A stretch of DNA of 64,000 bases from Arthrobacter sp. PsM3 (GTDB taxonomy: Bacteria; Actinomycetota; Actinomycetes; Actinomycetales; Micrococcaceae). Where the stretch lies: NCBI RefSeq assembly GCF_030433895.1, contig NZ_JARUXE010000007.1, forward strand, positions 1-64,000, read 5' to 3'. A model generated the notes under the pieces. The model ran no database searches. It saw nothing but the letters and a program-made list of their open reading frames with translations, and was not told the origin of the DNA. The translations under genes were made by a program, and so were the position numbers. Positions 1 through 64,000 of the stretch are shown in pieces; positions within the stretch are counted from its first letter, which is position 1, and each line of letters opens with the position of its first letter.

Positions 1-770
1 GCCTGAGGCACACATCGCGTCGTCCACCGCTGTCGAACTGACATCCTGCAGCCCGTCCCGGGCCTCATCCACCCCGGACGCCCCGCATACTCCGGATTCC
101 CGGGGCTGTCCGGGCCGGGCGGTACCGCAGCCCGTGCCGCGTTCCACGCCGCGGTCCGTGTCCTGCAAATCCATGAAATCCCTGACGGCTTCCATGGAAC
201 CACTCTGCCAGAGGCCTCCGACAGGATTAGCCGGGCCGGACACCGGCCGCAGGGTCGCGGCCGGTGCTCCGCCTGAGGCACACACCGCGTCGTCCACCGC
301 TGTCGAACTGTCATCCTGCAGCCCGTCGCGGGCCTCATCCGCCGCGGACGCCCCGGGCACCCTGGGCTGCGCAGGCCGGGCGGCGCCGCGTTCCGTGCCG
401 CGTCCCGTGCCGCGGTCCGTGCCCTGCAAATCCATGAAATCCCTGACGGCTTCCATGGAATCACTCTGCCAGAGGGCTCCGACATTATTGGCCAGGCCGG
501 ACACCGGCCGCAGGGCGGCGGCCGGTGCTCCGCCTGAGGCACACACCGCGTCGTCCACTGCTGTCGATCTGACATCCTGCAGCACGTACAGGGCTTCATC
601 CACCGCGGCCACCCCGGACACCCCGGGTTGCGCACCCCGCTCCGTGCCGCGGTCCGTGCCGCGTTCCGGGCCCGGCAAATCAATGAAATCCCTGACGGCT
701 TCCATGGAATCACTCTGCCCGGGGGCTCGGACATTATTAGCCGGGCCGGACACCGGCCGCAGGGCCGAGA
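1..770. repeat. Imperfect direct repeats of ~250-270 bp, three copies
   Basis: A block beginning gcctgaggcacac starts at 1, 271 and 532, and the associated block caccggccgcagg occurs at 241, 502 and 751. Copy lengths are multiples of 3. Copies differ mainly in the number of short gtgccgcg/cgttccg units, as expected for slippage inside a coding repeat. Confidence 0.8.
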
Positions 771-807
771 TTGTCGGCCAATATTCTTTCTGAGGCACTC
801 GCTGCAT
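1..807 (-). CDS. N-terminal part of an unrecognised protein with three tandem ~90-residue repeats (runs off the left edge)
   Basis: Reading the minus strand from an ATG at 807 gives an open frame to the window edge, about 269 codons without a stop. An in-frame TAG lies 16 codons upstream of the ATG, so this start is well bounded. After MQRVPQKEYW the protein repeats a block containing LRPVSGPANNV, QSDSMEAVRDFMDLQ, an RGT-rich stretch, DEARDGLQD and STAVDDAVCASGGAPAA. The repeat spacing in DNA is 249 to 270 bp, always a multiple of three, which supports this strand and frame as coding. The plus-strand ORF over the same bases is probably its shadow. I do not recognise the family. Long Arthrobacter proteins of the DUF222/HNH type can carry variable N-termini, but no HNH motif lies inside the window. 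Confidence 0.55.
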   Translation of the reverse strand, partial: MQRVPQKEYWPTISALRPVSGPANNVRAPGQSDSMEAVRDFIDLPGPERGTDRGTERGAQPGVSGVAAVDEALYVLQDVRSTAVDDAVCASGGAPAAALRPVSGLANNVGALWQSDSMEAVRDFMDLQGTDRGTGRGTERGAARPAQPRVPGASAADEARDGLQDDSSTAVDDAVCASGGAPAATLRPVSGPANPVGGLWQSGSMEAVRDFMDLQDTDRGVERGTGCGTARPGQPRESGVCGASGVDEARDGLQDVSSTAVDDAMCASG

Positions 808-1019
808 TGTTTCTGGGTCCGCGCCGCGCCTGCTCCAGGCCGGTGCTGAGGCCTACTCCACGCTCGCGCCGCACCCGCGGTCCAGCCAGGCCGCACGGCA
901 CCCGGGCAGCCGCGCACCCCCGCTCAAGCCGAATGATCGGAACTGTCCGGGACTAGGTCCGGAGTGCAACTAAACTGGACTGAATCCCGTCGTCGCCCAC
1001 TGATAAGGACAGATTGCAC

Positions 1020-1616
1020 ATGGCCATTTTGAATATCCGCATCATCGGGGATCCTGTGCTGCGCACAGTCGCCGATCCCGTGACGGAATTCGGGCCTGAG
1101 CTGGCGAAGCTTGTTGCGGACATGACCGAAACCATGGAGGACGTGGACGGGGCAGGCCTGGCCGCACCCCAGATCGGCGTCAGCCAACGGGTTTTCACCT
1201 ATCGCATCCGCGGCGTCGAGGGACACATCATCAACCCTGTGCTGGAAAACAGTGAGGACTTCCAGCCCGACGAAGTCGAGGGTTGCCTCTCCATCCCCGG
1301 CCTCAGCTTCCCGGTCCGCCGGCACCGGCACACCCGCGTCACCGGCGTCGACCTGCACGGCAACCCCGTCATGGTGGAGGGCGAAGGCATGCTGGCGCGG
1401 GCTTTCCAGCACGAGACCGACCACCTTAACGGCATCCTCTTCACCGACCGGCTGGAAGGCGAAGACCGGAAGGTCGCGCTGCGCGCCATCCGGAACGCCA
1501 ACTACGATTCCATTACCGAGCAGACGACGGCGAAGCGCGCCAGGACCGTCGGCTCCAGCTTCGGTTCCGGCACCGCGGGTTCCGGAAGCTTCGGCGCCTT
1601 CGGCAATTCCCAGTGA
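1020..1616 (+). CDS. def: Peptide deformylase
   Basis: Removes the formyl group from the N-terminal methionine of new proteins in the cytoplasm; a metal (usually Fe2+) enzyme. The 198-residue protein has the three family motifs: GAGLAAPQ at about residues 44-51, EGCLS at 87-91 (metal-binding Cys) and QHETDH at 130-135 (the two metal-binding His and catalytic Glu). ATG at 1020 is chosen over the in-frame TTG at 1014 because family members start MAxLxIRxxGDP; an AAGGAC ribosome site lies upstream. The C-terminus has a Gly/Ser/Thr-rich tail after about residue 165. The stop overlaps the fmt start by 4 bp (GTGA), so the two formyl-cycle enzymes are probably translationally coupled. Confidence 0.96.
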   Translation: MAILNIRIIGDPVLRTVADPVTEFGPELAKLVADMTETMEDVDGAGLAAPQIGVSQRVFTYRIRGVEGHIINPVLENSEDFQPDEVEGCLSIPGLSFPVRRHRHTRVTGVDLHGNPVMVEGEGMLARAFQHETDHLNGILFTDRLEGEDRKVALRAIRNANYDSITEQTTAKRARTVGSSFGSGTAGSGSFGAFGNSQ

Positions 1617-2533
1617 GGGTTCTCTTCGCGGGGACTCCGGCGGTGGCCGTGCCTTCCCTGGACGCGCTCGTCGGGGCAGGATTCGACGTCGTTGCCGTCC
1701 TCACCCGCCCGGACGCGCCGCTCGGACGCAAACGCGTGCTGACGCCGTCGCCCGTTGCCGCCCGCGCCGCCGCACTGGGCATCCAGATCATCCACGCCGC
1801 CAAGGTGGACAGCGCGGTGACCGCGCGGATCGCTGCTGCAGCCCCCGACGTCGCCGCCATCGTGGCCTACGGCGGGCTCATCCCGCGGGCCGCCCTGGAC
1901 GTTCCCCGGCATGGCTGGATCAACCTGCACTTCTCCCTGCTGCCGGCCTGGCGCGGCGCGGCCCCCGTGCAGCGGTCCCTGATCGCCGGCGACGACGTCA
2001 CAGGCGCTGTCACCTTCCTGCTGGAGGAAGGGCTGGACACCGGCCCGGTGTTCGGCACTCTGACAGAATCGGTCCGGCCTGACGACACCGCCGGGACCCT
2101 GCTCGAGCGGCTGTCCCACAGCGGCGCCATCCTGCTGACCCAAACGCTCTCAGCGGTCGACGGCGGCCAGGCCGCCGCGGTGCCGCAGCAGGGTGACGTC
2201 AGCCTGGCACCCAAACTCGCCCTTGAGGACGGCCGGCTCGACTGGCACCAGCCCGCCCTGGCGATCGGACGGCGGGCCCGCGGGGTCACCCCTGAGCCCG
2301 GCGCCTGGACCACCCTTGACGGCCAGCGGATCAAACTGGAACCGGTAAGAATGCGGCCTGAGGCTCCTGCCCTGAAACCGGGACAGCTGGCGCTGGAGGG
2401 CAAGGGTGTGCTGGTGGGCACCGGCTCGCACCCGGTGGAACTCACCCGGGTCCAGCCGTCGGGCAAGAAAATGATGACCGCCGCTGATTGGGCGCGCGGA
2501 CAGGCAACACTTGAAAGCGTGGTATTCGAATGA
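1613..2533 (+). CDS. fmt: Methionyl-tRNA formyltransferase
   Basis: Transfers a formyl group from 10-formyl-tetrahydrofolate to Met-tRNA(fMet) for translation initiation. The 306-residue protein starts MRVLFAGTPAVAVPSL, typical of the N-terminal formyltransferase fold, and carries the signature SLLPAWRGAAPVQ at about residues 107-119. A C-terminal OB-like domain follows from about residue 200. The GTG start overlaps the def stop; its own stop overlaps the rsmB start (ATGA). Length and motifs are normal for the family. Confidence 0.96.
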   Translation: MRVLFAGTPAVAVPSLDALVGAGFDVVAVLTRPDAPLGRKRVLTPSPVAARAAALGIQIIHAAKVDSAVTARIAAAAPDVAAIVAYGGLIPRAALDVPRHGWINLHFSLLPAWRGAAPVQRSLIAGDDVTGAVTFLLEEGLDTGPVFGTLTESVRPDDTAGTLLERLSHSGAILLTQTLSAVDGGQAAAVPQQGDVSLAPKLALEDGRLDWHQPALAIGRRARGVTPEPGAWTTLDGQRIKLEPVRMRPEAPALKPGQLALEGKGVLVGTGSHPVELTRVQPSGKKMMTAADWARGQATLESVVFE

Positions 2534-4143
2534 GCGAGTCCGGGACGAGCGGCAGCGGCCGAGGCCCCCAGCGCGGCGGATCAGGCGGCCAGCGCGGCGC
2601 TGGCCAGGGTGCCGGGTCCAGTGGCGGCCAGGGTGGCCGCGGCCGTGACGGCAGCCAGCGGAACGCGCAGGGCCGGGAACGCAACCGCGGTCCGCAGCGC
2701 GGCTTCACCGAGAACGCGCCTTCCCAGCGCACGCGCCGGGCGGACCCGGCCCGGCTCGTTGCCTTCGAGGTCCTGCGCGCCGTCGCCGCCGAGGACGCCT
2801 ACGCCAACCTCGTCCTGCCCGCCCGAATCCGGCACCATAACCTGGACAAGCGCGACGCCGGTTTCGCCACGGAGCTGAGCTACGGTGCGCTGCGCGGCCA
2901 GGGCACCTACGACGCGATCCTGGCCCGCTGTGTGGACCGGCCGCTGGACCAGCTCGACCCGGCCATCCTCGACGCCCTCCGGATCGGCGCCCACCAGCTG
3001 CTGGCCATGCGCGTTCCCGCCCACGCCGCCCTGGACCAGACCGTGGGCCTGGCCCGCGCCGTCATTGGCGCCGGGCCGTCGGCGCTTATTAACGCCGTGC
3101 TGCGCAAGGTCTCCGCCCACACCCTTGAGGAGTGGCTGGATCTCCTGCTCAGCGATGAGACGGACGAAACCAAGAAGGCCGCCATCCGGTACGCCCACCC
3201 GGAGTGGATTGTCCGGGCCCTCCGGCAGTCCCTTGTGGCCCACGGGCGGCCGGTCAGCGAAATCAGTGACCTCCTGGAGGCGGATAACGCCGCGCCGGTG
3301 GTCAACCTCGTGGCCCTGCCCGGGCTCGGCAGCCTGGACGAGGCCCTCGAAAGCGGCGCCACGCCCGGCGAACTCGTCGAAGGCTCTGCCCTCTCCAGCG
3401 GTGGTGACCTCGGCCGGCTAGCCTCGGTCCGCGAAGGCACCACACGTGTCCAGGACGTCGGATCGCAGCTGGTGGCCCGCGCCATGGCCGCCGTCGACCT
3501 TGGCGATCGCACCGCCGGCGGCAGCCCCGGCGCGGAGAAGGCCGCTGAACGGTGGCTGGACATGTGCGCCGGCCCGGGAGGCAAAGCCGCCCTGCTCGGC
3601 GCCCTGGCCCGGGAACAAGGTGCCACGCTGCTGGCCAACGAGCCCGCCCCGCACCGCGCCAAACTGGTCCGGCAGGCCCTCGCGGCGGTTCCCCATGAGG
3701 TCTGGCATGTGCGGACCGGCGACGGCCGCGACGTCGGCACGGAGATGCCGGAGAGCTTTGACCGCGTGCTCGTGGACGCGCCGTGCACAGGGCTCGGCGC
3801 CCTGCGCCGCCGCCCGGAATCCCGCTGGCGCCGGACCCCCAAGGACCTGACGGACCTTGGCCCGCTGCAGCGCGAGCTGCTCAGGTCCGCGCTGGCGGCC
3901 GTCAAGCCCGGCGGCGTGGTGGCCTACGTGACGTGCTCGCCGCACCCGGCGGAGACGACCGCCGTCGTGAGCGATGTGCTGCGCAAGCGCGACGACCTCG
4001 AACTGCTCGACGCCGGAGCGGCGCTGGACAGTGTCAGCCTCACGGGCCACCTCGACGCCGGACACGAGCTCACCGCCCAGCTGTGGCCGCATGTGCACCG
4101 CACGGACGCCATGTTCCTGGCCCTCATCCACAAAAAGGCCTGA
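2530..4143 (+). CDS. rsmB: 16S rRNA m5C methyltransferase RsmB/Sun with a Gly/Arg/Gln-rich N-terminal tail
   Basis: SAM-dependent methylation of a cytosine in 16S rRNA (C967 in E. coli). Residues 1 to about 70 are a low-complexity G/S/R/Q segment (GSGRGPQRGGSGGQRG and onward). A NusB-like RNA-binding domain follows (about 78-220), then the Rossmann methyltransferase domain with SAM-binding DMCAGPGGKAALLG (about 343-356). DAPCTGLGALRRRPESRWRR and the later TCSPH supply the two Cys typical of RNA m5C methyltransferases. The ATG overlaps the fmt stop. The disordered arginine/glycine-rich tail is the only unusual part and may add non-specific RNA contacts. Confidence 0.94.
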   Translation: MSESGTSGSGRGPQRGGSGGQRGAGQGAGSSGGQGGRGRDGSQRNAQGRERNRGPQRGFTENAPSQRTRRADPARLVAFEVLRAVAAEDAYANLVLPARIRHHNLDKRDAGFATELSYGALRGQGTYDAILARCVDRPLDQLDPAILDALRIGAHQLLAMRVPAHAALDQTVGLARAVIGAGPSALINAVLRKVSAHTLEEWLDLLLSDETDETKKAAIRYAHPEWIVRALRQSLVAHGRPVSEISDLLEADNAAPVVNLVALPGLGSLDEALESGATPGELVEGSALSSGGDLGRLASVREGTTRVQDVGSQLVARAMAAVDLGDRTAGGSPGAEKAAERWLDMCAGPGGKAALLGALAREQGATLLANEPAPHRAKLVRQALAAVPHEVWHVRTGDGRDVGTEMPESFDRVLVDAPCTGLGALRRRPESRWRRTPKDLTDLGPLQRELLRSALAAVKPGGVVAYVTCSPHPAETTAVVSDVLRKRDDLELLDAGAALDSVSLTGHLDAGHELTAQLWPHVHRTDAMFLALIHKKA

Positions 4144-4218
4144 TCAGCAGGGAATACTGGGACACCAGAAGCCCACGCCTTCAACAGGACCTCTCAGCAG
4201 AACGACAAGGAATTCCAC

Positions 4219-4875
4219 ATGGCCAAGTGCTGTATCAACCCGAGCATTCTCTCCGCCGACTTTGCCAACCTCGAAACGGAACTGCGCAAAATCAGAAATG
4301 CCGATGCGGTGCACGTCGATGTCATGGACAACCACTTCGTCCCCAACCTCTCGCTGGGGTTGCCGGTCGTTGCACGCCTGCAGGAGATCAGCCCGGTGCC
4401 GCTGGATGCCCATCTGATGATCGAGCACGCGGATCGCTGGGCCCCGGCCTACGCCGACGCGGGTGTCGCCTCGGTGACGTTCCACGCCGAGGCGTCGATT
4501 GCGCCGATCAAGCTCGCCCGCGAGCTCCGGGCCCGCGGGGCCAAGGCAGGCCTGGCGCTCCGGCCGGGCAGCGGCATTGAGCCCTTCCTGGACCTGCTCG
4601 GTGAGATCGACGTGCTGCTGATCATGACGGTGGAGCCCGGCTTTGGCGGCCAGGAATTCCTTGACCTGACGCTCCCCAAGATCCGCCGGGCCCGCGCGGC
4701 GATCGACGCGTCCGGGCTGGATGTGGCGCTGCAGGTCGACGGCGGCATCACCGAGGACACCATTTGGCGTGCCGCGGACGCCGGCGCGAACGTCTTCGTG
4801 GCCGGCTCCGCCGTCTACGGTGCCGAGGATCCGGCCGAGGCCATCGAACGGCTCCGCGCCGCCGGCCAACGCTAG
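4219..4875 (+). CDS. rpe: Ribulose-phosphate 3-epimerase
   Basis: Interconverts ribulose 5-phosphate and xylulose 5-phosphate in the pentose phosphate pathway. The 218-residue TIM barrel shows [12 protein letters not shown] near the N-terminus, [11 protein letters not shown] (metal/substrate loop), [17 protein letters not shown] and QVDGGI, all family hallmarks with the two metal-binding His and the catalytic Asp present. An AAGGAA ribosome site precedes the ATG. It follows rsmB by 75 bp and precedes the FMN riboswitch, so it probably ends the def-fmt-rsmB unit. It also supplies pentose phosphate, the substrate of RibB downstream. Confidence 0.97.
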
Positions 4876-4990
4876 GAGACCTGGCCGTCCGGCGGGGAGC
4901 GGGCTGAAAATGACGTACGCCGTAACATCCAGCCGGCGGGAATAGCCAAAGCTACCCGGCGGTTGTGCCAGAATAGCAACACACATACGT

Positions 4991-5131
4991 GCTCCGGGGT
5001 CGGTGTAAGTCCGAACCGGCGGTTATAGTCCGCGACCCGCGAGCCGGCGCTTCCCCTGGGAAGAATGCCGGCAGACGGTTGAACCGGTGGAACTCCGGTA
5101 CCGACAGTTAAAGTCTGGATGAGAGAAGCAC
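4991..5131 (+). promoter_or_regulatory. FMN riboswitch (RFN element)
   Basis: The sequence holds the conserved RFN blocks in order: gggtcggtgtaagtccgaac, ccggcggttatagtccgcga, the variable arm (gccggcgcttcccctgggaa), cagacggttgaaccggtgga, actccggtaccgacagttaa, and agtctggatgagagaag. These form the six-helix junction that binds FMN and represses riboflavin synthesis genes. It lies 160 bp upstream of ribD on the same strand. The expression platform is probably the hairpin at 5190-5206 or occlusion of the ribosome site at 5211-5216. Confidence 0.97.
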
Positions 5132-5189
5132 GTACAGCTGTTACTGCGGAGCCCTGTGGCGCCGCGGAAGTTCGCTGTCGTATACCCCC

Positions 5190-5206
5190 GGAGCCATCGC
5201 GGCTTT
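5190..5206 (+). terminator. Possible riboswitch expression-platform hairpin
   Basis: ggagcc and ggcttt can pair across a five-base loop (atcgc), with G-U pairs at the base, followed by more T. The hairpin ends a few bases before the ggaagg ribosome site of the short leader ORF. It could act as a weak terminator or as a sequestering stem. This is inferred from the primary sequence only. Confidence 0.35.
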
Positions 5207-5227
5207 TGAGGGAAGGAACGACACACT

Positions 5228-5290
5228 ATGTACTCTTCGCGATGGCTCTTCACCCACACTGCGGTTTTCGAAGGCCCGGTGGCAGGTTGA
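5228..5290 (+). CDS. Short leader ORF between the FMN riboswitch and ribD (20 codons)
   Basis: An ATG at 5228 with a strong ggaagg ribosome site 11 bases upstream opens a 20-codon frame (MYSSRWLFTHTAVFEG and four more residues). Its TGA overlaps the ribD ATG as TGATG. It is out of frame with ribD. This is the arrangement of a translationally coupled leader peptide: ribosomes that finish here could restart on ribD, whose own ribosome site (ggtggcagg) is weaker. No homologue is recognised; the coding status is inferred from the ribosome site and the stop/start overlap. Confidence 0.45.
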   Translation: MYSSRWLFTHTAVFEGPVAG

Positions 5291-6525
5291 TGAGCGTCAA
5301 ACACTCCACACACGAGGCGGCCGGCGTCGCCGCTGCCCTGGCCGTTCCCGGGTTCAGCACAGCCGAGGTCGCCGCCATGGATGCCGCCCTCGCGGCAGCC
5401 CTGCAGGGGCCGCGCGGCGCGAACCCGCTGGTCGGCGCCGTCGTGATCGCCGCTGACGGAACCCGGCTGGCTACGGGGTATCACTGCGGCGCCGGCACTG
5501 CCCACGCGGAGGCCGATGCGATTGACCAGGCGAAGGCCGCCGGCCTCGGACTCAGCGGCACCACCATGGTGGTCACGCTGGAGCCGTGCAATCATTGCGG
5601 ACGCACGGGGCCCTGCGCCCAGGCGATCATCGAGGCCGGGATTTCGGACGTCGTCTACGCGATCGATGATCCGCACGACCCCGCTGCCGGCGGCGCGGCC
5701 ACACTGCGCGCCGCGGGAGTCCGCGTCCGCTCCGGACTTGGCGCGCAGGCCGCGCTGGAGCTGAACCGGCGCTGGTTCGACGCCGTTGCGGCCCAGCGGC
5801 CCTTCGTCACCCTGCACATCGCGCAGACCCTCGACAGCCGCATCGCCGCCAGCGACGGAACCAGCCAGTGGATCTCCAGCCCGGAATCCCTCGCCGACAA
5901 CCACGCCCTGCGGGGCAGGATCGACGCGATCCTGGTCGGAACCCAGACGGTCCTGGTGGACAACCCGCGTCTCACCGCCCGCGGCGCCGACGGGGAACCG
6001 GCCGGCCGGCAGCCACTGCGCGTCGTGATGGGCTTTCGGGGGATCCCCGAGGGCGCCGCGATCAACGGCGACGACGGGAAGGTCCTCCACCTGCCCACCC
6101 GTGATCCGCGGGAGGCGCTGGACGAGCTGTTCACCGCCGGAGTCCGGCATCTCATGGTGGAGGGCGGGTCCCGGATCCTCAGCGCCTTCCTCGCGGCCGG
6201 GCTTGTGGACGAACTCATCGTCTACCTTGCCCCGACGCTCCTTGGCTCCGGAACCCCGGCACTCGAGGACCTCGGCATCACCACCCTGGCCGATGCCCAG
6301 CAGTGGGAATGGGACCCCGCGTCCGGCGGCGCGGTCCGGCTGCTCGGCCGCGACCTGCGGCTGCACTTGCGGCCCGTCCAAACCGAACCCGCCCCGACGG
6401 AGCATGTCCAGACACGGCCTGCCCCGACAGACGGCTCTCCGACACCACCGGCCTCCGCGGCCAACACCTCATCCGATTCAACCCCGCTCCGCACCGTTGC
6501 GGACCCCGCCTCAGGAGGCAATTGA
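5290..6525 (+). CDS. ribD: Bifunctional riboflavin biosynthesis protein RibD (deaminase/reductase)
   Basis: Catalyses deamination of the pyrimidine product of GTP cyclohydrolase II and then reduction of its ribosyl side chain. The 411-residue protein has the zinc deaminase site HAE at about residues 72-74 and PCNHCGRTGPC at about 99-109, then the NADPH-dependent reductase domain (about 160-365) with LDSRIA, LVGTQTVLVDNP and VEGGSRILSAF. A Pro/Thr-rich tail of about 40 residues at the C-terminus is probably disordered. ATG at 5290 is chosen because it overlaps the leader ORF stop; in-frame ATG 5242 is possible. The stop overlaps ribE (TGATG). Confidence 0.93.
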   Translation: MSVKHSTHEAAGVAAALAVPGFSTAEVAAMDAALAAALQGPRGANPLVGAVVIAADGTRLATGYHCGAGTAHAEADAIDQAKAAGLGLSGTTMVVTLEPCNHCGRTGPCAQAIIEAGISDVVYAIDDPHDPAAGGAATLRAAGVRVRSGLGAQAALELNRRWFDAVAAQRPFVTLHIAQTLDSRIAASDGTSQWISSPESLADNHALRGRIDAILVGTQTVLVDNPRLTARGADGEPAGRQPLRVVMGFRGIPEGAAINGDDGKVLHLPTRDPREALDELFTAGVRHLMVEGGSRILSAFLAAGLVDELIVYLAPTLLGSGTPALEDLGITTLADAQQWEWDPASGGAVRLLGRDLRLHLRPVQTEPAPTEHVQTRPAPTDGSPTPPASAANTSSDSTPLRTVADPASGGN

Positions 6526-7181
6526 TGTTCACCGGAATAATCGCCGAGCAGGGGAAGGTGTTGTCCGTTGAGCGCAACGGCGACATCAGCGCCACCGTCC
6601 GGCTCCACGCGCCCGGAAGCACCGAAGGCCTGGCCCTTGGCGGCTCCATCGCCGTCAACGGCGTCTGCCTCACGGCGACGGAGATCGACGGCAAGGACTT
6701 CAGCGTCGACGTGATGGGCGAGACCCTCACCCGCAGCACCATCGGCGAACTCGCCGCCGGAGACGCGGTCAACCTGGAGCGCTGCGTACCGGCTGGCGGC
6801 CGGCTCGACGGCCACGTCGTCCAGGGCCACGTCGACGGCGTCGGGCAGCTGCTCGAGCGCGAGGCGCTGGGCAACTGGGACCGGCTCCGCTTCGGCGTCC
6901 CCGCCGGTCTCGCGCGCTATATTGCCGAAAAGGGCTCCATCGCCGTCGACGGCATTTCGCTGACCGTGACCGCGGTGAGCCCCGCTGCTGAACCTGCGCC
7001 GTGGTTCGAAGTGGGGCTGATCCCCACCACACTCGCTGACACCGGACTGGGCGCGAAAGCCATCGGCAGCCACGTCAACCTCGAAGTGGACGTCCTGGCG
7101 AAGTACACTGAGCGCCTGCTCGCATTTTCAGGCACAGCAGCCGGAGGAGCAGCAGCACGCGCGGAGGGGGCAACAGCGTGA
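6525..7181 (+). CDS. ribE: Riboflavin synthase (alpha subunit)
   Basis: Dismutates two molecules of 6,7-dimethyl-8-ribityllumazine to riboflavin. The 218-residue protein starts MFTGIIAEQGKV, the invariant N-terminus of the family, and contains two homologous lumazine-binding halves (about 1-95 and 96-200) with NGVCLTA in the first and DGISLTV in the second. The ATG overlaps the ribD stop and has a strong caggagg ribosome site, which rules out the longer in-frame extension. Its stop overlaps the GTG of ribB by 4 bp. The gene is also called ribC in some species. Confidence 0.96.
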   Translation: MFTGIIAEQGKVLSVERNGDISATVRLHAPGSTEGLALGGSIAVNGVCLTATEIDGKDFSVDVMGETLTRSTIGELAAGDAVNLERCVPAGGRLDGHVVQGHVDGVGQLLEREALGNWDRLRFGVPAGLARYIAEKGSIAVDGISLTVTAVSPAAEPAPWFEVGLIPTTLADTGLGAKAIGSHVNLEVDVLAKYTERLLAFSGTAAGGAAARAEGATA

Positions 7182-7912
7182 ACAACGTCAAGGACATCCC
7201 TGCCCAGCAGCCCCTTCTCGCTGACCCCGCCCAGGCCGCGCTTCCCGCCGAGCTTGCGCCGGTCATCCCGCCGGCGGGCCTCGACCTGATCGAGGACGCT
7301 GTCCGCGCCATCGCCGCCGGACGTCCCGTCCTGGTGGTCGACAACGAGGACCGCGAAAACGAAGGCGACATCATCTTCGCGGCGCAGCACGCAACCCCGG
7401 CCCTGATGGGCTGGACCATCCGGTACAGCTCCGGCGTGATCTGCGTACCGCTCGACGGCGGCCGGGCCGACGCCCTCGCGCTGCCGCCGATGGTCGAAAT
7501 CAACGAGGACGCCAAGGGCACTGCCTACACGGTGTCCTGTGACGCCGCGCTGGGTATCAGCACCGGAATTTCGGCCACGGACCGGGCCCTGACAGCCCGG
7601 ATCCTGGCCGATCCCGGCAGCGAGCCGGCCGGGCTGACCCGCCCCGGGCATGTTTTTCCGCTCCGGGCCGTTAAGGGGGGAGTGCGGGAACGTCCCGGCC
7701 ACACCGAAGCAGCCGTGGAGCTGTGCCAGTTGGCCGGACTCGAGCCCGTGGGTGTGATCGCAGAAGTGGTTTACGACAACGGAGAAATGATGCGGCTGGA
7801 CGGACTCCGCGGCTTCGCGCTCGAGCACGGCTGCCCGCTGATCTCGATTGCGGATCTGGTGGCTTACCTTGAGGCCGGGCAGCCTGCCGGCCCCGCAACT
7901 GACCCCGTGTGA
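7178..7912 (+). CDS. ribB: 3,4-dihydroxy-2-butanone 4-phosphate synthase
   Basis: Makes the four-carbon precursor of riboflavin from ribulose 5-phosphate. The 244-residue protein carries DNEDRENEGDI at about residues 56-66 (acidic loop that binds Mg2+ and substrate) and RPGHVFPLRA and HTEAAVELCQLAGL further on, with the catalytic His and Glu. In many actinobacteria this domain is fused to GTP cyclohydrolase II as RibBA; here the two are separate genes 13 bp apart. Residues 1-30 are a variable extension. The GTG start overlaps ribE. Confidence 0.95.
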   Translation: MNNVKDIPAQQPLLADPAQAALPAELAPVIPPAGLDLIEDAVRAIAAGRPVLVVDNEDRENEGDIIFAAQHATPALMGWTIRYSSGVICVPLDGGRADALALPPMVEINEDAKGTAYTVSCDAALGISTGISATDRALTARILADPGSEPAGLTRPGHVFPLRAVKGGVRERPGHTEAAVELCQLAGLEPVGVIAEVVYDNGEMMRLDGLRGFALEHGCPLISIADLVAYLEAGQPAGPATDPV

Positions 7913-7925
7913 TGGAGGAGAAACG

Positions 7926-8624
7926 ATGACGACGTCGGAAGCACAAGAACAGCGGGCGGCCGGACGCCAGCCCCACCCGGTCAGCGCCGGCCCGATCGTC
8001 CAGCTGCCCACCGCCTTCGGTGATTTCGTGGCGCAGGCCTGGACGGATCTGGCCACCGGTGCCGAGCACCTGGCCGTCAGCTCCCCGCTGCCGCCGGTCG
8101 ATGGCACAGCGCCGCTGGTCCGCCTGCATTCGGAATGCCTCACCGGAGACGTCTTCGGCTCCTACCGCTGTGACTGCGGTGAGCAGCTGGCCTACGCCCT
8201 GGAGATGATCAACGAGTTCGGCGGGACGCTGCTGTACCTGCGCGGCCAGGAGGGCCGGGGGATCGGCCTGGCGAACAAGATGAAGGCCTACGCCCTGCAG
8301 GAAGCGGGCTTCGACACGGTGGAGGCCAACGAACAGCTGGGCCTCCCCGTGGATGCCCGCTGCTACAAGGCAGCGGCCCAGATCCTCGCGGACATGGGCC
8401 TGCACGAGGTCCGCCTGCTGAGCAACAACCCGGACAAGCAGGACCGGCTGGCCCAGGCCGGCGTCCGCGTCGTGGAGATGGTGCCCACCGAGGTCCCCTC
8501 CCGCGAACAGAACATCCGGTACCTGCAGACCAAAAAGGACCGGATGGACCACCGGCTGGTCCTGGACATGGAGCCGGCAGCGCCGGCTGCCGGTCCGCGC
8601 GGGTTCGAGCACGGACAGGACTGA
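7926..8624 (+). CDS. ribA: GTP cyclohydrolase II
   Basis: First committed step of riboflavin synthesis, opening the GTP imidazole ring. The 232-residue protein has the zinc site [18 protein letters not shown] (three Cys) and the catalytic [14 protein letters not shown] region, then [12 protein letters not shown] 7926 is preceded by ggaggag 7 bases upstream, which decides it over the longer in-frame extension. It lies 13 bp after ribB. The C-terminal 20 residues are poorly conserved. Confidence 0.95.
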
Positions 8625-8642
8625 CCCGAACAAAGAATTCCA

Positions 8643-8664
8643 GCCGGCCCCGCGCGGGGCCGGC
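8643..8664 (+). terminator. Perfect GC palindrome after ribA
   Basis: A 22-base perfect inverted repeat (gccggccccgc and its complement) follows the ribA stop by 18 bases. It can form an 8 to 9 bp GC stem, followed by a short cgtttcgg run. It could reduce or pause transcription before ribH. Confidence 0.5.
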
Positions 8665-8670
8665 CCGGCG

Positions 8671-8770
8671 TTTCGGCACACACGCGCTTCGACGCACACC
8701 ACGCGTTTCGGCACGCACCCCTACGACACGCACCCTTTCGACACGCACCCTTTCGACACGCACCCTACGA
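8671..8770 (+). repeat. 15-bp tandem repeat between ribA and ribH
   Basis: The unit cgacacgcaccctt(t) recurs at a 15-base step at 8709 (degenerate), 8724, 8739 and 8754; more diverged copies extend left to about 8671. The array ends about 25 bases before the ribH ATG. It has no ORF of its own. Confidence 0.8.
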
Positions 8771-8793
8771 CTGAGCAGGACAAGGATTCCCAG

Positions 8794-9279
8794 ATGAGCG
8801 GACACGGCGCACCACAGATTGACCTCAGCACCTTCAAGCCGGAGGAAACCTCCCAGCTGAAACTGGCCATTGTGGCCGCCAGCTGGCACACCCAGATCAT
8901 GGACGGGCTGCTGGACGGCGCCCTGCGCGCGGCGAAGGACGCTGGCATCTGCGAACCGACCGTGCTGCGCGTCCCCGGCACCTTTGAACTCCCTGTTGCC
9001 GCCGCCCGGCTGGCGCCGCACTTCGACGCCGTCGTGGCGCTCGGCGTCGTCATCCGCGGCGGCACCCCGCACTTCGAGTACGTCTGCGAGGCGGCCACCC
9101 TGGGCCTGACCGAGGTCTCGGTGCGCACCGGGGTCCCGGTCGGCTTCGGCGTGCTCACCTGCGACACGGAACAGCAGGGCATCGACCGGGCCGGGCTGCC
9201 GGGCTCCACCGAGGACAAGGGCCACGAGGCCGTCACCGCCGCCCTCGCCACCGCCGTGACGCTCAAGCAGTACAGCTAA
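8794..9279 (+). CDS. ribH: 6,7-dimethyl-8-ribityllumazine synthase
   Basis: Condenses the ribitylamino-pyrimidine with dihydroxybutanone phosphate to give lumazine, the RibE substrate. The 161-residue protein shows [27 protein letters not shown] and [17 protein letters not shown], with the catalytic His in the last motif, and PVGFGVLT near the end. An acaagga ribosome site precedes the ATG. It is the last rib gene, 169 bp after ribA, and the gap carries a palindrome and tandem repeat. Confidence 0.96.
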
Positions 9280-9314
9280 ACAGCTCGCGCAGGGTGCTAG
9301 AGAGCTGGCGCCGC

Positions 9315-9348
9315 GTCCGGCCGAACCCCGGACGGGGCACGGCCGGAC
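9315..9348 (+). terminator. Hairpin after ribH
   Basis: gtccggccg at 9315-9323 and cggccggac at 9340-9348 form a perfect 9 bp stem with a 16-base loop that can itself fold (cccgg/ccggg-like). It has no U-tract, as is common for high-GC actinobacterial terminators. It probably ends the riboflavin operon. Confidence 0.5.
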
Positions 9349-9436
9349 CCTGCGGACTGTGTAATCGCTCACATCCCCGTCGTCATTGAAGCGCCCGGCG
9401 GGCGTCCTCCGCCCGCGAGCAAGTAGGCTGGAGGGT

Positions 9437-9700
9437 GTGAAGAATTTCGAATCGCTGTTCGCAGAACTGAGTGAGAAGGCAGCCGCCCGCCCGGAAGGCT
9501 CCCGCACCGTCGCCGAACTGGATTCCGGAGTCCACGGCATCGGCAAGAAAGTCGTGGAGGAAGCAGCCGAGGTCTGGATGGCTGCCGAGTATGAATCCGA
9601 TGAAGCCGCCGCCGAAGAAATCTCGCAGCTGCTCTACCACCTGCAGGTTCTGATGCTCGCCAAAGGACTCAGCCTGGAAGACGTCTACAAGCATCTCTAG
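9437..9700 (+). CDS. hisE: Phosphoribosyl-ATP pyrophosphatase
   Basis: Second step of histidine synthesis, hydrolysing phosphoribosyl-ATP to phosphoribosyl-AMP. The 87-residue all-helical protein has the MazG-like acidic motif [13 protein letters not shown] and [16 protein letters not shown] for Mg2+ binding. GTG 9437 preceded by ggaggg is chosen over the longer frame because family members begin at KxFExLFAEL. It is separate from hisI, which lies 2.7 kb downstream, unlike the fused hisIE of enterobacteria. Confidence 0.95.
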
Positions 9701-9841
9701 CCACGTCCGCGCCGGACCCTGCCAGGCCGTGGCCCTGGCCTGATGACCCGGTGCATCGCGTGGCCCGCTGTGCCTGAACCGACTGATCTTGGACGGACTG
9801 TTCCTCAACGGACTTCGTCCCGACCCAGAAAGACCTCCCCA

Positions 9842-10684
9842 ATGCTGAGAGTTGCCGTCCCGAACAAGGGATCCCTGTCCGAAGCCGCCTCCGCCATGCT
9901 CGCCGAGGCCGGCTACCGCCAGCGCCGCGACACCCGCGAGCTGGTCATGGTGGACCCGGACAACGACATCGAATTCTTCTTCCTCCGGCCCCGCGACATC
10001 GCCGTCTACGTCGGCCAGGGCACGCTCGACGTCGGCATCACCGGCCGCGACCTGCTCCTGGACGCCGAGGTTGAAGCCGAGGAACTCCTCCCGCTGGGCT
10101 TCGCCGCCTCCACCTTCCGCTTCGCCGGCCCGGTCGGCGACTTCAGCACCGTCGAGCAGCTCGACGGCAAGCGCCTCGCCACCAGCTACGACGGCCTGCT
10201 CCGCGGCTACCTCGCCGAGCGCGGCATCAAGGCCAAGGTTGTCCGCCTCGACGGCGCCGTCGAATCCTCCGTGCGCCTCGGCGTGGCCGACGCGATCGCC
10301 GACGTCGTCGAAACCGGCAACACCCTCAAGGCTGCCGGCATGGAGATCTTCGGCCAGCCCATCCTGCACTCCGAAGCCGTCCTGATCGGCCGCAAGGGTG
10401 AGCAGAACCCGGCCGCCGAGGTGCTGATCCGCCGCCTGCAGGGCGTCCTCGTGGCGCACCAGTACGTGATGATGGACTACGACATCCGCAAGGAACTCGT
10501 GGAGGAAGCCGCCGCACTCACCCCCGGACTGGAATCGCCCACGGTCTCGCCGCTGCGCGACTCGGACTGGGTCGCAGTCCGTTCGATGGTGCCGAAGAAG
10601 CAGACCAACCGGATCATGGACGAGCTGTACGACCTGGGCGCCCGCGCCATCCTGGTCAGCACGATCCACGCCTGCCGCATCTGA
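9842..10684 (+). CDS. hisG: ATP phosphoribosyltransferase (long form)
   Basis: First and feedback-inhibited step of histidine synthesis. The 280-residue length and C-terminal region (about 205-280) match the long HisG type, which carries its own ACT-like regulatory domain and does not need HisZ. The start [14 protein letters not shown] is typical, and the PRPP-binding loop [14 protein letters not shown] is present. ATG 9842 fits the conserved N-terminus; there is an in-frame ATG upstream at 9743. It lies 141 bp after hisE. Confidence 0.96.
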
Positions 10685-10728
10685 CCCGGCGTGCCTGTTC
10701 CTTCCGTAAATGAATACCAGGAGAAGTC

Positions 10729-11505
10729 ATGGCAGTAGCCGTCCGCGTTATCCCGTGCCTGGACGTTGATGCCGGCCGCGTGGTCAAGGGCATCAACTTC
10801 GAAGGACTCCGCGACGCCGGAGACCCCGTCGAACTGGCGCACCGCTACGACAACGGCGGCGCCGACGAACTGACCTTCCTCGACGTCACGGCGTCCTCGG
10901 GCAACCGGGAAACCACCTTCGACGTCGTCCGGCGCACCGCCGAGGAAGTCTTCATCCCGCTGACCGTCGGCGGCGGCGTCCGCGGCGTGGCCGAGGTGGA
11001 CAAGCTCCTGCGTTTCGGGGCGGACAAGGCCGCGATCAACACCGCCGCCGTCGCCCGTCCCGACGTGATCGATGAGATCACCCGGCACTTCGGGTCCCAG
11101 GTCCTCGTGCTGTCCCTCGACGCGCGCCGCACCCGTCCCGGATCACAGCCCACCCCCTCCGGCTTCGAGGTCACCACCCACGGCGGACGCCAGGGGACCG
11201 GGATCGACGCAATCGCCTGGGCCCGGGAAGCGGCCGACCGCGGTGTGGGTGAAATCCTGCTCAACTCGATCGACGCCGACGGCACCAAGGACGGCTTCGA
11301 CCTGGAACTGATCCGGTTCGCGCGGGCCGCCGTCAAGGTCCCCCTCATCGCATCCGGCGGTGCCGGCAAGCCGGAGCACTTCCCGCCGGCCGTCGCGGCC
11401 GGAGCCGACGCGGTCCTCGCCGCGTCCGTCTTCCACTTCGGCCCGCTGGACATGATCGCCCAGGTCAAGGCCGCCATCCGGGCAGCAGGCTTCGAAGTCC
11501 GCTAA
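10729..11505 (+). CDS. hisF: Imidazole glycerol phosphate synthase, cyclase subunit HisF
   Basis: With the glutaminase HisH (not in this window) converts PRFAR to imidazole-glycerol phosphate and AICAR. The 258-residue TIM barrel begins [21 protein letters not shown], with the catalytic Asp in LDV. The second catalytic Asp is in LSLDARR, and the phosphate loops GGGVRG and ASGGAG are present. An aggag ribosome site precedes the ATG by about 7 bases. It follows hisG by 44 bp and probably shares its transcript. Confidence 0.97.
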
Positions 11506-11523
11506 CCACCCACCGCTTAAACC

Positions 11524-11584
11524 AACGCGGGGTCACATCGCGCCCGTCCCGGAGGGGATTATGGGCGCTAAGTGACCCCGCGTT
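11524..11584. terminator. Long palindromic element between convergent hisF and the minus-strand gene
   Basis: The outer arms aacgcggggtcac (11524-11536) and gtgaccccgcgtt (11572-11584) are perfect 13 bp complements. Inner arms gcgccc and gggcgc also pair. The element lies between two genes that end toward each other, so it can serve as a bidirectional terminator. Its long, near-perfect shape also fits a dispersed palindromic repeat of the kind found in intergenic sites of Arthrobacter genomes. Confidence 0.65.
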
Positions 11585-11601
11585 GCTGTGTGGGGTGGGG
11601 G

Positions 11602-12246
11602 TTAGAGTCCGACTTCGGCGGACTGCAGGAGCGCGACGGCGTCCGGCTGGCCTTCGAAGGTCACGAGGGCGTGGCGGGTCCGGCCGTGGGCGTGCATGAG
11701 GAGTTCGCCCGGTTCGCCGACGATCGCCACCGAGACCGGGGCGCGCTTGGCGACGTGCCGGGGGCCGGAGGGACGCACCAGCACGATGCCGAGGTCCACG
11801 CCACGGTAGAGAATCGCCGCGCGCTTCACCAGCTCATCCCAGAGGGCGTCGGAGTACGCCTCGTCGAGGGCGCGGGGCGCCCAGCGGTCCACGGCCCGGC
11901 GGATGTCCTCGGTGTGGACGAAGTATTCGATCAGGTTGGCGCTTTCGTCCAGGGCCTTGATCTTCATCGGGGAAAACGCGGACGGCCCGGCGCGGAAGGA
12001 GTTGACTAACTTGTTGTAGTCCTCCGGCGTCGTGAGCTTGGCGGCCAGCGCGGCTGTGGCTTGGTCCGACGCTTTGGACAGACGCTTGATCAACAGTCCC
12101 AGGCCGACGGCGGCTTTGCGCTCTCGCAGGTACAGGTGGGCAGCAAGGTCCCTGGTCAGCCAGCCCTTACAGAGCGTGGGGGAGTCAGGACCGGCCGCCA
12201 GTAAGGTTTCGGCCAGAACTTCTCGGGACGGATCGACGAAATGCAT
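11602..12246 (-). CDS. TIGR03085-type protein (mycothiol-dependent/DinB-fold family)
   Basis: The 214-residue protein begins MHFVDPSREVLAETLLAAGP and contains LCKGWLTRDLAAHLYLRERK, the helix with the metal-binding His of the actinobacterial maleylpyruvate isomerase-like/DinB fold. IEYFVHTEDIRRAVDRWAPR is a second conserved segment. Members of TIGR03085 are found in mycothiol-producing actinobacteria; the substrate is unknown. ATG 12246 fits the usual N-terminus better than the 26-residue longer frame. It is convergent with hisF and divergent from hisI, so 12247-12400 must hold both promoters. Confidence 0.85.
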   Translation of the reverse strand: MHFVDPSREVLAETLLAAGPDSPTLCKGWLTRDLAAHLYLRERKAAVGLGLLIKRLSKASDQATAALAAKLTTPEDYNKLVNSFRAGPSAFSPMKIKALDESANLIEYFVHTEDIRRAVDRWAPRALDEAYSDALWDELVKRAAILYRGVDLGIVLVRPSGPRHVAKRAPVSVAIVGEPGELLMHAHGRTRHALVTFEGQPDAVALLQSAEVGL

Positions 12247-12400
12247 CACTTGTGAAACTAGCACGAGAGTGCCCCGGGTGGGCACGTGAACCGCCGTCGT
12301 TTTGGCCACTGGGAGCCGACTCACATCCGCGTGACGCCGATGTTAAGGGGGTGCCGGGCGGCTGGGCGGCACCGTGCACGGAGGCACTAGACTGGATCTG

Positions 12401-12883
12401 ATGTCTGAGCAGCCCGCCCCCGCCCCCGTCAGTGGAAGAACTGTCAACGGAATCACCGACAGCGTACGTTCCGTCAGCGGAAGTCCAGTCGCGGAAAACA
12501 CCGGTCCCGGATCGGCTGCGCCCGCGGACACCCTCCCTGCCGGCCTTGCTGCAGCCCTGAAGCGGGACAGCGCCGGCCTGGTCGCCGCGATCGTGCAGCA
12601 GTTCGACACCAACGAGGTGCTGATGCTCGGCTGGATGGATGACGAGGCCCTGCGCCGCACCATGACCAGCGGGCGGGTGACGTTCTACTCGCGCTCCCGC
12701 CAGGAATACTGGCGCAAGGGGGACACCTCCGGCCACGTGCAGTGGGTCAAGTCGCTCGCCATGGACTGCGACGGCGACGCGCTGCTGGTCCGTGTGGACC
12801 AGGTCGGCGCGGCCTGCCACACCGGAACCCGGACGTGCTTCGACGGCCGCGGACTCGACGTCGTCACCGGCCACGCCGACTGA
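12401..12883 (+). CDS. hisI: Phosphoribosyl-AMP cyclohydrolase
   Basis: Third step of histidine synthesis, opening the purine ring of phosphoribosyl-AMP. The 160-residue protein has a variable N-terminus of about 45 residues and then the catalytic core: [30 protein letters not shown], and the zinc/Mg site with [14 protein letters not shown] and [10 protein letters not shown]. The start is taken at ATG 12401; a GTG at 12374 is in frame and closer to no better ribosome site. It is followed by trpE after 105 bp. Confidence 0.93.
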
Positions 12884-12895
12884 CCCGGCGGTTGA

Positions 12896-12941
12896 CTGCG
12901 GCCCAGCCGCAGCAAGCAACCCCGGCGGGGCCAGGCCCCGC
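12896..12941 (+). terminator. Two tandem hairpins between hisI and trpE
   Basis: ctgcggc/gccgcag (12896-12902 with 12906-12912) and gcggggc/gccccgc (12925-12931 with 12935-12941) are both perfect 7 bp stems with 3-base loops. They sit 50 to 90 bases before trpE. No Trp-rich leader peptide is seen, so classical ribosome-mediated attenuation is not supported; termination after hisI is more likely. Confidence 0.45.
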
Positions 12942-12988
12942 ACACTCAACCTTCAGGACCACTGAAAGAACAGGCGGAAACCACAGCC

Positions 12989-14554
12989 ATGCAGGACCTT
13001 GGAATCATCAGCCCAAGCCTGGAGGAGTTCCGTGAACTCGCAGGCCACAGCCGTGTTATCCCCGTCCGGCTGAAGGTGCTGGCTGACGCCGAAACGCCGA
13101 TCGGGCTGTACCGCAGACTTGCCCAGGGCCAGCCCGGCACGTTCCTGATGGAATCCGCCGCCGTCGGAGGCTCCTGGTCGCGCTACTCCTTCATCGGCGC
13201 GCGGTCCAGGGCGACCCTGACCACCAAGGACGGCCAGGCATACTGGCTCGGCGAGCCGCCCGTCGGGGTGCCGCTGGGCGGCAGCCCGGTGGACGCGATC
13301 CGCGACACCATCGAGGCCCTCCGCACCGACCGCTTCGACGGCCTGCCGCCCTTCACCTCCGGCCTGGTGGGCTTCCTCGGCTGGGAAACCGTCCGCCACT
13401 GGGAGAAACTGACCAGCCCGCCGGAGGATGACCTGCAACTGCCCGAGATGGCACTCAACCTCGTCACGGACATGGCGGTGCACGACAACATGGACGGCAC
13501 CGTGCTGCTGATCGCCAATGCGATCAACTTCGACAACAGCTCCGACCGGGTCGACGAAGCCTGGCACGACGCCGTCGCCCGGGTCAAGGCGCTGCTGGCC
13601 CAGGTCAGCACTCCCGTGAAGCAGCCGGTTTCCGTGCTCGACCCCGCCGCCCTGGACTTCGCCTCCAGCGTGCAGGAACGCTGGAATGAGGCGGACTACC
13701 TCGCCGCCCTGGACCGCAGCAAAGAGGCGATCGTCGACGGCGAGGTCTTCCAGGTGGTCATCTCGCGCCGCTTCGAAATGGAATGCGGCGCGGACCCGCT
13801 GGACGTCTACCGGGTACTCCGGAACACCAACCCCAGCCCCTACATGTACATCTTCAGCCTCGAGGACGCCGACGGCCGGCAATATTCGATCGTCGGGTCC
13901 TCCCCGGAGGCGCTGGTGACCGTGACGGGCGAGGAAGTCATCACCCACCCCATCGCCGGCTCCCGGCCGCGCGGCAAGACCGTGGAGGCGGACAAGGCCC
14001 TGGCCGAGGAGCTCCTCGCAGACGAGAAGGAACGCGCCGAACACCTGATGCTGGTGGACCTGTCCCGCAACGACCTCTCCAAGGTCTGCGTCGCCGGCTC
14101 CGTCGACGTCACCCAGTTCATGGAAGTCGAACGCTTCAGCCACATCATGCACCTGGTCTCCACCGTCGTCGGCAAACTGGCGCCCACCGCGAAGGCCTAC
14201 GACGTGCTGAAGGCGACGTTCCCGGCCGGGACGCTGTCCGGCGCCCCCAAGCCCCGCGCGCTCCGCCTGCTCGATGAGCTGGAACCGCACCGCCGCGGAA
14301 TCTACGGGGGAGTGGTCGGCTATCTCGACTTCGCCGGCGACATGGACATGGCCATCGCCATCCGCTCTGCGCTGCTCCGGGAAGGACGCGCCTACGTGCA
14401 GGCAGGCGGCGGCATCGTGGCCGACTCGGTGAACGCCACCGAGGCCCTCGAAACCGTCAACAAAGCCGCCGCCCCGATGCGGGCCGTCCACACGGCCCGG
14501 TCGCTGCGCAATATCACCGCCGAGTCCATTTCCGACGCCGGGACGCAGTCATGA
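12989..14554 (+). CDS. trpE: Anthranilate synthase component I
   Basis: Converts chorismate to anthranilate using ammonia from TrpG, which is not in this window. The 521-residue protein has the N-terminal feedback domain with LMESAAVGGSWSRYSFIG (the LLES-type tryptophan-binding region) and the chorismate-utilising domain from about 235. The latter includes GEVFQVVISRR, SPEALV, PIAGSRPRGKT, DLSRNDLSKVC, HLVSTV and FPAGTLSGAPK. The active-site residues of these motifs are present. It heads the trp cluster, and its stop overlaps the next gene by 4 bp (ATGA). Confidence 0.96.
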   Translation: MQDLGIISPSLEEFRELAGHSRVIPVRLKVLADAETPIGLYRRLAQGQPGTFLMESAAVGGSWSRYSFIGARSRATLTTKDGQAYWLGEPPVGVPLGGSPVDAIRDTIEALRTDRFDGLPPFTSGLVGFLGWETVRHWEKLTSPPEDDLQLPEMALNLVTDMAVHDNMDGTVLLIANAINFDNSSDRVDEAWHDAVARVKALLAQVSTPVKQPVSVLDPAALDFASSVQERWNEADYLAALDRSKEAIVDGEVFQVVISRRFEMECGADPLDVYRVLRNTNPSPYMYIFSLEDADGRQYSIVGSSPEALVTVTGEEVITHPIAGSRPRGKTVEADKALAEELLADEKERAEHLMLVDLSRNDLSKVCVAGSVDVTQFMEVERFSHIMHLVSTVVGKLAPTAKAYDVLKATFPAGTLSGAPKPRALRLLDELEPHRRGIYGGVVGYLDFAGDMDMAIAIRSALLREGRAYVQAGGGIVADSVNATEALETVNKAAAPMRAVHTARSLRNITAESISDAGTQS

Positions 14555-15186
14555 GCGGCACCACCGTCAAGAGCACCAGCCCTGTGATTCCCCGTTGGGC
14601 GCGGAAATCCACCCTGGTGCTTGCCATCGTCGCCCTGGCATTGGCCGTCTTCGGCACCACGACGCAGACCTGGCTCACCGTCCACCTCGATCCCGCCCAG
14701 CTCGGCCAGGCCGTCAGCAGCCAGGACGGCCTGCACGTGCAGGGCAGCAAAGCCGCGACGACCGTGACGGCCCTTGCGCTGGTGGCCCTCGCCGGCGGAC
14801 TGGCGGCGTCGATCGCCGGCCGGATCGCCCGCTGGATCATCACGGCGCTCATCCTGCTGGCCGCCGCAGGCATCGTCAGCGCCGCCGCAATCGTGATTAC
14901 GGACCCGCTGGCCGCCGCCCAGGGCTCCATCGCCGCCGCCACCGGGATCACCGGCAGCGACGTATCGGTGGACGTCACGGCGTTCCCGGCCCTCGCCGTC
15001 GTGGCCGGCGCCCTGCTGGGGCTCAGCGCGCTGCTGATCATCCCTGCGGGCCGCTTCTGGAAGTCGCGCACCAAATACGACACCGCAGCCACGGGGGCCG
15101 CCGCCGGCGGATCCGCGGCGCCGGCCGGACCGCCGGACGACATCGACAGCTGGGACCGTTTGTCACGAGGTGACGATCCCACCTGA
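14551..15186 (+). CDS. Trp biosynthesis-associated membrane protein (TIGR02234)
   Basis: A 211-residue membrane protein with four hydrophobic segments at about 15-35, 67-87, 93-115 and 145-165, and a soluble Gly/Ala/Pro-rich tail ending in DDIDSWDRLSRGDDPT. Proteins of this family occur almost only inside actinobacterial trp operons, between trpE and trpC. The molecular function is unknown; transport or a scaffold role are guesses. The ATG overlaps the trpE stop. Confidence 0.85.
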   Translation: MSGTTVKSTSPVIPRWARKSTLVLAIVALALAVFGTTTQTWLTVHLDPAQLGQAVSSQDGLHVQGSKAATTVTALALVALAGGLAASIAGRIARWIITALILLAAAGIVSAAAIVITDPLAAAQGSIAAATGITGSDVSVDVTAFPALAVVAGALLGLSALLIIPAGRFWKSRTKYDTAATGAAAGGSAAPAGPPDDIDSWDRLSRGDDPT

Positions 15187-15302
15187 GCCGGTGCCGCGTG
15201 TGCGCCCGGTAACGCGCCCCAGTGAGGCGGCCCGGTAACGCGGCGAACAACACTGCCAAAAAATGGCAGAATGTAAGCAGTATTCACCCTGAGGAGATTC
15301 CC

Positions 15303-15593
15303 ATGAGCAAAGCCCCTGTTTCCGCCCCCAAGCCCGCTGCCGGAACCGGCTACTCCTACGACGACATCGATCACCAAGAACCGACCGGCCACGGCAACAG
15401 CCCGGCAGCCTGGACCACCGTTTTTGTTATGCTCGTCGGTGCCCTCATCATGTCCATCGCCTTTGTCATCGCCAACACCACGATCTTCATCGCGGGCGGC
15501 GTCGTCATGGCCGTCGGCCTGGTCGTCGGCTTTGCCATGCGCAAGGCCGGCTACGGTGTGGGCGGCAGCAAGCTGAAGAACTCCGGCCACTAA
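15303..15593 (+). CDS. HGxxPAAW motif membrane protein
   Basis: A 96-residue protein with the motif GHGNSPAAWT at about residues 31-40 followed by two transmembrane segments (about 42-62 and 66-84). The HGxxPAAW family is widespread in actinobacteria next to trpC; function unknown. ATG 15303 follows a gaggag ribosome site, which decides it over the longer in-frame ATG at 15222. It lies 2 bp before trpC. Confidence 0.88.
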   Translation: MSKAPVSAPKPAAGTGYSYDDIDHQEPTGHGNSPAAWTTVFVMLVGALIMSIAFVIANTTIFIAGGVVMAVGLVVGFAMRKAGYGVGGSKLKNSGH

Positions 15594-15595
15594 GG

Positions 15596-16414
15596 GTGAG
15601 CGTTCTCGATGACATCAACGCCGGTGTCAGGGAGGATATGGAGGCCCGTCAGCGGCTCACCACGCTCGCCGAGCTGAAGGAGCGCGCCGCCGCGGCCGCA
15701 CCGGCGCGCGACGCGTGGACCGCCCTGGGCGGCGCCTCGGCAACGCGCGACCAGCTGAAGGTCATTGCCGAAATCAAGCGCCGCAGCCCCTCCAAGGGCG
15801 ATCTCGCCAGCATTGCGGACCCCGCCTCGCTCGCCGTGCAGTACGCCGGAGGCGGCGCCGCCGCGATCAGCGTCCTGACCGAACAGCGCCGTTTCAACGG
15901 CTCGCTCGCTGACTTCGACGCCGTCCGGGCAGCCGTGGACATTCCGCTGCTGCGCAAGGACTTCATGATCGACGAGTACCAGATCTGGGAGGCCCGGGTA
16001 CACGGGGCCGACCTGATCCTGCTGATCGTGGCGTCCCTGTCCGACGCGCAGCTGCGCGAGTTCAGCGCCCTCAGCCGCGAACTCGGCATGAATGTGCTCG
16101 TCGAGACGCACACCGCCGGGGAAATCGAGCGGGCGGTCGCCGCAGGGGCGCGAATCATCGGCGTCAACGTGCGCAACCTCAAGACGCTCGACGTCGACCG
16201 TTCCGTCTTCGCCGGACTCGCCGGAGGCATTCCCGCCGGCGCGCTCGTCATCGCGGAATCGGGCGTGCGCGGTGTCAACGATGTCCGGCACTACGCCGCG
16301 AACGGCGCCAACGCGGTGCTCGTGGGCGAAGCCCTGGTCAGTGACGCGACCCCGCGGGAGCGGATCGCGGAGTTTATGGCCGCCGGAGCCGAAGAAATCG
16401 CCGCACGTTCCTGA
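15596..16414 (+). CDS. trpC: Indole-3-glycerol phosphate synthase
   Basis: Closes the indole ring from the anthranilate-derived CdRP. The 272-residue TIM barrel has VIAEIKRRSPSKG (catalytic Lys), LTEQRRFNGS, LLRKDFMIDEYQ (second catalytic Lys), VETHTAGE, GVNVRNLKTL and IAESGV. The GTG start (VSVLDDINAG) lies 2 bp after the previous stop and is preceded by taaggg. It is a monofunctional enzyme, not fused to TrpF. Confidence 0.96.
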   Translation: MSVLDDINAGVREDMEARQRLTTLAELKERAAAAAPARDAWTALGGASATRDQLKVIAEIKRRSPSKGDLASIADPASLAVQYAGGGAAAISVLTEQRRFNGSLADFDAVRAAVDIPLLRKDFMIDEYQIWEARVHGADLILLIVASLSDAQLREFSALSRELGMNVLVETHTAGEIERAVAAGARIIGVNVRNLKTLDVDRSVFAGLAGGIPAGALVIAESGVRGVNDVRHYAANGANAVLVGEALVSDATPRERIAEFMAAGAEEIAARS

Positions 16415-16421
16415 ACGGCGC

Positions 16422-16446
16422 TCCGGCCGGGCAATGCCTGGCCGGA
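16422..16446 (+). terminator. Hairpin between trpC and trpB
   Basis: tccggccgggca and tgccTggccgga are complementary over 12 bases with one G-T pair, eight bases after the trpC stop. A stem of at least 9 bp is possible. It may be a partial terminator or an mRNA processing point that separates trpC from trpBA. Confidence 0.45.
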
Positions 16447-16497
16447 CGGCGGCAGCGCAGCCGTGCGGACCCCAGATCTAATTAGCAGTGGAACAGG

Positions 16498-17859
16498 ATG
16501 GTGAGACTGATGGTCGATGCGCCAGCAGCCGGCTCAGACGAAAGCGCCGTGGACGCGTTCCTGCAGGGTGGAGAATCCCTGCGGCACGCCCCCGGCCCGT
16601 ACTTCGGCTCCTACGGCGGCCGATGGATGCCCGAGTCACTCATCGCAGCCCTGGATGAGCTTGAGGACACCTTCGAGAAGGCCAAGGCCGATCCGGAGTT
16701 CACCGCGCAGATCGCGGAGCTGAACAAGAACTACTCGGGCCGGCCCTCGCTGCTGACCGAGGCCAAGCGCTTCGCCGAACACGCCGGGGGAGTCCGGATC
16801 TTCCTCAAGCGCGAGGACCTCAACCACACCGGTTCCCACAAGATCAACAACGTGCTGGGCCAGGCGCTCCTGGCCAAGCGCATGGGCAAGACCCGTGTCA
16901 TCGCCGAGACCGGCGCCGGACAGCACGGCGTCGCCAGCGCCACCGCCGCAGCCCTGATGGGCCTGGAATGCGTCGTGTACATGGGTGCCGAGGACTGCCG
17001 CCGGCAGTCCCTGAACGTGGCCCGGATGGAGCTCCTCGGAGCCACCGTCATCCCGGTGACCAACGGTTCCCAGACCCTGAAGGACGCCATCAACGAGGCG
17101 CTCCGCGACTGGGTCGCCAACGTGGACAACACCCACTACCTGCTGGGCACCGCCGCCGGGGCGCACCCGTTCCCGGCCATGGTCCGCTACTTCCACGAGG
17201 TCATCGGCGAGGAAGCCCGGGCCCAGATCCTGGAGCAGGCCGGCCGCCTGCCCGACGCCGTCTGCGCCTGCATCGGTGGCGGCTCGAACGCCATCGGCAT
17301 CTTCCACGGCTTCCTGGACGATCCCTCGGTCAAGATCTACGGCTTCGAGGCCGGCGGCGAGGGCGTCGAAACCGGCCGCCACGCCGCCACCATCACCCTC
17401 GGAAAGCCCGGCGTGCTGCACGGCGCCCGCTCCTACCTGATGCAGGACGACGACGGCCAGACCATCGAATCGCACTCCATTTCGGCGGGCCTGGACTACC
17501 CCGGCGTCGGCCCCGAGCATTCGTACCTCGCGGACATCGGGCGCGTCAGCTACGAGCCCATCACCGACAGCGAGGCGATGGACGCGTTCCGGCTGCTCTG
17601 CCGCACCGAGGGCATCATCCCAGCCATCGAGTCCGCGCACGCCCTAGCCGGTGCGATGAAGGTCGGCCAGCGGATCGCCGCCGAATGTGCCGCCGACGAA
17701 GCCGCCGGCAAATCAACCGTCAAAGCGTCGGAAAAGATCGTGATCGTGAACCTGTCCGGCCGCGGCGACAAGGACGTGGCCACCGCCGCCGAATGGTTCG
17801 ACCTGCTGGAGAAGGATTCACCCGAGCACGAGATCGCCAAAGAGGGGGAGCAGCTGTGA
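16498..17859 (+). CDS. trpB: Tryptophan synthase beta chain
   Basis: PLP enzyme that joins indole with L-serine. The 453-residue protein has the PLP lysine in [14 protein letters not shown] (about residues 110-123), the beta-chain loop [10 protein letters not shown], the phosphate-binding GGGSNAIG, and [12 protein letters not shown] near the end. The N-terminal about 30 residues vary; the ATG at 16510 ([10 protein letters not shown]) is an equally likely start. The stop overlaps the trpA GTG by 4 bp, matching the obligate beta/alpha complex. Confidence 0.96.
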
Positions 17860-18683
17860 GCACCGTCCAGGAACCGGGCGCCGCCCGGACCGCCAGCAAG
17901 TCCGCCGCCGCCATTGACTGCGCCAAAGCCCAGGGCCGCGCCGCCCTCATCGGCTACCTGCCCGCCGGGTACCCCAGCGTCGAGGACACCATCGCGGCCG
18001 GCATCGCCCTCGCGGAAAACGGCGCCGACCTGATCGAAATCGGGATCCCGTACTCGGACCCGGTCATGGACGGCCTGGTCATCCAGGCAGCCACCACCGA
18101 GGCCCTCAACAAGGGCTTCCACGTCAGGCAGGTCTTCGACGTCGTCCGCGGCATCACCAGCAAGACCGACGCCGCCGTGCTGGTCATGACCTACTGGAAC
18201 CCGGTGGTCCGGATGGGCGTGGAGGAATTTTCCCGACAGCTGGCCGACGCCGGGGGAGCCGGGCTCATCACCCCGGACCTGATCCCCGACGAAGCCTCCG
18301 AATGGATGGCCGCCTCGGACAAGTACGGTCTGGACCGGGTGTTCCTGGTGGCGCCGTCGTCGTCGCCGGAGCGCATGAAGCGCACCGTCGACGCGAGCCG
18401 GGGCTTCGTTTACGCTGTTTCGATCATGGGCGTCACCGGTGCCCGCACCTCGGTCAGCTCCGCGGCCAGGGACGTTGTGGCCGCGGCGCGCGCTGCCGGC
18501 GCAGAACGCGTCTGTGTCGGGCTGGGCGTGTCCAACGCGGACCAGGTCCGTGAGATCGCAGCCTACGCGGATGGCGTGATCGTTGGCACCGCGCTCGTCG
18601 TGGCCATCGGCGACGGCGGCGTGGATGCGGTAGCGTCCTTGACGAAAGACCTCAGCACCGGCCTCACCAGGGAAGAAGCTTAA
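17856..18683 (+). CDS. trpA: Tryptophan synthase alpha chain
   Basis: Cleaves indole-3-glycerol phosphate to indole, which tunnels to TrpB. The 275-residue TIM barrel has [26 protein letters not shown] with the catalytic Glu and Asp, and [12 protein letters not shown] and [11 protein letters not shown] for phosphate binding. The GTG start overlaps the trpB stop, fixing the N-terminus. It is the last tryptophan gene in the window, and lgt follows after 5 bp. Confidence 0.96.
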
Positions 18684-18688
18684 AGCAC

Positions 18689-19984
18689 ATGCAGTCAGTT
18701 CTCCACGCGGCAGCGATGATCCCCGCGAGCATTCCGAGCCCGGACTGGTCCGGCTTCGACATCCCGCTGCCGTGGGGGACGCTGCGCATCCACGCCTACG
18801 CCCTGTGCATCCTGCTCGGCATCGTTGCCGGCCTGTGGCTCACCTCGGTGCGCTGGGCCAAGCGCGGCGCCCCGGAGGGCAGCGTCTGGGACATCGCCAT
18901 CTGGGCCATCCCCTTCGGCATCATCGGCGGCAGGCTCTACCACGTGGTGTCCTCACCGGATGCGTACTTCGGCCCCGGCTTTAACGGCACCGGTGACCTG
19001 TCCCTGATCCCGCAGCTCCAGCGCGGCGGACTGGGGATCTGGGGTGCGGTACTGCTGGGCTCCCTGGGTGCGTGGATCGGCTGCCGCAGGGCCGGGGTCA
19101 AGCTGAGCGCATTCCTCGACGCCGCCGCGCCCGGACTGCTGCTGGCCCAGGCAATCGGCCGCTGGGGCAACTACTTCAACCAGGAACTCTTCGGCGGCCC
19201 CACCACGCTCCCGTGGGGGCTGCAGATCGACGCCAACAACCCCAACTTCCCGCCCGGCATGGCCGCCGGCACCCTCTTCCACCCGACGTTCCTCTACGAA
19301 TCCCTCTGGAACCTCGCCGGCGTCGGCATCCTGTTGCTGCTGGACCGGAAGTTCCGCTTCCGCCGCGGCCGGCTGTTTTGCCTCTACGCGGTCTACTACA
19401 CGCTGGGCCGGGTCTGGATCGAAGCGATGCGGATCGACGACGCCGAGCAGATCAACCTCTTTGGCATCACTACCCGGCTGAACGTGTGGACCAGCATCTT
19501 CGTCCTGCTGGGCGCGCTGGCCGCATTCATCCTCCTGGGCCTGCGCAAGCGCACGGAGCCCGACACGGTCTACCTGCCGGGCCGCGAACCGGCCGGTACG
19601 GCCGCGGATGCCGACACCGACCATGACGCGGCCAACGACCCGGATGCCGACACCGACCATGACGCGGCCAACGACCCGGATGACGACACCGGAACGGCCG
19701 GCGCCGAAGCCCGAAACGACGCGGCAATCAAGGAGCCGGCCACCGTTCCGGCCGCTGTTCCTGCCCACAGCGGGGATGTCCACCATTCGGATTCTGCTGT
19801 CTCAAATAGTGGTTTGCGTGGTAATCTCCCTGATAACCAGAGCGGTCCAGGCCACGCTTCCGCCCCAGCTGAAGCGTCAAAGGAATCCACGGGCGGCACC
19901 AAGCCCGCCACGGGAGCGCCGGCGGCCGGAGCATCCGGCCACCAGGCCAGCGGAACCGCGCCGGAAGCTGAGGCCACCACGTAG
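18689..19984 (+). CDS. lgt: Prolipoprotein diacylglyceryl transferase with a repeat-rich acidic tail
   Basis: Attaches diacylglycerol to the Cys of lipoprotein precursors in the membrane. The hydrophobic core (about residues 15-290) has seven membrane segments and the Lgt signature GRWGNYFNQELFGGPT. A hydrophilic tail of about 140 residues follows, with two identical 12-residue blocks (DADTDHDAANDP), encoded by exact 36 bp repeats at 19607-19678, and a Glu/Pro/Ala-rich end. Tails of this type occur in actinobacterial Lgt, but the Asp/His repeat is unusual. It sits directly after trpA, an order common in actinobacteria. Confidence 0.94.
   Translation: MQSVLHAAAMIPASIPSPDWSGFDIPLPWGTLRIHAYALCILLGIVAGLWLTSVRWAKRGAPEGSVWDIAIWAIPFGIIGGRLYHVVSSPDAYFGPGFNGTGDLSLIPQLQRGGLGIWGAVLLGSLGAWIGCRRAGVKLSAFLDAAAPGLLLAQAIGRWGNYFNQELFGGPTTLPWGLQIDANNPNFPPGMAAGTLFHPTFLYESLWNLAGVGILLLLDRKFRFRRGRLFCLYAVYYTLGRVWIEAMRIDDAEQINLFGITTRLNVWTSIFVLLGALAAFILLGLRKRTEPDTVYLPGREPAGTAADADTDHDAANDPDADTDHDAANDPDDDTGTAGAEARNDAAIKEPATVPAAVPAHSGDVHHSDSAVSNSGLRGNLPDNQSGPGHASAPAEASKESTGGTKPATGAPAAGASGHQASGTAPEAEATT
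19607..19678 (+). repeat. Two exact 36-bp tandem repeats in lgt
   Basis: The unit gatgccgacaccgaccatga... occupies 19607-19642 and 19643-19678 and is followed by a third, partial copy (gatgacgacacc). It lies in frame and encodes DADTDHDAANDP twice. Confidence 0.9.
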
Positions 19985-20016
19985 CTCAGCCCCGGCAAAC
20001 CGGGCCGCGGAGCTAC
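19981..20016 (+). terminator. Hairpin at the lgt stop
   Basis: gtagctc (19981-19987) and gagctac (20010-20016) are perfect 7 bp arms; inside them cccgg and ccggg pair around caaa. The lgt stop codon is inside the first arm. It probably ends the trp-lgt transcript before gltB. Confidence 0.5.
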
Positions 20017-20247
20017 CCCTCGCAGGGCCCGTTTCCACAACGGCGTGGCAGCAAGGAAAGCAGCGGACAGCAGAGACTTGTTGTTCGCGCAATTCCGGGC
20101 AGGCGGTTGCGTAACTGTTAGTGCAGGACGCGGCGCTGACCTACAATTCGAATAAGAAAAAACTTTGTTGTGCCCATCACACCGGCGCACCGATGCGGGC
20201 CAATGTTGTCCCTCCCATACGCACGATCAGGAGGAAGGACGTCTCCC

Positions 20248-23200
20248 ATGACCCAAACCCTGCACAGCCCCAGTTGGTCCGAGCCTCAGCAGGCCGCGAT
20301 GTCACCTTTCAAGCGCTTCGCGGCGCTTCCCGAAGCGGCCGGGCTCTACAACCCCGAGCAGGAGAAGGACGCCTGCGGACTCGCCATCATCGCCACGCTG
20401 CGGGGGGAGCCGGGTTACGACATCGTTGACGCCGCCCTGACGGCCCTGCGCAACCTCGAGCACCGCGGTGCGGTGGGCGCCGACGAGGGCACCGGAGACG
20501 GCGCCGGACTGCTGATGCAGGTCCCGGACGAATTCTTCCGCGCAGTGACCGACTTCGAACTTCCGGCACCCGGACAGTTCGCGGTGGGCACGGCGTTCCT
20601 CCCGGCCGAGAAGCGCGAATCCGACGCCGCGAAGGCCGGAATCGAAGGCCTCGCCGCCGACGAGGGCCTCACCGTCCTCGGCTGGCGCGAAGTGCCGATC
20701 GTGGCCGACCTCGTCGGGGCGATGGCCCGGGCGTGCATGCCCTACTTCTCCCAGCCGTTCTTTGCCTCCAGCGCCGGGGAAGTGCTGGAGCGCAACGAGC
20801 TCGACTCGCGTGCCTGGCGCATCCGGAAGCGGGCGCAGAACAAATTCGGCGTGTACTTCCCGTCGCTGTCCTGCCGGACCATCGTCTACAAGGGCATGCT
20901 CACCACGGCCCAGCTTGAGCCGTTCTACCCGGACCTCTCGGACAAGCGCTTCAAGACCAAGCTTGCGATCGTCCACTCGCGCTTCTCCACCAACACCTTC
21001 CCGTCCTGGCCGCTGGCCCAGCCGTTCCGGACCATCGCCCACAACGGCGAAATCAACACGGTCAAGGGAAACCGCAACTGGATGCGTGCCCGCCAGTCGC
21101 AGCTGGCCAACCCGCTGCTGGGGGATTCACCGGAGGAGCTGTACCCGATCTGCACCCCGGGCGCTTCCGACTCGGCCTCCTTCGACGAGGTCGCGGAACT
21201 GCTCTGGCTCTCCGGCCGGCCGATCACGCACTCGATCATGATGATGATCCCGGAGGCCTGGGAAAACCACGCCACGATGGATCCGGCCCGCCGCGCCTTC
21301 TACGAGTACCACTCCATGCTTATGGAACCGTGGGACGGCCCCGCCGCGGTGTCCTTCACCGACGGCAACCTCGTCGGCGCCACCCTGGACCGCAACGGGC
21401 TGCGCCCCGGCCGGTTCTGGATCACCGAGGACGGCCTGATCATCTTCGCCTCCGAGGTTGGCGTGATCGACGTCGAACCATCCAAGGTGGTCAAGAAGGG
21501 CCGCGTCTCACCCGGCAAGATGTTCCTCGTGGACACCGACGCCGGCCGGATCATCAGCGACGCCGAGGTCAAAGCCGAGGTGGCCGCAGCCAACCCCTGG
21601 GCCGACTGGGTCAAGGAAAACCTGATCGACCTGAAGGACCTGCCCGAGCGCGAGCACGTGGTGCACACCGCGGCCTCGGTCAACATCCGCCAGCGCACCT
21701 TCGGCTACACCACCGAGGAACTGAAGATCCTGCTCGGCCCGATGTCCCGCACCGGTGCCGAGCCGCTCGGAGCCATGGGCTCGGACACCCCCGTGGCCGT
21801 GCTGTCCAAGCGGCCCCGGCTGCTCTTCGACTACTTCGTGCAGTCCTTCGCGCAGGTCACCAACCCGCCGCTGGACGCCATCCGCGAGGAACTCGTCACC
21901 TCGCTGACGTGCGCGATCGGCCCCAACGGCAACCTGCTGGACACCAAGCAGGTCCGCCAGCCGCAGGTTGCGCTGCCGTTCCCGGTGATCAACAATGACC
22001 AGCTCGCCAAGATCGCGAACATCGAGAACGCCGACGGCGACAAGGTCGCCATGAAGGTCCGCGGCCTCTACCGCCCCGAAGGCGGCGAAAATGCGCTGCG
22101 CGCCCGGCTGACCGAAATCTGCGAGCAGGTCTCCGGCGCCATCAACCGCGGTGTGCAGTACGTCGTGCTCTCGGACCGTGACTCCAATGCCCAGTGGGCA
22201 CCCATTCCGTCCCTGCTGCTGGTCAGCGCCGTGCACCACCACCTGCTGCGCAGCGCCAACCGCACCAAGACCGCCCTCGTGGTGGAGGCCGGCGACGTCC
22301 GCGAGACCCACCACGTGGCCGTGCTGATCGGCTACGGAGCCTCCGCCGTGAACCCGTACCTGGCGATGGAATCGGTGGAGCAGCTGATCACCACCGGGGA
22401 CGTCGTCGGGGTCACCGCGCAGGACGGCGTCTACAACCTGATCAAGGGCCTCGGCAAGGGCGTCCTGAAGATCATGTCCAAGATGGGCATCTCCACCGTG
22501 GCCTCCTACACCGGGGCCCAGACCTTCGAGGCCCTGGGCCTCGGCCAGGACCTGGTGGACGAGTACTTCTCCGGCACGCACTCCCAGCTCGGCGGCGTCG
22601 GCCTCGACGTCATCGCGGCCGAGGTCGCGGCACGCCACCGGATGGCGTACCCCGAGAACGGCATCGAGCAGCCCCACCAGGCGCTGCTTGGCGGCGGGGA
22701 GTACCAGTGGCGCCGCGACGGTGAGCCCCACCTGTTCAACCCGGAGACCGTGTTCCGGCTGCAGCACGCCACGCGTGAGCGCCGCTACGACATCTTCAAG
22801 GCTTACACCCGCGGCGTGGACGACCAGTCCGAGAACCTGATGACCCTGCGCGGGCTCCTGAAGTTCAAGGCCGGGCTGCGCCCCGCGGTCCCGCTCGAGG
22901 AAGTGGAGTCCGTCTCCAGCATCGTCAAGCGGTTCTCCACCGGCGCGATGAGCTACGGCTCCATCTCCCAGGAGGCCCACGAAACCCTCGCGATCGCCAT
23001 GAACCGGCTGGGCGGCAAGTCCAACACCGGCGAAGGCGGCGAGGACGTCGACCGGCTGCTGGACCCGACGCGCCGCTCCGCGGTCAAGCAGATCGCCTCC
23101 GGCCGCTTCGGCGTGACCAGCCTCTACCTGACCAACGCCGACGACATCCAGATCAAGATGGCCCAGGGCGCCAAGCCCGGCGAAGGCGGCCAGCTGATGG

Positions 23201-24858
23201 CGCAGAAGGTCTACCCCTGGGTGGCCCGGACACGGCACTCGACGCCCGGCGTCGGGCTTATCTCCCCGCCCCCGCACCACGACATTTATTCGATCGAGGA
23301 CCTCGCCCAGCTGATCTACGACGCGAAGCGGGCCAACCCTTCGGCCCGGGTACACGTCAAGTTGGTCTCGGAGGTCGGGATCGGCACGGTCGCCGCCGGC
23401 GTCACGAAGGCCAAGGCCGACGTCGTACTGGTTTCCGGGCACGACGGCGGTACCGGCGCCTCGCCGCTGAACTCGCTCAAGCATGCCGGGGTGCCGTGGG
23501 AACTCGGTCTCGCCGAGACCCAGCAGACACTGATGCTCAACGGCCTGCGCGACCGCGTGGTGGTGCAGGTGGACGGCCAGCTCAAGACCGGCCGCGACGT
23601 CGTGATCGCCGCGCTGCTCGGCGGCGAGGAGTTCGGTTTCGCCACCGCACCGCTGGTGGTTTCCGGCTGCATCATGATGCGCGTCTGCCACCTGGACACC
23701 TGCCCGGTGGGCGTCGCGACACAGAACCCGGAGCTTCGCTCCCGCTTCACCGGCAAGCCGGAATTCGTGGTCAACTTCTTCGAATTCCTCGCCGAGGAAG
23801 TCCGCGAGATCCTGGCCGAGCTGGGCTTCCGGAGCATCCAGGAAGCGATCGGCCACGCCGAAATGCTCGACACCCGTGAGGCGATCAACCACTGGAAAGC
23901 CGAAGGGCTGGACCTGGACCCGATCCTGCACGGACTCGAATTCGACGACGACGCACCCCTGCGGAACCTCACCGGCCAGAACCACGAGCTGGACAAGCAC
24001 TTCGACCAGCGCCTGATCGTGATGGCCGCTGAGGCCCTGAGCGACCGCACCCCGGTCAAGATCGCCGTCGACGTGATCAACACGGACCGCTCCGTCGGCA
24101 CGATGCTGGGCCACGTGGTGACCAAGACCTTCAGCACGGACGTGCTGGCCACCGACACTATCGACATCACGCTGACCGGCACTGCCGGCCAGTCGCTAGG
24201 TGCGTTCCTGCCGGCCGGCATCACGCTGCGGATGTTTGGTGACTCGAACGACTACGTTGGCAAGGGGCTTTCCGGCGGGCGCATCATCGTCCGGCCGGAC
24301 CGCACCAATGTGTTCCCGGCCGAACGCAACGTGATTGCCGGAAACGTGATCGGCTACGGCGCCACGAGCGGCGAGATGTACCTCCGCGGCCAGGTCGGCG
24401 AACGCTTTATGGTCCGCAACTCCGGCGCCACCGCGGTGGTCGAGGGAATCGGCGACCACGGCTGCGAGTACATGACTGGCGGTCAGACGCTGATCATCGG
24501 CCGCACCGGCCGCAACTTCGGTGCCGGCATGTCCGGCGGCACGGCCTACGTGCTGGACCTGCAGGCCGAACGCGTGAACAAGCAGGCCCTGGAGTCAGGC
24601 GAGCTGCAGCTTCGCGAGCTCGACGCCGAGGACCGCGAGATTGTCCATGGACTGCTCCGGAAGCACTTCGAGGAGACCGAGTCGCTGCTCGCGGCCCGGC
24701 TGCTGGAGAACTTCGACGACACCGCAGCCCGCACAACCAAGGTGCTGCCGCGCGACTATGCGGCCGTACTGCAAACCCGTCTTGACGCCATCGAAGAGGG
24801 CCTTGACCCCGATGGCGAAGAAGTTTGGTCTCGAATCCTGGAGGTGACCGGTGGCTGA
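20248..24858 (+). CDS. gltB: Glutamate synthase (NADPH), large subunit
   Basis: Makes two glutamates from glutamine and 2-oxoglutarate. ATG 20248 follows a strong aggaggaagga site. The catalytic Cys of the class II amidotransferase domain is Cys43 (DACGLAII), so the first 42 residues are a propeptide to be removed. Later parts are the central domain, the FMN-binding synthase domain with [11 protein letters not shown], the 3Fe-4S cluster motif [15 protein letters not shown], and the C-terminal beta-helix domain with [13 protein letters not shown]. Total 1536 residues, normal for the family. It overlaps gltD by 8 bp. Confidence 0.96.
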
Positions 24859-26308
24859 TCCACGCGGATTTCTGAAAGTACGTCAGCGCGAAACCCAGCC
24901 CCGCCGTCCCGTTCCGGTCCGCATCATGGACTGGAAGGAAGTCTATGAGGCGCAGGAGAAGGGCGTCCTGAAGGCCCAGGCCGGCCGCTGCATGGACTGC
25001 GGCGTGCCGTTCTGCCATCAGGGCTGCCCGCTGGGGAACCTCATTCCGGAGTGGAATGACCTCATCTGGCGGGACAAGGGCGAGGAAGCGATGGAGCGGC
25101 TGCACGCCACCAATAACTTCCCCGAATTCACCGGGCGGCTCTGCCCGGCCCCCTGCGAGGCGTCCTGCGTGCTGGGCATCAACCAGCCCGCTGTGACCAT
25201 CAAGCAGGTCGAGGTCTCCATCGTGGACCAGGCCTTCGAGAACGGCTGGGTCAACCCGCTGCCGCCGGCCCGCCTCAGCGGCAAGACTGTCGCCGTCGTC
25301 GGCTCCGGCCCGGCCGGGCTGGCCGTCGCGCAGCAGCTGACCCGCGTGGGCCACACCGTCGCCGTCTACGAGCGCGACGACAAAATCGGTGGCCTGCTGC
25401 GGTACGGCATTCCGGACTTCAAGATGGAAAAAGAGCACGTCGACCGCCGTCTGGAGCAGATGAAGGCCGAAGGCACCCGCTTCCGGACCGGCGTCGCCGT
25501 CGGCACCGACGTGACCTGGGAGCAGCTGCGCCGCCGGTACGACGCCGTCGTTATCGCCACGGGCGCCACCGTCCCGCGTGACCTGCCGATCCCTGGCCGC
25601 GAGCTCGAGGGCGTGCACTTCGCGATGGACTACCTTGTCCCTGCCAACCGTGTGGTGGCGGGGGAGACGGTGGAGGACCAGATCAGCGCCGCCGGTAAGC
25701 ACGTGGTCATCCTCGGCGGCGGCGACACCGGCGCGGACTGCCTCGGCACCGCGCACCGGCACCAGGCCGCGTCCGTCACCACCCTGGCGATCGGCAAGCA
25801 GCCGCCGGCGGAGCGCGCCGGCCACCAGCCGTGGCCGACGTTCCCCACCCTGTTCGAGGTCGCCAGCGCCCACGAGGAAGGCGGCGAACGCACCTACCTC
25901 GCCTCCACCGTGGAGTTCGTCGGCGAGAACGGCAAACTCACCGGTGTGAAGGTGGCCGAGACCGAATTCGTCGACGGCAGGCGCCTCCCGAAGGCCGGCA
26001 CCGAGCGGATCATCCCGGCCGATCTGGTGTTCCTCTCGCTGGGGTTCACCGGCCCGGAGCCGGCAGGGATCAACGAGCAGGTCAGCGCCGAGTTCGACGG
26101 CCGCGGCAACGTGGCCCGCGACGGGTACTACATGACCAACACGGAAGGCATCTTCGTCGCCGGAGACGCCGGACGCGGCCAGTCCCTCATCGTCTGGGCC
26201 ATCGCGGAGGGGCGCGCCTGCGCCGCCGCGGTGGACAGGTTCCTGATGGGCAGCACCATCCTTCCGGCTCCCGTGGCCCCGACCGACCGGGCCATGGCCG
26301 TCCTCTAG
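24851..26308 (+). CDS. gltD: Glutamate synthase, small subunit
   Basis: Transfers electrons from NADPH via FAD and 4Fe-4S clusters to GltB. The 485-residue protein has N-terminal cluster Cys motifs ([19 protein letters not shown] and [12 protein letters not shown]). The FAD site [17 protein letters not shown] lies at about 142-158, and the NADPH site [14 protein letters not shown] at about 283-296. [16 protein letters not shown] near the C-terminus completes the FAD domain. The GTG start overlaps the end of gltB, implying coupled synthesis of the two subunits. Confidence 0.96.
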
Positions 26309-26391
26309 GCCGCAGTTGCTCCACCGGCGGCTGGCTACGGTCACATTCCGCCAACAACTTCATCCATGCAATCGACTACTAGGGTAGGTAT

Positions 26392-27891
26392 ATGAGACGC
26401 GCTAAAATAGTGGCCACGTTCGGACCGGCAATCGCGAGTTTTGAGAACACTCTCGCCGTGCTGGAAGCCGGCGTCGACGTGGCCCGCATGAACATGAGCC
26501 ACGGCGACTACGCCGTCCACGACACCACGTATGAGAACGTCCGCAAGGCAGCCGGGCAGCTCCACAAGGCCGTTGCCATCATGGCCGACCTCCAGGGGCC
26601 GAAGATCCGCCTCGGCCGGTTCGTGGACGGGCCGCACCTGCTGGCCGTCGGTGACACGTTCACCATCACCACCGAGGACGTCCCGGGCACCAAGGACATC
26701 TGCTCCACGACGCTCAAGAGCCTCACCGAGGACGTCAACCCCGGCGACGCCCTGCTGATCGATGACGGCAAGGTCGCGCTCCGCGCGATCGACGTCGACG
26801 CGGTCAAGGTCGTTGCCCAGGTCATTGTCGGAGGGTGGGTCTCGAACAACAAGGGCATCAACCTGCCCGGCGTTGCCGTCAACGTTCCCGCGCTGAGCGA
26901 AAAGGACGAGGACGATCTGCGCTGGGCCATGCGCCGCGGTGTGGACATGGTGGCACTGTCCTTCGTCCGCGACGCCTCGGACATCAAGCGCGTCCACGAG
27001 ATCATGGACGAAGAAGGCCGCCGCGTGCCGGTGATCGCCAAGATCGAGAAGCCGCAGGCCGTCGAGCAGCTGCCCGAGATCATCGACGCGTTCGATGCCA
27101 TCATGGTGGCCCGTGGCGACCTCGGCGTGGAACTTCCCCTCGAGGAAGTGCCGATCGTGCAGAAGCGCGCCGTCGAACTGGCACGCCGCTGGGCCAAGCC
27201 CGTCATTGTGGCAACCCAGGTACTTGAGTCCATGATCGACAACCCGCGTCCGACCCGCGCCGAGGCCTCCGACTGCGCCAACGCCGTGCTCGACGGCGCC
27301 GATGCGGTCATGCTCTCCGGCGAGACCAGCGTGGGCAAGTTCCCGATCGAAACCGTCAAGACCATGGCCCGGATCATCGAATCCACCGAGGTCCACGGCC
27401 TGGAGCGCGTCCCCCCGCTGGGCACCAAGCCCAAGACCCGGGGCGGCGCCATCACCCGTGCCGCCGTCGAAATCGCCGACCAGCTGGATGCCAAGTACAT
27501 TTGTGCCTTTACCCAGTCCGGCGACTCCGCACGGCGCCTGTCGCGGCTGCGTCCGACCCGGCCGGTCTTCGCCTTCACCCCCGTGGAGCATGTCTGGAAC
27601 CAGCTCGCGCTGACCTGGGGCATCCAGCCGGTCCTGGTCCCGATGGTGGGCCACACCGACGCGATGACCGCGCAGGTTGACCGCAGCCTGCTGAACATGG
27701 ACCTCGTCGAGGACGGCGACATGGTGGTCATCGCCGCCGGTTCGCCTCCCGGAAAAGCCGGTTCCACGAACATGCTGAAGGTCCACCGCGTGGGCGACCT
27801 TGCCGACGCCGGCAGCCACGGCGAAGTCGAAGTCACCAAGGACAAGCTCGGCCCGTGGCCGGAAAAGAAGAAGCGGAACGGCAAAGTCTAG
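26392..27891 (+). CDS. pyk: Pyruvate kinase
   Basis: Last step of glycolysis. The 499-residue protein begins MRRAKIVATFGPA and has ARMNMSHG, MADLQGPKIRLG, the catalytic Lys in VIAKIEKPQA, MVARGDLGVELP and VATQVLESMIDNPRPTRAE. The C-terminal regulatory domain (about 350-490) is complete. It follows gltD by 83 bp. A second, divergent pyruvate kinase-like gene lies at 39213-41045. Confidence 0.97.
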   Translation: MRRAKIVATFGPAIASFENTLAVLEAGVDVARMNMSHGDYAVHDTTYENVRKAAGQLHKAVAIMADLQGPKIRLGRFVDGPHLLAVGDTFTITTEDVPGTKDICSTTLKSLTEDVNPGDALLIDDGKVALRAIDVDAVKVVAQVIVGGWVSNNKGINLPGVAVNVPALSEKDEDDLRWAMRRGVDMVALSFVRDASDIKRVHEIMDEEGRRVPVIAKIEKPQAVEQLPEIIDAFDAIMVARGDLGVELPLEEVPIVQKRAVELARRWAKPVIVATQVLESMIDNPRPTRAEASDCANAVLDGADAVMLSGETSVGKFPIETVKTMARIIESTEVHGLERVPPLGTKPKTRGGAITRAAVEIADQLDAKYICAFTQSGDSARRLSRLRPTRPVFAFTPVEHVWNQLALTWGIQPVLVPMVGHTDAMTAQVDRSLLNMDLVEDGDMVVIAAGSPPGKAGSTNMLKVHRVGDLADAGSHGEVEVTKDKLGPWPEKKKRNGKV

Positions 27892-27905
27892 TCCCGCAGC
27901 TTCAC

Positions 27906-27951
27906 CCAAAACGGCGGTGCCCCGCCAATTGGGGGGGACCCTCCCTTTTGG
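27906..27951. terminator. Putative bidirectional terminator between pyk and the ANTAR regulator
   Basis: Outer arms ccaaaa (27906-27911) and ttttgg (27946-27951) enclose a G/C-rich core containing ggcg...cgcc. Because of the A/T ends, either strand shows a stem followed by T residues. It lies between two convergent genes. Confidence 0.45.
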
Positions 27952-27987
27952 TCTGTGTTGCTGGGTTGCCGTGTTACCGGAGCCCGG

Positions 27988-28593
27988 CTAGTTGACCTGG
28001 TTGATGATGGTCTCGGCAACCTCGCGCATGCTCAGGCGGCGGTCCATGGAGGTCTTCTGGATCCAGCGGAACGCCTCCGGCTCGGTCAGCCCCATCTTGG
28101 TGGTCAGCAGGCTCTTGGCGCGCTCCACGAGCTTGCGGGTGGCGAACTGCTCCTGCAGGTCGGTCACTTCGCTTTCGAGGGCCTTGATTTCCTCATGGCG
28201 GGACAGGGCGATCTCCAGGGCGGGGATCAGGTCCGCCGGGGTGAAGGGCTTGACCACGTAGGCCATGGCGCCGGCGTCGCGGGCGCGTTCTACGAGTTCC
28301 TTCTGGCTGAATGCGGTCAGCAGGACCACGGGGGCTATCCGGGCCTTGACGATCTTTTCGGCGGCGGTGATGCCGTCCATGACGGGCATTTTGACGTCCA
28401 TCAGGACGAGGTCCGGCTTCAGTTCTTCGGCGAGCTGCACGGCCTTCTCGCCGTTGTCTGCTTCGCCGACGACGTCGTAGCCTTCGCCCCGGAGGATCTC
28501 GATGATGTCGAGCCGGATGAGGGTCTCATCCTCGGCCACGACCACGCGGCGCGCCGGCTTGGACGTGGGGTTTGACTCCGTCTGTTCTGACAC
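27988..28593 (-). CDS. pdtaR: ANTAR-domain response regulator (PdtaR type)
   Basis: A 201-residue two-component regulator with an N-terminal receiver domain (about 15-130) with VVVAEDETLIRLD, the phosphorylated Asp66 in VLMDVKMP, LTAFSQ and the conserved Lys in YVVKPF. A C-terminal ANTAR RNA-binding domain (about 140-197) carries ARKLVERAKSLLTTKMGLTEPEAF-type helices. ANTAR proteins bind paired hairpins in mRNA and prevent termination. Homologues (Rv1626 in Mycobacterium) pair with a histidine kinase encoded elsewhere; none is next to it here. The position after pyk is common in actinobacteria. Confidence 0.93.
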   Translation of the reverse strand: MSEQTESNPTSKPARRVVVAEDETLIRLDIIEILRGEGYDVVGEADNGEKAVQLAEELKPDLVLMDVKMPVMDGITAAEKIVKARIAPVVLLTAFSQKELVERARDAGAMAYVVKPFTPADLIPALEIALSRHEEIKALESEVTDLQEQFATRKLVERAKSLLTTKMGLTEPEAFRWIQKTSMDRRLSMREVAETIINQVN

Positions 28594-28798
28594 GGGAACT
28601 CCTTGGAAAGGTACGGCGGGACTACACCATCTTAGGTTGTCACCGCTGGTGTACTGGGACCGGGTTGGGTTCGATGCGGCGTCACTGGCGCGATTCTGGA
28701 ATTCAGCCTATCTGCATGTAGAGTAATTTCGCGCACTGGAAGCGATCGCGTTGCTCACAGCACTGTGGCCGGGCGATTGTGACACCGGTGTACTCCGC

Positions 28799-28879
28799 GC
28801 CCGAGTGGCGGAATGGCAGACGCGCCGCACTCAAAATGCGGTATCGAAAGGTGTGTGGGTTCGAGTCCCACCTCGGGCA
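28799..28879 (+). tRNA. tRNA-Leu (anticodon CAA)
   Basis: The acceptor arms gcccgag (28799-28805) and ctcgggc (28872-28878) pair perfectly, with discriminator A at 28879. The anticodon stem ccgca/tgcgg encloses ctcaaaa, giving anticodon CAA. A variable arm follows, then gtggg-ttcgagt-cccac as the T arm. CCA is not encoded. The gene marks the boundary between conserved housekeeping genes on the left and a mosaic accessory region on the right. Confidence 0.95.
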
Positions 28880-28919
28880 CAGTGTTTCCGCAGGTCAGGG
28901 GCCTTTTTCGGTGTTTTTC

Positions 28920-28938
28920 GTGTGCACATTGTGCACAC
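28920..28938. promoter_or_regulatory. 19-base perfect palindrome downstream of tRNA-Leu
   Basis: GTGTGCACATTGTGCACAC has 9-base perfect arms around a single central T, 40 bases after the tRNA. The shape fits the operator of a dimeric regulator, but no regulator gene is adjacent. The ctttttc run just before it may be the tRNA terminator. Confidence 0.4.
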
Positions 28939-29196
28939 TCTTACCTCTGATCTGATTGCTCCGGGTGTTTGGGGTCCCGGAAAGACTATTTGGTTGTCTG
29001 GGGGAGCGGCTGCCTACGGCGGACCGGGTACCGCCCCGCGGGGTCTCTGCTGGGAGTTCATCCTCGTTCGTCCTTTCGTTGGGTTTTGCGTTCAGTACTT
29101 CATGGTGGCTAGGGCCGCCTGCAACATGATTTGCTGACTATTTCTTTGATCGACCTTGGGTTGTGGCTGGTCCGGAATTTCTGCTCTGATACCTGT
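28939..29196. other. Stretch without a recognisable gene
   Basis: About 260 bases with no ORF showing protein-like composition. GC content looks lower than in the flanking operons. Nothing else was recognised. Confidence 0.5.
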
Positions 29197-29913
29197 TCAT
29201 GCAGGAATGCGGAGGGAACGGCATGACATGGCGACCGATCCGGAGCCGATCATGAGCTCGCTGAGCCGGGCCAGTTCGTCATCGCCACGGAATAGGGCGT
29301 TGATCATGCTTACTAGACGCTTGGTTCCGTTCCCGGCGCGGTAGAGCGCCGCGGAAGGCTGACCCAAACGGTCGCTCACGGCCCAGGAGAAAGCATTGCT
29401 CATCTGTCTTTCGGCGTTCTTCACAACTGGCATACTCTTCCAGGCCTCGCCGAAGACGGCACCATCGATAGCTCTCACCGGAATGCATGGGTGCGAGGCG
29501 CCCAGCTCGCCTTCTCCGACGCCAAGCGCGCTGCGATCGGCGATGAGCAGATCGGCCAAATCCTCGCGTCAAGTCCCATCGGCACCGCCGGCGTTTGGCC
29601 CGCTTAATCGGTCTGAGAGTTCATCGAGAACATTGAGTCGCCCCCACCGCCCCCGCACTTCCGCATGATTCAGCGCGGACGACTTCGGAAACTGACAGTC
29701 GGGCCCGCCATGCAGGCTATGGCTGCAAGGGTCAGGATCTGGAGCGGTGTCGAAGCGCGTAGGGTCCCACTCGGTGTTCTGGTTACGGGACAGAAGCACC
29801 GAGAGGGTGGCGAAGCCATCTTGGCCCTGCCACCCTTCTGGGCGTGTCCACGTCGCAATCAAACTCAGGCTGTTTTGCAGGGTGCTACCGGCAGTGGGCG
29901 CGAGTACCGCCAT
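29197..29913 (-). pseudogene. Unidentified ORF interrupted by an in-frame stop
   Basis: A single minus-strand frame runs from ATG 29913 to the stop at 29197 (about 238 codons), broken only by TGA at 29571-29569. Upstream part: MAVLAPTAGSTLQNSLSLIA, then RPEGWQGQDGFATLSVLLSR. Downstream part: REDLADLLIADRSALGVGEG and AVSDRLGQPSAALYRAGNG, then KRLVSMINALFRGDDELARL. Both halves look protein-like, with amphipathic helices near the end, and the frame is preserved across the stop. The product is not recognised. It could be a decaying gene, two short genes, or an error at the TGA. Confidence 0.45.
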
Positions 29914-29939
29914 CTGCCCTTGAGTTGGTGCTCTGCTTG

Positions 29940-30494
29940 TTAGTAGCTTCCTCCAGCGGTAAGGGATACGGCCCCGACAGGGTGCCAGATGGTCTTGATT
30001 TCCATGAACGCGCGGATTCGGGCAGTTCCCGGCGCCGCCCGGAGGTTGGGTTCGCCCCGTGGGGAGTAGACCCTCTTGACGGTTCCCGAAGCGGCTTCTG
30101 TCAGAGAAATGCGGAGTTCCTGGCTGGCCGCGGATAGGTCGAGGGCGTTGACGTCGGCGTGCGAGGCCAAGTACGGCATGATTTCCGCGGCTTGTCCTGT
30201 GAGAATGTTGACCACGCCGTTTGGCAGGTCGCTGGTTGCCAGGGTTTCGGCGAAGAGAATGGCGATGTTGGGCGTGTCTTTGTCGGCGACCAGAACGACC
30301 GAGTTACCGCTGCAGATGATGGGGGCGATGGCTGCCACGAGTCCGAGCAGAGGGGAGTCAGCGGGCGCGATAGCGGCTACTACCCCTGTTGGCTCGGGGG
30401 CTGAGTATGAAAAGTAGGGGCCCGATACTGGGTTTGCGCCGCCGAATACCGCCGCGAGCTTGTCAGTCCATCCCGAGTAGTGAATTTCTTTCGC
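29940..30494 (-). pseudogene. C-terminal remnant of an aldehyde dehydrogenase
   Basis: The minus-strand frame is open from 30494 to its stop at 29940. It reads GWTDKLAAVFGGANPVSGPY, PEPTGVVAAIAPADSPLLGL, PIICSGNSVVLVADKDTP, ETLATSDLPNGVVNILTGQA, HADVNALDLSA and FMEIKTIWHPVG. This order matches the later part of an aldehyde dehydrogenase of the actinobacterial type that ends in a KTxWHP segment. An in-frame TGA at 30497-30495 sits just upstream, and the N-terminal NAD-domain part is missing. The first candidate start inside is 30338. A functional dehydrogenase is unlikely. Confidence 0.8.
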
Positions 30495-30569
30495 TCAACC
30501 CTGAAACAGGCCTTGGCAAACCCGTCACGGGTGTCCCATTGACCGTCGCGTCCGCGGGGGAGTAAAACC

Positions 30570-30998
30570 ATGATGGACCGGGAGGATGTGGCGCCGATGG
30601 GGTCGCAGAACAACGCCGGACGGGAGCGTTGGGAGCGCCGGCTTTCGGACGCAGAAGCTCAGAGACGCAGGGACTCCGAACTGGCCCGCTACCTTGAGAA
30701 GACAAGTCTGCTCGTGCCGGGGGCACTCAGAAAATGGTGCGACCAGATGGGCATCCTGGAGCTCCCCGAGGTCACGGTCAGGAATCTGGAGTGCACCCTG
30801 GAAGGCTTCACCCGGCGGGCCAAATACCAGATCGACTTCACGGTGAACGGGCTGCAGTTCAGAGGCAAGGTCGTGTACACCGATGACAGATGCCAGTACA
30901 AGGTGCGTCTGGTCTGGCCGAACGGCGCCCAGGGACCGACGATCACCAGCGTCGAGGCGCTGACGGCTGCACTTGCCGGTGCCGATGCCCCGGGCTAA
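30570..30998 (+). CDS. Hypothetical protein, 142 residues
   Basis: ATG 30570 (or 30573) follows cgggggag. The protein has a charged helical N-terminal third (RERWERRLSDAEAQRRRDSE), then a compact region with PEVTVRNLECTLEGFTRRAK and VNGLQFRGKVVYTDDRCQYK. It ends with SVEALTAALAGA, which suggests an alternating beta fold. No signal peptide or membrane segment. I do not recognise the family. It starts just behind the decayed aldehyde dehydrogenase and points away from it. Confidence 0.6.
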   Translation: MMDREDVAPMGSQNNAGRERWERRLSDAEAQRRRDSELARYLEKTSLLVPGALRKWCDQMGILELPEVTVRNLECTLEGFTRRAKYQIDFTVNGLQFRGKVVYTDDRCQYKVRLVWPNGAQGPTITSVEALTAALAGADAPG

Positions 30999-31354
30999 TC
31001 ACCAATCAACGCTCCGTCTCCGGGACTGGACCGGGTGGGACGATCCGGCCCGAAAATTCCGGCCGTTGGTGGAGGCTGACGGCGCGGATCCTTCCTGACC
31101 ACAGTCCGCGGGTACCCACCATGTGCGGAGGTTTCAGCGGATATTGGCACTCAGCTCCACGCACCTGCCTTCTCGGACCCCCAAAATCGTCTTCATCTTC
31201 CAATAGAAACTCAGAACGTCGTAAGAGACGGTGAGTCCGTGGGGCCGGGTCAAGCCGCCACACCGGTCCCGGACCAAACGGCCATATTCAAGAATGGCCA
31301 GCTTTGAGCCTGATCGCCCAAGCTGGACCGCCCCGATCTGGTCAGCATTCACCC
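30999..31354. other. Gap between the 142-residue protein and the Pls-like gene
   Basis: No clear gene. On the minus strand a 74-codon frame (GTG 31358 to stop 31134) overlaps the Pls-like stop as GTGA and begins MRVNADQIGAVQLGRSGSKL. The overlap would allow coupling, but composition gives little support. Treated as unresolved. Confidence 0.35.
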
Positions 31355-34300
31355 TCACACAAGTTCGGGCTGGGCTCCGCGGGGGTCGGTCCAGGGGCTG
31401 ACGGGGTTACCGATCCAGTAACTGCCCGCGGGGACGGTCTCCCCGCGCATGACCAGGGACGCAGGCCCGACGGTGCCGCCGGCCCCGATCCGGGCAGCTG
31501 GGAGGATGACGCCATGCGGACCCATGGTCGCCCCGGCATCGAGGGTGACAGTGTCGATGCTCATTACCCGGTCATGGAAGAGATGAGTCTGGACCACGCA
31601 GCCGCGGTTGACGGTTGAATTCGGGCCTAAAGTGACGAGGTCCGCTTCCGGGAGCCAGTAGCTTTCGCACCAGGTCCCGGCGCCGATGTGGGCGCCGAGT
31701 GCCCGCAGCCACCACACCAGGGCCGGGGTACCGGCCGCGGCTCGGGCGAACCAGGGAGCTGTGACCATTTCGATGAAGGTGTCCACGACCTCGTTGCGCC
31801 AGATGAATGAACTCCACAGCGGGTGTTCCCCGGCGCGGATCCGTCCCACCAGCAACCATTTTGCCGCAACGGAGCTTCCGGCGGCCACGGCCCCGGCGCC
31901 CAGGACCACTACGGTTCCCAGCAGTGCCGCGACGAGGTAGCCGGCGCGCGTGGCCAGGAGATCCAGGACGGCCAGCACGCCCGCGGCGATGGCGGCCGTG
32001 AGGATGACCGGAATGCCCCGGCCGAGCTCCCAGCAGGACCTGTACACCTTCAGCCGCAGCGGCGGGTCGAATGTCAGGCTCTGGTCCATGTCCATTCGTG
32101 CCCGGCGCAGCCGGACCGGGGGGCTGCCCAGCCAGGATGTCCCGGACTTGGCCTTCGCCGGTGTCGCGGACAGGACCGCGACGAGCGAGTTTTTCGGGAC
32201 GCTGCGCCCGGCCCCGGTCATGCCGGAATTGCCTAGGAACGCCCGTTTTCCGATCTTGGCCGGCCCGATCTTCATCCAGCCGCCGCCGAGTTCGTACGAG
32301 GCGATCATGGTGTCATCGGCAAGAAACGCCCCGTCTCCGACAGTTGTCATCGACGGCAGCAATAGTACGGTGGACGCTTCCACGTTGTTGCCCACGGTGG
32401 CGCCAAGGAGCCGCAGCCAGACCGGGGTGAAGAGGCTGGCGTAAAGCGGAAAGAGAAGGTCCCGGGCGATGTCCAGCACGCGTTCGGTGGCCCAGACCCG
32501 CCAGCCGATGAGGCTGCGGACCCGGTAGTGGCCCGGGCTCAGGCCAAGGCCCAGCAGCCTGACGATGGCGGCGATCAGGATCATGTTGGAGAGGAACCAG
32601 GTGACCGCCGCTGCCGGGACCGCCCAGAGCAGCACTGGCCACGAGGATGAGAGTGAGTCCTGACCGCGGATGGCCCAGACCACCACCAGGGCTCCTGCAG
32701 CCGCCGATACATAGGGGATGGTGGCCAGCAGCGCGGAGGCCAGGGCATAGCCGGGAAACCACATCCACGCGCCGGGTTTCGCCGGCGGCGCGGCGGGCCA
32801 GTCCTGCTTTGCTTTGCCGAGTCGTTGTGCCGGCGAGCCGGCGAACCGCTGGTTGGCTTTGACTTTCCCCAGGACCGCCGAGCCCGGGGCGATTTCGGCT
32901 CCTGCGCCGATCCTCGTGCCGGGCATCAGGGTGCTGCGTGAACCCACGGTGGCGCCGGGTCCGACCCGGATGTGTCCGATGTGTACCAGATCGCCGTCGA
33001 TCCACCATCCGGACAGGTCCACTTCGGGTTCGATGGAGCATCCGGGGCCCAGGCTCAGCATTCCTGTGACGGGCGGGACGGAATGCAGGTCCACGTCCTT
33101 GCCGATCCTCGCCCCAAGGGCACGCGCGTAGTAGGGGATCCAGGGCGCCCCGGCCAGGCTGACGGCGCCCGAGAGGTCGGAGATCTGTTCGGCGAGCCAC
33201 AGACGCAGGTGCACCTTCCCGGAGCGCGGGTAGCTGCCCGGGGTGACGCCGCGCAGCAGCAGCCGGGCCGCTGCCGCGGAGACAGCCATCCTTCCCCACG
33301 GGCTAACGAACACAGCCCAGGAGGCCAGTACCCACCACCAGGACACGGTCGGGGCTCCGCGGAGAACGCCTGCGGTGGCAACGATGTTGTTCAAGGCCAT
33401 CAGGTAGGTTAGCCACCGCATGGACACCAGCAGCTGCAACGGGATCCCTGCCAGGAGCTGGAAGGTTTGGGACTTCAGGGCGGTCGGCTTCACCGCGCGT
33501 TCTGTCGCGGCGGCTGCCTCGCTGCCGCCGTCCGGGGCGGACAGGCGCGCCAGTTCCACGAGTGCCCCGAGCCGCGGGCGGGCGTAGACGTCCGCGACGG
33601 TGATCGTCGGGTAGCACGCGCAGGGCGGAGACCAGACGGGCGGCGGCCAGGCTGCCGCCGCCGTGGGCGAAGAAGTCCGCGTCCAGGCCTTCCGGGGCAG
33701 CCCCCAGGACAGCGGCCCATTGCTCCACGATCCACCTGGACCTGTCGTCCAGGTCCATTTCGAGGCCCGGGCCAGGCACCCCGGTCGGTACGGCGGCAAT
33801 TGGCCAGGGCAGGGCATTCCGGTCGACCTTGCCGCTGGTCTTGACCGGCAGGGAATCAACGGTGGTCAGCATAAGGACCAGGGCCGCGGGCAGCCGGGCG
33901 GACAGCAGGCCGCGGGCGGCGGATAGGTCCGGTGCCGTATTGGGTGCGGGCACGAGGTAGCCGACGAGGATTTGGTTGCCTGCGGCCGTGGTTTGGACGG
34001 CAGCGGCCGCTCCGTGGATGCCCGGCAGGGACTGGAGGGCGGCGTCGATTTCGCCCAGTTCGATGCGGCGGCCGCCGAGTTTGACCTGTTCATCAGCGCG
34101 ACCGACAAAGATCAGGCCTTCGCTTTCGAAGCGGACCAGGTCGCCGCTGCGATAGGCCCGTTCCCAGCCGAGCGTGTCCATGGGCGCGTACTTCTCCGCG
34201 TCCTTTGAGGGGTCCAGGTATTTTGCCAGGCCCACACCACCGATAATGAGTTCGCCGATCACGCCCTCCGCCACGGGGATCCCCGCCGGGTCAACGACGG

Positions 34301-35267
34301 CCAGGTCCCAGCCATCCAGGGGCAGGCCGATCCGCACGGGGCCCTTGCCGTCCATGCGTGCAGCGCAGGCCACTACGGTGGCCTCTGTAGGCCCATAGGT
34401 ATTCCAGAGCTCACGGTCATCCACGGCGAGCCGAGCGGCGAGTTCCGCCGGGCAGGCCTCGCCGCCGAAGATCAGCAACCGGACGGCTTCAAGGGACTCG
34501 GCCGGCCAGAGCCCCGCGAGTGTGGGGACGGTGGAGACCACAGTGATGCCATTGGTGATCAGCCACGGACCCAAATCCATTCCGGTCCGGACCAGAGACC
34601 GCGGCGCCGGGACCAGGCAGGCTCCGTTGCGCCAGGCCAGCCACATTTCCTCACACGAAGCATCGAACGCCACGGACAGCCCTGCCAGGACCCGGTCCGA
34701 GGTATTCAACGGCTCTGCCGACAGGAACATGCGCGCTTCGGCGTCCACGAACGCTGCAGCGGAGCGATGCGTGACTGCCACACCTTTCGGGGTGCCGGTG
34801 GATCCAGAGGTGAATATCACCCACGCGTCATCGGCCGGTGTCGCCTCACGCGGAGCTTGGAAGGGCCGCATCCGGTCCGGGGAGGTGATGATTTCATCGG
34901 CACGCAGGATCCCGGCGACCCCGGCCTCAGCAAAGACCAAGCGTGCCCGCTCGTCAGGGTCATCGGCGTCGACCGGAACATAAGCGGCGCCCACATGCAG
35001 GATGGCCAGGATCGCAACGTAGAGCTCGTTTGTACCGGAGGGGATCCGCACGCCGACCTTGTCGCCCGCGCCGATCCCGGCCTGATGGAGGTCCCGGCCA
35101 TAGGCCTTCACTTCAAGGAGAAGCTCGGCATAACTGAGAGAGGTCCGCCCGTCATCGAGCGCCGACGCGTCAGGAAACCGGTGGGCTGTTTCCTGGAGAA
35201 TTTGAATCAAGGTGCGCGGCGGGGCGGCGGCAGCAGCGCGGGCCAGTTGCGGGCGGTGAGTTGTCAC
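31355..35267 (-). pseudogene. Pls/PosA-like non-ribosomal peptide synthetase (A-T-membrane-hexapeptide domains), frameshifted
   Basis: The first part is an adenylation domain: FTSGSTGTPKGVAVTHR, NTYGPTEATVV, AYRSGDLVRF, GRADEQVKLGGRRIELGEID and KTSGKVDRNALP. A carrier domain follows with FFAHGGGSLAAARLVSALR (Ser for phosphopantetheine). The remaining ~750 residues are in another frame. They begin YPTITVADVYARPRLGALVE and hold several membrane segments plus three left-handed beta-helix (hexapeptide) regions. This is the layout of epsilon-poly-lysine synthetase-like enzymes. The frames switch at about 33605-33625; restoring two missing bases would give LRxRYPTITV. The start is taken at GTG 35267, although the frame opens at 35474. 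Possibly a sequencing error rather than decay. Confidence 0.75.
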
Positions 35268-35408
35268 AAGACCAGTGTGGCCAAGAATCGGGTTTATCGG
35301 GTGGCTGTCCAGTGAAGCGCCCGCCAAAGTTACGGAACCGCCACAGGACCTGAGGGGCCGGTCCTGGCCGGAAACCCCCGACGCAGACTGTCCGGGAGGC
35401 GCTCCCAA

Positions 35409-35590
35409 CTTTTGGAGCTTCAGCAGCTCGATCTGCAGCAGACGCTGTTCCAGCTCGTACTGCTCGCGGGTCATTCATATCTCATAGGCGTAGCCTCCGC
35501 CAGGTGTCGACTGGCGTCCCGTGGGGGCGATAGCAGAGGGTCGTCGTAATCGTCGTCCAGAACGGTGAAACCGTGTCGGACCAAGGCATA
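35409..35590 (-). pseudogene. ppk2: 5' remnant of a polyphosphate kinase 2 gene
   Basis: Minus-strand translation in changing frames gives GFTVLDDDYDDP, then VDTWR, then GYAYEI, then MTREQYELEQRLLQIELLKL. In this order and spacing they match the N-terminal lead-in of actinobacterial PPK2 proteins (V(D/E)TWREGYPYE, MTREQYE, LLQIELLKLQ). The match stops before the Walker A motif, and the sequence then runs into the NRPS frame. Small indels break the frame at least twice. The last segment is in frame with the adenylation domain, so it forms an artificial N-terminus for that ORF. Confidence 0.65.
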
Positions 35591-35759
35591 ATATTTCATC
35601 GGCTGGACTTACTGTGCTGCCATGAACATTCAACAAACACGCTGAGTGCGACGCAAGGGGGAAGACCCCGGCAGATGCCGCTGGGTGGGACTACCCGCTG
35701 TGCTGACGGTTCCGAGTTGGCCAGACCGGGGTCCAGGCGAATTTGGGGGCCTCAGGTCC

Positions 35760-36242
35760 TCAGGTCCCGTCACTCGGAGGGGCGGCCTTCGGCGGGCCGG
35801 GAAGGACTCCGCCTTCGAAGTGAAAACTGAGCAGTTCGGCCCGGAATTTGACCGCGTCCAGAAACTCGGTCAGGGCAACGTGGTTACCGGGCATAGTTTT
35901 TCCGACCAGGCCACTGAGCGGGCCGCTGGCCGTATCGGAAACCCTCAGAAGGGTCATCCCGGTGTAGTCCGTAAGCGTGAAGGTGCGCACGACCTTGAGC
36001 AGTCCCGCCGGCAGGCCGCCTGACAAACTCATGCATTTGCCGGGAACCAGAGAGATCCGCAGATGGAATGTGCGCTTGCCGCCGGCCCGCATCCGAACCT
36101 TTACCCGTTCGCCGTGGCTCAACTCGCCCTTGATTTCGGTGATCCCGGAAGCCCAGACAGCGTAGTTTCCCGCGTCAGTGATTATGCCCCACACCGTGCC
36201 GGCCCCCGCAAGAATCAGGGTCTCCACCTCGAACGATTTCAT
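35760..36242 (-). CDS. SRPBCC (START-like) family protein
   Basis: A 160-residue protein of the polyketide cyclase/dehydrase-like hydrophobic-cavity fold. It shows FEVETLILAGAGTVWGIITD, GNYAVWASGITEIKGELSHG, VKVRMRAGGKRTFHLRISLV and VVRTFTLTDYTGMTLLRVSD, ending with the long helix HVALTEFLDAVKFRAEL. The Pro-rich C-terminus is variable. The ligand is unknown; relatives often mediate lipid or aromatic ligand binding in stress responses. A paralogue lies at 49270-49677. Confidence 0.85.
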   Translation of the reverse strand: MKSFEVETLILAGAGTVWGIITDAGNYAVWASGITEIKGELSHGERVKVRMRAGGKRTFHLRISLVPGKCMSLSGGLPAGLLKVVRTFTLTDYTGMTLLRVSDTASGPLSGLVGKTMPGNHVALTEFLDAVKFRAELLSFHFEGGVLPGPPKAAPPSDGT

Positions 36243-36687
36243 GTACCAAGGCTATCGGCCAGCTTCATTCGCGGCGGTCGCCTGCAAAGAAGGTGACCTC
36301 CGTGACATGAAGGGCGCTGGCACCAGGATTCCGAGGAAGGAGATGCTGGTACCCCCGCACTCATGAGCGGCTCGTAAACGGAACCGTCACGATTTGCTCC
36401 GCAGGGACCAAACCCGGCAAGCCGATGACCCCCTTCCCAGTTGGCTCGGTGGCAGAATCTGTTGCCGGGGGAACATCCCAAATTCGTCGCCCACGACGTG
36501 CGGCGGCAGCTGCACAGGGCGGAGGCCTCACCGCACGGCGCTTCACCCAGCCCCGCCACAGCCTTTGCGCCACTTTTCCCTAGGATGATTGAGCGTCTGC
36601 GCTGATTCCCTTCGGGCTCACACCCGGGTTTGCTTGAGTTCCCCCAACGTTCTCATTGCGTTCAGCTCTATTGGCTACGCTGGCCGC
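36243..36687. other. Gap with no supported gene
   Basis: About 445 bases. Frames present are short and Cys/Arg/Ser-rich, as expected of non-coding GC-rich DNA. I see no RNA gene or repeat. Confidence 0.5.
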
Positions 36688-36878
36688 ATGCCAGCGTTCA
36701 CACTCGACGGCGGGTTATACCAGTACCTCAGGTCGGCGGCAGAACTGTGGACGTGCACGCTCTGGAGGCGCCGTGGAACTCAAATCCGTTCTACGTCTTC
36801 GTGGCTTGGACCGATGCTGACATGAGTGCACTGGGTACGGATCCTGACCGGAAGCTTGGAGCGCCTCAACGCGCCTGA
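36688..36878 (+). pseudogene. Frameshifted small Arthrobacter-type protein
   Basis: From ATG 36688 the frame reads MPAFTLDGGLYQYLRSAAEL and then loses sense. A second + frame, open at the same point, continues TVDVHALEAPWNSNPFYVFV, AWTDADMSALGTDPDRKLGA and stops at 36878. Joined, they give a plausible ~63-residue protein, so a frameshift near 36740-36750 is likely. The family is not named; the assignment rests on continuity of the two halves. Confidence 0.45.
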
Positions 36879-37007
36879 TTGGGATGTGGAACATGAGGAG
36901 CCGTGCCCGGAGGACCGGCTGACGCCGGAGCGGTATGTGATACATCTTGCGGATTTGCGCAAATCTCCGAATGGTCTGTCGAGTCAAGAAAATGGAAGCG
37001 AACAAAC

Positions 37008-37289
37008 ATGGGGTCCAGGGTTTTTTCATGTTTTATCTCGGACTGCATTGCCGCAGACGTCGAGGGGGACCGCGGGCTGACGGAAGATGCGATGTATGGG
37101 GTATATGTCAGTTGGTGCGTCCTTCACTATCTGCGTCCCAAGCCCTCCGAGGAATTCTGGGCGGCGATGTCCGCTTTGGGTCTTGACGAACGGCGTTGCA
37201 TCGACTGTCGCTACGTTCGGCCCGGACTGCGGATGACCGGGCGTGCGGCGGTGGACTTCATCCTTTCGAGCCGTCCGAGTCTCGCCTGA
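37008..37289 (+). CDS. Conserved small hypothetical protein (93 residues)
   Basis: ATG 37008 follows tggaagcg. The protein reads MGSRVFSCFISDCIAADVEG, GLTEDAMYGVYVSWCVLHYL, SEEFWAAMSALGLDERRC and GLRMTGRAAVDFILSSRPSL. Helical, with five Cys; the ...GLRMTGxAAxDxIL end suggests a winged-helix-like fold, as in plasmid or phage primase C-terminal regions. I recall similar small proteins in Arthrobacter, of unknown function. A 14-base palindrome (GATTTGCGCAAATC, 36952-36965) lies 42 bases upstream and might be its operator. Confidence 0.6.
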   Translation: MGSRVFSCFISDCIAADVEGDRGLTEDAMYGVYVSWCVLHYLRPKPSEEFWAAMSALGLDERRCIDCRYVRPGLRMTGRAAVDFILSSRPSLA

Positions 37290-37543
37290 CCGGGTAGCGA
37301 CCGGACCGTCCAGAATGGTTAGAGGGAAAAGCGTGGAAGACCCCGGCCGGTCATCTGAGAACCTCGTATGGTGGGGACTCCACCACGAGTTGCCCGGTTC
37401 GGGGTCTGGCCGCTTCGATGGGGTACGGGCATACTCGATGGTGCTGAGTGTGCGGACACAGGATGCCCCGCGGGCGGCTTCGATCGTGTTTGACGGGACT
37501 TTAGGCACGGACCGAGGGAACCTGCCCGCCCTAGGATTAAGGC

Positions 37544-39067
37544 ATGGCCGTGACTGAGAAGTTGGAAGTGGAACGAAAATTCGACGTCGGCGAATCGGAC
37601 GAGTTGCCGGCTTTCACTTCCATCGTCGGGGTGGACAGCGTCGGGACGACTGTGGATCAAAAACTTGATGCCGTGTACTTCGACACGTCGGCGTTGGCGC
37701 TGGCGTCCCGGCGGGTCACGTTGCGCCGGCGCACCGGGGGTAAGGACGCCGGGTGGCATCTGAAGCTGCCTGGGGCCGAGGGCGAACGGCGCGAAATCAC
37801 GGAGCCGTTGAACGAGGACCCGGACACTGTGCCGCCCCGGCTGAAGGCGTTGGTGCTGGTTCATGTCAGGGACCAGGAGCTGATGCCGGTCGCGCACCTG
37901 AAAACCCGTCGCACAGCGATTCCCCTGATCGCAGCCGACGGAACTGTTCTGGCGGAATTCAGTGATGACCGGGTGGAGTCCCGGATGCTGCTGGAACCGG
38001 CCGAAAGTGCTGCCTGGCGGGAGTGGGAGGTCGAACTGGTCGACGGTCACCGGGAGGTCCTGGATGCCGCCGAAACCGTGTTTGCCTTGTTGGGTCACCG
38101 GCCGGCGGTGCTTCCGTCCAAGCTGGCCCGCGCCCTTGGCACCAGGTATCCGGCTGCCACGCCCCCAATGCCTCGCCCGCGGCGTAAGGGGCCGGCCTCA
38201 GCGGTGTTTCTTTCCTATCTTCACGAGCAGGTCGAGGCCCTGAAAATCCATGACCCCGGGGTCCGGGAGGGAGCCCCGGATGCGGTCCACCAGCTCCGGG
38301 TAGCCGCACGCCGGATGCGGTCCGTGCTGGCAAGCTTCCGCCCATTGACCGACAAGGGGACCGCCCAGCTCCTGCGGGAAGAACTTCAATGGCTCGCAGG
38401 GACAGTCGGTACGGCCCGGGACCTTGAGGTCATGCGGACCCAGCTGAATGAGCTGATTGGCGCCGAACCCCCGGAGCTGGTCATGGGGCCGGTGAAAGAG
38501 CGCGTCGAGGACCAGCTCGGGGCCGCCTATGAGGCTGCCCTCGCCGACGGATTGGCTGCCATGGGAAGCGAGCGGTATTTCCGGCTTCTGGATGAACTCG
38601 ATGGCTTCGTGGCGGCCCCTCCGCTGGCCGGACCGGCCCACAAGAAGGCCGAGGGGACGGTGGGCCGGCTGGTCAATGCCGAACGGAAGCGCCTGAAGGG
38701 GGCGGTGAGGAACCTCGAGGGCGTCTCCGATGATGATTCTGCCAATGCCACGCTGCACGAGATCCGGAAGAGCGCAAAACGTCTTCGGTACGCGGCTGAG
38801 GCGGCCGTCCCGATTTTTGGAAAGCAGGCCGCCAGGCTGGCGCGCACCGCGGAAGAAGTTCAGACCATTCTGGGCGATCATCAGGACAGTGTCGTGATCA
38901 GGGAAAAATTGCGGTCGCTCGCCACAGGGCCCGGGGAGGGCGGTGGGGGAACCGGATTCACCTTCGGGCGGCTCCACGCACTGGAGCAGCACCGCGGAGC
39001 CGAGGCCCGCGCCCGGTTCGTGACCCTATGGCAGGAATCACCGCCCAGGCCGCTCCGGCGGAAATAG
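37544..39067 (+). CDS. CYTH and CHAD domain protein
   Basis: A 507-residue cytoplasmic protein. The N-terminal CYTH domain (about 1-205) has the diagnostic ExExK-type start LEVERKF and acidic/basic strands lining a triphosphate tunnel (DAVYFDT, RRRTGGKDAGWHLKLPGAEG, EWEVELVDG). The C-terminal CHAD domain (about 225-500) is helical with conserved His and Lys/Arg (VHQLRVAARRMRSVL, LHEIRKSAKRLRYAAEA). CYTH domains act on inorganic triphosphate or nucleotides; CHAD domains bind polyphosphate. Together with the PPK2 remnant nearby this points to polyphosphate handling. Stand-alone promoter expected. Confidence 0.93.
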   Translation: MAVTEKLEVERKFDVGESDELPAFTSIVGVDSVGTTVDQKLDAVYFDTSALALASRRVTLRRRTGGKDAGWHLKLPGAEGERREITEPLNEDPDTVPPRLKALVLVHVRDQELMPVAHLKTRRTAIPLIAADGTVLAEFSDDRVESRMLLEPAESAAWREWEVELVDGHREVLDAAETVFALLGHRPAVLPSKLARALGTRYPAATPPMPRPRRKGPASAVFLSYLHEQVEALKIHDPGVREGAPDAVHQLRVAARRMRSVLASFRPLTDKGTAQLLREELQWLAGTVGTARDLEVMRTQLNELIGAEPPELVMGPVKERVEDQLGAAYEAALADGLAAMGSERYFRLLDELDGFVAAPPLAGPAHKKAEGTVGRLVNAERKRLKGAVRNLEGVSDDDSANATLHEIRKSAKRLRYAAEAAVPIFGKQAARLARTAEEVQTILGDHQDSVVIREKLRSLATGPGEGGGGTGFTFGRLHALEQHRGAEARARFVTLWQESPPRPLRRK

Positions 39068-39212
39068 TCACCGGGTGCTTGTCCCGGATTCACCAGAGGG
39101 ACATTCGGGCCAGGTATCGTCGCCGGGGCGGGATCGTGCCCGGCGGCGGGCCGTGCCACCAGGGTTTGTTCCGCTCTTACTGTGCCCGAAACCGGGGCTG
39201 GAGAGGACCATC

Positions 39213-41045
39213 GTGACGGAAGCTGAGATCCAGGAGCTGCGTGCCCTGCTGGAGGACGTGAACCGGCTCCGGCGCGCGCTCCGGTACGCCGAAACACGGC
39301 ACGGTGCCAGGATCGAGGCCGTGCTGCCCCGCCACCGGGACAGCGCCCGGAACCTCATCCACTACACGGAGCTGCGCCGCCACGACATCCGTGAGCTCCA
39401 GTCCGGACTGGCGAAGCACGGGCTCTCCTCGCTCGGCCGCACCGAATCGAGGGTACTGCCCAGTGTTGACACCGTGGCCCGGACGTTGGCACGGCTGGTC
39501 TCGGCGGACGGGCCGCAGGACCCGGCGGCGGACCCTGTCGACGGTGAAGAACTGCTCGCCCGGAACGCAGTGAACCTGCTCGGTCCCGAGCCGGAGGAAC
39601 GCAGCACGAGGATCATGGTCACGCTGCCCGGCGAAGCCGCCACGGACCCCGGCATTGTCCGCGGCATGATCGAAAAAGGCATGGACCTTGCCCGCATCAA
39701 CTGCGCGCACGATACCCCTGGGACCTGGCGGCAGATGATCGGCAACATCCGCGCCGCAGAAGATTCCACCGGCAGGCGCTGCCTGGTCTCCATGGATCTG
39801 GGCGGGCCCAAGCTGCGCACGGGCCCCATCCGCCCGGGCCCCCGCGTCCTGAAGGTCAGGCCGGTCCGGAACGAAACCGGCACAGTGACCGCCCCGGCCC
39901 GCGTGTGGCTGGGAAACCCGCCCGAGACGGGCCCTGCCCTTCCTGTGATTCCCGTCCAGGACGAGAACTGGGCGGCAGCCCTGCGGGAGGGCCAGAGTGT
40001 CAGCTTCGAAGACGCCCGCGGAGCCCGCCGCACCCTCGCCGTCGAGCATGCAGGCCCGGACGGGTGCCTGGCGGTTCTTCACGACACCAGTTACGTGATC
40101 CCGGGAACGAGGCTGACGGCCGCCCCTGCAGCCCCGCCCGGAAAGAAACCCCACCGCCACACAGGGCCATTCACCCTTGTGGGCGAGCTTCCTGCTCTGG
40201 AACAGAGCCTGATGATCCGGCGCGGGGACACCATCATCCTCAGCAGTGACCTCGCTCCCGCAGACAGCCATACCGTGGGCACCCACCGGATCGGCTGCAC
40301 CCTCCCCGGCGTCTTCACGGACGTGAAGCCCGGGGAAAGGATCTGGTTCGACGACGGCAAGATCGGCGGGGTCATCACCGGGGTCGGGGCCGGAGAACTG
40401 AGCGCTGAGATTGTCTCCGCCGCCCCCAACGGCTCACGGCTGAGGTCCGAAAAAGGCATCAACCTCCCCGACACCCGGCTCAGGGTCCCGGCACTGACGG
40501 ATCAGGACCTCGCCGACCTCGAACACGTCAAGGTCCTGGCCGACATCGTCAGCATGTCCTTTGTCCGCAGCGAGTCCGACGTCCGCGACCTCCTGGCCCA
40601 CCTGGACGCCGAGCAGGACCGGAACCTTGACATCATGCTCAAGATCGAGACCGTGGCCGCGTTTGAAGCGCTGCCCGAAATCCTCCTGGAACTGATGAAG
40701 TGGGCCGACGTGGGCGTCATGATCGCCCGCGGTGACCTCGCCGTGGAGGCCGGCTTCGAACGGCTGGCGGAAGTCCAGGAGGAAATTCTCTGGCTCTGCG
40801 AAGCCGCGCACGTCCCGGTCATCTGGGCCACCCAGGTCCTGGACACCCTGGCGCGGACCGGTTTCCCGTCCCGGGCGGAGGTGACCGACGCCGCGATGGC
40901 CCAGCGCGCCGAATGCGTCATGCTCAACAAGGGCCCGTTCATCAATGAAGCCATCAGCATGCTCGCGGACATTCTGGGCCGGATGAAGGACCACACGCAG
41001 AAGAAGCGCAGCCTGCTGCGCCGTCTCAGGGCCTGGGACCGCTGA
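39213..41045 (+). CDS. Divergent pyruvate kinase-like protein
   Basis: A 610-residue protein with a helical N-terminal extension of about 125 residues, then pyruvate kinase motifs: LARINCAHDTPGTW, SMDLGGPKLRTG, IWFDDGKIGG, the catalytic Lys in MLKIETVAAFEAL, MIARGDLAVEAG and WATQVLDTLARTGFPSRAEV. It ends shortly after the barrel, so the C-terminal allosteric domain is absent, and the B domain is enlarged. GTG 39213 follows ctggagagg. It lies after the CHAD gene. It could be an energy-linked kinase working under stress rather than the glycolytic isoenzyme encoded at 26392; the activity is inferred. Confidence 0.85.
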   Translation: MTEAEIQELRALLEDVNRLRRALRYAETRHGARIEAVLPRHRDSARNLIHYTELRRHDIRELQSGLAKHGLSSLGRTESRVLPSVDTVARTLARLVSADGPQDPAADPVDGEELLARNAVNLLGPEPEERSTRIMVTLPGEAATDPGIVRGMIEKGMDLARINCAHDTPGTWRQMIGNIRAAEDSTGRRCLVSMDLGGPKLRTGPIRPGPRVLKVRPVRNETGTVTAPARVWLGNPPETGPALPVIPVQDENWAAALREGQSVSFEDARGARRTLAVEHAGPDGCLAVLHDTSYVIPGTRLTAAPAAPPGKKPHRHTGPFTLVGELPALEQSLMIRRGDTIILSSDLAPADSHTVGTHRIGCTLPGVFTDVKPGERIWFDDGKIGGVITGVGAGELSAEIVSAAPNGSRLRSEKGINLPDTRLRVPALTDQDLADLEHVKVLADIVSMSFVRSESDVRDLLAHLDAEQDRNLDIMLKIETVAAFEALPEILLELMKWADVGVMIARGDLAVEAGFERLAEVQEEILWLCEAAHVPVIWATQVLDTLARTGFPSRAEVTDAAMAQRAECVMLNKGPFINEAISMLADILGRMKDHTQKKRSLLRRLRAWDR

Positions 41046-41088
41046 ACCCCGGTCTTCAGCCCCTGCCGGGCCGAGGCGGGCCCGCGGC

Positions 41089-41313
41089 CTAGGAGTGGCT
41101 GTTGGAGGGCTCGAAGGTGTATTCGCGTTGGAGCCGGGACCTCGCTTCGTGCTCAACCAGGGTGGGTATGAAGCTCCTGATGCGTCCGTCAGCCAGGGAG
41201 TCGTATTCTTCGCCGACGATACCGGCGATGTGCGGTTGGGGGGCCTCCGGAAAACGGGCTGACAGCCGGTCGACTACGGCGCGGACAGTGGTTTCTTTTT
41301 CAGCTTCGCTCAC
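41089..41313 (-). CDS. Three-helix-bundle small protein (first copy)
   Basis: About 74 residues from GTG 41313. VVDRLSARFPEAPQPHIAGI, VGEEYDSLADGRIRSFIPTL and VEHEARSRLQ predict three amphipathic helices. It matches a small actinobacterial family annotated as three-helix bundle dimerisation domain. The longer frame to 41424 has no ribosome site. A paralogue is at 55159-55350. Function unknown; found beside stress genes. Confidence 0.7.
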   Translation of the reverse strand: MSEAEKETTVRAVVDRLSARFPEAPQPHIAGIVGEEYDSLADGRIRSFIPTLVEHEARSRLQREYTFEPSNSHS

Positions 41314-41485
41314 CGTTCCAGTGTCGCCCGGTCGTGAACCGGCGTCAACAAATTCCGCGGACACAGGGTCATAACCGGGACACTCTGCTGCCCTTGGCGA
41401 CAGGGGATTTGATGTTAGCCCCATACGCCCCCAAGCCCGGGCTGTAGCACCCCTGTCGTTTACCTTCGATGAGTATCATGGCGCC

Positions 41486-43618
41486 GTGGAAGCCCTCCCG
41501 GATATTCAACGCCCCACCGCTGCCCTGGGCGCGACATTGACGGTAGAGGGCGCGGACTTCGCACTGTTCTCCACCTCGGCGGCCTCGGTGGACTTGTGCC
41601 TGGTGGATGACTTCGGTGTCGAGACCCGCCACCCGATGTCCGTACAGGACGGGCTTTGGACTGCGTATATGCCGGGGGTCGTTGCGGGCCAGCGTTACGG
41701 CTACCGCGTCGAGGGGACCTGGGACCCGGCCCGGGGACTGCGCCACAATCCGCAGAAGTTCCTGTTGGACCCTTACGCCAGGGCCATCGACGGCCGGCTC
41801 TGCTGGGGTCCCGAGCTGTATGCCTTCGACCCCAATGACCCGTCCCAGCCGGACCGGGCGGACAACCGGGACCATACCTTCGTGTCCGTTGTTGTCGACC
41901 CCGCCTACGACTGGGGGACGGACACCCGGCCCGCTACTGCCCTGAACCGGACGGTCATCTACGAGGCCCACGTCAAGGGCATGACCAGGCTGCACCCGGA
42001 CGTTCCCGCCGCCGAGCGCGGAACCTATGCCGGGTTGGCGCATCCGTCCGTCATCGCGCACCTCAAACGGATCGGCGTGACCGCGGTGGAACTCCTTCCG
42101 GTCCAACAGTTCATCACCGAGGAACCCCGCGAAGGCCGGTCCAACTACTGGGGCTACAACCCCATCGGATACTTTGCACCCCACAACGCCTACTCTGCGG
42201 CATCCGGGAAGGATGGGACGGTCCGTGGTGCAGGGTCCAAGCTGATGCCCGGCGGGCAGGTTACCGAGTTCAAAGACATGGTCAAGGCCCTCCATCAGGC
42301 CGGCATCGAGGTGATCCTCGACGTCGTCTACAACCACTCCGGCGAAGGCGGAGCCGACGGACCCAACCTGTGCTTCCGCGGAATCGACAACGCCGCCTAC
42401 TACCACCTGGTCCCCGGCGACGAGGCCCACTACCAGGACTACACGGGCACCGGCAACACCCTGAACGTAGGATCGCCCACGGTCCTGCGCCTGGTGATGG
42501 ATTCGCTGCACTATTGGGTGGAGGAGATGCACGTCGACGGTTTCCGCTTCGATCTCGCCCCTGCGCTGGCCCGTGCCTCGGACCGGGTTGACATGCTCTC
42601 CGCGTTCTTCGGGATGATTGACTCCGACCCGGTGCTTGACGGGGTGAAGCTCATCGCCGAACCGTGGGACCTCGGCCCCGAAGGCTACCAGCTCGGCAAC
42701 TTCCCCCCGCGGTGGGCGGAGTGGAACGGCAAATTCCGGGACGTCGTCCGCGACTTCTGGCGCGGCCAACCGGGCCTCACGGCCGAGCTGGCAAAGCGGC
42801 TCACCGGCTCCGCCGACCTTTACCAGGACGACGGCCGCCAACCGAGCGCGTCCGTGAACTTTGTGACCGTCCACGACGGCTTCACGCTGCGGGACCTCGT
42901 CTCCTACGACCACAAGCACAACACGGCCAACGGCGAGAACGACCGCGACGGCGAGTCCAACAACCGTTCCTGGAACTGCGGCATCGAGGGGCCCACCACG
43001 GACCCGGACGTCACTGCCCTCCGCGCACGCCAGATGCGCAACCTCATGATCACCTGCATCCTCGCCCAGGGGGTCCCGATGCTGCGCCACGGCGACGAAC
43101 TGGGCCACACCCAGGCAGGGAACAACAACGCCTACTGCCAGGACAACGAGATCTCGTGGATCGACTGGGCTTCCGCCGACGAGGACATGATTGCCTTCAC
43201 CTCCAAGGTCGCCGGGCTGCGCCGGGACTACCCCGTGTTCCGGCGCCGCACCTACTTCGACGGCAGGCCGGTGGCCCCGGCAGAGGGCCTCCCGCTGCCT
43301 GACATTTTGTGGCTCAACGCCGACGGAACACCCCGGACGGGACAGCAGTGGGACCAGTCCTGGGGAAAGTCCCTCGCCTGCTACCTGAACGGCAAGGGCG
43401 CGCGGACCCGCCGGAATGAACCAGAAAACGACTTCCTCATCGTCTTGAACGCCTCCTCCCATGACGTAGTGCACCAAACGCCGAGGGAGCATTTTCCCGC
43501 GGAGTGGGAGGTCGCCCTGACAAGCTGGGACGGTCCCGCGCCGGCAACAATTCTGGCGGGCGCCGTCTACAACGTACCTGGGCGCAGCACCTGGGTTCTC
43601 CGCTCCGTCGAGCAATAG
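41486..43618 (+). CDS. glgX: Glycogen debranching enzyme GlgX
   Basis: Hydrolyses alpha-1,6 branches of phosphorylase-limit glycogen; also found as the debranching step beside trehalose synthesis. The 710-residue GH13 protein has an N-terminal CBM48-like domain (about 1-130) and the catalytic barrel. The regions are VILDVVYNHS, HVDGFRFDLAPAL (nucleophile Asp), LIAEPWD (acid/base Glu) and FVTVHDGFTL (transition-state Asp), with NYWGYNP nearby. Length and motifs are normal. No treYZ or glgC neighbours; it stands alone, on the strand opposite the small protein to its left. Confidence 0.94.
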   Translation: MEALPDIQRPTAALGATLTVEGADFALFSTSAASVDLCLVDDFGVETRHPMSVQDGLWTAYMPGVVAGQRYGYRVEGTWDPARGLRHNPQKFLLDPYARAIDGRLCWGPELYAFDPNDPSQPDRADNRDHTFVSVVVDPAYDWGTDTRPATALNRTVIYEAHVKGMTRLHPDVPAAERGTYAGLAHPSVIAHLKRIGVTAVELLPVQQFITEEPREGRSNYWGYNPIGYFAPHNAYSAASGKDGTVRGAGSKLMPGGQVTEFKDMVKALHQAGIEVILDVVYNHSGEGGADGPNLCFRGIDNAAYYHLVPGDEAHYQDYTGTGNTLNVGSPTVLRLVMDSLHYWVEEMHVDGFRFDLAPALARASDRVDMLSAFFGMIDSDPVLDGVKLIAEPWDLGPEGYQLGNFPPRWAEWNGKFRDVVRDFWRGQPGLTAELAKRLTGSADLYQDDGRQPSASVNFVTVHDGFTLRDLVSYDHKHNTANGENDRDGESNNRSWNCGIEGPTTDPDVTALRARQMRNLMITCILAQGVPMLRHGDELGHTQAGNNNAYCQDNEISWIDWASADEDMIAFTSKVAGLRRDYPVFRRRTYFDGRPVAPAEGLPLPDILWLNADGTPRTGQQWDQSWGKSLACYLNGKGARTRRNEPENDFLIVLNASSHDVVHQTPREHFPAEWEVALTSWDGPAPATILAGAVYNVPGRSTWVLRSVEQ

Positions 43619-43622
43619 CGCA

Positions 43623-43655
43623 GCGCCCCGCCCCGGGTCGCGGGCGGTGGGGCAG
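43623..43655 (+). terminator. GC hairpin after glgX
   Basis: gccccgccc and gggcggtggggc can pair with a small bulge around cgggtcgc, starting five bases after the glgX stop. It has no U-run. Confidence 0.45.
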
Positions 43656-43802
43656 CGAACCGGCGATCCCTCAGGGACGGTGCCTTTCAGCCATCAGGTA
43701 TCCGTCCTGCTGGCTGAGCGCCAGGGAAACGCTGGTCACCGGAGGTTTACCGGGAGCACCTATCCTGTGGAGGATCTGTTCCGTTTATGGGAAGGCGCCG
43801 CC

Positions 43803-44039
43803 ATGAACTTCGAAGGTAAGTCTGGCAGGAATGTTCACGGGAGTGACCTGAAGCGTGGGCAGGCGGTCCGTGTTCGGGATGGTGACGAGGACCTGGGCAT
43901 CGGCGTCGTTGATGAATTGGCCACCGATGGGGCCAACGCCGTTTGGATCTTCTTCTCAGGTAACGCGCCGCGCAGGCTCCCCACCGACAAGGATTCGATC
44001 GAATTTACCGTGCTGGAGTCCGAAGCCCGGTGCGCATAG
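43803..44039 (+). CDS. Small beta-rich hypothetical protein (first copy of a pair)
   Basis: 78 residues from ATG 43803. The core LKRGQAVRVRDGDEDLGIGV, VDELATDGANAVWIFFSG and NAPRRLPTDKDSIEF suggests an SH3-like barrel. The second copy (46915-47148) shares LxxGQxVxV, a later xDxxxxDxxxxW and APRRxL in the same order. No known family assigned. Confidence 0.65.
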   Translation: MNFEGKSGRNVHGSDLKRGQAVRVRDGDEDLGIGVVDELATDGANAVWIFFSGNAPRRLPTDKDSIEFTVLESEARCA

Positions 44040-44128
44040 GTGCTCTGTATTTCCGGGAGTGAGCCTTCCGGGTATCAAAACCGAGAGCGTTCCGACCGGG
44101 CTGCCGGGGCATAGGCCCGGTATCCTGC

Positions 44129-44548
44129 TTAGCCGGCGGTAAGCCGGTCTGCATTGTTATTCATGCGCTCGAGGACGCTGAGAGCGATCGCGTACTCATC
44201 CGCACCGATTCCCGCCGTCAGCTCACGTCGGCTGGCTTCCATCAGCAGTGCGGCCTCGGCGTGCAGGGCGGATCCAGCCCCGGTCAGCGCGAGGCGGCCA
44301 TCGAGCAGGAACACGAGCCTTCTGCGAACGAGCGCGGCCATGTCCCGTTCCCGGGTGTTGCCGCCGTCCGCTGAGGTGTACGGGCGCAAGACATCTCCTA
44401 CTTCAGTCGGCGTGAGGGGGGCCGGGCGAAGCGCATTAAGCAGCTGCCACTGCCTTCTGGTCAGGGACAGTTGGGAGAGCGTGGAGTCGAGTAGGGTCTC
44501 CAGTGACGCATCCAGCCGTTTGACCCAGTATCCGATGGGCTTGTTCAC
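44129..44548 (-). CDS. MarR-like winged-helix regulator
   Basis: 139 residues from GTG 44548. It starts MNKPIGYWVKRLDASLETLL, then LSLTRRQWQLLNALRPAPLT and PTEVGDVLRPYTSADGGNTR, which resemble the dimerisation helix and helix-turn-helix of small MarR-type regulators. MAALVRRRLVFLLDGRLALT forms the wing. The ligand and targets are unknown. It lies convergent with the small protein at 43803. Confidence 0.75.
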   Translation of the reverse strand: MNKPIGYWVKRLDASLETLLDSTLSQLSLTRRQWQLLNALRPAPLTPTEVGDVLRPYTSADGGNTRERDMAALVRRRLVFLLDGRLALTGAGSALHAEAALLMEASRRELTAGIGADEYAIALSVLERMNNNADRLTAG

Positions 44549-44656
44549 GATGCCATCGTTGCAGTACTGGCTGCCTGGAACCAGCAGCCGTTAGTGCGCA
44601 CAACGAAGTATCCCAGGTTACTCAACAACGCCGCGCGACTCTCGACCGTTCTGGTT

Positions 44657-45535
44657 CTACTGCAGGGCACGGATGGTGTGTTTGCGTGAAAGTTCGGTGA
44701 GTTCGGCGAGTTCTGCCAGCCGGTGCGCGCGGGCGGATTCGGCCGGCGTGAACGGTGCATGGGGGCGTGAAAATCGCAAGGGTTCGTGCAAGGGTGACGG
44801 GATCTTCAGCAGGGTCCCGTCACAGTCCGGTCCGCCGTCATGGGCTCTGGTGCAGTCCTCGACGGGGTTGATGGGACGATCGGGATTCGCGACCGGTTCA
44901 GCGTCCAGCAGTTCGGCGACCGCTAGTTGAAGTTCGTCCGGGTCTTCCGCGACCCTCAGGGCCAGGGCCAGAGCCTTCGTCTGGCCGTCGGCCACGGCCA
45001 GGGCTGTTGCCGGCCACGCGCGAACATCACGGCCCCCGCCCTCCCCAGCCGCGGCGAGCAGGTCGGTGTCGGTGACATCGTCCGGCGCGGCTACTACCAG
45101 TTCGTCCAGAACCCCTCCGGGGACGTGGTGGCGCCGGCGTACGAGGATGTCGGCTCCGACGCCGGAGACGCCCCGGGCAAGCTTTTCCTGCCCTTCCGGA
45201 TCGTCATCAATCAGGGTGCGGACGCGCCACAGGGCTCCGGACTCGTGCAGCCGGCGCCGGTGGCGCAGGGCTGGTGCGTGCAGCCAACCCCGCAAAGCGT
45301 GACGGACCGAGGGCTCGGCCACCCAGATCACCAGAGTGGTGGCCGTCAAAGTCAGGACCAGTACCTTCAGCAGGTAAGGCATCTCCGTGTCGACCACGGC
45401 GGCGTGCACTACAAGTTCTATCGGCAGCATGGCTGCGACGTTGGCAAGGGTGAGCCGCGCCTTTGCCGGGTGGGGTAACTGACCGCACGAGTCGCAGGCC
45501 AACGCGTGGGCGGTGTCTCTGTTCTGCGTTGTCAT
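44657..45535 (-). CDS. Membrane protein with ACT-like domain
   Basis: A 292-residue protein starting MTTQNRDTAHALACDSCGQL. Two hydrophobic segments at about residues 27-45 and 52-75 place the N-terminus in the membrane. VRTLIDDDPEGQEKLARGVS, GVGADILVRRRHHVPGGVLD and ELVVAAPDDVTDTDLLAAAG read as one ACT-like ferredoxin fold. The C-terminal part has several conserved Asp/Cys (EDCTRAHDGGPDCDG) and a helical end. The start excludes a 49-residue upstream extension without a ribosome site. The function is not known; amino-acid sensing is an inference. Confidence 0.65.
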   Translation of the reverse strand: MTTQNRDTAHALACDSCGQLPHPAKARLTLANVAAMLPIELVVHAAVVDTEMPYLLKVLVLTLTATTLVIWVAEPSVRHALRGWLHAPALRHRRRLHESGALWRVRTLIDDDPEGQEKLARGVSGVGADILVRRRHHVPGGVLDELVVAAPDDVTDTDLLAAAGEGGGRDVRAWPATALAVADGQTKALALALRVAEDPDELQLAVAELLDAEPVANPDRPINPVEDCTRAHDGGPDCDGTLLKIPSPLHEPLRFSRPHAPFTPAESARAHRLAELAELTELSRKHTIRALQ

Positions 45536-45875
45536 GGTTCCACTTTGCTGGCCTCGGCGTCGGGCCTCAACGACCGGCGCATGAACAATCGGCGAAGGCG
45601 CATGGCCGCGGACATCACCGCAGGCAGGCGCCCTTGCGTGATCACCCCAGCCGGGTTCGTCAAGATGCCCGGCTGCGAACAAACCCCTCTGTTAGGGCGC
45701 TCATCGCGTTGCCGGCGGGCAGCCGGAGCCCAGCGGTCCCTGGGAACAGATCCCGACCGACCTACAACTGTCGGAGCCATCCACCCCCGTAAAGACTGAC
45801 CGGGCGGCCGGTGGACGATGCGGATTCTTGCCAGGCGGCCCCGCCGCGGGGAATCCAGTGGCTATCCTGACGGTT
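45536..45875. other. Gap with no supported gene
   Basis: 340 bases between divergent genes, so promoters for both are expected here. No clear ORF, hairpin or repeat. Confidence 0.4.
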
Positions 45876-46016
45876 ATGGACGTCTTCCCGCCTGCCCCGC
45901 CGCCACCGCACGGATCGGCACATGACATGAAGCCGCCAACCCCCCGCCGGTTCGAACGGACGGTGACCCGCACGCCGCTCGTCCGATTCCCTGCCTATCG
46001 GCCCGAGGGAGGCTGA
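45876..46016 (+). CDS. Possible small protein upstream of the universal stress protein (46 residues)
   Basis: ATG 45876 to TGA 46016: MDVFPPAPPPPHGSAHDMKP, then a basic segment rich in Arg and Thr. The stop lies 2 bases before the USP ATG, with gggaggctga bridging the two, so translation could be coupled. No homologue recognised; only the arrangement supports it. Confidence 0.35.
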   Translation: MDVFPPAPPPPHGSAHDMKPPTPRRFERTVTRTPLVRFPAYRPEGG

Positions 46017-46018
46017 AA

Positions 46019-46486
46019 ATGTGGGCCGGAGGTCCGGTGGTGCTGGGCGTCCCCTGGCAGCCGACTGACCTGCTGATCCGGGCCGGTGAAGACCTGGCCG
46101 CGATCCTGGGCGTGCACCTTATCTGCGCATTTGTGGATCCGGCGAGCTACCTGACCGAGTGGGAGCCAACCACCTCACGGGTGGGAGCCTCGCTCGATCC
46201 GGCGCCTAACCGGGAAACGGAGTTCCCGGCCTCGGAAATCCTGGACAGACTCCGGAACATTCTGGGCCCTCCCGGACAGGAATGGACTTTCAGGGTGCTC
46301 AACGGAGAAGTCTCCCAAGCGCTGACCCGGCTGGCTGAAAGCACGGACGCTTCGATGCTGATCGTCGGCGGCCAGCGGCCCGGTAACCTGGCCGGAATGA
46401 CGCGGTTGCTGGAAGGTTCTGTCAGTATCTCCCTCACACGCTCGCAGCCCAGACCCGTCATGGTCATCCCGCACCTGGGCCCATAA
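46019..46486 (+). CDS. Universal stress protein family (UspA)
   Basis: 155-residue alpha/beta protein. GGPVVLGVPWQPTDLLIRAG is the first strand-helix, ALTRLAESTDASMLIVGGQR the nucleotide-region helix and strand, and GSVSISLTRSQPRPVMVIPH the end with the S-x8-PVxVxP pattern of ATP-binding UspA proteins. The glycine motif GxxGxxxx is only partly kept (RPGNLAGMTRLLEGSVS). The ATG has gggaggctga upstream. Role: stress survival, substrate unknown. Confidence 0.85.
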   Translation: MWAGGPVVLGVPWQPTDLLIRAGEDLAAILGVHLICAFVDPASYLTEWEPTTSRVGASLDPAPNRETEFPASEILDRLRNILGPPGQEWTFRVLNGEVSQALTRLAESTDASMLIVGGQRPGNLAGMTRLLEGSVSISLTRSQPRPVMVIPHLGP

Positions 46487-46914
46487 CGGGCGTCCAAGCA
46501 GGGATCTCCTAGCGATGGCTTCGAAGTTGCCAGCAGCAGGGGAGTGCCCTGAACCGGGGATGCCGGCCGAGCAGTCCGGCACGTCTTTGAATGCGCTCAC
46601 AAGATTGTCAAGGTCCTCGGAACTGTGCTGAAGGGGCAACGGATGATGCCACCGAGCGGGCCCCGGGTGCCGGGTGGTCGAAGGTCAGTGACCATGATGC
46701 CGGCCCTGGCGTACCGGATGCCCTCACCGGTGCGGGGCAGGAGTGCGTGCGCTGCCTCAGGTTGCTGGACGCTGATTCCTTGGATGTTGTTCCGCTGGAT
46801 GCGGCGTCCGGTCTGCCATCAGCGCCGCCGAGGGCGGGAGGGGCGGCCCTGGGCGCTGAAGTGTGCACGGTCCGGGTCGGCACCTACCGGGCAGGTGGCC
46901 CGGTGGCGGCCTGG
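46487..46914. other. Gap with no supported gene
   Basis: About 430 bases. A plus-strand frame here contains GQECVRCLRLLDADSLDVVP, which is protein-like, but I could not place a start with a ribosome site. Left unassigned. Confidence 0.4.
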
Positions 46915-47148
46915 CTAGTGGGCGGGCCGGATGTCCACCGGGTCGGTGTGCAGGAGCATCCGGCGCGGGGCGATTCCGGGCAGGCGTACCCAGAGGATCG
47001 ACGCGTCGGAGGTTACACCGTCGATGGTGCCGGTGCAGGCCGCCTGCCCATGTTCGGCCACCGTCACCGTCTGACCGGAACGCAGGCGGGTCCAGTCCGA
47101 TACGGGAGCGGCGGGGAGGGAGTCGACGCTTTCCAGGAAATCCTTCAT
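46915..47148 (-). CDS. Small beta-rich hypothetical protein (second copy of a pair)
   Basis: 77 residues from ATG 47148: MKDFLESVDSLPAAPVSDWT, LRSGQTVTVAEHGQAACTGT, IDGVTSDASILWVRLPGIAP and RRMLLHTDPVDI. It starts 10 bases after the GGDEF/EAL stop on the same strand, so it probably shares its transcript. It pairs with the protein at 43803-44039. A role next to c-di-GMP signalling is possible, but PilZ motifs (RxxxR, DxSxxG) are absent. Confidence 0.65.
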   Translation of the reverse strand: MKDFLESVDSLPAAPVSDWTRLRSGQTVTVAEHGQAACTGTIDGVTSDASILWVRLPGIAPRRMLLHTDPVDIRPAH

Positions 47149-47158
47149 GCCGCTGAGC

Positions 47159-48997
47159 CTACGGACTGGCTGTGAACGGTGTATGAACAGGGTCGGGGCG
47201 GGTTTGGGGCGCCCGGGGGATGGTCCACCCGGGTGGACCATAGCCGGCAGCCGCTGTTCGGGTGTTCTGGGTCAGGTCGATTTCCTGTGCGGGGAGCGGG
47301 ACGGAGATGAGGTAGCCCTGGGCGTTGTCGCAGCCCAGTTGACGCAGCACGGCGAGCTGGGCGTCTCTTTCCACGCCTTCGGCTGTCATGGTGAGGCTCA
47401 TGGCCTTGGCCGTGGTGATGATGCCGGCGACGAGGATGGCGGAGGTGGGGTCGGTGTCGATCAAGTCGATAAAGGACTTGTCGAGCTTCAGTCCGGTCAG
47501 GGGCAGGTCGCGCAGCATGGCTAGGGAGGAATAGGCCGTGCCGTAGTCATCGAGGGCGACGCCGATGCCGGCGTCGATGAGTGCCTGTAGCTGTGCCGCG
47601 GCGGACGGGAGATCCGTAATGGCGGCGGTCTCGGTGATCTCGATGTTCACCAGGGACGCCGGTACTCCGTGCCGGCGCAGGGCGGCCTGGAGATCGTGGA
47701 CCAGGTTTCCGGCGGCGAGCTGGACCGGGGAAATGTTCACGGAAATCGCACGGGGGCTACCGGCGTCGGCCCAGCGCCGGGCCTGGGCGCAGGCGGTATC
47801 AATGACCCACCGGCCGATGGCGTGGATGTCCCCGGTGTGTTCGGCGACGTGGATGAACTCAACGGGGGAGACTTTGCCGAGCTCCTGGTCCTCCCAGCGC
47901 AGCAGTGCCTCCACGGCAGTGCAGGAGCCGGTGGAGATGTTCATGAAGGGCTGGTAGTGGAGGCTGAAGCCTGCGTTGGCCAGGGCGTGGGGCAGCCGGC
48001 GGCGGATTAGCGCCTGGCGGGCGAAGCGGGCGGCGGGCCGGCAGGGGTCGATGCGGCCCAGCCGGCGTTTGCCGTCGTGTTTTGCCTGAAGCATGGCGGT
48101 GTCGGCGAGGCGGAGGAGGTCCTCCAGGCGTGCGGCCGGGGTCCCGTCGTCGATGTCGGTGGACATGGCCAGGCCCAGGGTGGCGGTGAGCCTGAGGTCG
48201 TGCCCGTCATGGGTCAGGGGTTCAGCAAGCGATGCCAGGATCCGTTGCGCGATGGAGCGTGCTGTGGCCTCATCCACGTCCACGAGCAGCACGGCGAATT
48301 CGTCCCCGCCCAGCCGGGTCACCAGATCCGCTGGCCTCGTGCACGCCCGGAGCCGTGCGGAAAACTCGGCCAGCACGGCATCGCCGGTCCGGTGTCCGAA
48401 GGTGTCGTTGGTGATCTTGAAATCATCCAGATCCACATACAGGATTGCCGTCGGGGACGAATCGGAGTCGGTGGCGCCCACCAGCGGCGGACCTTGCTCT
48501 TCAAGGTGCCTTCTGTTGGCCAGGCCGGTCAGAGGGTCGTGCAGCGCTGCCTGCCGGAACAGGACCGAGAGACCTTCGAAGATTTCGGACACCGGAACGA
48601 TGCGCGGTCCATCCGCCGCGAGCACTAGCAAATCTTCATACCGGTGCTGTTCCTGCCTGGCCAGGACCACAGCGGCAGCGGCCCGAAGGTCCAGGGACGG
48701 CGGGAGTAAGGTGCCGGGGGGCGGGAGGAGATCCGTTGCCTCGACCCTGGCGTTGAGTGCCCGCCCGTAGCCCAGACGCCCCGTCATCCGGTGGTCCAGT
48801 TGGGCCCGCGTCAACAGGGACGGTATTCCGGCATCGTTGATGACCACAGCCCGAAGCGCACGGTCGGCCCGGAACAGTGCCTCGATCTCACCGGAGGGTG
48901 TATCACCGGGGAGGACCAGGGCCCCGCAGCCGAGGTCGCCAATCACGGGTTCCGCCGGGCGCGGGGCCCGGACGTGCATATCGGGCTCATTAGTCAC
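47159..48997 (-). CDS. GGDEF-EAL cyclic-di-GMP turnover protein
   Basis: A 612-residue cytoplasmic protein. The N-terminal about 140 residues look like paired CBS-type sensor repeats (LRAVVINDAGIPSLLTRAQL, EDLLVLAADGPRIVPVSEIF). The GGDEF domain (about 150-315) keeps RLGGDEFAVLL, HDPLTGLANRRHL and LYVDLDDFK. The EAL domain (about 330-590) keeps EALLRW, VNISPVQL, NIEITET, LDDYGTAYSSL, LKLDKSFI and TAEGVE, so both catalytic sites look intact. It may make or break c-di-GMP according to the ligand sensed by the CBS-like part. GTG start. Confidence 0.93.
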   Translation of the reverse strand: MTNEPDMHVRAPRPAEPVIGDLGCGALVLPGDTPSGEIEALFRADRALRAVVINDAGIPSLLTRAQLDHRMTGRLGYGRALNARVEATDLLPPPGTLLPPSLDLRAAAAVVLARQEQHRYEDLLVLAADGPRIVPVSEIFEGLSVLFRQAALHDPLTGLANRRHLEEQGPPLVGATDSDSSPTAILYVDLDDFKITNDTFGHRTGDAVLAEFSARLRACTRPADLVTRLGGDEFAVLLVDVDEATARSIAQRILASLAEPLTHDGHDLRLTATLGLAMSTDIDDGTPAARLEDLLRLADTAMLQAKHDGKRRLGRIDPCRPAARFARQALIRRRLPHALANAGFSLHYQPFMNISTGSCTAVEALLRWEDQELGKVSPVEFIHVAEHTGDIHAIGRWVIDTACAQARRWADAGSPRAISVNISPVQLAAGNLVHDLQAALRRHGVPASLVNIEITETAAITDLPSAAAQLQALIDAGIGVALDDYGTAYSSLAMLRDLPLTGLKLDKSFIDLIDTDPTSAILVAGIITTAKAMSLTMTAEGVERDAQLAVLRQLGCDNAQGYLISVPLPAQEIDLTQNTRTAAAGYGPPGWTIPRAPQTRPDPVHTPFTASP

Positions 48998-49269
48998 TGA
49001 CCCTTATTACCCGATGAAAGCGAACAGAAAACATACACCATGCCAATAATCCGGATTTAACCCATTGCAGCAGATCGCACGGCGAACCCGGCCGGGCCGC
49101 GGTCCAACAATGCGCCGGCCGTCAGCATCTCCCGCAGGGCCCTGCGCCGCCTTCGGACATTCCCCAGGGTCCGGAAGCCGTTGGTCCGGCGACACGTCAG
49201 GACATTCGTCGTGGTCCCTCAATCGGCCGGACCAGGCCTGGCAAACAGTGGGGCCGGGGCGGCCCGGGT

Positions 49270-49677
49270 TCAATTGAGGATTTCCGCGCGTTGTTTGGCT
49301 GCCGCGGTGAAGCCGGTCAGAATTTCCGTCGTGACGGCCCAGGGTGAGCCGACGAGTCGGCCCAGGGGTCCAAGTTCGTCTTTGACCGTCAGGCGGGTCA
49401 TTCCGGCTTCCGGCGTCAGGATGAAGGTGCGAACAAACGAGTACCACGGCGGTGCTCCGCTGGTCCAGGTCATCACTTTTCCGGGAACTTGTTCAACCCG
49501 CAGGCGGGTCCGGCCCCGCGCACGGGTGCGGATCTTGATGGTGCCACCATTTCGTACTTCCCCGCTGATGGCGATGATCCCGGAATCCCAGACCGGGAAG
49601 TTTCCGCTGTCGGTGAGGATCTCCCAGACGGCGGAGTTCCCGGCATCGATGAGTGTGTGTGCCTCAAGGCAGTCCAT
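49270..49677 (-). CDS. SRPBCC family protein (second copy)
   Basis: 135 residues from ATG 49677. The order MDCLEAHTLIDAGNSAVWEI, GNFPVWDSGIIAISGEVRNG, RTRLRVEQVPGKVMTWTSGA and FVRTFILTPEAGMTRLTVKD, with a C-terminal helix VTTEILTGFTAAAKQRAEIL, matches the protein at 35760-36242 throughout. The 50-residue extension in the longer frame is rejected for lack of conservation. The ligand is unknown. Confidence 0.82.
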   Translation of the reverse strand: MDCLEAHTLIDAGNSAVWEILTDSGNFPVWDSGIIAISGEVRNGGTIKIRTRARGRTRLRVEQVPGKVMTWTSGAPPWYSFVRTFILTPEAGMTRLTVKDELGPLGRLVGSPWAVTTEILTGFTAAAKQRAEILN

Positions 49678-49784
49678 ATCGGACAGGGTATCCCGGCCGG
49701 GAGGCGGAGGCGGTCCGCTAACGGTTTGGCATAGGCGCGTGACGGCACGCAGAATCCTGGGGTGTTGGCGGATACGGTCGTGGC

Positions 49785-50276
49785 ATGACGTGGCTGATTC
49801 TGATCGTACGGCTGGGCCGGGCCGCACCCCGGCATCGGCGCCGCGTCTACGCAGAGCTCAGTGATGGCGGTGCCGTGCGTGTTTCCGACGGGGTGTGGGG
49901 CATTCCTGACACCGGATTCCACCGTGCAGCGGTAAATAAGGCCGAACGCAGCGCGGCAGCAGCCGGCGGAGACCTCCTCATCCTGGCGACCACCCCGGAA
50001 AATGCGTCCAGCCACGCGGTCCTCGAAGCGAAACTGGCCGAACGCCTCAAGGCTGAGGCCGCCGCAATACATCAACGGTGCGACGCGTTCGCCGTGGGGC
50101 GGCCCGGGGCCCCGGCAATGCTTGAGCACGAGGACCGGGCGCAGGCATTTATGAAGCTTCAGCACGATGCGCACCGGCTCTCGGACCTGGACGTGATCGG
50201 GCTGGAAGCCGTCGTGTCCGCCACAACGCGGGTGGCGCAAACCGTCAGGCTCCGGGGGACCGCCGAGGCTGCCTGA
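49785..50276 (+). CDS. ChrB N-terminal-like protein
   Basis: 163 residues from ATG 49785. MTWLILIVRLGRAAPRHRRR, VYAELSDGGAVRVSDGVWGI, PDTGFHRAAVN and AAAAGGDLLILATTP match the N-terminal domain of chromate-resistance regulator ChrB. The C-terminal part that senses chromate in full ChrB is absent, and no chrA transporter is adjacent. It begins 107 bases from, and divergent to, the SRPBCC gene. Function in chromate response is doubtful. Confidence 0.7.
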   Translation: MTWLILIVRLGRAAPRHRRRVYAELSDGGAVRVSDGVWGIPDTGFHRAAVNKAERSAAAAGGDLLILATTPENASSHAVLEAKLAERLKAEAAAIHQRCDAFAVGRPGAPAMLEHEDRAQAFMKLQHDAHRLSDLDVIGLEAVVSATTRVAQTVRLRGTAEAA

Positions 50277-50391
50277 CACCACAGGAACCGGTGCCCCGGG
50301 GACATCGTCAGCACGGCCGTAATGCCTCGTTTGAATCTCATCACCGGCCGCGGGCATCCGGGAGGCCGTGATCCTGGGGATCGGGGATACC

Positions 50392-50431
50392 GCTGAATCC
50401 TGCCTGCCGGGGGCGGCAGGCAGGATTCAGC
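50392..50431. terminator. Perfect 17-bp stem between convergent genes
   Basis: Arms 50392-50408 (gctgaatcctgcctgcc) and 50415-50431 are exact complements around ggggc(c). It lies between the ChrB-like gene (+) and the phosphoesterase (-), both ending here. It is a strong candidate for a bidirectional terminator. Confidence 0.8.
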
Positions 50432-50482
50432 GTCAACACGGTGTTCCTCGAACCGGTCCTTTACGCCGGTCGTGTTCCGGCG

Positions 50483-51679
50483 TTAGACCTTGGCGTTATA
50501 GACGTCGAGTCCGAAGCGGTTCAGCCCCGGCGTCCCGGCATACCCAAGGTAGGGCAGGCCGAAGGTCTCTTCGATGCTGGCGAGCAGGCTGTAGTGGTTG
50601 TACGGGGTGGTGGACCAGGTGCCGCCTTTGGTGAACGGGGAGAGGACCAGCGCACCGACCCGGCCCCCGCCCATTCCGGTAATGCCCGGAAGCGGTGAGT
50701 TCGGCCCGGGGCCTTCCCCGCAGCAGGCGGCAGCATCGGACTGCGGGCCGTCGGATTCGTCGAACGTAATCACCAGGATGCCGTCCTGCTTGAATGCCGG
50801 GGACGAGGTGATGGCCGGGACCCACTGCTTGAGCCACTGGTCGGCGCTGGCCAGACCGCCCGGTTGCCCGTCGACACAGGGGGAGTCGTGCCCGTCGTGG
50901 CAGAGGTTCGGCGTGATCATCGACAGGTTCGGGGTGGTGGCAGCGGAGGTGAGGTCCGTCTTGAGGGCGGCGAGGTCGACGTCGTTCTTCGCGCACTCCG
51001 GTGAGCCGGTGATCCCGGCGAAGTAGACGAACGGATTGTGGCGCGCCGCGTACTGGTCCCCGACCTTGGCCTTCTGCGTGTCATCCACAGCGCCCAGTGC
51101 GGGGTGCCGGCAGGAAGTTCCCATGTCCTCCATATAGCCCTTCCACGTTTTGCCGGCTCCGGTCAGCTGGCCGGCCACGGTGGGGACGCCGACCGGGAAG
51201 ACACAGCCGTCGCCGACGGCCTGGCCGGGACTGGCCGTGCCGGTGCCGACGAACGGTGTGTAGCTCTGGCAGTCGGCCTGCATCTGCGGGTTCGGCCCCT
51301 GTCCGGAGATCTGTGCCACGTAGTTGGGCTGGGAGTTGTGCGCGGTGCCGAAGTACTGGTTCAGCAGCACCCCCTGGGCCCGGAGGGTCTGGGAGAGGTA
51401 TGGGGCGGCCGACGCCGGACTCCAGGTCTCGTCGTAGCCCTTGTTCTCGAGGTTGATGACGAAGACGTGCTTGGCTCCGGGCAGATAGCTCTGGGCCTGC
51501 GTGGCCGTCGGAGCGCTTGCTGTGGCAGGCGGCTGGGCAGGTCCGGAGGCAATTGCCGCTGCGGCGAGCAGGACGGCGGCCGCGGCGGAGGCGCGCAGGG
51601 TCAGCCGGCGGCTGCGCTGGCGGGATCCTGCAGTCGGCGTCGTCGGGTGCTTTGTTTTGGGGCTCACGGGAGTGTCCAT
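50483..51679 (-). CDS. Secreted phosphoesterase (phospholipase C / acid phosphatase type)
   Basis: 398 residues from ATG 51679. A basic N-terminus and hydrophobic segment (LRASAAAAVLLAAAAIASG) form a signal peptide. The mature part has HVFVINLENKGYDETW, QYFGTAHNSQPNYVAQISGQ, FVYFAGITGSPECAKND, LSMITPNLCHDGHDSPC, LVITFDESDGPQSDAA and YNHYSLLASIEETFGLPYLG, the order of PF04185 phosphoesterases with metal ligands. The ATG overlaps the stop of the upstream phospholipase gene. The substrate may be phospholipid or another organic phosphate. Confidence 0.88.
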   Translation of the reverse strand: MDTPVSPKTKHPTTPTAGSRQRSRRLTLRASAAAAVLLAAAAIASGPAQPPATASAPTATQAQSYLPGAKHVFVINLENKGYDETWSPASAAPYLSQTLRAQGVLLNQYFGTAHNSQPNYVAQISGQGPNPQMQADCQSYTPFVGTGTASPGQAVGDGCVFPVGVPTVAGQLTGAGKTWKGYMEDMGTSCRHPALGAVDDTQKAKVGDQYAARHNPFVYFAGITGSPECAKNDVDLAALKTDLTSAATTPNLSMITPNLCHDGHDSPCVDGQPGGLASADQWLKQWVPAITSSPAFKQDGILVITFDESDGPQSDAAACCGEGPGPNSPLPGITGMGGGRVGALVLSPFTKGGTWSTTPYNHYSLLASIEETFGLPYLGYAGTPGLNRFGLDVYNAKV

Positions 51680-52932
51680 CCGTCGGCGAGTGCTTTCTCT
51701 TTCAGGCCGGACCATTCCTCGGCTGGCGGCGGCCCGACGGGGGTGCAGGCAGGTCCCGTCACGAACGGCGGGACAAGGTACCTGGGGGCGGCAAGGTTAG
51801 GGGCTGCACTGAAATCCAGCACCTCTGCAATGTTCCGGGCGGCTTTGTCCCGCGGCGTCAGCGGCGGCAGGCTCCACCGCCACTCGATGGCCTTCAGAAC
51901 CGAGGTGTGGTCGTAGACGTCGTGGGCGACGTACCGTCGTCGGGCGCGCGGTGAGATCACTACGGAGGGCACCCGGAAGCCGCGCAGCGCCGTGTCCGGA
52001 CTCGTGTCCGGGGCGCTGGCCGGCGGGACGTGGTCGTAGAAGCCGCCCCACTCGTCATAGTTGATCACCAGCATCGTGCTGGCCCAACCCGGGCCGGTGG
52101 TGACGGCGTTGTAAACCTCTGCCAGGAAGAGTTCGCCGGCGCGGATGTCCGCGTGCGGGTGGTCATCCCCCGAGGTGCCGGAGCCCTCATCGGTGAAGCG
52201 TGGGTCCACGAAAGACACTGCCGGGAGGCTGCCGGCGGCACAGTCCGTGAGGAATTCGGAGTAGTGGTGCGAGATTCCGAGGTACTTCGGACCCCAAAGA
52301 GCGGTGAAGGGGATATCGCCGTAGTAGTACTTGCCGGACACTCCGGGGGTGGACAGCCGGTCCCAGATGGTCGGGAGCGTGGACGTCACGGTGGAGTTAT
52401 GAAGCCTGTCCGTTGCGGCAGCGTGCTGGTAGAACCTGTTCGGGTAGGTTTCGGCCATCGTGGCGGCAAAGTACCGGTCGCAGACCGTCCAGTCCGGTCC
52501 CGCCTGGCGCCAGAAATCCAGGTCGGCGCCCTCGTAGTAGCCGACGGCGAACTCGTCGTTCTCCCCTGCCCGGAGCCAGCCGTCGTTCTTGCCGTCGTTG
52601 TACTGGATCCGGCCGCCCTCGTAGGAGTGGTCCGGGTCCGGGTGGCCGCAACCCTGGAAATCCGCCAAGTGGTGGGTGGTGTGCGGGATGCCGTAGCGGT
52701 CCGTGTAACTCAGCCCGGCCTGTTTGCCGTCCGCACCGGGCATCCAGCCGAGGAAGTGGTCAAAGGAACGGTTCTCCATCATCACCACAATGATGTGGTC
52801 GATCCCGGAAGCCGCCGCGGCCGGCAGGGCAGGCGTGGCGGCCGTGGCCGCCCGCAGCGTGCTGCCGGTGGCTAAGGCGGTGGCGGCGGCAGTACCGGCC
52901 ACACCCAGGAAATTACGTCTCGAAAAGTTCAC
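51664..52932 (-). CDS. Tat-exported phospholipase C-type phosphoesterase
   Basis: The protein starts with a twin-arginine signal (FSRRNFLGVAGTAAATALAT). The mature enzyme has HIIVVMMENRSFDHFLGWMP, the hallmark of bacterial non-haemolytic phospholipase C, then NRFYQHAAATDR, VSFVDPRFT, DDHPHADIRAGELFLAEVYN, VINYDEWGGFYDHVPP, and YDHTSVLKAIEWRWSLPPLT. GTG 52932 is preceded by aaggaa 7 bases away and is favoured; ATG 52947 is possible. It overlaps the next gene by 16 bases, so the two phosphoesterases form an operon. They could release phosphate outside the cell. Confidence 0.9.
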   Translation of the reverse strand: MNFSRRNFLGVAGTAAATALATGSTLRAATAATPALPAAAASGIDHIIVVMMENRSFDHFLGWMPGADGKQAGLSYTDRYGIPHTTHHLADFQGCGHPDPDHSYEGGRIQYNDGKNDGWLRAGENDEFAVGYYEGADLDFWRQAGPDWTVCDRYFAATMAETYPNRFYQHAAATDRLHNSTVTSTLPTIWDRLSTPGVSGKYYYGDIPFTALWGPKYLGISHHYSEFLTDCAAGSLPAVSFVDPRFTDEGSGTSGDDHPHADIRAGELFLAEVYNAVTTGPGWASTMLVINYDEWGGFYDHVPPASAPDTSPDTALRGFRVPSVVISPRARRRYVAHDVYDHTSVLKAIEWRWSLPPLTPRDKAARNIAEVLDFSAAPNLAAPRYLVPPFVTGPACTPVGPPPAEEWSGLKEKALADGWTLP

Positions 52933-52947
52933 GTCTGATTCCTTCAT

Positions 52948-53441
52948 TGTCAGGTCCGGCTTCAGCGCCACCAGGGTGTCTGGGTTAGCCACACGGGTAA
53001 TCGATCCCGGGGCCGGAAAGGTTACGCCTCGCCGTTCCGGCGGCCGCGGCAGTGGCGGCCATTTCCCGGTTGTTGCCCGGACTGCGGCTGCGCAGAGGAC
53101 GGCGGCACCTGCCCTGCCGGCCGGCTGGCCGGTTGAAAGCAGGGCAAGGAAGTTACTGATGGGTAGAGTTCACGCCCCAAAGTAGATCACGGAACGGTTA
53201 CAGTCCGGGCCGATAGCGGGTCCGTTCATACAGTGTTCACCGCACGTTCCCCCGAAATGCCGCGGTATTCAACCAACGGCAAGCCGCCGCTCGGACACGG
53301 GTATCCACGGCCCGTTGGGGCCCGGCGGGCAGATGCTGGCATTCGTGCGTTCGTGAATCCGGACGGGGTTTCACTTCCAGGCCGGGATGGCCGGATAGAT
53401 GTCTAGGATGCTTGGGGCGTAGGACCGAACCGCCAGAGTGT
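52948..53441. other. Gap upstream of the phosphoesterase operon
   Basis: Nearly 500 bases with no protein-like frame. The leftward promoter of the two phosphoesterase genes must lie in it. No PhoP-type direct repeat is clear by eye. Confidence 0.4.
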
Positions 53442-54356
53442 TCAGATGCTGCTGGTTTGGGGGAGCGGGAGGAAGGTTTCGCCGCGGTCCTTCATGAGCG
53501 CCAGGGCACGCGCGAGCCCGGGGGCCGTGCCGCCGGCGGGGTGGTTGCCGTGGGCGATGACGATGTCAGTTGCCCGTGCCCGGGTGATCTCGCGGGTAAC
53601 CGTCGCGGCGGGGAACGTGGCGCCGGCGTCGCCGTTGATGGTGAATCCGACCGGGATCAGGCCCAGGGAACGGACGATGTCGGCGGAGACTTCATCCATG
53701 TACGCGGTACCTGCTCTGAAGTAGCGGGGCCGGACTCCGGTGAGGTCGGTGAGGCGTTCGTTGTTGGTCATGATCTCGTCGTAGACCTCGCCGGGGTTCC
53801 CGGTGCCGGGGATTCCGTAGGCGCACTTGCCGGTGACGGAGAGGGGGTGGTGGGAGGTTCCATGGTTGCCGAGTTCGAAGAGCGGGTCACCGGCAAGGTC
53901 TTTGGCTAGGGCCTGGTTTGCAGTGATCCATCGGGAATTCAGGAACAAGGTGGCCGGGATGTGCTGCTGCCGCAGCAGGGCTAGGAGCGCCAGGTCGGCG
54001 CCGTTGCCGCTGGTCCCGCCGCAAAAATCAAAAGTGAGTGCCACCCCCGCATTCGTGGAGGGCAGCCGGGTCAGCACCCCGGGTGCCTCCAGTCCCCAGT
54101 ACGTCGCAGCGTGTCCGGCAAAGGTCCTGGTCACCTCGTCCCGGGTCAGCACTCTCACTGGCTCACCGACGACGTCCGAGGACAGAGGGGCCGCTGCCGG
54201 TGCCGGAGAGGGGGCCGCGATTCCGGCCGCCGCATTAATTGCGGAAGCATCTTGCCCGGTTCCGGCAGTCCCGGTTTCCGGGCGGTAGGGAGCGCAGCCG
54301 GCCAGTGCCATGGTGGCCGCCAGAAGAAATGACCTGCGGTCCGGGGTCCATGCCAC
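53442..54356 (-). CDS. Polysaccharide deacetylase family lipoprotein
   Basis: 304 residues. The N-terminus MAWTPDRRSFLLAATMALAGC ends in a lipobox (LAGC), so it is a membrane-anchored lipoprotein, perhaps Tat-exported (DRRSFLL). A Pro/Ala linker follows. The NodB domain has ALTFDFCGG in place of TFDD and ELGNHGTSHHPLS with the metal-binding HxxxH. RYFRAGTAYMDE and VIAHGNHPAGGTAPGLARAL are further motifs. The Asp-to-Phe change in the first motif leaves one of two Asp, as in some actinobacterial relatives. Likely cell-wall or polysaccharide deacetylation. Confidence 0.87.
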   Translation of the reverse strand: MAWTPDRRSFLLAATMALAGCAPYRPETGTAGTGQDASAINAAAGIAAPSPAPAAAPLSSDVVGEPVRVLTRDEVTRTFAGHAATYWGLEAPGVLTRLPSTNAGVALTFDFCGGTSGNGADLALLALLRQQHIPATLFLNSRWITANQALAKDLAGDPLFELGNHGTSHHPLSVTGKCAYGIPGTGNPGEVYDEIMTNNERLTDLTGVRPRYFRAGTAYMDEVSADIVRSLGLIPVGFTINGDAGATFPAATVTREITRARATDIVIAHGNHPAGGTAPGLARALALMKDRGETFLPLPQTSSI

Positions 54357-54764
54357 GGCGGATGTTCCGATCTCTTCAGAGTGAATTACAGGAGGAGCAA
54401 CCCGGTCCCTGGTGGTGGGCCGGGGCTGCAGTCCCCGATGGCTGGGCGCCAGGGCAGAGCAGTGGTGACGTTGCTGGTGCGAAGCCCACGCGGGCCCAGT
54501 GGACCCCCGTCTGTCGCCCTGCCAATCTTAGGCTGAGGCGGGACCCCGGCCGCCCACCGTGGCGCTGCGGAACCCCACGTCAGGGCCTGGAATTCTGAAC
54601 TTTCATTCCCACGTAACGCTTTGTTCGTGCGGCGTTCTTTTGGCTCACAGGCTTTCGCCGGATGATGCGATAGTCCGGTCAGCAGTGCCGGCCGCCCGGT
54701 GGCAGGAAGCCATGGCGGACAGCAGCCTCACTGTGGGGTTCCGGAGACCTATTCGGGGGCCTTG
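54357..54764. other. Gap with no supported gene
   Basis: About 400 bases between divergent genes; promoters in both directions are expected. No clear repeat or RNA. Confidence 0.4.
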
Positions 54765-55130
54765 ATGATTGAAGACCGTGAACGGGCAATCGCCTACATC
54801 ACCGGACGAATCTGCACGCACTCCAACGCCCGGCTCATCAGGGATGTGGAAACCGGACAACTCATCATGATGAGCGGGGAAGTGACCGAGGACCGCGTCC
54901 ACGTCTATGACCTCCAGACCCGCGGCTACGTCGCGGGAAGCCGGACAGCGGGCAGGTGGAACCTGTTCCACACCAGCGACAACGCCACGATCGTGCTCAT
55001 CCAGACCGAACCCGGGCGGTTCGCGGGCCTGGACCAGTCTTCCGGACAATGGTTCACCGTCATGGTGACCGGCCGGATCTCCCTGGTGAGGGACTTCGTC
55101 CCCGGACGGTCCCGGCGCTACTCACTCTGA
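54765..55130 (+). CDS. Hypothetical protein (121 residues)
   Basis: Starts MIEDRERAIAYITGRICTHS at ATG 54765, then RLIRDVETGQLIMMSGEVTE, VYDLQTRGYVAGSRTAGRWN and FHTSDNATIVLIQTEPGRFA. Predominantly beta. Family not recognised. The ribosome site is weak. It is convergent with the three-helix-bundle gene. Confidence 0.6.
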   Translation: MIEDRERAIAYITGRICTHSNARLIRDVETGQLIMMSGEVTEDRVHVYDLQTRGYVAGSRTAGRWNLFHTSDNATIVLIQTEPGRFAGLDQSSGQWFTVMVTGRISLVRDFVPGRSRRYSL

Positions 55131-55158
55131 ACGGACCACCCTGCCGCCCGGGGCAGGC

Positions 55159-55350
55159 TCACCGGGACAGACGCGCCCTGGCTGCATGCTCCACCAGGAC
55201 CGGCACATAGTCCCGGACCCGGCCACCCTCCAACGCCCTATGTTCCTCCCGCACCGCCTCTTCAATGCTGGAGCGGGAAATGTCCGGAAAACGTTCCGCG
55301 AGCCGGTCTACCACATTCCCAACGGCCCGCAATTCCTCGTCTGTGTTCAC
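55159..55350 (-). CDS. Three-helix-bundle small protein (second copy)
   Basis: 63 residues from GTG 55350: NTDEELRAVGNVVDRLAERF, PDISRSSIEEAVREEHRALE and VRDYVPVLVEHAARARL. It matches 41089-41313 over nearly its whole length, especially VVDRL(S/A)(A/E)RFP and PxLVEHxARxRL. The longer frame upstream is not conserved. Confidence 0.7.
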   Translation of the reverse strand: MNTDEELRAVGNVVDRLAERFPDISRSSIEEAVREEHRALEGGRVRDYVPVLVEHAARARLSR

Positions 55351-55696
55351 TCCCCAAGTCTCGCGCCCGCCGCCCGGACAGGTCAAGGAAAACCCGGCTG
55401 CCGCGCGCCAACCACCGGGCCGTCCCTGCCGGCGGCCGCCAGGCCCTAACTGCGTGGCGGCCATGTCCAGGGACGCAGACACTCCAGAGGCCCGGGAGCC
55501 GGCCCCTGCAGAGGAAGCTGATGCTGCCTCCGGAGATCGGCATCCCCGGAGGCAGGAGGTGAACAGGAACTGAAAGAACGACCGAAGGAGCTGCGCAGGG
55601 GTGATTCCGGGGAGGGACTGTGCCCGGGTTAGTTCCGGGCGTCCAGGATCTGAGGGACCCGGTGAGGCGGCCGCACCCCGGTCCGAGAAGAATCCC
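55351..55696. other. Gap between divergent small genes
   Basis: About 350 bases, no ORF with support; contains the promoter region of both flanking genes. Confidence 0.35.
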
Positions 55697-56248
55697 ATGA
55701 GCAATCACGACGAGAATTCCGGGGTCTCCATGCCTATTCTGACAACCCTTGCCACGAGCAAATTCCTGATCACATCGATCACAGCAGGCGCCATCGCCCT
55801 TGGCGGCGGCGCCGCAGCATTTGCCACCACCACCACCCTTCCCGGCAGCCGCGACACCCCGGCCGTCACGGCCAGCCCTGCGGCGCCGGGCCCGGCAGAC
55901 ACATCCGCGCTCAGCCCGTCCGCCCCGGCAACGCCGGCCCCGGAGGCACCCGCACCCTCCACGCCTGCCACCGCGCAGACGCCGGCATCCGAGCCCCCTG
56001 CCGCAAGCGGAACACCCGTCGAGGACGCGGCCGGTCCACCGGAAACGCCGGTACAGGAAGAGACTGCTGTGCCGGCAGAGAAGACCCGGTTCCATTCGCC
56101 CCGGCGACCGAGGAACCCAAAGCGACTCCCGTACCGTCACTTCAGGCCACGGGCACCACAGACCGTGAAGCCCCGGAAGCCGGCACCGCCCCGCACCGCG
56201 AAGGCGACGGCGTTTGCCTCCGGTGATGATGGGCATGAGGGCCGATGA
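55697..56248 (+). CDS. Membrane-anchored or secreted Pro/Ala/Thr-rich protein, probably frameshifted near its end
   Basis: ATG 55697. A hydrophobic segment (TSITAGAIALGGGAAAFA) near residues 26-45 is a signal anchor or signal peptide. A disordered P/A/T/E-rich tail follows. From about 56080 the annotated frame becomes Arg/Pro-rich (SPRRPRNPKRLPYRHFRPRA), while the next frame keeps the acidic P/T/E composition (VPFAPATEEPKATPVPSLQA) to a TGA at about 56225. A one-base indel near 56080 is therefore likely. Function unknown. Confidence 0.5.
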   Translation: MSNHDENSGVSMPILTTLATSKFLITSITAGAIALGGGAAAFATTTTLPGSRDTPAVTASPAAPGPADTSALSPSAPATPAPEAPAPSTPATAQTPASEPPAASGTPVEDAAGPPETPVQEETAVPAEKTRFHSPRRPRNPKRLPYRHFRPRAPQTVKPRKPAPPRTAKATAFASGDDGHEGR

Positions 56249-56409
56249 GTTCGCGGGCGTCGATGAGGGTGCCCCCCGTTCAGGGAGCGGGCAGGCTCTT
56301 CCCATCATTGTTTCGCCTCTTTGGCCCCGGCTGTGGTGGATGGTCATCGTCGGGGGGCGGAGGGCACCGCCGGCGAGACAGGTTCCGGCCGCCTGACGAT
56401 TTGGGTTGA

Positions 56410-56982
56410 GTGTGGAATCCTTGGCTTGTGATGGCTTTGAGTTGGCAACTGATGACGCCGGGTGTTTTCGAAAACGGCGGCAGGTCGGCCGGCCCTGCGG
56501 CAGAGCTCTGGCAGATAGACCCGCGCACCCTTCGCGAGGTTGTTGTAGATCGGGCGGCGATGAAAGCCCGGCTGGGGGAGTACCCCAGCGTGGAGCGCGT
56601 CTGGGCGCTGTCCCTGCTGGGCCGCAGCGACCAGGCTGCCGTCGAGGGCCAGGAACTGCTGGACGGAGCGAGGGACAGGTTCCGGCCCCTCCTAGTGCTC
56701 GCCCATGCCCGCTGGTATCAGTACCAGTGGCACGAGGCGGCCCTCCTCCAGGAGGAAGCCCTACAGCTCGCGCGGACCCCGACCATGGAGGCGCTGGTCC
56801 GGTACGAGATCGGCCGGCGTTTTCTGGACGAAGGCAGGTACCGGGACGCGGCCGTGGAGCTGGACTGGGCGTACGATCTGTACCGCACAGCCGGACAAGA
56901 ACGCCTGGCACGGGTCTGCCGGCAAGGACTGGAACGCACCCGAAGAGTCCTCGCTGCTTCAGGAATTACCGAAACGGGCTGA
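56410..56982 (+). CDS. TPR-like tetratricopeptide protein
   Basis: About 190 residues; start uncertain (GTG 56410, ATG 56431 or ATG 56449). The middle part consists of helical pairs: ERVWALSLLGRSDQAAVEGQ, PLLVLAHARWYQYQWHEAAL, QEEALQLARTPTMEALVRYE, GRRFLDEGRYRDAAVELDWA and YDLYRTAGQERLARVCRQGL, with TPR-type Gly-Ala-Tyr positions. Likely a protein-binding scaffold; partner unknown. Confidence 0.75.
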   Translation: MWNPWLVMALSWQLMTPGVFENGGRSAGPAAELWQIDPRTLREVVVDRAAMKARLGEYPSVERVWALSLLGRSDQAAVEGQELLDGARDRFRPLLVLAHARWYQYQWHEAALLQEEALQLARTPTMEALVRYEIGRRFLDEGRYRDAAVELDWAYDLYRTAGQERLARVCRQGLERTRRVLAASGITETG

Positions 56983-57696
56983 CGGGCCCAGGTGCCGCGA
57001 TGGCCGTGGCCGATGATGACATTCCGGCCTTCCGTGGCGCCGTCAGTGAAGTTCTTCGGGGCATGCCAGCGCGGCCCCGACTGCGAACCGGGCCCGGACC
57101 GGTGCCGCTAACTTGGCCGCAAGAGCGATCCAAATTCCGATCCGACCTTTTTTGGCCGTGCTCAGATGGGATCCATTGGCTCTGTGGCTTGTCCTGTTTT
57201 CCGTTGGCCCTTCATTCGATGCCCGTCTACCTGTGATCGTTTGCGAAGCGGCTGAAGTCTCTGGAGAGGTACAGGGTCAGCGCTGCCGAATTTGTTTGAC
57301 CCTCGGGTCCGGAGGTTACAAGGGACCCGGCATTGACGGCATGGCCAGGGCCCTTGACGACGGTTGCGCCGGTCCAGCCGAGATTGCCACTGCTTGCCGC
57401 GCGGCTGTACCGGGTAAGCGTGCAGATGCACAGAAGAGAAGCAATCCCTGCCAGCGGGCTACGGCTCTGCGAACCGGAATCCTCAACTGGCTCTACGACC
57501 GGTACCTCGCGGGTGAGGAGGCTAAAGACTTTGCATCCTTCAAGGACTGAGTCGTACGGCCTTTGAGCTGGCCCGAATTCCGCAACTTTCCGCGATTTCC
57601 CAGTGCTCAACAGATTTCTCCCCGCTCATCCCGCTAACCCAGGCACCAGAACTTTCGCCGGGCCTGTGACCAGGAGGCCGGAAAGATCGTACGAGC
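56983..57696. other. Long gap, possibly decayed genes
   Basis: About 700 bases without a confident gene. A frame from ATG 57000 (MAVADDDIPAFRGAVSEVLR) is protein-like for about 45 residues and then degrades. Another + frame ends with LNWLYDRYLAGEEAKDFASF at 57550. These look like fragments rather than intact genes. Confidence 0.45.
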
Positions 57697-58050
57697 TCAG
57701 TTTGCGGGTGTTCGCGCAAAAAATTCGATCACGGCCGGGGTGACCTGCTGTGCGAACTCCTCAAAGAATCCATGCCTGCCCCCGGGATGGACCTGCAGGC
57801 CCGCGCCGGGAATCCGGTCAGCGAGCAGACGGGCGTTCTGCACCGGCGTCATCAGATCATCCTCCCCGTGGAGGATGAGCGTCGGGGCAGTGATCGAGGG
57901 CAAGAGGTCCCAGGCGTCGTGATGCCTGCTGGCCTTGCGGTGCGCTGCCAGCTCCTGCGGAGTGGGAGGCTGCGCGGATGCCGCAGCGAAGAATCTGTTC
58001 GCCGGCTCCGGGATACCTTTGCAGGGCTTCGGATGACCCTCGGCTTCCTG
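57697..58050 (-). pseudogene. C-terminal remnant of an alpha/beta hydrolase
   Basis: A minus-strand frame from 58050 to the stop at 57697 reads EPANRFFAAASAQPPTPQEL, SRHHDAWDLLPSITAPTLIL, HGEDDLMTPVQNARLLADRI and PGGRHGFFEEFAQQVTPAVI. The catalytic Asp (GEDD) and His (GGRHGFF) of the fold are present, but the nucleophile Ser and N-terminal half are missing. A TGA lies at 58053-58051. The break is about 50 bp from the recombinase-associated repeats, so loss by recombination is plausible. Confidence 0.75.
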
Positions 58051-58101
58051 TCACAAACAAAAGATCAGCCACCCTTTGCATGACTTAGAATAAATAACGG
58101 A

Positions 58102-58172
58102 TTAAGTGACATCTACTGATTCCAGCCTGGTTTGGAATCTGGCTGTCACTTAAACGAACGTATAAATGACAG
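58102..58172. promoter_or_regulatory. Putative res site of the serine recombinase
   Basis: Three related half-sites lie just upstream of the gene: ttaagtgaca (58102-58111), tgtcacttaa (58144-58153, the exact complement of the first) and taaatgacag (58163-58172). Spaced inverted half-sites of this sort are what Tn3-type resolvases and invertases bind, and they usually also control the recombinase promoter. A dyad with the same TGTCACC core follows the gene at 58831-58852. Confidence 0.6.
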
Positions 58173-58184
58173 AGGAGAACTGCT

Positions 58185-58796
58185 GTGCTGGTCGGATATA
58201 TGCGCGTCTCCAAGGCCGACGGATCCCAGACCACGGACCTTCAGCGCGATGCGCTCTTGGCCGCCGGCATCGCCCCCGACTCCCTCTACGAGGACAGGGC
58301 CTCCGGAAAGAAGGAAGACCGCCCAGAGCTGGCCGCCTGTCTCAAAGCCCTGCGCCACGGCGACACCCTGGTCGTCTGGAAGCTCGACCGGCTGGGCCGG
58401 GACCTGCGGCACCTGGTCAACATCGTCCACGACCTCACCGAACGCGGCATCGGGCTCAAAGTCCTCACCGGGCAGGGCGCCGCAATCGACACCACCACCG
58501 CCTCAGGCAAGCTCGTCTTCGGGATCTTCGCCGCCCTCGCCGAATTCGAACGCGAACTCATCTCCGAACGCACCCTCGCCGGACTCGCCTCCGCCCGGGC
58601 CCGCGGCCGCAACGGCGGCCGACCCTACAAGATGACGCCCGCCAAGGTCCGGCTCGCCATGGCATCCATGGGCAAACCCGGAACCAAAGTCAGCGACCTC
58701 TGCACCGAACTCGGCATCACCCGCCAGACCCTTTACCGGCACGTCTCACCGACCGGGGAACTGCGCCCCGACGGTGAAAAGCTCATCTCCCCATAA
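58185..58796 (+). CDS. Serine recombinase (resolvase/invertase family)
   Basis: 203 residues from GTG 58185 with gaggag upstream. The N-terminal catalytic domain has VGYMRVSKAD (nucleophile Ser), DLQRDALLAAGI, EDRASGKKEDRPEL and LVVWKLDRLGRDLRHLV, with the Arg residues. GKLVFGIFAALAEFERELI is the long E helix. NGGRPYKMTP and the C-terminal helix-turn-helix (VSDLCTELGITRQTLYRHVS) bind DNA. Size fits the small Tn3-resolvase/Pin invertase type. No transposase is next to it, so it may be a remnant of a Tn3-like or plasmid-derived unit. Confidence 0.94.
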   Translation: MLVGYMRVSKADGSQTTDLQRDALLAAGIAPDSLYEDRASGKKEDRPELAACLKALRHGDTLVVWKLDRLGRDLRHLVNIVHDLTERGIGLKVLTGQGAAIDTTTASGKLVFGIFAALAEFERELISERTLAGLASARARGRNGGRPYKMTPAKVRLAMASMGKPGTKVSDLCTELGITRQTLYRHVSPTGELRPDGEKLISP

Positions 58797-58830
58797 GGGT
58801 CGGTGAAGTTACCGGGCCACCACCGATGTC

Positions 58831-58852
58831 GGTGACAGAACCATCTGTCACC
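58831..58852. repeat. 9-bp inverted repeat downstream of the recombinase
   Basis: ggtgacaga (58831-58839) and tctgtcacc (58844-58852) are perfect complements with a 4-base loop. The TGTCAC core equals that of the upstream half-sites, suggesting either a second recombinase site or a terminator. Confidence 0.6.
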
Positions 58853-58906
58853 ACTGCTGACTGTTTGCGGGCGTCAATGTCGCGAGGCGGAGACTTCCCG
58901 AAGGGA

Positions 58907-59479
58907 CTAGGTGACCGTGAGTTGGGTGTACATGCCGGCGGCGTAGTGGCCGGGGAGGTTGCAGACCAGTTCGTAGCGCCCTGGCGGCAACGTGACGGTG
59001 ACCCAGCCTGACGCGCCGGGAAGGATTCCTTGCCCGGTGCCTTCGGCGCAGGTGTTGGACGCTTCCCCGAGACTGCCCGCCTCATCGATTTTGGCGTCCG
59101 TGCCGATCGGGCGGGTGCCGGTTATTTGGCTCTCGGGAAGGGGAAGGATGACGATTTCGTGGCTGATGGTGCCCGCGTTGGTGACCAGGAAGGACACCGG
59201 GCCGTGCGCCACAGTGTTTCGGTCTGCCGTCATGCGCATGGCGCCGCCCATCATACCGTTGGGCCGGCTCATCATGGGTCCGCCCATGTTGGTCAGTGAA
59301 ACGGAGACGACCGGTCCAGGAAGATTTGGTGCCACGCAGCGGGTCCGGGACAGAAAGCCGGTTCCCCCGGGGTTCACAAGACTGCCCACGACGCCGACAG
59401 CTACGAGGGAGAGTGCGGTCAGAAGAATCACGGCCGCTGTCCCGATAATGATCTGGCCGCGGCGGCTCAACGAGTTCAA
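58907..59479 (-). CDS. Cupredoxin-like copper protein (sulfocyanin/plastocyanin type)
   Basis: 190 residues from a TTG that overlaps the SHOCT stop (TTGA). An N-terminal membrane anchor (IIIGTAAVILLTALSLVAVG) is followed by a Met-rich segment (LTNMGGPMMSRPNGMMGGAM). The cupredoxin fold carries copper ligands in SHEIVILPL (His) and RYELVCNLPGHYAAGMYTQL (Cys, His, Met). It is probably extracellular, passing or buffering copper. Last gene of the copper cluster before the recombinase. Confidence 0.88.
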   Translation of the reverse strand: MNSLSRRGQIIIGTAAVILLTALSLVAVGVVGSLVNPGGTGFLSRTRCVAPNLPGPVVSVSLTNMGGPMMSRPNGMMGGAMRMTADRNTVAHGPVSFLVTNAGTISHEIVILPLPESQITGTRPIGTDAKIDEAGSLGEASNTCAEGTGQGILPGASGWVTVTLPPGRYELVCNLPGHYAAGMYTQLTVT

Positions 59480-59733
59480 TCCTGGCGCCTGAGCGCCGTG
59501 CGCCGGGCAGTGAACTCCTGCTCGTCGATTTCCCCACGGGCGAAGCGCTCAGTAAGAATACGCTCAGCGTCGTGGTGCGGCGGCCGCTGTGCGGCCGGTC
59601 CCTCACCCGGATGGGGACGCCGGAGCAGGAGCACAACGACAGTGACGACTCCGCCCCAGAAAATCAGCATCAACAGGGCCATGGCTAGCCACGCGCCGAT
59701 ACCCCAGCCATTCCCGTCCCAGCCATACATCAT
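59476..59733 (-). CDS. SHOCT-domain membrane protein (distal copy)
   Basis: 85 residues from ATG 59733 (or 59730) behind gaggagg. One membrane helix (WLAMALLMLIFWGGVVTVVV) then a C-terminal SHOCT helix pair (ERILTERFARGEIDEQEFTA). SHOCT proteins commonly sit in copper clusters of actinobacteria and may assist membrane complexes. Its stop overlaps the cupredoxin start. Confidence 0.85.
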   Translation of the reverse strand: MMYGWDGNGWGIGAWLAMALLMLIFWGGVVTVVVLLLRRPHPGEGPAAQRPPHHDAERILTERFARGEIDEQEFTARRTALRRQD

Positions 59734-59924
59734 GATCAGACCTCCTCTTGTGAAACTACGTTGGGCCCGCTTCCCGGAACAGTGCCCAAAGGCCCGGCGG
59801 GTGTATGGCGGGTGTATACAGTCTGCTTCAGGGCCGGCGGCGGCCGGCCTTGCTCCGGTGCGCGCGGGGACACAATGGTCTCTTTTTCGCGTCCCATGAG
59901 CCTCCGGTCCGGAGGCCAGGGGTC

Positions 59925-60335
59925 TCAGGCGGTTTGGAGCTCTTTCAATGCGGCCCGGAGCCGGTCGTCGGCTTCGCCGGCGACCAGGGCGACGGCCGGG
60001 GCGCCACTGAGCTTGACCATTGTCTGCGGGTCGATCGTCTGTATGACGGTCGCGTCGGCGTCGCTGCCGCGCCGGATGACGACGTTGCAGGGAAGGAGCA
60101 GTCCCATGTCCGGTTCCGCGGTGAGAGCGCGCTGGGCCAGGGCGGGGTTGCAGACGCCCAGGATGAGGTAGTCGCCCAGGGACTGTCCGCTCTCCTCCCC
60201 GAGCTTGGCCTCGAAGGTTGAGCGGACATCGATTTCGGAGAGGACTCCGAAGCCCTGTCCCAGGAGCGCCTCCCTGGTCCGGCGCACCGCTTCCTCGTAC
60301 GGCAGGGCGACGGTGATGGTGTGTGCGTAGCTCAT
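59925..60335 (-). CDS. DUF302 domain protein
   Basis: 136 residues. MSYAHTITVALPYEEAVRRT and GQGFGVLSEIDVRSTFEAKL start the DUF302 fold; LGVCNPALAQRALTAEPDMG and LLPCNVVIRRGSD form its conserved centre with two Cys in CNP and PCN. DUF302 proteins are small alpha/beta proteins often found with copper or multicopper oxidase genes; the biochemical role is unknown. Ribosome site ggagg before the ATG. Confidence 0.92.
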   Translation of the reverse strand: MSYAHTITVALPYEEAVRRTREALLGQGFGVLSEIDVRSTFEAKLGEESGQSLGDYLILGVCNPALAQRALTAEPDMGLLLPCNVVIRRGSDADATVIQTIDPQTMVKLSGAPAVALVAGEADDRLRAALKELQTA

Positions 60336-60367
60336 GGTTATGCTCCTCCATTGGGTTTCACTGTGAG

Positions 60368-60547
60368 TTAATGACGCCGCATCGCCGTATCACTGCTGCG
60401 GAGGACCTCGGGTTCACTGATGTCCCGTCAGCCGGACGGCTGGAACCCGGCGCCGGAGCCCCGCAACAGGTCAGCCGCGCCCGTCAGCGCGGCTGCGGTT
60501 CCGGCGCCCCCGAGGATGAGGGCAGTGCGTCGGCGGACAGGCCGCAT
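60368..60547 (-). pseudogene. N-terminal remnant of a multicopper oxidase
   Basis: ATG 60547 overlaps the SHOCT stop (TGATG). The frame reads MRPVRRRTALILGGAGTAAA, LTGAADLLRGSGAGFQPSG, then an in-frame TGA (60430-60428), then SEPEVLRSSDTAMRRH and TAA at 60368. The Tat-like signal and the ...EP-x-VLRS segment are typical of the start of actinobacterial multicopper oxidases that normally follow the SHOCT gene. Everything after the first about 55 residues is gone, apparently by deletion up to DUF302. Family assignment by memory of the N-terminus only. Confidence 0.55.
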
Positions 60548-60816
60548 CAGTTGTCGCCCTTGAGGGTCCTGAGTCGCTCGTGGTACTCCTCCGCTGTCAG
60601 CTCGCCTCTGGCAAAACGTTCATCCAGGATCTCTCTGGGTGTGTCTCCACTGCCCGCAAGCCCGGCGCCTCTGCCGTCCGGGGAGCCCGCGGATCCGCCG
60701 CGGCGCCTGCCGGCAGAGAACCATATCCCGAGACCGGCAAGCAGCAGGACCCCGACGATCAGCAGCAGCCAGAACATCCACGTCCAGCCCATGCCTGATC
60801 CGTATCCACCCATCAT
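60547..60816 (-). CDS. SHOCT-domain membrane protein (proximal copy)
   Basis: 89 residues. MMGGYGSGMGWTWMFWLLLI is a Met/Gly-rich start running into one membrane helix; EILDERFARGELTAEEYHER at the C-terminus is the SHOCT motif. An aaggagac ribosome site precedes the ATG. First gene after the CsoR-type operator, so likely copper-induced. Its SHOCT helix matches the distal copy (ERFARGE). Confidence 0.88.
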   Translation of the reverse strand: MMGGYGSGMGWTWMFWLLLIVGVLLLAGLGIWFSAGRRRGGSAGSPDGRGAGLAGSGDTPREILDERFARGELTAEEYHERLRTLKGDN

Positions 60817-60886
60817 TTATCTGTCTCCTTATCCCGCGAAGTCGGTACTGACCGGCCTGCAGTGATATTTATGAGGCTACACCCTA

Positions 60887-60902
60887 ATACCCGTAGGGGT
60901 AT
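60887..60902. promoter_or_regulatory. CsoR-type copper operator
   Basis: ATACCCGTAGGGGTAT is a perfect 6+6 palindrome with a 4-base centre (ataccc-gtag-gggtat), matching the ATACCC-N4-GGGTAT type bound by the copper-sensing repressor CsoR. It lies 71 bases before the SHOCT ATG and points to copper-dependent expression of the leftward genes. No csoR gene is in the window. Confidence 0.8.
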
Positions 60903-60995
60903 ATGTTCGTGCGTTCTGGTGGACGATCTTGAAAATGTTCTCAATGCGGTCCCGCCGGCCTTCGCTCCTCAGGACTCGCACCGGGGCCACACAGG

Positions 60996-61460
60996 CTAGC
61001 GAAGTATCAATCTGGCCAGCACGGTGATTAGACCCAGAAGAAAGAGCAGAAGGCGGAGGAAGACGCCCGTGTATTCGGCGGCTTTGATCTGGGCAGGTTC
61101 CGCGGGCCTGGGAAGGCCGTAGAGTGCGGCGCCGAGCCACAGCTGGTACCGGCGGACTTCGTCACGGAAGATGGACCACGCGACGGCGAGGACCATCATA
61201 GCAAGCCCGAGCTCCACGGTGATGCCGCTACGGGCGGAGGATGATGTGCCGATCCCGTATGAGGCGGCAACATCCAGGCCGGCTGCGGCCAGCAGGACGC
61301 AGCCGGTCAATTCCCAGCGACGACGCACCGTACGCCTGGCGGGGGTCGTCTCCGAACGGGTCCGGGCGCCTTTCCGGCCAGGGCGGTTCAGGGCAATCCA
61401 GAGCGCGATGGCAGTGAAAACGATGAAGCCCCCGAACAGGACCATGAACGGGTCACGCAT
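60996..61460 (-). CDS. Hypothetical membrane protein (four segments)
   Basis: 154 residues with hydrophobic segments at about 5-25, 52-70, 82-98 and 132-150: MRDPFMVLFGGFIVFTAIAL, LTGCVLLAAAGLDVAASYGI, ITVELGLAMMVLAVAWSIF and FLRLLLFLLGLITVLARLIL. Basic linker between the first two. It lies 7 bases after the BNR lipoprotein stop on the same strand. No family recognised. Confidence 0.75.
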   Translation of the reverse strand: MRDPFMVLFGGFIVFTAIALWIALNRPGRKGARTRSETTPARRTVRRRWELTGCVLLAAAGLDVAASYGIGTSSSARSGITVELGLAMMVLAVAWSIFRDEVRRYQLWLGAALYGLPRPAEPAQIKAAEYTGVFLRLLLFLLGLITVLARLILR

Positions 61461-61467
61461 CGCGGGG

Positions 61468-62346
61468 TCAGGAGGCGTTGGCGGGACGGAACGTGTCGCC
61501 GGCGTCGGTGGAGACGACGAGCCCGCTGGCAGTGGCGGCCCAGATCACCAACTTTGCGTCCGGGCCCTTCACAGCCGCCACAGCCTGGACCGTGTCCTGG
61601 ATTGTCCCCTTCCGGATCCAGGTCGCGCCGGCGTCCGTGGAGGTGTGGACGGTCCCATCCGGTTCGACTCCCACCGCCTCGGCGGGGCTGGCGAAGGCGG
61701 CGAACTGGACCACGGGTCCGGAGTCCACCATGGTCCAGGTTTGACCGCCGTCCGTTGAGCGGCGGATCCCTTGCGGGGTGGTGGCCAGGACCGTGTCGCT
61801 GGTGGGGTTACCGGCGAGGACGGCCGGGACAAAATCAGCGGCCACCGTGTTCCAGGTCTTCCCGTCCGGGCTGGTGCGCAGCGCGTCGTCGTAGCCGATG
61901 ATCCCGGATTTGGTCGCGGTGAGCGCGTGGAAGTCGGATTCACCCTGGCGGGAGAGCTGTTCCCACGTTTTACCGGCGTCGGTGGATCTGATTAGCCCGA
62001 TCGGGTTGGGAAGGCCGGAGCCTTCGCCGGGGTGTCCGGATGCGTAGAGGACGCCGTGGTCGGTGCCGGCGGTGAATCCCATCAGGTCGTTGGTGGCGCC
62101 GAGTTTGGCAGCTGGTTGTTTCGTGACGTCGAACAGGCCTTCGTGGGTGGCCAGGAGCACCTGGCCGGTTTCGCTGCTGACGCTCAGACCGTGAACATGG
62201 GCGTCAGGCATGGCGGTTCCGGTGCCGGCCGGTGAGGGTCCTGCCGTGCCGGAGGCGGGACTGCATGCCGAGAGGGCGAGGATGAGGCCGGTGCCGGCTG
62301 CCAGGATGGTTGCGGCGCGGCGGCGGGGACGGGAGGGACGGGGCAT
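61468..62346 (-). CDS. BNR-repeat lipoprotein (sialidase-like beta-propeller)
   Basis: 292 residues. The signal peptide ends in the lipobox LSAC (ILALSACSPAS). The mature part has HVHGLSVSSETGQVLLATHE, then repeats with SxDxGxTW Asp-boxes: RSTDAGKTW, RTSPDGKTW, RRSTDGGQTW, HTSTDAGATW and VSTDAGDTF. It forms a beta-propeller on the outer face. Similar propeller lipoproteins (F510_1955-type) recur in copper clusters of actinobacteria, so a glycosidase activity is doubtful. Confidence 0.85.
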   Translation of the reverse strand: MPRPSRPRRRAATILAAGTGLILALSACSPASGTAGPSPAGTGTAMPDAHVHGLSVSSETGQVLLATHEGLFDVTKQPAAKLGATNDLMGFTAGTDHGVLYASGHPGEGSGLPNPIGLIRSTDAGKTWEQLSRQGESDFHALTATKSGIIGYDDALRTSPDGKTWNTVAADFVPAVLAGNPTSDTVLATTPQGIRRSTDGGQTWTMVDSGPVVQFAAFASPAEAVGVEPDGTVHTSTDAGATWIRKGTIQDTVQAVAAVKGPDAKLVIWAATASGLVVSTDAGDTFRPANAS

Positions 62347-62425
62347 GGGGACTCCAGGGATTCAGGCGGGGCATGGCAAGGGCGATGGCGCCGGCCTGTG
62401 AAGGGCCGGCGCCGGAGGACACCGG

Positions 62426-63037
62426 TCAGAGGGTGGCCAGCAGGTCCTGCATTTCCTTGATTTCGGCTGTCTGGGAGGTCACGATTGCCTTGCTCAGCTG
62501 GATGGCGTCGGGGTTTTTGCCTTGGCTGATTTCAGTCTGGGCCATCGCCACGGCGCCCTGGTGGTGGGCGATCATCCCGGTCACGAACAGCTTGGCCGCT
62601 TCGCTACCCTGGGCGGTGTCGAGCCTCTTCAAGTCGTCATCGCCCATCATCCCGTCGCCCATGCCATGGCCGGACGCCATCTGGGCCGGTTCGTTCCAGG
62701 TCTTGAGCCAGCCCGTCATCTGCTCGATTTCGGGTGCCTGCGCGGCCTTGATCTTGGTCGCGAGCGCGGTGATCCGGGCGTCCATGCCCTGCTTTTTGAG
62801 CATCATGTCGCTCATTTCCACGGCCTGGGCGTGGTGCGGGATCATCCCTTGGGTGAACATGGTGTCCGCCGCGTTGTGGTCCGAGGCGGCCGGGGCGGAG
62901 CTGGAGGACATCCCCATCCCGGTTTGGCCCATGCCCGGCATGGAGCTGGCAGGTGTAGTTCCGGAGGTCCCGGCGCAGCCCGCGAGGGCTATGACGGAGG
63001 CAAGGCCAAGGGCAGAAAGGGTCAGAGTTTTCTTCAT
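62426..63037 (-). CDS. DUF305 copper-associated lipoprotein
   Basis: 203 residues from ATG 63037 (ribosome site aaggac); the longer TTG at 63046 lacks a site. Lipobox LAGC after a signal (ALGLASVIALAGCAG). A Met/Ser-rich linker (SSMPGMGQTGMGMSSSS) is followed by the two DUF305 repeats with MIPHHAQAVEMSDMM and MIAHHQGAVAMAQTE. The His-Met-rich helical ferritin-like fold is often seen with copper resistance genes. Extracellular copper binding is an inference. Confidence 0.9.
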   Translation of the reverse strand: MKKTLTLSALGLASVIALAGCAGTSGTTPASSMPGMGQTGMGMSSSSAPAASDHNAADTMFTQGMIPHHAQAVEMSDMMLKKQGMDARITALATKIKAAQAPEIEQMTGWLKTWNEPAQMASGHGMGDGMMGDDDLKRLDTAQGSEAAKLFVTGMIAHHQGAVAMAQTEISQGKNPDAIQLSKAIVTSQTAEIKEMQDLLATL

Positions 63038-63176
63038 GGAGTTCAAGTCCTTTTAAATCATCAAATCGGCGTTGTCGCACGACTGCGGATATAGCGCCAT
63101 AACCGGGCTGAACGGCCGGCAGGTGCGTATCGGGTAAGCGGGGCGCGCCGGGCAGGACACGGCGCAGCGTGGCCGT

Positions 63177-63644
63177 TTACGTCCGGCTGATGGAAAGTTG
63201 GCCCGGAGACGGACTTCGAGGAATGAACCCGTATCCGATGGCGGGGACGCCGGTGGGGGGCCCGCCGCCGGAAGTCAGGGGCGTGGTGCCCGGCGGCGGA
63301 GCTGCCAGTGTCGTGGTCCCGGGAGAAGGGACGCAGTCCCCGCCCATGGAGGACATCATCGTGCACCCACCGCTATCGCCGCACGATGGTCCTGGTGCGT
63401 GCGTGCTACCCGGAGCTGCGGAGGTCCCCTGGATCTTGGTGATGTCCGCGACGTGGCCGGGGTACTCAGGCGCCGGCATGGCATACGGCGCCCCGGTGTC
63501 ATGACCGGCGGCCGCCGCCGGCATGGCGTGCGTGCCGGTCATGACGTGCATACCCAAAATGCCGGCGACGATCACCAGCAATCCCGCGAGAAGGGCACCC
63601 CGGAGGAGAAACGCCGTGGCGCGCCGGGCTGAGATGGCGGTCAT
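63177..63644 (-). CDS. DUF6153-type small membrane protein
   Basis: 155 residues from ATG 63644 with gaaggaggaa upstream. One strong membrane helix (LLAGLLVIVAGILGMHVM) and then a His/Met/Cys-rich outer part (TGTHAMPAAAAGHD, PSCGDSGGCTMMSSMGGDC) that could bind copper. The Pro/Gly-rich C-terminus is variable. The family is frequent beside copper ATPase genes in Arthrobacter. Confidence 0.8.
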   Translation of the reverse strand: MTAISARRATAFLLRGALLAGLLVIVAGILGMHVMTGTHAMPAAAAGHDTGAPYAMPAPEYPGHVADITKIQGTSAAPGSTHAPGPSCGDSGGCTMMSSMGGDCVPSPGTTTLAAPPPGTTPLTSGGGPPTGVPAIGYGFIPRSPSPGQLSISRT

Positions 63645-63706
63645 GGTGTTCCTCCTTCCGTGCGGGCTGGATGGCTTCAAGAATACCGGCCCGGGAGGGC
63701 CCGGGT

Positions 63707-63975
63707 TCAGCGGACCTGGGCGGGATTGAGTTTCAGCCGGCGCAGCAGCTGCGCGTTCAGGGCCACGACGATGGTGGAGGCGGACAGCAGCACGGCCCCG
63801 GCGGCAGGCGAGAGGACGACCCCGGCGAAGGCAAGCACACCGGCGGCCAGCGGGACGGAAATGATGTTGTAGCCGGTGGCCCGGATGAGGTTCTGCCACA
63901 TCTTGCGGTAGCTGGCCCGGGAAAGATCCAGCATCGACAGGACGGCCCGGGGGTCGTTGCCGGCCAGGACGCACC
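63707..63975 (-). pseudogene. C-terminal fragment of a copper-type P-type ATPase, cut at its 5' side
   Basis: VLAGNDPRAVLSMLDLSRAS, YRKMWQNLIRATGYNIISVP, LAAGVLAFAGVVLSPAAGAV and LLSASTIVVALNAQLLRRLK are the final hinge and last two membrane helices of a CopA/CopB-type ATPase (MxxSS-type end SASTIVVALNA). Homology stops at about 63970. Upstream in frame the sequence reads NHSTAVTLWC where ...GTDVAVESAGV is expected. The remaining 25 bases to the window edge (gtgtcaccgcagtggaatga on the + strand) resemble the end of an insertion sequence. GTG 63985 is therefore not a true start. The rest of the ATPase is either lost or beyond the window. Confidence 0.7.
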
Positions 63976-64000
63976 AAAGTGTCACCGCAGTGGAATGATT

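Follow-up and report, generated by a model that had tools for sequence, protein, structure and literature searches.

A frame-broken pls gene, probably a recently lost second copy, in accessory DNA of Arthrobacter sp. PsM3

The 64,000 nucleotides of DNA analysed here (the window), from the soil bacterium Arthrobacter sp. PsM3, carry a Pls/PosA-family NRPS gene, pls, on the minus strand at 31355-35267, whose reading frame is broken once as assembled. It is probably the redundant member of two epsilon-poly-L-lysine synthetase genes in this genome, lying in accessory DNA and inactivated very recently. The loss of function, redundancy as its cause and horizontal spread of the gene are what we infer from the evidence below. 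The gene seems an ordinary member of its family, either a redundant accessory copy lost recently or an intact gene that was mis-assembled, and we favour recent loss.

Both the Pls family and the occurrence of Pls in Arthrobacter have been published; the accessible part of one report names Arthrobacter among the genera with Pls and describes a pls-peptidase context, and the same study put the pls gene of Corynebacterium variabile into Streptomyces coelicolor M145 behind the S. albulus pls promoter (PMC8117764). Added here are the second, intact pls, a separate lineage to which the window copy belongs, the bare surroundings of its open reading frame, and the unrelaxed constraint on its sequence. 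In a literature search mostly outside subscription journals we found no account of this locus under Arthrobacter polylysine synthetase, pseudogene or frameshift, or Arthrobacter tRNA-Leu islands.

Domain structure and frame break

The gene is spread over two overlapping minus-strand frames. The upstream frame (33303-35474, 723 aa) holds the adenylation and carrier parts and the downstream frame (31355-33859, 834 aa) the membrane and condensation-like part. The limits come from ORFs, profile searches, alignment and tblastn, with the GTG start read from the sequence; the upper limit of 35267 proposed in the initial annotation stands, as a minus-strand GTG lies there and fits where homology begins. 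The downstream frame matches TIGR02353, the terminal domain, almost end to end (positions 2-695 of 695; 692 bits, cut-off 423), and the domain is intact at 31400-33463 (minus strand). This terminal domain, above its curated cut-off, makes the gene a member of the Pls/PosA family, and the six transmembrane segments and three tandem condensation-like domains expected of an epsilon-poly-L-lysine synthetase are covered solely by this match. The upstream frame scores 327 bits against the amino-acid adenylation profile TIGR01733 (cut-off 317). The nearest solved relative of the adenylation half is epsilon-poly-L-lysine synthase, PDB 7wew (E 1.6e-197), matched by residues 76-560 of the 723, which convert to an intact adenylation domain at 33795-35249 (minus strand). 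The carrier domain, with its Ser motif, is matched by Pfam PP-binding at profile positions 1-42 of 67 only (converted to 33618-33737, minus strand), so it is this domain that the break interrupts. As assembled the gene is a disrupted family member and does not encode a single-chain enzyme with a whole carrier.

Reading by motif gives D-A-E, S, I-G and T-V-V for nine pocket positions, which are identical in 7wew in an alignment read by eye. Counting repeats of a place, 131 of the 138 frames collected have this same set; four of the remaining seven have one slot that could not be read by motif and three differ in one slot. By sequence, then, the window gene has a lysine-type adenylation pocket, and the substrate of its enzyme would be lysine. 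The initial annotation had called the gene an epsilon-poly-lysine-synthetase-like NRPS, had given the order adenylation, carrier, membrane/condensation-like part, and had pointed to the binding pocket as a guide to substrate. The best match to 7wew and the equal pocket residues bear out the name and supply that guide, and TIGR01733, PP-binding and TIGR02353 recover the order.

In a working enzyme of this family the adenylation domain loads L-lysine onto the carrier Ser, and the lysine is then polymerised and exported through the membrane/condensation-like part. The window gene resembles Pls of the Streptomyces albulus type (7wew) in its adenylation-carrier-terminal order and its pocket residues. 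It differs from Pls of S. albulus and coryneforms in that its frame is broken in the carrier, it has no peptidase neighbour and its genome holds a second, intact canonical copy. PosA, the delta-poly-L-ornithine synthetase of Acinetobacter baumannii, has the TIGR02353 family and general design in common with the window gene, but its second pocket residue is Met, that of the window gene Ala; the accessible part of one report ties Ala there to lysine-activating members (PMC10522769).

When aligned with ten intact homologues, the window gene lacks two bases at about 33616, a place at which none of the ten has a gap. Alignment and tblastn put this net two-base shortfall at 33612-33618 (minus strand). 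All other internal indels, tabulated over the whole gene for six of the ten homologues, are multiples of three, and in these six, other lengths occur in unaligned ends only. Framed by the G171 orthologue, the remaining codons of the window gene contain no stop. Two intact orthologues used as tblastn queries each gave two collinear pieces joining at the break. The single lesion of about two bases at 33605-33625 first noticed by eye is thus the one that alignment, indel table and tblastn find, and the search of relatives proposed along with it found the frame intact, by alignment, in G171, G148, G093 and G020 of the same lineage.

A second copy and two lineages

The source genome (G000) is a draft of 197 contigs, with the window on contig C175. 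An intact second pls of 1323 aa lies on contig C141, directly upstream of an M1 peptidase gene; the PldII-type peptidase operon is present at this copy and absent from the window copy. We searched 206 genus genomes with the window adenylation half (E <= 1e-100). There were matches in 168, and seven had two (G000, G020, G044, G093, G148, G171 and G184); third copies would be missed because two candidates were scored per genome. At E <= 1e-60 at least 170 of the 206 have a family match, and genomes with one, two, broken or no copies occur.

The window copy and ten others form one group of 11 rows (SH-aLRT 99) in a 122-row protein tree, built by a quick method from the collected copies only; one of the ten is the broken gene of G184. 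We call this group B-type, a label coined here, as is A-type. The C141 copy lies apart from it. Arthrobacter, Pseudarthrobacter and Paenarthrobacter are the named neighbours that turn up in the searches and in the tree. All of the two-match genomes except G044, whose second copy is unplaced in the tree, are B-type genomes, and the other five of the eleven (G009, G021, G122, G130 and G135) have one match each among the matches listed. In G171 and G148 the A-type copies, which correspond to that of C141, are within a few kilobases of pheS/pheT, and an argC-like gene and its neighbours are common to these two loci and that of C141; Pfam support for these neighbours covers one pheS and one argC-like gene, and contig C141 ends before pheS would show.

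Closest to the C141 copy in the tree is that of Arthrobacter sp. SO3 (L077, the same place as G014), in which we found one pls like that of C141 and no B-type copy. G014 also has a second TIGR02353 gene (L007, G014:C7:15672-17750; 731 bits, frame of 1464 aa), which was not accepted as a single frame with both halves of the window gene and is perhaps a different homopolymer synthetase. Contig JABBNV010000043.1 (L078) is labelled an Acidobacteria metagenome bin, yet its pls clusters with Psychromicrobium (Micrococcaceae); the contig is probably mis-binned.

Other copies are damaged too. The B-type gene of G184 has one frameshift, at a different place from that of the window, and pls of Arthrobacter sp. 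OVS8 (L137, a complete genome) has several frame changes. Frames shorter than 1250 aa account for 8 of 65 family matches in 61 sampled genomes (in G000, G002, G030, G046 and G053), and in the wider search at least two further genomes, G141 and G170, have short-frame matches among those listed. Damage is therefore not unique to this genome. A broken frame or missing peptidase was seen at three of six B-type loci with a second copy in the genome and at none of five without one, a difference short of significance (p 0.18).

Neighbourhood and accessory DNA beginning at tRNA-Leu

A peptidase frame accompanies 136 of the 138 loci with an intact pls frame. When repeats of a place are left out, this PldII-type partner, an M1-type peptidase, stands beside pls at 120 of 121 intact loci, as it does at the C141 copy; the sole exception is the B-type copy of G148. 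No peptidase frame lies in the window either. A peptidase remnant was sought downstream of it with seven peptidase frames: the strong matches fall inside pls, because the queries were stop-to-stop frames that extend into it, and the remaining matches are at chance level. Several hundred bases upstream of pls are common to the B-type orthologues G171, G093 and G020, and none of this DNA is found at the window or G148 copies. Those two copies have no common flanks directly upstream or downstream, and similar genes are scattered elsewhere in their regions. Because the G148 copy, without the peptidase and the upstream DNA, is open, a bare ORF is by itself no sign of a dead gene.

Just upstream of the window pls lies a fragment of a polyphosphate kinase 2 (PPK2) gene (35405-35628, minus strand), recognised by blastn to L058, L059 and L060, the L059 gene being PPK2 by Pfam. 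On the other side is an aldehyde dehydrogenase remnant (29940-30338, minus strand; Pfam Aldedh positions 145-232 of 461), and between it and pls an ORF of 142 aa on the plus strand (30570-30998) with a coding-like base pattern and no Pfam or NCBIfam match. B-type neighbourhoods recurrently contain, in shuffled order, genes for CYTH-CHAD, PPK2 or pieces of it, universal stress protein and sulfate permease. Such polyphosphate- or stress-linked genes lie at 35405-35628, 37544-39067 and 46019-46486 of the window and in L057-L059, L061, L063 and L064; some of these labels rest on similarity or by-eye reading. In L063 a peptidase gene is followed by one for a phosphopantetheinyl transferase.

The window pls sits in accessory DNA that starts at a tRNA-Leu (CAA) gene (28799-28880, plus strand). 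Collinearity with all six relatives compared stops just beyond it, at 28898-28913. Of the 29 ten-kilobase bins that follow this tRNA in G020, 20 have less than 10% of their bases matched in 240 kb of G184, and the B-type genes of both genomes lie in that stretch, among the few common blocks. The G+C content of these bins (0.58-0.67) contrasts weakly with 0.66 in the single bin before the tRNA. The B-type gene of G148 is 18 kb from a match resembling the tRNA-Leu end, on the same contig. That of G093 (3.40 Mb) is far from the tRNA-Leu site (0.44 Mb), which counts against a fixed location, and the contig of G171 is too short to place its B-type gene relative to tRNA-Leu.

A stretch of about 418 bases (28858-29275 in the window) starts inside the 3' end of this tRNA-Leu gene and occurs at full length ten times in the genome, window included. 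Copies lie on contigs C145, C146, C147, C148 and C150 of G000 and at loci L200-L205, and G014 has many. Thirteen aligned copies are identical in the 22-base tRNA end and differ in their arms (78-89% identity with the window copy); those from elsewhere than the window have a common left arm in place of the tRNA, and their neighbouring genes differ. They look like attachment-site junctions of elements targeting tRNA-Leu, and this recurring repeat may interest specialists more than the broken pls. Exact copies of the 22-base end number six in G128, six in G093, four each in G184, G153 and G050, three in G020, and two each in G052 and G167. In each of these eight genomes a single contig carries all copies, on the same strand and scattered across tens to hundreds of kilobases; in fragmented drafts they occur on both strands, as contig orientation could explain. 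The reversed control pattern had no match in any of the 13 genomes searched. In G014 a phage-integrase-family gene (L207:7121-8251) adjoins the same tRNA-Leu gene (L207:8338-8420), which marks it as an integration site.

Age and nature of the lesion

We counted private changes wherever the other four members of the close group agree on a codon. In the window gene 12 of these changes are non-synonymous and 81 synonymous; the four orthologues, each counted in turn, sum to 49 and 280 (Fisher p 0.74). As the window changes are as constrained as those of the intact orthologues, roughly 3% or less of the branch was neutral (a share of at most about 0.03 for a neutral ratio of 2.2 to 2.6), a rough bound because multiple changes within a codon were scored as one. 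Hence either the lesion is very recent or it is not real. Old decay is rejected, the private substitutions being as constrained as those of intact genes and no second lesion having been found. The view first taken of the lesion, as recent loss or sequencing error with frameshifting less likely, holds.

If the lesion is real, an adenylation domain with a truncated carrier would be translated, and, as the break is inside the carrier, the polymerising half would not be made in frame. Polymer synthesis would be kept going by the intact pls and peptidase on C141, so losing the window copy should not abolish it. The single lesion, the second copy, the lack of the peptidase and shared upstream DNA, the unrelaxed constraint and the broken B-type gene of G184 all speak for such a recent loss; against it count the 197-contig draft, the equally bare and intact copy of G148, and the p of 0.18 for the association of damage with a second copy.

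The lesion as assembled is compatible with sequencing or assembly error as well as with loss, and error, which would leave the organism with two intact pls genes, is a serious if lesser possibility. One lesion in 3.9 kb of an otherwise undecayed gene, in a draft of 197 contigs, could be artificial; constraint unrelaxed to the present is exactly what an error would give, and other collected pls genes look error-prone, such as L137 with its several frame changes in a complete genome. Errors of some older and long-read sequencing methods concentrate in homopolymer runs, but in the alignment the shortfall lies outside any such run, and the stripping of the usual neighbours from the gene fits real decay.

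Two further readings would keep the gene working across the break. Programmed ribosomal frameshifting, giving full-length enzyme, would account for the unrelaxed constraint, and the first upstream-frame codon past the break is CTA, a rare Leu codon (16 of 1295 in the 59 window ORFs called by a codon-position G+C rule) at which ribosomes might pause. In the ten aligned homologues, among them the closest, the frame does not change at this place, however, and programmed frameshifting is left without comparative support; a non-systematic look identified no known frameshift motif, and we consider it highly improbable. The adenylation and membrane halves might instead be made separately and cooperate, as the absence of other lesions in either half would allow. 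Yet the carrier itself is cut (42 of 67 positions), so neither half holds a whole carrier, and both halves are in one frame in all 138 intact frames, though these were so defined; this reading too is very hard to credit. We therefore keep to recent loss of a redundant copy as the probable explanation.

More widely, it is conceivable, though we think it unlikely, that B-type pls is an accessory polylysine-synthetase lineage moving between Arthrobacter-group genomes, mostly as cargo of the tRNA-Leu(CAA)-anchored variable region, with or without its peptidase, and lost again where the core pls-peptidase pair is present.

Polylysine is sold as an antimicrobial. In Streptomyces, according to the accessible part of one report, PldII is coupled to pls and repressing PldII lowered tolerance to the polymer; in S. 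albulus it is reportedly needed for self-protection (PMC9223678). The copies missing this partner, in the window and, intact, in G148, are natural tests of the self-protection idea, and the genus, with its genomes of one, two, broken or no pls copies, is a natural comparison set. If the accessory-lineage reading were true, polycation synthesis would be in continuing gain and loss among close relatives.
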